IMG/VR virus record: IMGVR_UViG_3300009177_000124
Location: 1-22,272 of that record
DNA from: a virus
Reading direction: 5' to 3' (one strand)
DNA: 22,272 bases
The position numbers and the translations under genes were made by a program. Position 1 is the stretch's first letter, and each line of letters begins with the position of its first letter. Shown here piece after piece: positions 1 to 22,272 of the stretch. The notes beneath the pieces are model-generated. The model searched no databases and was not told the DNA's origin. It saw only the letters and a program-made list of their open reading frames with translations.

Positions 1-2
1 AG

Positions 3-359
3 ACGCGCCGCGCCGAACTCGCCGCCAAGCACGGCAACAATGGCTTCGGGCTGACGCTTGCTCAAGCGGCGTCGCTCACAGCATGGCCGACACCGCAGTC
101 ATCGGAGACAGGGACGGGGCGCGGCTACCAGAAAGACAAGCGCGGCCGGGTGAGCCCGATGGCAACGGGACTCGTTGGAGTCGCTTCGTTCCCTGGCTCT
201 GCCGTGACGGCAAGTGGCGCCCTGTTGAACCCGGAGTTGAGCCGTTGGTTGATGGGGGTACCGAAGTGCTGGGGCCACTGCGCGCCTACGGCAACGCGAT
301 CGTCGCGCCGCTCGCCTCGGCCTTCATCCAAGCAACCATGTGAGGGACAAGATGCCTGA
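3..359 (+). CDS. C-terminal part of phage DNA (cytosine) methyltransferase (5' end outside window)
   Basis: The reading frame is open from the window edge, so only about 118 C-terminal residues are seen. It begins with RRAELAAKHGNNGFGLTL, followed by AWPTP, and ends with LNPELSRWLMGVP and CAPTATRSSRRS. From memory, these blocks are typical of the long, WPTP-containing phage-encoded DNA methylases (Dcm-like) carried by proteobacterial phages, which are thought to modify phage DNA against host restriction. No catalytic motif (PC, ENV) lies in the visible part, so the methylase call rests on the tail signature only. The stop overlaps the next gene by 8 bases. The same DNA read one frame over gives a different methylase-like tail (see 165-343), so a frameshift or a switch of C-terminus is possible. 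Confidence 0.65.
   Translation, partial: TRRAELAAKHGNNGFGLTLAQAASLTAWPTPQSSETGTGRGYQKDKRGRVSPMATGLVGVASFPGSAVTASGALLNPELSRWLMGVPKCWGHCAPTATRSSRRSPRPSSKQPCEGQDA
165..343 (+). other. Alternative-frame methyltransferase tail (YGNAI motif)
   Basis: In the frame one base before that of the main reading, this stretch encodes CRDGKWRPVEPG, then LGPLRAYGNAIVAPLASAFI, and stops at 341-343. YGNAI followed by a hydrophobic helix resembles motif X (the final GN-containing motif) of C5 cytosine methyltransferases and is a common ending in phage methylases. The stop falls just before the ribosome binding site (GAGGGA, 342-347) of the next gene, which gives a natural gene junction. No good start exists in this frame near the edge, so it would have to be reached by a frameshift or be an evolutionary remnant. 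It is listed as an alternative reading, not as an independent gene. Confidence 0.35.
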
Positions 360-810
360 CCACCCCGAGCCGCTGCACGACGAGCTGCGAGCCCGCAAGC
401 TATACGAGGCCCTGCAATCTGCCGACCGCTACGAATGGGCTACCGAATGGGATAGCTTGTCGGACTACTGGCGGGGTGTTTATACCCGCGCGGCCACCAG
501 TCTCCGCGCCTCCCCCATCCCAGCGGGTGGGGAGGCAGAGGAGCGGGAGGAGCTACGCCGCAAGTGCCTGCACAACGCCATGCGCGTGACGGAGCTTGCG
601 CAGGAGCGCAACGCCCTGCGCGCAGAGCTGGAGGCCGCACGCGCCCGGATCGACCGTGAGCCGATGACGGAGGAGCAGCGCGATGCGGCCTTTGACAAAG
701 CATCGGAGGTATTCGCGGTCTCCCTAGCCGACCGCTTCATGCAAGGCATCGACGCAGCAGAGCGCCACCACGGCATCAGCGCGCCCAGCAAGGAAGGAGA
801 CGCAGCGTGA
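352..810 (+). CDS. Hypothetical phage protein with central coiled coil (152 aa)
   Basis: Function not recognised. The protein is acidic and helical. A central stretch (about residues 70-105) is rich in Glu, Arg, Leu and Ala with heptad-like spacing (TELAQERNALRAELEAARARI), suggesting a coiled coil. An aromatic N-terminal part contains YEWATEWDSLSDYW. The ATG at 352 was chosen because GAGGGA (342-347) lies 4-5 bases upstream; an in-frame GTG at 340 would cover that site. The gene follows the methylase and overlaps the next gene by four bases (GTGA), so it is translated from the same accessory transcript that leads to excisionase and integrase. No homologous function can be given. Confidence 0.7.
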   Translation: MPDHPEPLHDELRARKLYEALQSADRYEWATEWDSLSDYWRGVYTRAATSLRASPIPAGGEAEEREELRRKCLHNAMRVTELAQERNALRAELEAARARIDREPMTEEQRDAAFDKASEVFAVSLADRFMQGIDAAERHHGISAPSKEGDAA

Positions 811-1001
811 CGGATCGAGGCTGGATTTTCTACAACATATCGACTGACACGTACGACACTCCGGACGGAACTCAAGTGCCAGCTTTCTTGGTTGACACCG
901 CGAACTGTCTAGCGGATGTCATGTACATCAGCATTCTTCGGAGGGATCAGCGTAACGAACCCGCTGCCGCCATCGGTGCGCAGGGCGTGAAGGAGGGGTG
1001 A
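807..1001 (+). CDS. Hypothetical small phage protein (64 aa)
   Basis: Function not recognised. It starts with GTG overlapping the previous stop (GTGA, 807-810), with an AAGGAG site at 794-799. The protein has no membrane segment or obvious motif; the N-terminal half is rich in aromatic and acidic residues (GWIFYNISTDTYDTPDG). Its stop (999-1001) overlaps the following ATG. The tight coupling on both sides supports it as a real gene of the accessory operon. Confidence 0.6.
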   Translation: MTDRGWIFYNISTDTYDTPDGTQVPAFLVDTANCLADVMYISILRRDQRNEPAAAIGAQGVKEG

Positions 1002-1306
1002 TGAAGGTACGAGTTCGATTGATGGAGTGGCTTTGGCCCGAGCGCGTCATCCGCAATACCCTGGTCGCCATGTGGCCGCGAGCCGGCCGGCCTCCGAAGT
1101 GGCTCACCCAAGGACAACCGACGCCCTGGTCGTTCGCGTGGCTCGGGTTCGTACTTCAGATCCACCCCGAAAAATGCGTCTGCCATTCGTGCCTACGTCC
1201 TCACGCCTGCAACCATCAGCGGGAATGCCTTGACGGCGAGAACTGCGAGCGAACCGGCAAATGCACCCGCGAGCAGCGAGCCACCAACGGAGATACCCAT
1301 GCCTGA
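1001..1306 (+). CDS. Cysteine-rich hypothetical protein (101 aa)
   Basis: Function not recognised. The N-terminal two thirds are basic and Trp-rich (MEWLWPERVIRNT, PRAGRPPKWL). The last 40 residues hold seven cysteines and several histidines in the order CVCHSC, HACNH, EC, NC, KC, which looks like a metal-binding (zinc) cluster or small disulfide-rich fold. ATG 1001 overlaps the previous stop (TGATG) and has AGGAGG at 991-996. The in-frame GTG at 998 is too close to that site. It could be a small DNA- or protein-binding factor; this is inference from the Cys/His pattern only. Confidence 0.65.
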   Translation: MKVRVRLMEWLWPERVIRNTLVAMWPRAGRPPKWLTQGQPTPWSFAWLGFVLQIHPEKCVCHSCLRPHACNHQRECLDGENCERTGKCTREQRATNGDTHA

Positions 1307-1844
1307 CGACAACACCCTGAAGCCGCTGGCGATGCTGACGACAACCAGCAAGGACAACTCCATTTGGAAGGGGAGTTCCTTCGTCGGGCTAACTGACGAG
1401 GGAAGAGCACTTGAGGCTGGCAAGTACGTCCTCTGCTCGCTCGACGCCGCCCAGGCCGAGGTCGACAAGGTCAGGCTCCGCGGCGTCGAGCTGATCGGAG
1501 AGAGGGATGCGCGCATCGCGGAGCTGGAACTGGCAGCGATGGTCGAGCGTAACCGGTCGGACATCATCGAATGGCAGGTGGCGCGCATCGCTGCTCTCGA
1601 AGCCGAACTGCGAGTTTTCGAAGGCGTCGGCCGCAATGCCGTCAACAGCGCGAACGAGATCCTTGACCGCATGTTGGCTGCCGAAGCCAGGGTGGCGGAG
1701 CTGCGCCAAGCCGCAGAGAAGGTGATCCAAATGCGCTACCGCTACGGCTGGAGTCCTGAAGCGGACTCGGTGATCTGGGATCTTGGCGCGCATGTTCCTG
1801 GTTGGGACGCCGCCATTGCGGCCAGTGGGGAGGGGAAGGCGTGA
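1299..1844 (+). CDS. Hypothetical phage protein with coiled coil (181 aa)
   Basis: Function not recognised. ATG 1299 is preceded by CGGAGAT (1288-1294) and gives MPDDNTLKPL. An in-frame upstream ATG at 1230 would sit deep inside the previous gene. Residues 45-140 are strongly helical with repeated Glu/Ala/Leu heptads (AAQAEVDKVRLRGVELIGER, RIAALEAELRVFEG, AAEARVAELRQAAEKV). The C-terminal part (RYGWSPEADSVIWDLG) looks like a short folded region. Similar early accessory proteins with a central coil and a Trp-containing tail are common in proteobacterial phages, without known function. The stop overlaps the start of the excisionase gene by four bases (GTGA). Confidence 0.7.
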   Translation: MPDDNTLKPLAMLTTTSKDNSIWKGSSFVGLTDEGRALEAGKYVLCSLDAAQAEVDKVRLRGVELIGERDARIAELELAAMVERNRSDIIEWQVARIAALEAELRVFEGVGRNAVNSANEILDRMLAAEARVAELRQAAEKVIQMRYRYGWSPEADSVIWDLGAHVPGWDAAIAASGEGKA

Positions 1845-2047
1845 AGATCACCTTGACCGAGTGGGCCGCGCGCCGCTACAGCAAGCCGCCCAGCCAGTGG
1901 GTTCTCGCGAAGTGGCGCCGCGAGGGCCAGATCCATCCGCGCCCTGAGCGCGTCGGCCGCGAGTGGTTCGTCCCGGAGACTGCCGAGCGCATCACCAAGG
2001 ACACCGTGGGGCCGGATCTCGTGTCCATCCTGAAGCGTGCGGCATGA
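1841..2047 (+). CDS. xis: Excisionase (Xis-like recombination directionality factor, 68 aa)
   Basis: Small basic DNA-binding protein with the winged-helix pattern of lambda-type excisionases. It begins VKITLTEWAARRYSKPPSQW, followed by VLAKWRREGQIHPRPERVGREWFV, which fits recognition helix, wing and strand. Family knowledge: such proteins bend DNA at attachment sites and drive integrase toward excision. The GTG start at 1841 overlaps the preceding stop and has a strong purine-rich site (GGGGAGGGGAAGG, 1827-1839); a further upstream start at 1802 is less likely. The ATGA overlap with the integrase gene (2044-2047) matches the usual xis-int coupling and supports the call. Confidence 0.85.
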   Translation: MKITLTEWAARRYSKPPSQWVLAKWRREGQIHPRPERVGREWFVPETAERITKDTVGPDLVSILKRAA

Positions 2048-3174
2048 ACCCAGCACGTCGAAGCGCGCGCCGCCGCGACTGGCCCGCTCACCTCTACGAG
2101 AAGCGACCGGGCTACTACACCTACCGCGACCCGCGTACCGGCAAGGAACACGTCCTCGGCCGCATTCCGTTCGCGCTCGCGAAGAACGAAGCACTCCGCG
2201 CGAACAAGCACCTTGCCGAGAAGAGCGTCCCCGACCTGGTGGCGATGCTGGATGGCAGCGCTGGCCGAACCATGGCGGATCTCGTCAAGGACATGCCGGT
2301 CTCGGAGAAGCGCAGCACGCGTAACACCTTCCGAGCGCAGGACAAGGTGATTGTCGAGGGAGCCCTCATCGGCAAGGAGCGGTTCAAGGGCCTCGGCGCG
2401 ATTCGGTGCAGCGATCTGACCGTCCTGCACTGCGCCGAGCTTCTGGATGTGATGGTGAAGGCTGGAAAGATCGCGCAGGCGCAGGCGGTGCGTAGCCGCC
2501 TGAGCGCCGTGTGCGCGCGCGGCATCCGCAAGGGCTGGATGAATACGAACCCGGCCGACGTGACCGAGCGCCCTGACGGCGACGTGAAGCGTGGCAGGCT
2601 CACGCTCGAGATGTTCCTTGCGATCCGCGAGAAGGCCGCCGCGTGGCCGTGGCTGCCGCGCGCGATGAACCTTGCCCTCGTCTCCGGCCAGGATCGCAGC
2701 ACGGTGGCAGCGGCGCAGCGCAAGCATATCGTCGATGGCCGACTCATCTGCCACCGTTCGAAGACGCGCGACAAGGTGCGCCCGCTGGCGCTGCCGCTTC
2801 GCTTGCGACTGGACGCGGTCGGCCTGTCGCTTGATGACATCGTTCGCGAGAGCACGGGTGTCCTGAGCCACTTCCTCGTGCACCATGTCGAGCGCCAGGG
2901 CCGCGCGAAGGCTGGCGACCCGGTCGGAGTCAACCTGATCACGCGCAGCTTCAGCGAGGCGCGCACGCGCGCCGGAATCCCTGACGTGATGTCGGACGGC
3001 AAGGGGGCACCGACCTTCCACGAGATCCGCTCACTTTCGAAGCGGCTTTACGAGGAGCAGGGTGGCGTGGACACGAAGACGCTGCTCGGTCACACGACGG
3101 AGGCCATGTCCAGGCTCTACGCCGACACCCGAGACGACACGCCGATAGAACTGCACGTTGTGCACGTGAAGTGA
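2044..3174 (+). CDS. int: Lambda-type tyrosine integrase (376 aa)
   Basis: Site-specific recombinase that joins attP and attB, and with Xis excises the prophage. The N-terminus (RRRDWPAHLYEKRPGYYTYRDP, then HVLGRI) matches the arm-site-binding domain of lambda Int. The middle part is the core-binding helical domain. Catalytic residues are visible in order: Arg218 (SGQDRSTVAAA), Lys240 (RSKTRDKVRPLALPL), His326 and Arg329 (HEIR), His350 (LLGHTTEAMS) and the nucleophile Tyr359 (SRLYADTR). The block FHEIRSLSKRLYEEQGG is very close to that of lambda Int. Length is near lambda Int (356 aa). ATG 2044 overlaps the xis stop; longer starts inside xis are not credible. The gene runs toward the putative attP gap and converges with the late operon. 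Confidence 0.96.
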   Translation: MNPARRSARRRDWPAHLYEKRPGYYTYRDPRTGKEHVLGRIPFALAKNEALRANKHLAEKSVPDLVAMLDGSAGRTMADLVKDMPVSEKRSTRNTFRAQDKVIVEGALIGKERFKGLGAIRCSDLTVLHCAELLDVMVKAGKIAQAQAVRSRLSAVCARGIRKGWMNTNPADVTERPDGDVKRGRLTLEMFLAIREKAAAWPWLPRAMNLALVSGQDRSTVAAAQRKHIVDGRLICHRSKTRDKVRPLALPLRLRLDAVGLSLDDIVRESTGVLSHFLVHHVERQGRAKAGDPVGVNLITRSFSEARTRAGIPDVMSDGKGAPTFHEIRSLSKRLYEEQGGVDTKTLLGHTTEAMSRLYADTRDDTPIELHVVHVK

Positions 3175-3349
3175 CCACGAAGTGAACTCTCCCTCGTGGC
3201 GCAAGTACTGCGAAACGTTCAACTAGGACGGCGGCGATTTCAGAATCGAATCAAGTACTTAGGCGCTATTTAGGGGGCTTCGACCAGCACCAGAAAATGG
3301 CATGTCGTTGCTAAACTAATCAACGACTTGGCGCTGCGTTGTGAACAAG
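3175..3349. other. Non-coding gap, candidate attP region
   Basis: No gene is seen between the integrase stop and the late-operon terminator. The gap holds several small repeats. GAAGTGA occurs at 3168-3174 and 3179-3185 (11 bases apart, about one helical turn), CAAGTACT at 3202-3209 and 3252-3259 (50 apart), and the inverted repeat GTCGTTG/CAACGAC at 3304-3310 and 3321-3327 around a 10-base AT-rich spacer. In lambda-like maps attP lies directly beside int with arm-type repeats flanking a core made of inverted Int-binding sites. The region is also more AT-rich than its surroundings. Assignment as attP is inference from position and repeats. Confidence 0.55.
3304..3327. repeat. 7-bp inverted repeat around AT-rich spacer (possible Int core site)
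   Basis: GTCGTTG (3304-3310) and CAACGAC (3321-3327) are perfect inverted copies separated by CTAAACTAAT. Tyrosine integrases bind two inverted core sites flanking a short overlap region, which this geometry resembles. It lacks a T-tract on either side, so a terminator is unlikely. Confidence 0.4.
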
Positions 3350-3370
3350 AAAAACCCGGCCGAAGCCGGG
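3350..3370 (-). terminator. Rho-independent terminator ending the late operon
   Basis: On the minus strand a 6-bp GC stem (CCCGGC/GCCGGG) closed by a C(TTCG)G tetraloop is followed by TTTTT. It lies about 40 bases past the last minus-strand gene (stop at 3413), so it ends the late transcript before it enters the integrase from the opposite side. Confidence 0.85.
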
Positions 3371-3375
3371 CGAAG

Positions 3376-3406
3376 GGGGCCGCCAACCGCTTCAGGAAGC
3401 GGCCCC
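3376..3406. repeat. GC-rich stem-loop before the late terminator
   Basis: GGGGCCGC (3376-3383) pairs with GCGGCCCC (3399-3406). An alternative inner pairing is CCGCTT (3388-3393) with AAGCGG (3397-3402). No T-tract follows on either strand. It sits between the last late stop and the main terminator and may stabilise the transcript end or help termination. Confidence 0.5.
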
Positions 3407-3412
3407 GGTAGC

Positions 3413-3700
3413 TCAGTTCTGGGCCGGCGCGTCGGGGACGATGGCGTCGAGCGCGGCGGTCTTCTGCTGGACGAGCGCGAGCGCGGCGTCCACCTCGGGC
3501 GTGTTCTGCTGGTTCGCGAGCTGCGCGGTCAGCGCGGCGACGGCATCCGACAGGCCCTGCTCCTCGATGGCGATCTTGTCGAGGGTGGCGTTCACGCCGT
3601 TCAGGGTGTCGAGGGTTTCTTGCTGGTTCATGGTGACGGTTTCCTTGAGGTCAGAGATGGCCGCCAGGATGGGGCCGAAGATGAAGGTGATGAGGGACAT
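3413..3700 (-). CDS. Hypothetical small coiled-coil phage protein (95 aa)
   Basis: Function not recognised. It is the last gene of the late operon. The N-terminal 23 residues are partly hydrophobic (MSLITFIFGPILAAISDL). The rest is an acidic helical stretch with heptad-like Leu/Ala spacing (ETLDTLNGVNATLDKIAIEE, LSDAVAALTAQLANQQ), suggesting an oligomeric coil. Start choice is uncertain. ATG at 3700 gives compact spacing (18 bases from the previous gene) but shows no good ribosome site. ATG at 3631 (MNQQETLD, 72 aa) has AAGGAA about 9 bases upstream and may be the true or an additional start. With the longer start the protein would have a short membrane-like anchor, so a lysis-accessory role is possible but unproven. 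Confidence 0.6.
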   Translation of the reverse strand: MSLITFIFGPILAAISDLKETVTMNQQETLDTLNGVNATLDKIAIEEQGLSDAVAALTAQLANQQNTPEVDAALALVQQKTAALDAIVPDAPAQN

Positions 3701-3718
3701 GGGGCTGCTGGGTTGGGC

Positions 3719-4135
3719 TCAGGCTCCTTTCGCTTGGGTTGGCTCCGTCCTCGGTTTCACGAATCCGGTGTTGAAGACCTTCGCGACCAGGGCGAGACCA
3801 GACCCCACCCCGAAGGCGCGGAACAGGGCTCGCTGGTGGTCGACAACCGTGCAGGCGCGAATGCCGAGCTCGACGCCGATCTCGCGCGCCAGCATCCCGC
3901 GGCACATCAGGGCGAGCACTTCCAGTTCACGCGGGCGAAGGTTCTCGGGTACAGGGACGGTGCCGTCACGGCGATCGGGCGCCGGCACTGTCCGGTGCGT
4001 CACTTCGGCAGCGGCAGCGCGGTGCGCAGGCGCCCGGTCGCGCGGTGCCGTTCGATCCCCGGTGAGCCAGGCAAGGGCTCCCATTCCGAATGCGTCGGCG
4101 CCGGTCTGGGCACAGGCTTGCTCAGGGGTCTCCAT
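3719..4135 (-). CDS. LuxR/GerE-type helix-turn-helix protein (138 aa)
   Basis: The C-terminal half matches the GerE/LuxR DNA-binding domain: LRPRELEVLALMCRGMLAREIGVELGIRACTVVDHQRALFRAFGV (quoted in part: LRPRELEVLALM at residues 66-77, LAREIGVELGI at 82-92, TVVDHQRALFRAFGV at 96-110). The family consensus is LTxREREVL...G.snkEIA..L.iS..TVK.H...i..KLgv, so the fit is good, though the usual Lys/His pattern before the recognition helix is altered (VVDHQ). The N-terminal 60 residues are Ala/Arg/Pro-rich and show no receiver or autoinducer domain. It sits in the terminal late cluster, two genes downstream of the membrane coiled-coil protein. It could be a late-stage regulator of phage or host genes. 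Its start has only a weak ribosome site. Confidence 0.75.
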   Translation of the reverse strand: METPEQACAQTGADAFGMGALAWLTGDRTAPRDRAPAHRAAAAEVTHRTVPAPDRRDGTVPVPENLRPRELEVLALMCRGMLAREIGVELGIRACTVVDHQRALFRAFGVGSGLALVAKVFNTGFVKPRTEPTQAKGA

Positions 4136-4138
4136 GGG

Positions 4139-4348
4139 TCAGGTTCCGGCTCGGGGGTGGTGCGGGGCATCGCGTCTCCAGTCGGGCTTGTAGAGCGCGA
4201 GCAGCTCGAGCGCGAACTCCGACTCGGCGGCCACCGCTTTTCGGATCAAAGTCACCTCGCGGTCAAACGCGACGCGCTCCTCGCGCATGAGGCGCGCCAG
4301 GTCAGCCTTGAAGCGGCGTAGGTCGCCGCTGGCGGTCTTGGCGTTCAT
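4139..4348 (-). CDS. Hypothetical small phage protein (69 aa)
   Basis: Function not recognised. ATG 4348 overlaps the stop of the upstream gene (ATGA, 4345-4348), giving MNAKTASGDLRRFKADLARL. The protein is charged and helical with a predicted amphipathic stretch (EERVAFDREVTLIRKAVAAE) and a Pro/Arg-rich tail. A longer start at 4378 (MDLLTHPVH) is possible but would overlap the neighbour by 30 bases. It stops 3 bases before the LuxR-type gene. Its place between the membrane protein and the regulator suggests the lysis or terminal late cluster, but no spanin or endolysin signature is visible. Confidence 0.6.
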   Translation of the reverse strand: MNAKTASGDLRRFKADLARLMREERVAFDREVTLIRKAVAAESEFALELLALYKPDWRRDAPHHPRAGT

Positions 4349-4650
4349 GGCGTGTACCGGATGTGTGAGTAGATCCATGCAGCCGTCGAGACCACCGCAG
4401 TGACGATGCCTCCGAGGGCCACCATGAGCTTCCAGCCGCCTCGGGCTTCGCTGAGCTTCTCCAGGATCTGCTCGTTCTGCTGGTTCGTCTTCTGGATCTC
4501 GCTGCGCAGCGCCTGCGTGTCTCGAAGCGCCTGGGCCTTGATGTCGGCCACGTCCAGGCGTAGCTGGCTGACTTGCTCCTGCAGGCGCGCGACCTGGATG
4601 CTGTCTCGAGTAAGAGGCATGGGGGAACTCGCAATGAAGTCCTCGGCCAT
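4345..4650 (-). CDS. Coiled-coil protein with C-terminal membrane segment, XhlA/holin-like (101 aa)
   Basis: Residues 18-68 form a coiled coil (VARLQEQVSQLRLDVADIKA and QKTNQQNEQILEKLSEAR). Residues 73-95 form one transmembrane segment (WKLMVALGGIVTAVVSTAAW), followed by a short basic end (IYSHIRYTP). This plan, a coil followed by a single C-terminal helix in about 100 residues, resembles haemolysin XhlA-type and other phage lysis-associated membrane proteins. A holin or holin-partner role is inferred from topology and location just after the tailspike gene. ATG 4650 lies 3 bases before the tailspike stop, so the genes are coupled. A second in-frame ATG at 4620 (MPLTRDS) could give a shorter form, as in dual-start holin genes. 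Confidence 0.65.
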   Translation of the reverse strand: MAEDFIASSPMPLTRDSIQVARLQEQVSQLRLDVADIKAQALRDTQALRSEIQKTNQQNEQILEKLSEARGGWKLMVALGGIVTAVVSTAAWIYSHIRYTP

Positions 4651-4652
4651 GC

Positions 4653-7001
4653 TCAGGCCCCCTGCCTGATCTGCCAGGCCGTGCCGTCGCTTCGCAGCCT
4701 GGCCCACTTGCCGGCCGTGGCCGCGAGGATGGCCGTCCCGGCAGCGCCGCCGGCCAGGGGAACGACGTTCGAACTCGCCGAGTTCACGAGCTGCGCGGTG
4801 ATCGTGCGCACGTTCAACTCCCGCCCGGGCCATTTCGTCGGGTCGGGTAGCGTGACCGTGCAGGTCGCAGCGACGTTGAAGGTCACGGCGTCGTCCTCCG
4901 GATTGATGGTCGCCGTCGACGTGGCCACCGTGCGCTCGCTGCTCTGCCAGCGGTCGAGGGAAACGCCCGTCGAGTTCGCGCCCACGAGGTACTTCTTGCC
5001 GCCACCGTCAGGCGTGCAGGTGTTGCCGCGCTCGACGACGCCCGCGACGTTATCGAGGCGGATGGAGTTCGTTCCGTTCGTGAACGTGTTCGCAGCGATC
5101 GAGCCGTTGGTGATCGAGCCGACATCGATGCCGGCCACGTAGCAGCACTGAGTAGTCCCGGACGCCACCTCGATGTCGTTGCCGGACATGGTGAACGTGC
5201 CGACCGTGAAGCCGGTTGCCGCGCGGATGACGCAGCCGAAGTCCACGCCAGTAGCTGCTCCCACCTTGACCGTGTTGCCCTCCATCACGACGCGGGAGAT
5301 GTTGTTGTTGAAGGCGAACGCATACGGCCCCGTCTCGAAGCCCTGGCAGAAGTTGCCCGCGATGCGGATCGAGTCGACATCGCTCGGGGTCGCTCCGGAA
5401 TAGCCCTGGCAGAGGATCGCGATGTTTCCCGGGAAGTCGGTCGAGTTCGTCGGCGACGCATACAGCTGGTTGCCTTCGATGATCGTGACCTTCGGGACGT
5501 TCGGGGTCGTCTCCCACTGATGCTGGATGCCGTTGCCGGTCACGTTGTAGCAGCGGTTCCCGATGGCAGTGAGTAGCGGCCCCTGGCAGCGGATGCCGCA
5601 CATGCCCGTGGGCGTCGAGCTGTTAAGGCCGACCGACATGTGGATCTCGTTGAACGAGAAATTGAACATGCCGCCGACGCCCGGGTGCGTGTTCATGGAC
5701 GAGCCGTGCATATTGAAGCACTGGTTGTTCAGCGCGTAGACATCCATGCAGATGCCGCCGATCGCGGTGTCCCCCGAGGCATCCACGGCGTGGCAGAGGT
5801 CATAGAACTGGCTGTTGATGACCTTGACGTTGGACGTTCCGTAGACCAGGGAGACGCCGATGTTGCCTCCGGTGTAGCTGTCCTTTTTGCAGGTCACGCC
5901 GTCCACCAGCACGTCCAGGCACTTGTAGAACTGCATGCCGACGTAGTCGGTCTTGTTCGTCGTGATGTCTCGGACGGTAACGTTGCGGCAGTACCAGAAC
6001 AGCAGGGCTCCGTGCTGCCGGAGACCCGCGTAGGCGCCACGGAACTCGGCCTTGCCCTCCACGACGATGTTCTCGGCGAACGCCATCTTGCGCACGACTG
6101 CGGTATCGGCCGTGTTGTACGTGAGGTACAGAGGCTCGGTGAGCGTCACCGTCTTCGTACCAGTGTTGACCGCGAGGACTTGGCGAAGCTCACCGCAGGG
6201 CGTGTTGGTATCGGTCTCATACAGGCGCGTCGAGGAGACTTGCAGCCAGTCGTCCTGCGCGATACCTGTCACATCCGTCAGGACGAGCGCGTTCGTCTGG
6301 GCCGCCGCGTTGGCGGTCAGGGAGACCGGGGAACCGATACCGCCCTTGAAGACGAGCCCGAAGCTCGTGTTGCTCCAGGGCGTGTTGACGCCCGGGTTCG
6401 GGGTCGTGACGCCAGACAGGTCGAAGATGACGCCGGGGTCGATCACCAGATGCGTATTGCTCTTCGTGCTCAGGATGCCGCTGCCCGTTATCTTGTACGT
6501 GCCAGCCATGATCCGAAGCCGGCCACCAACGTTCAGGAAGTTTTGCATGCCTCCCGTGCTGTCGGCAACACCGGTATTGTCTATTCCCGCGAATCCGGAA
6601 GTCGTCACAAAGTCGGACAAGCCCGAAGTCACCGTGCGCGCAACAGATCCTGCGTATGTGTACTGGTACTGAACGAGCGCAGCGCCTTGGGCGGGGTTCG
6701 CAAGAGCGGCCTGAAGAGCCGAAGAGAACCCGGATCCATCGGTGATGTTGTCAACCGACCAGATGGTGTTTCCGAGCGAGTCCTTGAGGGTGAAGCTGTA
6801 GGGGAGACTGCTAATCCATACCTGGGCCTCGCCGCGCGAATTCAGGATGACCGGATTGGTATTCGCAGTTGTCAGCGTTCCATCGGTATACGTGGCCTGC
6901 GGAGTGGTCGTGCCGCTTGCGTAGCTGTACAGGAAGCCGCCCGCGATGGGGGTGCCATCCGCGAGCAGAGCCTGGAATCGGCCGTTGGTGAACTGCGACA
7001 T
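4653..7001 (-). CDS. Tailspike / receptor-binding protein with beta-helix (782 aa)
   Basis: The N-terminal domain (residues 1-90: SQFTNGRFQALLADGTPIAG, YSYASGTTTPQATYTD, NTNPVILNSRGEAQVWI) is a particle-binding adaptor shared by many podovirus tailspikes. From about residue 138 (GIDNTGVADSTGGMQNFLN, RIMAGTYKITG) a pectate-lyase-like parallel beta-helix begins. It runs through short Asn/Gly-turn repeats (NVTVRDITTN, NVKVINSQFYD, VTIIEGNQLY, SRVVMEGNTV) to about residue 660. A C-terminal domain of about 100 residues may be for trimerisation. Likely role: binding and possibly cleaving host surface polysaccharide; catalytic residues cannot be named. The gene stands apart from the ejection block, behind two terminators, with its own GGAG site five bases before ATG 7001, as for P22 gene 9, which is also separated from gene 16. 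Confidence 0.87.
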   Translation of the reverse strand: MSQFTNGRFQALLADGTPIAGGFLYSYASGTTTPQATYTDGTLTTANTNPVILNSRGEAQVWISSLPYSFTLKDSLGNTIWSVDNITDGSGFSSALQAALANPAQGAALVQYQYTYAGSVARTVTSGLSDFVTTSGFAGIDNTGVADSTGGMQNFLNVGGRLRIMAGTYKITGSGILSTKSNTHLVIDPGVIFDLSGVTTPNPGVNTPWSNTSFGLVFKGGIGSPVSLTANAAAQTNALVLTDVTGIAQDDWLQVSSTRLYETDTNTPCGELRQVLAVNTGTKTVTLTEPLYLTYNTADTAVVRKMAFAENIVVEGKAEFRGAYAGLRQHGALLFWYCRNVTVRDITTNKTDYVGMQFYKCLDVLVDGVTCKKDSYTGGNIGVSLVYGTSNVKVINSQFYDLCHAVDASGDTAIGGICMDVYALNNQCFNMHGSSMNTHPGVGGMFNFSFNEIHMSVGLNSSTPTGMCGIRCQGPLLTAIGNRCYNVTGNGIQHQWETTPNVPKVTIIEGNQLYASPTNSTDFPGNIAILCQGYSGATPSDVDSIRIAGNFCQGFETGPYAFAFNNNISRVVMEGNTVKVGAATGVDFGCVIRAATGFTVGTFTMSGNDIEVASGTTQCCYVAGIDVGSITNGSIAANTFTNGTNSIRLDNVAGVVERGNTCTPDGGGKKYLVGANSTGVSLDRWQSSERTVATSTATINPEDDAVTFNVAATCTVTLPDPTKWPGRELNVRTITAQLVNSASSNVVPLAGGAAGTAILAATAGKWARLRSDGTAWQIRQGA

Positions 7002-7013
7002 GGGGGCTCCATG

Positions 7014-7037
7014 AAAAAGCCCCTCTCGCGGAGGGGC
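7014..7037 (-). terminator. Rho-independent terminator directly before the tailspike gene
   Basis: On the minus strand the stem GCCCCTC/GAGGGGC (7031-7037 and 7019-7025) is followed by TTTTT (7018-7014). The GGAG site and ATG of the tailspike follow within 17 bases. It is the second of two tandem terminators. Confidence 0.85.
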
Positions 7038-7045
7038 CTAGAATG

Positions 7046-7070
7046 CAAAAAGCCCGCACGTGGCGGGCTT
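7046..7070 (-). terminator. Rho-independent terminator after the ejection-protein block
   Basis: On the minus strand AAGCCCGC pairs with GCGGGCTT around a 5-base loop and runs into TTTTT (7051-7047). The sequence is nearly the same as the hairpin before the coat gene (20103-20127). It is the first of two tandem terminators between the ejection genes and the tailspike. Confidence 0.85.
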
Positions 7071-7079
7071 GGGGGAGTG

Positions 7080-7253
7080 ATGGAAGTTCTGTTCTTGGTG
7101 CTGCTTGTCTACGCTCTGATGAACAACAAGCGCCGGTACTACACGAAGGAAGAGCTTGACAAGCTAAAGCGCGAATTTGCCGAAAGAGACGGCGTTCCGG
7201 TCATAGAAGATCAGCGCCGTCCCTATCGGTGGTGGAAATTCAGGGTTCGCTAG
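7080..7253 (+). CDS. Small membrane protein on the opposite strand (57 aa)
   Basis: Function not recognised. The protein starts with a hydrophobic segment (MEVLFLVLLVYALM), followed by a basic stop-transfer and a charged helix (NNKRRYYTKEELDKLKREFA) and a basic aromatic tail (RRPYRWWKFRVR). It looks like a single-pass inner-membrane protein. It fills the only sizeable gap in the late operon, reads against it, and overlaps the end of the 677-aa ejection gene by 14 bases. GGGGGAG lies only two bases before the ATG, which is tight; a GTG at 7077 is an alternative. Placement, strand and flanking terminators fit a moron-type gene, perhaps for superinfection exclusion, but no promoter is evident in the hairpin-filled upstream stretch. 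Confidence 0.5.
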   Translation: MEVLFLVLLVYALMNNKRRYYTKEELDKLKREFAERDGVPVIEDQRRPYRWWKFRVR

Positions 7254-9273
7254 GCTTCTTCACGATGTCGGAGAGCTTCACCATGCGCTTTTGAGTCGCG
7301 CGGAGTTCGGACGAGGCGTTGATCTTTCCGGCGATGTTGCTGCCGATGATGTTGCCGGCAACGGCCCCAGGAACACCAAAGGCGAAGCCACCAGCAGCGG
7401 TGGCGCCCTTCTCTACGGCGTGTGTCACACCAGTTCGTAGAAGGTTGTGTTGCTGGGCGAATGCTCCGGGGTAGCTCTGATCCTTGGCGAGGATGTTCCC
7501 GGCATCGTTGAGCGTGCCGAACTTCTGGAGTTCCTCCGGTTCGAACACGATTTGCATGCGCTTGGCGTTGTTCGACAGGTATTGGCTGACACCCTTGGCG
7601 TTCCACTGCCCAGCCTGCTTGGATCCGATGTCCCTAACGTTGTGGGCGAACTGCGCCTTTATTTCTGCAAGGGCCGCCTGAGCCTGAGGCTGAAGCTCCG
7701 AGGGAACCTTCTTCAGCGTGTCTACGATGTGGGCGAGCTGATCCACCGGCATGTTCGTAACCGTGTCGGGAACCTTCTCGGTCGGCACAACCTGGTTCAC
7801 CCCTCTCCTACCCCCCGCGACGCTGGGGCCGGATGTGTCCAGCAGGTGTGAAATCCCTTTCGGGTTGTCGAGCGTGTCCTTCTTGAGTGCCCAGAGAGAA
7901 CGCGCTTCACCGTAGATGTCCTCCCCGGCAGAAGACATCACGTCCTCGTCCAGGGCCTGCTTCAGCTTGTTCACCATGCCCGAGTTCTGGGGGCTCCAGT
8001 TCTCGTTCAGATACTTGCGCATCGATTCGGCCTGCTGGCCGTCGCTGAAGATCGACCCATCTTCCCTGATGATGTTCAAGCTCTTGGCATAGGACTGGAT
8101 CGCCTGACGCATCTGCACGCGGTCGCTGTTTGTCGCGAGAGAGTCGTCTCCCAACACCTTTCGGAAGCTATCCAATTGCGTCGGAACACCCTGGGCACGT
8201 TCGGCCGCTTCATAGTAGAGGGCTTTGGTCTTGGCGTCGAACCAGTCTGACAGATCGTTCAACGGCTGGAGGATCGCCCCTCCGCGGGAGTACTTGGCCG
8301 CTTGGTCATTGAGAGACGAGCCTCCGGTCTCCTGAGAGATCCTGTCCGCATAGTTGGTGATGGCCGCCTTTTCATTCTCCAGCGTTCGACGCATCAACTG
8401 CCCAGACGGGTTGTCAACACGGGACATTTGAAAGTCCGTTGAAGCGTCGGAAGCATTCCCGGTGATGGCGCTCTGCCTCGCATCTTCCAGGCCAACATCG
8501 CGAAGTACTTGGGCTCGCCGCGTCTGGTCGGCCTGAGGAACACCACCTTTGACATCGGGCGCCGATGAAGCGAAGACGCCCTTTTCAGGCTCGCTGAAGA
8601 CCGGAGCGGGCGGTTTTCCGGTCACGGAAATTGGCGTTTGCACCCTCTGCGGCTGAGTCACGTTGGGAGTGACTTGCGGCTGGACAATGGTCGCGTCCTC
8701 GATCTGGGGTGCGCCGGTAGGCTCGATCCGCGCAGGAGCAGACTCAGGCCTCGTCATGCTCTTGAGAGGAACCTTGGCGAGCTTCGTTACGCCATAGGGG
8801 ATCAGGGCCTGAGTTCCGATGTCCGCCACCGTGGCAAGGGCCGGACTACCTGACTTGTTAGCAATCTCCCCCATCATCATCCCGGCCTTCCCCGGCCAGT
8901 TCAAAGGGTTGTAGGGAGACTCCTGGGCCTTCACCAGGCTCCCGCCTTCAGTGCTTTCGTCAGGGTTGTAGGTGTATTTGCTCTGCGTGTCCTGGATCGC
9001 CTTCACGGCGTCGTCCAATGAGCCCCCCTCAATGAGCTTTTGGAGACCGTCGTACCCTCCAAGTACGGTCGCGCCCAATCCGGTGACGCCATGCAGGATG
9101 GCCCCGCCCATGGCGGCCTGGGTGTCCAGTTCCCCCCGAACCTGAAGAGGCTTTGGAGGTGCGGCAGGGGCATTGGGGGACGACTTGGCTGCTTGGTCGA
9201 AGGCGTCCAATAGGACTGATTTCGGAGAGGTCTTACCCGCGATCTGATCGAAGTCCGCCAGGAGATCGCTCAT
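7240..9273 (-). CDS. Ejection / internal virion protein, P22 gp16 position (677 aa)
   Basis: Third of three consecutive large genes in the order of P22 genes 7, 20 and 16, whose products leave the virion with the DNA and help it cross the cell envelope. Sequence features: a glycine-rich hydrophobic stretch at residues 53-77 (AAMGGAILHGVTGLGATVLGG), a Pro/Gln-rich linker (about 180-245), a long helical central part (260-600) and a second glycine-zipper-like segment near the end (ATAAGGFAFGVPGAVAG, NIIGSNIAGKI). Two such membrane-active segments suit a channel-forming or membrane-inserting ejection protein. Family assignment is mainly by position and composition. The start overlaps the preceding stop by four bases. 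Confidence 0.68.
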   Translation of the reverse strand: MSDLLADFDQIAGKTSPKSVLLDAFDQAAKSSPNAPAAPPKPLQVRGELDTQAAMGGAILHGVTGLGATVLGGYDGLQKLIEGGSLDDAVKAIQDTQSKYTYNPDESTEGGSLVKAQESPYNPLNWPGKAGMMMGEIANKSGSPALATVADIGTQALIPYGVTKLAKVPLKSMTRPESAPARIEPTGAPQIEDATIVQPQVTPNVTQPQRVQTPISVTGKPPAPVFSEPEKGVFASSAPDVKGGVPQADQTRRAQVLRDVGLEDARQSAITGNASDASTDFQMSRVDNPSGQLMRRTLENEKAAITNYADRISQETGGSSLNDQAAKYSRGGAILQPLNDLSDWFDAKTKALYYEAAERAQGVPTQLDSFRKVLGDDSLATNSDRVQMRQAIQSYAKSLNIIREDGSIFSDGQQAESMRKYLNENWSPQNSGMVNKLKQALDEDVMSSAGEDIYGEARSLWALKKDTLDNPKGISHLLDTSGPSVAGGRRGVNQVVPTEKVPDTVTNMPVDQLAHIVDTLKKVPSELQPQAQAALAEIKAQFAHNVRDIGSKQAGQWNAKGVSQYLSNNAKRMQIVFEPEELQKFGTLNDAGNILAKDQSYPGAFAQQHNLLRTGVTHAVEKGATAAGGFAFGVPGAVAGNIIGSNIAGKINASSELRATQKRMVKLSDIVKKPSEP

Positions 9274-10835
9274 TTCAGAATCCCCATTCCGACGAGTTGC
9301 TCGATCTTGCCGCGCAGCTTAGTGCGGTCGTCAGGGGTGAGCTTCTCCAGCATCGCCTTCCGTCCGGAAGCGTCCGCGCTCTCGAACTGGAACGCTCGAG
9401 GATCCATGACGCCTTCCAGCTTCTGGCGAGCAGCGGCATATCCCTGGACATCGCCGACAAGCCGATATCCCTGGAGGGCATTGCGCATCACCATGTTGGC
9501 TTTGACCTGGGACGCCACTTGATCCGCAGCCTCAGTGATCGCGCCCTCGCTCATGGTCGAATGCGGACGAGCCGCCATCACCAGGGTTCGCATGGCGTCC
9601 GACGTTGCTGGCGTGGCAAGTCCGAGTTGCGCCATGTTCTTCTCTAGGAGGTCTGTGTCCTTCTGGTAGTCGCCTGACGCCTGGCCGCCAAGATGCATCG
9701 CGTTCAGCAAGCCCGCAAGATAAGCCTTGCGTCCGGCCTCCGTACCCGTAGCGGCGCCAGGAGCCAGGGACTTGATGTTCCCCGTCAACCCCTCGATGAG
9801 CTGGGCTCCTGTCGATGCATCATTCAGGCTAGCGAAGTGGCGGTTCATCTCCTGAACATTGCCCTCGATGCTCTGAGCCTGCCCCGGGGGGAGCCCTGAA
9901 GCCACGAACCCGCGCCCCTGGACTTCGCGCAGCTTCGCGGCGGCCTGTTGACGGATGTCGATGGGCTGCTTGCGGTCGTTGGCGATAGAGTTCAGCATTC
10001 CAAAGTCGCGCGTGCGATCCCCGCTGAGGTCGAACACCGCATTCCCGCCGCCGGGCTGAGGGCCGAGGTAGCCCGGCTGTCCCTGATCGTTGATGACAGG
10101 CGTGCCGGGCGGGAGTTGCTGCTGCTGGTTGGTTCCCGGGATGATGTCTCCGGGAGATACGCCCGTGCCAGGTTTCGTACTGACCACGGCCGATTGCTGT
10201 CCGTTCGAGACGGCGATGCCGCCGGGCGTGTTCATGCCCTGCTGGGTGGACGGGGCTTCCGCCATCTTCCCAACATGGCCCAGCGCATCATCGATTGCCT
10301 TCTGGTTTCCACCTTGGACCGCGGGGCCAACGGCGGTCGACCAGAAGTGTGTAAGCGCAGGAGACATCTTCTGGAAAGCTGGTGCCGCCGATAGCGCATC
10401 CCAAGTCTTTGCAACGACCTCCGGCGATTGACCTTGCAGGGAATATGCGATCTTCCCAATGGCATCGCGCTGAGACTGCCCAACACCAAGCCATGATTGC
10501 TTGGCGACATTAGCGGAGTTTTGAGCCTGGAGAACGTTGCTCAGGATCGCTGAACCATTCTTGGGAGCAACAGACATGATGTCCGGGCCAAGCTTGTTGA
10601 AGTCCAGATTTCCGTCTGAATCCAGGTAGTTCTTCCAGTTGGCAAGGACGCTGCGCGACGCCTTGGTTTCCTGGAGGTCGATCTGCGACTGCTCATTCGC
10701 CATCGCACCCGACTGGATTGCCTGCTGTTGAATCTGCTGATTCTGAAGCGCGGTCTTCATCCCGATCATGTCGGAGATGGTCTTCATCCCGTTAGGGGCT
10801 TGGAACCCAAGGGGGATGGATGCATCGATAGGCAT
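9270..10835 (-). CDS. Ejection / internal virion protein, P22 gp20 position (521 aa)
   Basis: Middle gene of the ejection trio. The N-terminal part is a Gln-rich helix (TALQNQQIQQQAIQSGAMAN). It is followed by helical regions, a Pro/Gly/Gln-rich linker (about residues 195-265, with PGTNQQQQLPPGTPV) and a C-terminal helical domain. There is no membrane segment or enzyme motif. This composition is common to phage internal virion proteins that assemble inside the head and are injected. The role is inferred from P22-like gene order (between gp7-like and gp16-like genes). The start lies two bases after the gp7-like stop; the end overlaps the next gene by ATGA. Confidence 0.65.
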   Translation of the reverse strand: MPIDASIPLGFQAPNGMKTISDMIGMKTALQNQQIQQQAIQSGAMANEQSQIDLQETKASRSVLANWKNYLDSDGNLDFNKLGPDIMSVAPKNGSAILSNVLQAQNSANVAKQSWLGVGQSQRDAIGKIAYSLQGQSPEVVAKTWDALSAAPAFQKMSPALTHFWSTAVGPAVQGGNQKAIDDALGHVGKMAEAPSTQQGMNTPGGIAVSNGQQSAVVSTKPGTGVSPGDIIPGTNQQQQLPPGTPVINDQGQPGYLGPQPGGGNAVFDLSGDRTRDFGMLNSIANDRKQPIDIRQQAAAKLREVQGRGFVASGLPPGQAQSIEGNVQEMNRHFASLNDASTGAQLIEGLTGNIKSLAPGAATGTEAGRKAYLAGLLNAMHLGGQASGDYQKDTDLLEKNMAQLGLATPATSDAMRTLVMAARPHSTMSEGAITEAADQVASQVKANMVMRNALQGYRLVGDVQGYAAARQKLEGVMDPRAFQFESADASGRKAMLEKLTPDDRTKLRGKIEQLVGMGILK

Positions 10836-10836
10836 A

Positions 10837-11568
10837 TCAGCTCCCGAATCCAGCGATCAAATCCTGACCACTCCCGTAGCCATACGGATCTGAATTGTTC
10901 ACAGGCATGGTGGTGCTGCCCCGACCCATCTGGTTCATGTAGTAGTAGCCAAGCCCACTGTTCAGTCCTCCGCTGATCGCGTTGGCCACGCCAATCTGAC
11001 CTGCGGCGGCAGCGTTGCCGGCTCCAGTGATCGTGCCGGCCATGTTCGCGCCGATAGACGCGCCAGTGTTCCCGGCTCCGGCCGCCGCGTTCTCGCCGAG
11101 CTGGGACATGCCCATCAGTCTGTTGTATACGTTCGTGTTCTGGGCTTGCCAGCGGTCGAATGCGTTCTGATATCCGGTCGCCGCCATCCCCTGGTTGTAG
11201 CCGATAAGGTCTTTCAGGGCCGACCCAGTAAGAACGCCATTTCCGGCCGCTTGGCTGTTTTGAAGCGCTTGCTGTCCTTGCTGAAGCTGGAACTGATAGC
11301 CGGGATCCTTGTTGGCAAGATAGTCGGCAGGCGTGAAGCTCTGCGTGAGCTGTCCACCAGGAGCGAGCATGGACGAAAGCGTCTTCCCAGCCGATGTTCC
11401 GTACCCCATGTAGGGGTTCAAGTTGGCTTGGTTCTGCTCGTAGATCTGCTGCTGAAGTGCAGTCGCGTTGTTCGCTGCGTTCGCCTGCGTATTGGCGGCG
11501 TTGTTGGACGCAATGCCGCCGATGACAGCGCTACCCAGACCGACGATTGCTGCGCCAAGAAAGGCCAT
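10837..11568 (-). CDS. Ejection protein, P22 gp7-like DNA transfer protein (243 aa)
   Basis: The N-terminus is a glycine-zipper hydrophobic stretch (MAFLGAAIVGLGSAVIGGIA). It is followed by Asn/Ala/Gln-rich helix (NAANTQANAANNATALQQQI) and the typical block DPGYQFQLQQGQQALQNS, then GVLTGSALKDLIGYNQGMA and YQNAFDRWQAQNTNVYNRLM. These blocks are characteristic of the gp7-type pilot/ejection proteins of P22-like podoviruses, which enter the periplasm with phage DNA. The C-terminus is Gly/Asn/Ala-rich. It is the first of three ejection genes and overlaps the preceding stop by one base (TGATG). Confidence 0.82.
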   Translation of the reverse strand: MAFLGAAIVGLGSAVIGGIASNNAANTQANAANNATALQQQIYEQNQANLNPYMGYGTSAGKTLSSMLAPGGQLTQSFTPADYLANKDPGYQFQLQQGQQALQNSQAAGNGVLTGSALKDLIGYNQGMAATGYQNAFDRWQAQNTNVYNRLMGMSQLGENAAAGAGNTGASIGANMAGTITGAGNAAAAGQIGVANAISGGLNSGLGYYYMNQMGRGSTTMPVNNSDPYGYGSGQDLIAGFGS

Positions 11569-11762
11569 CAGAGTTCTCCAGTTTCGATTCGCCGGTCACG
11601 TTCCGCCAGCATTTCGTCTGCGATCAAAGCGCCCTCGGAAGGCGTTCGAGGCGTAGCCCTGTCACGAGTCGTCCCAGGGTGCAGGCTGATGCTCATGACG
11701 CCCGTGAAATACGCGTCCCACGCCTGCCGGCGTCCGAGACGATTAAGGTCTTCATCGTTCAT
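11568..11762 (-). CDS. Conserved-looking small phage protein (64 aa), P22 gene 14 position
   Basis: Small soluble protein with the compact sequence DLNRLGRRQAWDAYFTGVMSISLHPGT (quoted in part: LGRRQAWDAYFTG, SISLHPGT) and an acidic tail (IADEMLAERDRRIETGEL). I recall similar short proteins beside ejection genes in other proteobacterial phages, without known function. It starts by ATGA overlap with the spike stop and ends by TGATG with the gp7-like gene. In P22 the gene in this place (14) is needed for assembly of the ejection machinery, so a role in that step is a guess from position. Confidence 0.65.
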   Translation of the reverse strand: MNDEDLNRLGRRQAWDAYFTGVMSISLHPGTTRDRATPRTPSEGALIADEMLAERDRRIETGEL

Positions 11763-13681
11763 GGCGGGGTGAGCCTCACAAGGACTTGGATGATGTGGGT
11801 CGGGTCGGTGTTCGTCACCGTGAGCGTGAAACTCGACGCGTTCGAGGCATCGACTGCGCTAATCGCGAGGTTCGCAACCGTTCCCGTCCCAAAGGCAATG
11901 GCCCCCGGAGTTCCGTATTCGCTGAAAACAGGTGTCGGAACGATGTTGGCCGAAGGGATCGCCTCTTGATAGGCGAATAGCCCGAACTTCGCGTGGTTGC
12001 GATTGGCTGGAGAAGTCTTCCAGCGCGTCGTGACCGTCAGCGTGTACCCTTCAGTCGTCGTTGCCCCGATCGGAGGAAGGCTGAAGATCCATGCGAAAGA
12101 ATCGCCAGGGTTGAGTTCTGTCGTCTGGGTATCAGGCGTCGGAGGGTAATAGAGCCTGCCGTCCTTCTGCTTCAGGAAGCTACGGTTGTCGTAGTTCGTG
12201 ATACCGGCGACGTTGAGCACCACCAGGTTCGGGATGCTGTCTCGGAGCGGGAAGCATTGAAGAGGCGTCGGGACGTTGGTCGCCTGTCCTCCAACGATCG
12301 TGATGTCCGTGACCGGGAAGTCGGGGTTGGAGGTGTTGTTGATGACGATCGCCGAAGTAGGCGTGTCAGGAGGCGTCCCGCCATCATCATGACCGGATGA
12401 GTAATCGTTGTTCGTGATCGTGATCGACTGGCTATCCTCGATGAACACCCCGACATCGAGCGGCGCGCCTGACTTCCCCGGTCGGCGATGCTTGACATCT
12501 GCGAGTTGGATCGACTTGCACTGTCGAATATCCACGCTGTTCGTGAACGCTCTATCCGAGCACAGGCTGGATACGATCTGGTCTTCGCACTGGAAGAACC
12601 CGAAGTTTGGCCCGGCCTGGGTGAACTCGACACGGACACCAACGAAGGTATTAGCGTTGGCGCCCGTTGTTCCATGGATGCCATAGGTCTGGCAATTCGC
12701 GACAGATCCTCCCAGCACCTGGCCATCAACAAGGTTCTGGATGCCGATTCCGCATGTGTTGGCTGAAGAGTCCAGCCACTTCAGGGCATGGGTGTAGTTC
12801 GAGCCATGCGTTCCATCGGGGCCGAGGGCCGCCTCCCCGATGCCGCTGGAGCAATTCAAGATCGTGCAACCCCAGATCTTCAGGTGGTTGCTGCCGCCTG
12901 ATACGCCCGGCAAGGTGCTGTCGACGCCATCAATCAGAAGACCAATCATCGTCACCGACCGGACGTTGATTGGAGCACCACCGGAATCGCGCAGGTACCC
13001 GAAGTTAAAGACCGCCGTGCACCCAACATCCCCGATGAACGTCGGCAGGATGCGGGGATTGAGCGGGTTGATGTTGTCCGTGTAGGGCTCTCCGGACGCC
13101 CCCAGGATCGTGACCCCAGGCGCAGGCATGATGCCGAGACCGGAAATTCTGTAAGCCCGCGGGTTCGCCTTCGCCGAGACCCAGAGACCAGACACAGCAA
13201 GGTTCCAGGCCGCCGTGTCATCCGTCCCAGATCGGACGGCTCCGATGTAGGCCGCGTCTCCCATCGCCCCCAGCTGCTCGGCTTCGATGGGCTGATCGAA
13301 CGGAAGTTGCCAGAAGTTGCCCTCGCCGTCCTGGATGGTGTATTCGTTCTCCGTCCAGTCGCCCGTGGGCAATTTGTAGTACGTCGCCGCACCCTTGCCT
13401 AGCTCCGTGTACCCAGACGTTCTGATGGCGTTCGGGATGGCCTGGCCGAGATCCTTCCAGCGAATCTTCCTGATATCCGAAAAGAGCCGAGTGCTGTACG
13501 CCCCAGGGGAGACGTTGAGCATTTGCTGTACAAGCTCGTCCACAGCAAACTGGATGGACGCGATCGTCCCCGTCAAGGGCTGCGACAGCCATCTCTGAAA
13601 GTCGGGGTGAGGCTTGACAGACTGCCCGCGGGCGTCTATGCCGACATACGGGACAGCCGATATGACCGGAGGGAGAGTCAT
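11759..13681 (-). CDS. Beta-helix spike protein in the tail-needle position (640 aa)
   Basis: N-terminal residues 1-115 form an adaptor (VKPHPDFQRWLSQPLTGTIA, then FAVDELVQQMLNVSPG, possibly helical). From about residue 145 (LGAMGDAAYIGAVRSGTDDTAAWNLA, in part) a pectate-lyase-3-like right-handed beta-helix starts. It continues through NHLKIWGCTILNCSSGIG, CKSIQLADVKHR, SQSITITNNDYSS and TDITIVGGQA to about residue 500. The last 130 residues look like a beta-sandwich (GYTLTVTTRWKTS, SSFTLTVTNTDPTH). This suggests a second depolymerase or receptor-binding spike. In P22 this place holds the tail-needle gene 26, which is not recognised here. The start overlaps the gp10-like stop by ATGA. Confidence 0.77.
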   Translation of the reverse strand: MTLPPVISAVPYVGIDARGQSVKPHPDFQRWLSQPLTGTIASIQFAVDELVQQMLNVSPGAYSTRLFSDIRKIRWKDLGQAIPNAIRTSGYTELGKGAATYYKLPTGDWTENEYTIQDGEGNFWQLPFDQPIEAEQLGAMGDAAYIGAVRSGTDDTAAWNLAVSGLWVSAKANPRAYRISGLGIMPAPGVTILGASGEPYTDNINPLNPRILPTFIGDVGCTAVFNFGYLRDSGGAPINVRSVTMIGLLIDGVDSTLPGVSGGSNHLKIWGCTILNCSSGIGEAALGPDGTHGSNYTHALKWLDSSANTCGIGIQNLVDGQVLGGSVANCQTYGIHGTTGANANTFVGVRVEFTQAGPNFGFFQCEDQIVSSLCSDRAFTNSVDIRQCKSIQLADVKHRRPGKSGAPLDVGVFIEDSQSITITNNDYSSGHDDGGTPPDTPTSAIVINNTSNPDFPVTDITIVGGQATNVPTPLQCFPLRDSIPNLVVLNVAGITNYDNRSFLKQKDGRLYYPPTPDTQTTELNPGDSFAWIFSLPPIGATTTEGYTLTVTTRWKTSPANRNHAKFGLFAYQEAIPSANIVPTPVFSEYGTPGAIAFGTGTVANLAISAVDASNASSFTLTVTNTDPTHIIQVLVRLTPP

Positions 13682-15153
13682 GCGCCAGTCCCGCCGACCC
13701 TGATGCTGCCGCCAACGACATCACGACTCACGGGATCCGTGATGCTCACTTCATAGACGCGATTCCTGGCCCCTCCAAGGCGTCTGAAAATGGCCCGGTT
13801 CCGGGTCTCTCCGATTTTCCCGATGGATGCCTGATAGGTGTTCGACCAACCGTTTTCATCACGCCAACGAAGCATGACCTGAGGGTCTGCGCCCTGCCCC
13901 GTAGATTGGGCTACACCAGGGGTGAATTCGACCTGTAGGCGGACATGCCGGACACGATTGCGATCACCCTGATCCCACACGTAGGGGGTGCGGCGCATCG
14001 AGTACAGCGCTCGGTCACCATCGGTGAAATACTGACGCGACTGCCTCCAGATCTTCCCCGTGGAAACATCTCCCACCAACCTCTGGCCTGCAAAGTTGAT
14101 GAGGCAGTTAGCCCGGCTGCGATGCAACAGCCCATCGCTCCCATACGATTGCCGCTTGTGCCAGAAATCGGTTGTGAAGTCATAGACCCACGTTACGTCA
14201 GCACTTGGGAAGTTGATGACGTAGAACTCATGACCCTCTTCCGTGTAGACGTAGGCCGTGGCGTCACTAATGACCTTGTACTGCGTCAGCGCATAGGAGA
14301 ACGCGGGGTTGGATATCGATTTGAAGTCGTAGCCCTGCGTCATCACGACGTAGTTGTCACCGCGCTCCGACGTTCCAAGCCAGCACAGCCCATGCCCCGT
14401 GCGAACGATCGTCTGGGCCGCGATGCAGCCAACTTGGAGCATGGCCCCTTGAAGGCGGCCGAACGCGAACGTGGTTCCACCTTGGTTGAACCAAACTTCA
14501 GTCGTCTTCTCTCCGACAAGCCACAGTTCGCGCTTGTCCTCGATCATCGTCACGAGATTGTCCGGAGCGTCGTCTTTGAGAGCGAAATACGTACCGTCGA
14601 ACGGATCGGTTCCGTTCCAGTAAACCGGCGTCGTGTTGAATTTCTGAGTCCCTGCCGAGTTGAAGATGATCCATCCGTCAACCGACATTAGGCGAGTTGG
14701 GTTGATGACGTTGGTATCGGTCACCTGGCGAAAGACACTGGTCTTCGTCAGGTAGGCATACATGGAGACCCCATCAACGATCACCAGCACGCCAGCGACG
14801 CCGTTATCGCGCATGCAGACGGCACCCGAACTCGATGCCATCGTCCCGACTGCGGTTAGTGTGAACGTGGCATAGGCGGTTGCCGTTGCCGGGGTGGCGA
14901 TCGTCACCTTGACCACCTGAGTTCCGATGACGAGGAATGCCACGGTTCCGCCGGGCATCACGTGCCCTCCTCGAACCTCACCCGTGAATCCCGAGGTGAC
15001 TGCCTCCTGAAGGCCTGGGCACCCCAGCAGGGCGACAGGAGACTTGGCTTGAGGATTTCTGTCCGTCTCGACATACCAGCCGACCAGATCCTGGTCGTCC
15101 TGAAGCGGGTTCGCCGCTTCGTAGGCGCCACCAATGAAATCCCAAGCCGACAT
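13678..15153 (-). CDS. P22 gp10-like head-closure / DNA stabilisation protein (491 aa)
   Basis: The protein begins SAWDFIGGAYEAANPLQDDQ followed by VGWYVETDRNPQAKSPVALLGCPGL, the hallmark opening of the gp10-type packaged-DNA stabilisation family. Further typical blocks are LWLVGEKTTEVWFNQG, GLCWLGTSERGD, FYVINFPSADVTWVYDFTT and RRTPYVWDQGDRNRVRHVRL. In P22, gp10 binds under gp4 to form the tail hub that closes the portal after packaging. Length is close to P22 gp10 (472 aa). Its ATG follows the gp4-fusion stop with no gap (TAAATG), as expected for proteins that bind each other in sequence. Confidence 0.88.
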   Translation of the reverse strand: MSAWDFIGGAYEAANPLQDDQDLVGWYVETDRNPQAKSPVALLGCPGLQEAVTSGFTGEVRGGHVMPGGTVAFLVIGTQVVKVTIATPATATAYATFTLTAVGTMASSSGAVCMRDNGVAGVLVIVDGVSMYAYLTKTSVFRQVTDTNVINPTRLMSVDGWIIFNSAGTQKFNTTPVYWNGTDPFDGTYFALKDDAPDNLVTMIEDKRELWLVGEKTTEVWFNQGGTTFAFGRLQGAMLQVGCIAAQTIVRTGHGLCWLGTSERGDNYVVMTQGYDFKSISNPAFSYALTQYKVISDATAYVYTEEGHEFYVINFPSADVTWVYDFTTDFWHKRQSYGSDGLLHRSRANCLINFAGQRLVGDVSTGKIWRQSRQYFTDGDRALYSMRRTPYVWDQGDRNRVRHVRLQVEFTPGVAQSTGQGADPQVMLRWRDENGWSNTYQASIGKIGETRNRAIFRRLGGARNRVYEVSITDPVSRDVVGGSIRVGGTGA

Positions 15154-16962
15154 TTAAAATCCGCCGCCAAGGATCCAGCCCGCGTCATTGGACGAACGCG
15201 AGGAGATGGAGGCCACATCAAGGACAACCTCGGATTGAGGCTGCATGTTGGTCGACTTCAAGACCTTCTTGAGACCCTTGGCCATCTGGGCTATCGGCAG
15301 CAAGATTTGCGGATCGGTGCCGTACTCGGGCGCAAGCATCACGGCCAGGTTGTATTGCAGGGCCAGGAAGTAGCCGGGAGGCAGGGCCAGCGTGTCCGCC
15401 AAGGCGAGGTTCGACAGAACCATGTCCGACCACATGTGGAACTCACCGCCGGAGGACGGGACGGGCCAGAAGAACAGCTGCGCCAGCGGAAAGCCAGTGT
15501 TGTAATAAGCCATCTTCGGCCACGGGCCGGGCTGGCTCTTCAGGCCCAAGGCGGTGTACTTGTCGGTGGAAATCTCGTTGCACGGGAAGTCGACCGCAGA
15601 CCCGCTCGTCGTGAGCCGGGTGTACATGTTGGTGATGCGAAGAGGGCGCGTGATGTTCACGTCACCGCCGGCACCAATCGTGTAGACATTCTTGCCGGGG
15701 ATCAGTGAGAACACGGTCTCAACGTTGTTGTAGACCGCAAGGTGTTCATTCGACCAGATGTCGATTAGTCCATTGAGGACAACCAGTGCGTCGTTTGCAT
15801 CCGACGCGGGGATGGTCTCGCCGGGGGCGAATTCACCGAGCTTGCGGAGGGCACCCTGGATGATGTCGAGAGCGGTAGGCATGTTCGGTGTACTCGGTAG
15901 CGGTTCGACGATCGAATCGAAAGACGCCGCCATCGGAGACAAAATATCGTCGTCGCCGCTGCGGATGTAGTAAACGCCGTCATCCGACAACGCGAAGCCA
16001 TCGGGAGCCGGCGAAACACCGGTCGCATCGAGTGCGATGCCGTAGGTTGTTCCCCCTGTCCCTGGGGTGTGAAACTCCCACCAGGCCGATGTCAACTGCC
16101 GCTGATAGGCGGTATGCAGCATGGCGTTCATCACGCGCCGGTCGGTGTCTTGTGAGATCCGGGCGCCAAGCTGGTTGATGTACGCCGGGACGTTGTTTGA
16201 ATCCCTGAAGTCGGCAACCTGGTTGACGCGATCGATAGCGCTCTGGACGGGATCCGGGTTGCTCGCGAAGTTGAAGACATCCGCCGTGACGATGATGTCG
16301 GTACGCCCGCCGGTCAGGACTGCAAAGGAAAGCTTTCCGGGTTGGTAGCTGTTGCCGCCCGTGATGACAACCATCTGCGGATCAACCGCCTTGATGGCGT
16401 CATACGCCTGCTCGTCGAACGTCCGGATGTCGGTGTCCGTGAAAGGAGCGTCAGGATCTGGCTCGACCAACGGCCCGATGCCGCCGATCATGTCGCAGTC
16501 AAGAAGCTGCCGCGTAAGCTCGGTCAACGCCTGGAAGTGCTCAGCCCTCCGCGCTGGATCCGTAAAGACGTTGCGTCCATGCGGCCACGAGCCAGTTGGA
16601 TCAGGCGCGGCGCAGTAGATCCCGAGCGAGCTATCGTCTGGGTCGTAACCCAGCCGGTTGCACTTCGAGTGCATCTCGATGAACGACCAGATTCCTTGCG
16701 CAGCATTCGCCTGCACCCTGGCGCGAAGAACGGCGATGAAGGCCGGGTTCAGGTTCCCGGGCTGTCCCGCCATGTAGGCGTCTCCAGCGGATCCGTTTTC
16801 CCTGAAAGGGAACTCGATGCGCTCGAACCCATAACGCCGCGCTTTGTAGCGGGTGGCATCTCCGGCCTTGAACAGCTCCCATCGACCGTTGATGCCGAGA
16901 CGGACGAACCTCCGGCCGTTCGGCAGGATCAAGTCCTTGCCGGAGACGCGTAGCCTGGACAT
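15154..16962 (-). CDS. Fusion of GH5-like glycosidase domain and P22 gp4-like head-to-tail adaptor (602 aa)
   Basis: Two domains. Residues 1-310 resemble a GH5 (cellulase-type) barrel: LPNGRRFVRLGING, GFERIEFPF (45-53), GIWSFIEMHS (90-99), MIGGIGPLVEPDPD (158-171), VDPQMVVITGGNSY (193-205), VPAYINQLGA (258-267), SAWWEFHTPG (292-301). Glu167 fits the acid/base position, but the expected NEP is VEP and the nucleophile Glu of GEFG appears as Gln264. Residues 361-602 (MPTALDIIQGALRKLGEF, ANDALVVLNGLIDIWSNEHL, PRPLRITNMY, ALQYNLAVMLAPEYG) match the gp4-type tail accessory factor. P22 gp4 has 166 residues, so the N-terminal part is an addition. An in-frame ATG at 15882 could start a free adaptor but has only a poor ribosome site. 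One base separates it from the SGNH gene; gp10 follows. Confidence 0.82.
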   Translation of the reverse strand: MSRLRVSGKDLILPNGRRFVRLGINGRWELFKAGDATRYKARRYGFERIEFPFRENGSAGDAYMAGQPGNLNPAFIAVLRARVQANAAQGIWSFIEMHSKCNRLGYDPDDSSLGIYCAAPDPTGSWPHGRNVFTDPARRAEHFQALTELTRQLLDCDMIGGIGPLVEPDPDAPFTDTDIRTFDEQAYDAIKAVDPQMVVITGGNSYQPGKLSFAVLTGGRTDIIVTADVFNFASNPDPVQSAIDRVNQVADFRDSNNVPAYINQLGARISQDTDRRVMNAMLHTAYQRQLTSAWWEFHTPGTGGTTYGIALDATGVSPAPDGFALSDDGVYYIRSGDDDILSPMAASFDSIVEPLPSTPNMPTALDIIQGALRKLGEFAPGETIPASDANDALVVLNGLIDIWSNEHLAVYNNVETVFSLIPGKNVYTIGAGGDVNITRPLRITNMYTRLTTSGSAVDFPCNEISTDKYTALGLKSQPGPWPKMAYYNTGFPLAQLFFWPVPSSGGEFHMWSDMVLSNLALADTLALPPGYFLALQYNLAVMLAPEYGTDPQILLPIAQMAKGLKKVLKSTNMQPQSEVVLDVASISSRSSNDAGWILGGGF

Positions 16963-16963
16963 T

Positions 16964-18286
16964 TCAGGCCGTCATCACGGCTTGAACTAGCGCGGCGGCG
17001 GATTCTCCTGACTTCTGGTACAGCGTCCCGACCGGATGCAGGCTATCCGACATCCATGCGCGGTTGTTCGCCTGCTCCCAGGTGCTGATCTTCGTCCACA
17101 CGTCGTCGCATACCAGACCGTACTTCGCAGCCACAGCGACAGTAACGTCCCGATAAGCCTTCTGCATCGTCAGATTGCGAATCGAGTTTTGGCTTGGGTA
17201 GTGCGTGCGGAGGATGATGTTGATGCCAGCAGCAAGCAGCTTCTGAACAATCGACTCCAAGTCGGCTTGGTAGGTCGCCGGGAACTGGCCGCCAACCGTC
17301 GCCGATGGGCTACCCGTCTGGTCTCCTGCGTTGTTGTACTCATTGATGCCGGGCTGCATCACGACGAGATCCGGGTTCAGCGCGATAAGAGCGCTGAGGT
17401 TAGACCAGGGGGCGGTCTGGGACTTCAAATCGCTACAGCGACTGCTGGGCCACCCAGCGTTGTAGACGCGCACCGCGGGCCGGGTGGAGTCATATGCATC
17501 CAGCATGCAAATGACGACAGCACCACCGCCGCCAGCACGCTGGATGTTCCAGAAGTTGATGGTTGGCGTGGCGACTCTGAGCGTCGCCTTCACGAGCGCA
17601 GCAGTGCCAGCCGAACTCAGGCCCGTCAGGCTTTCGGCGCTGCCGGTCTTCGTGATAGACCAACTCGTGGAAAGCCCCACGTCCTGCCGATACCAGACTT
17701 CGAGCGTGTCGCACGGCTCGAAGGGGCGGTAATTGAAGGAGTTGGTTCCCGTAGCGCTCAGGGCGTTGGCGCCGAGCGTAAGGACGTTACCGGCGGCCAG
17801 GGAAGTCCACCCAGCATTGAGCGTACCTGTCCGGCCCGTGTCGTAGTCAGCTAGCGTTGCGACGGTCGTGCCGTCCTGCTTGAAGAAGTTGCTGACGTTG
17901 TTGTCCCCGCACTGCGCAGCATCAAAGACAGGCAGATCAGAGGATTGCAGAGAGGCCGCGAACCAAGGAACCGTGCTTGCGGGCCGGCAACCCTCTACCG
18001 GATTCGGGTAGGTTCCGGCTGCATAGGCGCCGGCCATCGTGGAGTCTCCGAGCATCACCAGCTTCATGAAGCCCGTACCCGCCCGGACGGATGCATACGC
18101 CGCCCTGGATCGGGCGTAGTTCGTTCGAGTGAACGAACCTCCGATGACTGACGGGCTGATGGATGCGCTTCGCCCAGCGATGCTGAGCGCAGTAACGCTT
18201 ACCGAGGGATCGGCGCCAGGAACGGCTTGGGCCGGCTGGTAGTTGATATTGCTCGAAGACGAGGGGCCGCCGTTCACGCTGGGCAT
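16964..18286 (-). CDS. SGNH/GDSL-type hydrolase (440 aa)
   Basis: Probable esterase or deacetylase acting on surface or storage polysaccharide. The SGNH blocks are in order: LVMLGDSTMAG (Ser82), YNAGWPSSR (Gly278), MQPGINEYNN (Asn315) and MSDSLHPVG (Asp414, His417), so the active site looks complete. Residues 135-265 form an insertion between the first blocks with beta-rich sequence (DTLEVWYRQDVGL, STSWSITKTG), possibly a substrate lid or sugar-binding module. The first 70 residues are low-complexity Ser/Ala-rich and could attach it to the virion. There is no secretion signal. It is inserted between the capsid genes and the gp4 gene, behind a terminator and with GGAG five bases before its ATG; P22 has no gene here. 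Confidence 0.84.
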   Translation of the reverse strand: MPSVNGGPSSSSNINYQPAQAVPGADPSVSVTALSIAGRSASISPSVIGGSFTRTNYARSRAAYASVRAGTGFMKLVMLGDSTMAGAYAAGTYPNPVEGCRPASTVPWFAASLQSSDLPVFDAAQCGDNNVSNFFKQDGTTVATLADYDTGRTGTLNAGWTSLAAGNVLTLGANALSATGTNSFNYRPFEPCDTLEVWYRQDVGLSTSWSITKTGSAESLTGLSSAGTAALVKATLRVATPTINFWNIQRAGGGGAVVICMLDAYDSTRPAVRVYNAGWPSSRCSDLKSQTAPWSNLSALIALNPDLVVMQPGINEYNNAGDQTGSPSATVGGQFPATYQADLESIVQKLLAAGINIILRTHYPSQNSIRNLTMQKAYRDVTVAVAAKYGLVCDDVWTKISTWEQANNRAWMSDSLHPVGTLYQKSGESAAALVQAVMTA

Positions 18287-18300
18287 ACGTGCTCCAAAAG

Positions 18301-18321
18301 AAAAAGGCCCCCGAAGGGGCC
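18301..18321 (-). terminator. Rho-independent terminator before the SGNH hydrolase gene
   Basis: On the minus strand GGCCCC(TTCG)GGGGCC is followed by TTTTTCTTTT. The GGAG site and ATG (18286) of the hydrolase gene follow directly. The preceding small head gene stops at 18345. Confidence 0.88.
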
Positions 18322-18344
18322 TGTAAGACCAAGGAGAAAGCGGT

Positions 18345-18731
18345 TCAGAAGCTGTTCAGGTAGCCACCGGTCGGCAGCGCGGCGAGCGGCTGCGGACGGT
18401 TCACTTCGAACGTGTACACGCCCGCCGGAGGGGTGAGAGAGCCCGCCGTGACGTTGGCCCACACGACTTGCACCGTGTCGGCGGCGGTCACCGAAGCGCC
18501 CACCACAAAGACACCAGCAGGAGTGATCGCAGGCGGGGACACCGCACTGATCTGGTCGCCGACGATGACGCCGAGGCCGGCGATCGTGAACGACTGACCG
18601 GCAGTGGTCACGGTCGCGACAGCCGCTGGCGTGATGCTGGCGCCAATCAGGGCGTTCTTCTGGATATTGCCGATGGAGGCCTGGGGCTGCGGGGTCGCAG
18701 TGATCGCCGGCCCGGGATTGCTCGTAGACAT
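18345..18731 (-). CDS. Small head-associated protein, possible capsid decoration (128 aa)
   Basis: The protein is nearly all beta strand with many Ala, Val, Thr and Gly. Typical phrases are SFTIAGLGVIVGDQISAVSP, GVFVVGASVTAADTVQVVWA and GSLTPPAGVYTFEV. I recall similar small proteins following the coat gene in several podoviruses and siphoviruses, where some decorate the capsid. It has its own AAGGAAA site six bases before ATG 18731 and is enclosed by a terminator on each side, so its level may be set separately from the coat. Function is inferred from position and fold type. Confidence 0.68.
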   Translation of the reverse strand: MSTSNPGPAITATPQPQASIGNIQKNALIGASITPAAVATVTTAGQSFTIAGLGVIVGDQISAVSPPAITPAGVFVVGASVTAADTVQVVWANVTAGSLTPPAGVYTFEVNRPQPLAALPTGGYLNSF

Positions 18732-18755
18732 GTGAGTTTCCTTTCAGGAATGAAG

Positions 18756-18773
18756 AAAGGCCCCGAAGGGCCT
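18756..18773 (-). terminator. Terminator-like hairpin after the coat gene
   Basis: On the minus strand AGGCCC(TTCG)GGGCCT is followed by the broken T-tract TTCTTC. It lies 6 bases past the coat stop (18779) and about 15 bases before the ribosome site of the next gene. The weaker tract suggests partial termination. Confidence 0.7.
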
Positions 18774-18778
18774 ATTCC

Positions 18779-20086
18779 TTAACCAGCGACGCGCGCGGCC
18801 AGCTCGCGGTAAAGCGGGGCATAGCCGTACAGGACATCCAGACGGGTCGGCAGGGCATCGTTATTGATTGTGTATTGCCTAACGACTCGGATGCTCATCC
18901 CGACATCCTTCGCAGCCGCACGAGCAGCCATGTCCACACCGCCCGGGAGCGGCAGGTCGGCCGACACCAGGGTGTAGGCATCCTTGTGGAAGGCGAGCGA
19001 TTGCGGGCTGTTCTGGTTCGAGGCAAACAGCGTGATGCCTGCGGAGTTGGCGGGGGCGGCGCTGACGTTCTGGAACTGACCACCCGAGATCACGCACGAG
19101 GCCACCGTCACCTGGAGCAGGCCGGAGCCGTCTGAGGTGTAGGTGCCGCCCGTCACGTTGCCGAAGATGTCGGTCGTGGGGGCGAACGTGCCGTTGGAGG
19201 GCGTGCCAACCGGCGGGCGAACCACGAAGTAGCGCAGTTGCTTGGTGGTCTGGCGGTTCTGCGGGTTCACCATGAACACGTTCGCCATCGTGAACACGTC
19301 GCCGACGTTCAGGACAGCGGTGGAGGCCGTCCAGCCCTTCGTCTGAAGGGTGCCGGTGTCGGCCCAGCCCGAGGTCAGCAGCGCAGACGACGTGCCGGTG
19401 GTCGAGAACTGCGGAGTACCGGCCAGGGTCGCGAACTGCTGGTTCGAGATGTTCTGATCCATGTACCAGTCGAAGCCGACCGTCTGGCGAGACATCAGGC
19501 CCTTCTTGTACTGCTCCGAGATGGCGATCTGAGGATTGAAAAGGCCCGTCAGCGCGCCGACCATCGAGGCCTGCGAGAACTGATCCAGTACCATGCAGCG
19601 GTTGCCATCGCGCGGAGTGGCCTCCGTGTCCAGCAGAGCGCCAGCCGTGAGGAACGGCGCCAGCGTGGTCGGGGAAGTGCCCGCCGTGCCGACGATGTTG
19701 GCCGTGTTGACGCGCATGAAGGCGGCCAGGTCGGCGTCCACACGGTTGGCGATGGCGGCGATCTTCGGCTTGAGGACTCGCTGCGAGAACATGTCCATCG
19801 AGAGCAGCAGGTCACTCGTGATGAACTGCGTATCGATGTGGAACTGGTTGGTCAGCGACACCGCAGTGCTGCCTTCCACGAAGTCTTCCACGTTCAGCGC
19901 GGGGCCGGCCGTGCCCTTGAATCGACCCGGGCGACGCACGTTGATCGTGTAGCCGATCTTCGCGCCATCGACGCCGAAGCGGTCGTCGTACTCGCGGTTG
20001 ACGTGCTTGGAAAGCACGCACTCGTTTTCGAGAATCATCAACGCTTCGTTGGTGATCTCGCTGATAGTCAGCAGATTGTTTGCCAT
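18779..20086 (-). CDS. Major capsid (coat) protein, P22 gp5 family (435 aa)
   Basis: Forms the icosahedral head shell together with the scaffold. Opening residues MANNLLTISEITNEALMILE, NRVDADLAAFM and the end block (LPLPGGVDMAARAAAKDVGM, in part, then RVVRQYTINNDALPTRLDVLYGY) are characteristic of P22 coat-family proteins. Length (435) agrees with P22 gp5 (430). ATG 20086 was chosen over the upstream in-frame start at 20104 because GGAG lies 8 bases before it and the longer start would fall in the terminator T-tract. A segment rich in Gly/Thr (about residues 205-320) fits the surface insertion domain. The gene is flanked by terminator hairpins on both sides. Confidence 0.92.
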   Translation of the reverse strand: MANNLLTISEITNEALMILENECVLSKHVNREYDDRFGVDGAKIGYTINVRRPGRFKGTAGPALNVEDFVEGSTAVSLTNQFHIDTQFITSDLLLSMDMFSQRVLKPKIAAIANRVDADLAAFMRVNTANIVGTAGTSPTTLAPFLTAGALLDTEATPRDGNRCMVLDQFSQASMVGALTGLFNPQIAISEQYKKGLMSRQTVGFDWYMDQNISNQQFATLAGTPQFSTTGTSSALLTSGWADTGTLQTKGWTASTAVLNVGDVFTMANVFMVNPQNRQTTKQLRYFVVRPPVGTPSNGTFAPTTDIFGNVTGGTYTSDGSGLLQVTVASCVISGGQFQNVSAAPANSAGITLFASNQNSPQSLAFHKDAYTLVSADLPLPGGVDMAARAAAKDVGMSIRVVRQYTINNDALPTRLDVLYGYAPLYRELAARVAG

Positions 20087-20102
20087 GTCTGTAGCTCCAA
20101 AC

Positions 20103-20127
20103 AAAAAGCCCGCTCAGTGGCGGGCTT
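20103..20127 (-). terminator. Rho-independent terminator between scaffold and coat genes
   Basis: On the minus strand AAGCCCGC pairs with GCGGGCTT around a 6-base loop and continues into TTTTT (20107-20103), just before the coat ribosome site. Nearly the same sequence is found before the tailspike (7046-7070). Confidence 0.87.
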
Positions 20128-20148
20128 CGTGGGGATTGACAGGGCTCT

Positions 20149-20982
20149 TCAGCGTCGTCCGGAACTCTCTGCCTGGCGTCGGGCGCGGTACTCCTGGAAG
20201 GATTCCGCTGGCCCCTGCGCTGTTGCAGGAGAGGATTTCACCGGATCAGTTGGCTTCGGAGCCCTACTGATGGGGATAGGCTTCGGCGCGGGTTCGTCCA
20301 TCAGCTCACGCTCGAGATCTTTCAGGTAGCCGACTGCATCGATTGCATGCATGCGGTTGACCTTCTTGGCCTCGTCGGGGTGCTTGGCGAAGAAATAGGC
20401 CATTTGCGGCCCACTCTTGCTTCGCATTAGCGCCTGGCTCACCACGTCCGACACCTGGATGTCCGAGGCGTTGATCACGTCCTCGAAATCCTCGATGTCA
20501 GCTTTCGCGGCTTCGCAGCGCTGCTCCCATTGCTTCGTGACTTGCTCGAATTCAGCCTTGGCTTGCGCCTCGGCCTGTTCGCGCTCTCGCTTGGCAATGC
20601 GTTGGTCGGCCTTCCAGTCCGTGAGCGCGTCCTCGTACTCCTCCTGAGAGGCGAACTTGGTTCGCTCGGGCCGGTCGTCCAGCTTGATGGGCTCTGCCTT
20701 GACTTGAAGAGCGTCCAGCTTCGCGCGCAGCTCGTCGGCTTCTCGCCTGGCCGTTGCGGCAGCCTCTTCGGCAGCCTTGCGGTCAGCAATTACCTCTTGC
20801 ATGCGTTCACTGAACAGCTTCTTCTTCGGCTTCTGCCCCTCGTCCTGCTTTTCATCGGCTTTCGCCTCTGGATCCGCTTTCGGGGGATCTGCCGGAGCAG
20901 GAACGAGTTTGTCCAGCGTGGTTACGCGAGACATCGATGCTTCACGCGCATCAGTCGGTGCCGTTTGGTTGGCTTCAGGCAT
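20149..20982 (-). CDS. Scaffolding protein (277 aa)
   Basis: Internal assembly protein, expected to copolymerise with coat and leave before DNA packaging. The sequence is highly charged and helical. An acidic/Pro/Lys N-terminus (PKADPEAKADEKQDEGQKPK) precedes a long coiled-coil stretch, about residues 58-165 (DRKAAEEAAATARREADELR, REREQAEAQAKAEFEQVTKQ). A conserved-looking region follows (MRSKSGPQMAYFFAKHPDEA, RMHAIDAVGYLKDLERELM), and the tail is basic and helical (ESFQEYRARRQAESSGRR). P22 gp8 (303 aa) has a similar plan with a basic C-terminal coat-binding helix. It lies between portal and coat as in P22. Start at 20982 lacks a clear ribosome site; ATG 20934 (MSRVTTLDKL) is an alternative. 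Confidence 0.86.
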   Translation of the reverse strand: MPEANQTAPTDAREASMSRVTTLDKLVPAPADPPKADPEAKADEKQDEGQKPKKKLFSERMQEVIADRKAAEEAAATARREADELRAKLDALQVKAEPIKLDDRPERTKFASQEEYEDALTDWKADQRIAKREREQAEAQAKAEFEQVTKQWEQRCEAAKADIEDFEDVINASDIQVSDVVSQALMRSKSGPQMAYFFAKHPDEAKKVNRMHAIDAVGYLKDLERELMDEPAPKPIPISRAPKPTDPVKSSPATAQGPAESFQEYRARRQAESSGRR

Positions 20983-21048
20983 GGTTAACGTCCATGGGTC
21001 GATCCCGGAGGCCCCGGGGAGGCTTATCCCGATACGTTCGGGTAACGG

Positions 21049-22272
21049 TCACGCCCTAGTCGGGCGGTTGGAGTCAGGATTCCCGCGCTGAAGGGCTTGC
21101 TTGTGTGCAATCTCCAGATTCGTGCGGGCATCGATGATGGTTTCTTGCAGGGACGTGGTGTCACCCATGCGCTCAAGCTCAAGCTTCGTGCGCAGATCAC
21201 GCTGTTGGCGCTCATCAAGCCCAAGCTCCTTGAGAGCAACTCGGTGCGTCTCGTGCTCTTCGACAAGAGCGGCCTTCTTGAGGTCGCCTTCGGACTTGGC
21301 CTGGACGCCGAATACGTGTGCCTGCTTCTCCATCGTGAGCTGCTGAAGCTGCTTCTGGGCGTTCTGCAACTGCCCTTGAAGCTGCACAATGAGTTGTTTC
21401 GCCTGAGGATCCAGATCCTTGGGAAGATCCTTGCCGATCTGGGCCATCGGGTTCGCAGCAGCCATTCGGTCGGCGATGTCGGAAGCCCCAGGGTTGTCCG
21501 ACTGGCGCATGATGAGGTCGCCAGCGACTTCGAACAGCGGCGGGAACGCCTTGCCCATCTCCAGCATGAACGCGAAGGCTTCCTCGCGCTTCGTCTGGTA
21601 GCCCGGGCCGGTCTCCATCACCACGTCATAGAGGCCTGTGGTGACATCGTTGAGCACCGAATCGACGGTCTGCTCGTTGATGGTCACCGTCTCGGGCTTG
21701 TTGTCTTCCCCGATGATGCGAATGACCCGCTGGGTGTCGTAGTAGACCGGCACCCAGTCCACAATCATCTTTCCAACCGCCCGGATAGTCCGGGTCAGGT
21801 TGTCGTAGAAGTGGAAGTTGGAGAGGTCGGACTGTTGCTGGCGCTGTTGCACCATCGTTCCCGATGTCTCATTCCCTTCGGCCCCTAGCGCGGGGTCGAA
21901 CATGCCCGCTACGGCCTTCATGTCCTCCGAGGCGCCCATGGCTGCATTCACGGAGGCAGCAGGGATGGCCTGGGGTTGCTGGCGCTGCGGCGGCGGCAGA
22001 ACGGTCTGCCCGTCGTCCGCCGTGATCGGCTTGTACTTGAGGCTCGAGTAGTTCTTGGAGTTGGCGGTGTTCCACTCCTGCTCGTGGCCTTCATCCTGGC
22101 CTTCCGCCATGACCCACGGAGCCTTGGGGGCCAGCGCAACGACCTCCGTCTCCTGGGTGCGCCAGAAGTTGTACATGCGCTGCGGATCCTTGAGTTGGCG
22201 CACCATCCCGTAACGGATGGTCTTGCCGTTCTCCATGATCTCCGCGCCGTACACCGGGAACACCGGGACGCG
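21049..22272 (-). CDS. Portal protein, P22 gp1 family (N-terminal part outside window)
   Basis: The dodecameric ring through which DNA enters and leaves the head. About 407 C-terminal residues are visible and the frame is open at the right edge (RVPVFPVYGAEI). Typical P22-portal segments are MVRQLKDPQRMYNFWRTQET, FDPALGAEGNETSGTMVQQR, LSNFHFYDNLTRTIRAVGKM, and the GPGYQTKREEAFAFMLEM block. The last 110 residues form a long Gln/Lys/Glu-rich helix (LQGQLQNAQKQLQQLTMEK, ELGLDERQQRDLRTKLELER), matching the long alpha-helical barrel of P22 gp1 that points into the head. Next gene: scaffold, 66 bases on. The missing upstream part should be followed by the terminase genes. Confidence 0.91.
   Translation of the reverse strand, partial: RVPVFPVYGAEIMENGKTIRYGMVRQLKDPQRMYNFWRTQETEVVALAPKAPWVMAEGQDEGHEQEWNTANSKNYSSLKYKPITADDGQTVLPPPQRQQPQAIPAASVNAAMGASEDMKAVAGMFDPALGAEGNETSGTMVQQRQQQSDLSNFHFYDNLTRTIRAVGKMIVDWVPVYYDTQRVIRIIGEDNKPETVTINEQTVDSVLNDVTTGLYDVVMETGPGYQTKREEAFAFMLEMGKAFPPLFEVAGDLIMRQSDNPGASDIADRMAAANPMAQIGKDLPKDLDPQAKQLIVQLQGQLQNAQKQLQQLTMEKQAHVFGVQAKSEGDLKKAALVEEHETHRVALKELGLDERQQRDLRTKLELERMGDTTSLQETIIDARTNLEIAHKQALQRGNPDSNRPTRA

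Follow-up and report, generated by a model that had tools for sequence, protein, structure and literature searches.

A single open reading frame joining a GH5-like domain to a head-to-tail adaptor in a podophage contig

The fusion gene and its setting

The window, by which we mean the whole stretch of viral DNA that was analysed, is 22,272 bases long and has an integrase-like ORF at one end and a portal fragment at the other (both judged by eye). The gene order coat, adaptor, gp10-like is present on its minus strand, with coat and Hc3 homologues on either side of an ORF in which the adaptor is continuous with a GH5-like domain:

18779..20104, minus strand: P22-type coat protein (PF11651, E=3e-36)
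18345..18731, minus strand: 128-aa post-coat protein, a probable decoration protein, with the N-terminal motif MSTSNPGPA (homologues in related loci)
16964..18286, minus strand: SGNH/GDSL hydrolase, 440 aa, with the N-terminal motif MPSVNGGPS (PF13472, E=3e-12)
15154..16962, minus strand: GH5-like/head-to-tail adaptor fusion ORF, 602 aa (single open frame, no internal stops)
13678..15153, minus strand: gp10-like packaged-DNA stabilisation/head-closure protein (phrog_578, head closure Hc3, E=1e-91)

The fusion ORF runs from 16962 to 15154, with an ATG start, 602 codons and a TAA stop; it begins right after the stop of the SGNH gene, and its end directly precedes the gp10-like ATG. Each of the two alternative frames on the same strand contains 15 stops, and the GC3 of the coding frame, at 0.63-0.93 per 30-codon block, is high across both domains and the junction. 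No other ORF on the contig gave an adaptor match. The first-pass annotation had claimed a single-frame fusion of a GH5-type domain with a gp4-class adaptor, and the absence of an internal stop, together with the PF00150 and phrog matches described below, bears this out.

Among the neighbours, the 128-aa protein has 37 homologue matches in related loci, where its usual place is between coat and adaptor, and the SGNH/GDSL hydrolase carries the residue motifs GDS at 80 and DSLH at 414. Terminator-like minus-strand hairpins precede the SGNH gene (18305-18322) and the 128-aa gene (18758-18773). Further along the window, at 4653-7001, is a tailspike with a K1-lyase Rider domain; its first ~95 residues are found again in proteins encoded ahead of the adaptor in two related loci (L008 and L011).

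The two domains and the junction between them

Within the fusion ORF we distinguish the following features:

15898..16962, minus strand: GH5-like domain, residues 1-355, Pfam stretch 36-297 (PF00150, the relative L096, PDB profile matches)
16462..16464, minus strand: Glu167 at the GH5 acid/base position, LVEP in place of LNEP (alignment with L096, Persicobacter and Staphylococcus homologues)
16171..16173, minus strand: Gln264 at the GH5 nucleophile position, YINQLGA versus YIGEFGA (alignment with T. maritima Cel5A and homologues)
15883..15903, minus strand: short linker PLPSTPN, residues 354-360 (between the aligned L096 C-terminus and Met361)
15157..15882, minus strand: head-to-tail adaptor domain, residues 361-602, from the ancestral start Met361 (starts of relatives, pLDDT, Foldseek, phrog_12985)
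15388..15744, minus strand: beta-rich insert at about residues 407-525, separating helices H2 and H3 of the adaptor (predicted secondary structure)

Residues 36-297 match PF00150 (Cellulase) with 30.3 bits against a curated cut-off of 23.5 (E=3.8e-7), and residues 1-355 taken alone reach 32.5 bits (E=8e-8). The cellular relative L096, a protein of 392 aa encoded by a genome of the same order as Burkholderia, shares ~25% identity with fusion residues 2-311 (E~1e-18) and is itself a PF00150 match (E=3.6e-16). A two-sequence profile of the GH5 domain and L096 recovers PDB 6jyz (E=1.3e-9) and Cel5A entries (2.5e-6). AlphaFold had few usable homologues for residues 1-355 alone and gave a pLDDT of 34; when the full fusion was modelled with 24 adaptor rows, most of the GH5 half was below 50. 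The argument for a barrel fold is therefore one made from sequence profiles.

The adaptor half is modelled with far higher scores: residues 361-570 have block-mean pLDDT values mostly of 86-96 in the run with 24 adaptor rows. Foldseek aligns the full model with podophage neck adaptors, many of them at a probability of 0.99-1.00, the matches including cyanophage A4, VP1, GP4, SU10, DEV, T7 gp11, KP32 TTPA, P22 gp4 and Sf6. At the sequence level, phrog_12985 covers residues 363-585 (E=5e-45), and the beginning of phrog_637 'head-tail adaptor Ad3' gives a weak hit (E=9e-4); the domain is 51-64% identical to the adaptors of the nearest podophage relatives, and the best PDB matches of the adaptor profile are P22 gp4 chains throughout (E=0.002-0.006). 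It is not P22 gp4 proper, which is small and lacks a beta insertion, since here there are both an N-terminal domain and an insertion of ~100 residues that is comparable to the lectin-like insert of DEV and the fibre-dock insert of T7 (PMC10925440, PMC6702177). The adaptor is nearer the DEV/KP32/T7 type than the small P22 gp4, and by homology it would assemble as a dodecameric, twelve-fold ring.

Met361 occupies the alignment column at which most related adaptors start, and the C-terminus of L096 aligns near residue 350-355 of the fusion, so that the linker is just about 6-10 residues long and a near-complete GH5-like protein is joined to a complete adaptor. Of the domain limits first given, 1-310 and 361-602, the start of the adaptor stands, at Met361; the GH5 domain, judged from L096, probably ends at about residue 350 rather than 310. 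Such a layout is what one would expect from the loss of a stop in the neighbouring gene.

A rival reading is an assembly or sequencing artefact, in which a contig error erased the stop between separate GH5 and adaptor genes. The fusion is known from a single contig, and separate adjoining genes are usual in relatives (a gap of 2 nt in L110, an overlap of 4 nt in L024), but a frameshift error would imply a GH5 gene that overlaps the adaptor by 15 or 38 codons, given the other-frame stops at codons 376 and 399. The artefact is simple only as a base error at a stop codon, and the coding composition is continuous over the junction; we regard it as quite improbable. An unlikely alternative of another kind is a translational mixture, in which ribosomes also start at Met361 and produce a mostly ordinary adaptor ring with some barrel-bearing subunits. 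Met361 is the ancestral start, and twelve barrels of ~40 kDa would presumably be crowded. The Shine-Dalgarno duplex before Met361 is weak (-2.5 kcal/mol versus -5.0 for gp10), and that of the full ORF's own start is no stronger (-1.8). Because the adaptor starts of several relatives likewise have weak Shine-Dalgarno matches, internal initiation at Met361 may still occur. The best explanation of the whole, and one that we hold to be reasonably probable, is that the ORF encodes a true head-to-tail adaptor with two domains, in a podophage that has a P22-type coat gene and a gp10-like gene.

Active-site residues of the GH5-like domain

The catalytic acid/base Glu after beta4 is present as Glu167, though the Asn that should precede it is Val, and the catalytic nucleophile Glu after beta7 is absent, its place being taken by Gln264; we therefore call the domain GH5-like and not an active GH5 enzyme. 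Arg54, His98 and Trp295 are retained; beta6 lacks the His of its HxY motif. The nucleophile position is also Gln in L096 and in a Persicobacter plasmid protein, and it is Glu in a canonical Staphylococcus homologue. The occurrence of Gln in these two cellular relatives suggests a divergent GH5-like branch, which looks, from the alignment, like a maintained variant rather than one damaged enzyme. Ordinary cellulase chemistry is less likely for it than glycan binding or atypical catalysis. The active-hydrolase reading of the first-pass annotation is weakened by Gln264 and the other degenerate active-site residues.

An active glycoside hydrolase on the neck that cleaves host polysaccharide would need an unrecognised nucleophile or a substrate-assisted mechanism, with Glu167 as the acid and Gln264 in a polarising role. 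The retention of Glu167, His98, Arg54 and Trp295 speaks for it, as does the presence of the Glu/Gln pair in cellular relatives, which implies that the branch is maintained, and there is a precedent in the KP32 adaptor TTPA, which is reported to degrade EPS (PMC5440376). Canonical GH5 catalysis, however, requires the second Glu, and with the HxY His and the Asn that precedes Glu167 likewise gone we think such an enzyme unlikely. We give almost no credence to the idea that the GH5 domain is the product of an auxiliary metabolic gene, an enzyme of soil carbon degradation and not a virion part. One viral GH5 from soil is reported to be an active endomannanase (PMC6786970), but here the domain is fused to a structural protein, has no evident N-terminal signal sequence and has had its nucleophile replaced.

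Related loci and known neck proteins

Viral-contig scans with adaptor alignments, together with phage and genome matches, yielded 245 adaptor loci, 169 of them distinct. Apart from the present one, none of the 169 (0/169) has a domain-sized N-terminal fusion, which leaves one metagenomic contig as the basis for the present case. PF00150 was matched in 0/58 records of related phages and the GH5 domain in none of 50,697 phage records, which means that a check for the same fusion in other phages, as the first-pass annotation had proposed, brought up no second case. Searches of viral contigs with the single protein and with GH5 alignment A3 as queries gave no confirmed homologue of the GH5 domain; among 399 genomes of the phylum, A3 matched the source genome alone; and the full-length fusion protein had no match in genome contigs. 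We found no other neck-ring protein here whose chain also contains a whole glycosidase-type domain.

Two sets of candidates were rejected. In MW202557 and P26218 a tblastn match seemed to reach residues 279-302, but the alignment had run over the gene boundary, and the proteins upstream look unrelated by eye. The apparent N-terminal extensions of ~70 residues in many adaptors are explained mostly by an insertion around adaptor position 74 and otherwise by short in-frame starts upstream, none as large as a domain. Separately, five loci (L075:3983-6150, L241, L247, L248 and L249) contain two or three adaptor-like genes in tandem, which suggests adaptor duplication.

In related phages the slot beside the adaptor is often filled by carbohydrate-active genes. 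These include SGNH esterases in L025, L053 and L068, with another nearby in L190; a polysaccharide deacetylase in EBPR podovirus 1 (L006); a K1-lyase C-terminal domain in L016; and, in Acetobacter phage phiAX1, a GH66 (dextranase-type) gene that lies two genes downstream of its adaptor (L009:4902-6722). In layout, the unfused counterpart of the fusion is L110:3278-4471, a stand-alone clan GH-A (GH39/GH10-like) barrel that ends 2 nt before an adaptor 57% identical to that of the fusion. It was considered as a sequence relative of the GH5 domain and rejected, there being no detectable similarity. Among the relatives, L024 has the adaptor most like that of the fusion, with about 64% identity over a cut-off copy; a 628-aa protein at L024:2118-4004 overlaps the adaptor start by 4 nt, has a propeller-type look and has no Pfam match.

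An N-terminal motif, M..(T/V)N.GP(A/S), is common to the 128-aa post-coat protein and a number of slot proteins that are unrelated, including the SGNH hydrolase of the window; it occurs in the proteins encoded at window positions 18345-18731 and 16964-18286 and in L016, L020, L025, L030, L110 and L124. A loose form of the pattern, which was drawn up after examples had been seen so that the contrast is descriptive, is found in 28/101 slot ORFs versus 5/1319 others, and four of those five are the post-coat protein. The motif is possibly a virion-attachment tag. The fusion protein does not have it, and we infer that slot proteins may reach the virion by the N-terminal motif and the GH5-like domain by fusion.

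We propose that the accessory slot between coat and adaptor once held a separate GH5-like gene, which was fused in frame to the adaptor at the adaptor's start codon. As homologous adaptors form rings of twelve, as many as twelve GH5-like barrels would surround the neck; the fusion protein would be present in the virion in twelve copies, with the barrels predicted to face outward. Their function would most likely be to bind, or at best slowly process, a host surface or matrix glycan; working with the tailspikes and the SGNH esterase, they might help to fix the particle in extracellular polysaccharide or set its orientation ahead of DNA ejection. As a means of attaching a sugar-contacting domain to a virion the fusion is probably new, with a single case so far. 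A wider reading is more doubtful, though possible: the lineage may tether whole glycosidase-type domains via the neck adaptor as an alternative to the shared N-terminal motif, and the ring of Glu/Gln GH5-like barrels would serve as a lectin-like collar or a substrate-assisted enzyme.

If real, the arrangement shows how accessory carbohydrate genes can be turned directly into parts of the virion. It would also caution that GH5 genes found on viral contigs from soil, which are often taken as auxiliary metabolic genes, may be structural; the GH5 domain here is encoded within a structural protein. The branch with Gln for Glu makes a clear test case for binding versus catalysis.

With GH5 enzymes such as T. 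maritima Cel5A and the endoglycosylceramidases the domain shares profile similarity over the barrel and the acid/base Glu; it differs from them in the change of the nucleophile Glu to Gln and in its fusion to a virion structural protein. The barrel of L110 lies in the same slot, directly before its adaptor, but it is a separate gene and has, by eye, an apparently canonical Glu pair. P22 gp4 resembles the adaptor half in its position between portal and gp10, in gene order and in the helical part, which is matched by profile and by fold; unlike the fusion, it has 166 aa, no beta insertion and no N-terminal domain. It is listed as a dodecameric neck lysin (PMC5380687), which agrees with the muralytic activity first invoked to explain the fusion but is uninformative on a GH5 barrel.

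The earlier statement that receptor contact does not normally take place at the neck goes too far. The fibres of T7 dock at the adaptor-nozzle interface (PMC6702177), and in DEV, an N4-like phage, gp83 carries, between H2 and H3, an outward lectin-type insertion of 101 residues ('lectin-binding domain'), and fibres bearing an esterase form a collar around the adaptor (PMC10925440). DEV gp83 shares with the present protein the helical bundle and the ~100-residue H2-H3 beta insertion (Foldseek match 9bgm_B); it has no N-terminal barrel, its sugar-related domain being the insert and the esterase-like domain being on a separate fibre. Tail tubular protein A of Klebsiella phage KP32 likewise has the adaptor fold (Foldseek 5mu4) and a reported dual role on EPS (PMC5440376), but that activity is assigned to the adaptor itself and not to a fused glycosidase-type domain. 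Given the lectin-type insertion of DEV, the EPS activity reported for KP32 TTPA, the docking of T7 fibres and the case of P22 gp4, a sugar-contacting domain mounted on the neck fits known biology. Adaptors with sugar-related inserts or activity are already known; the new element is the fused whole barrel.
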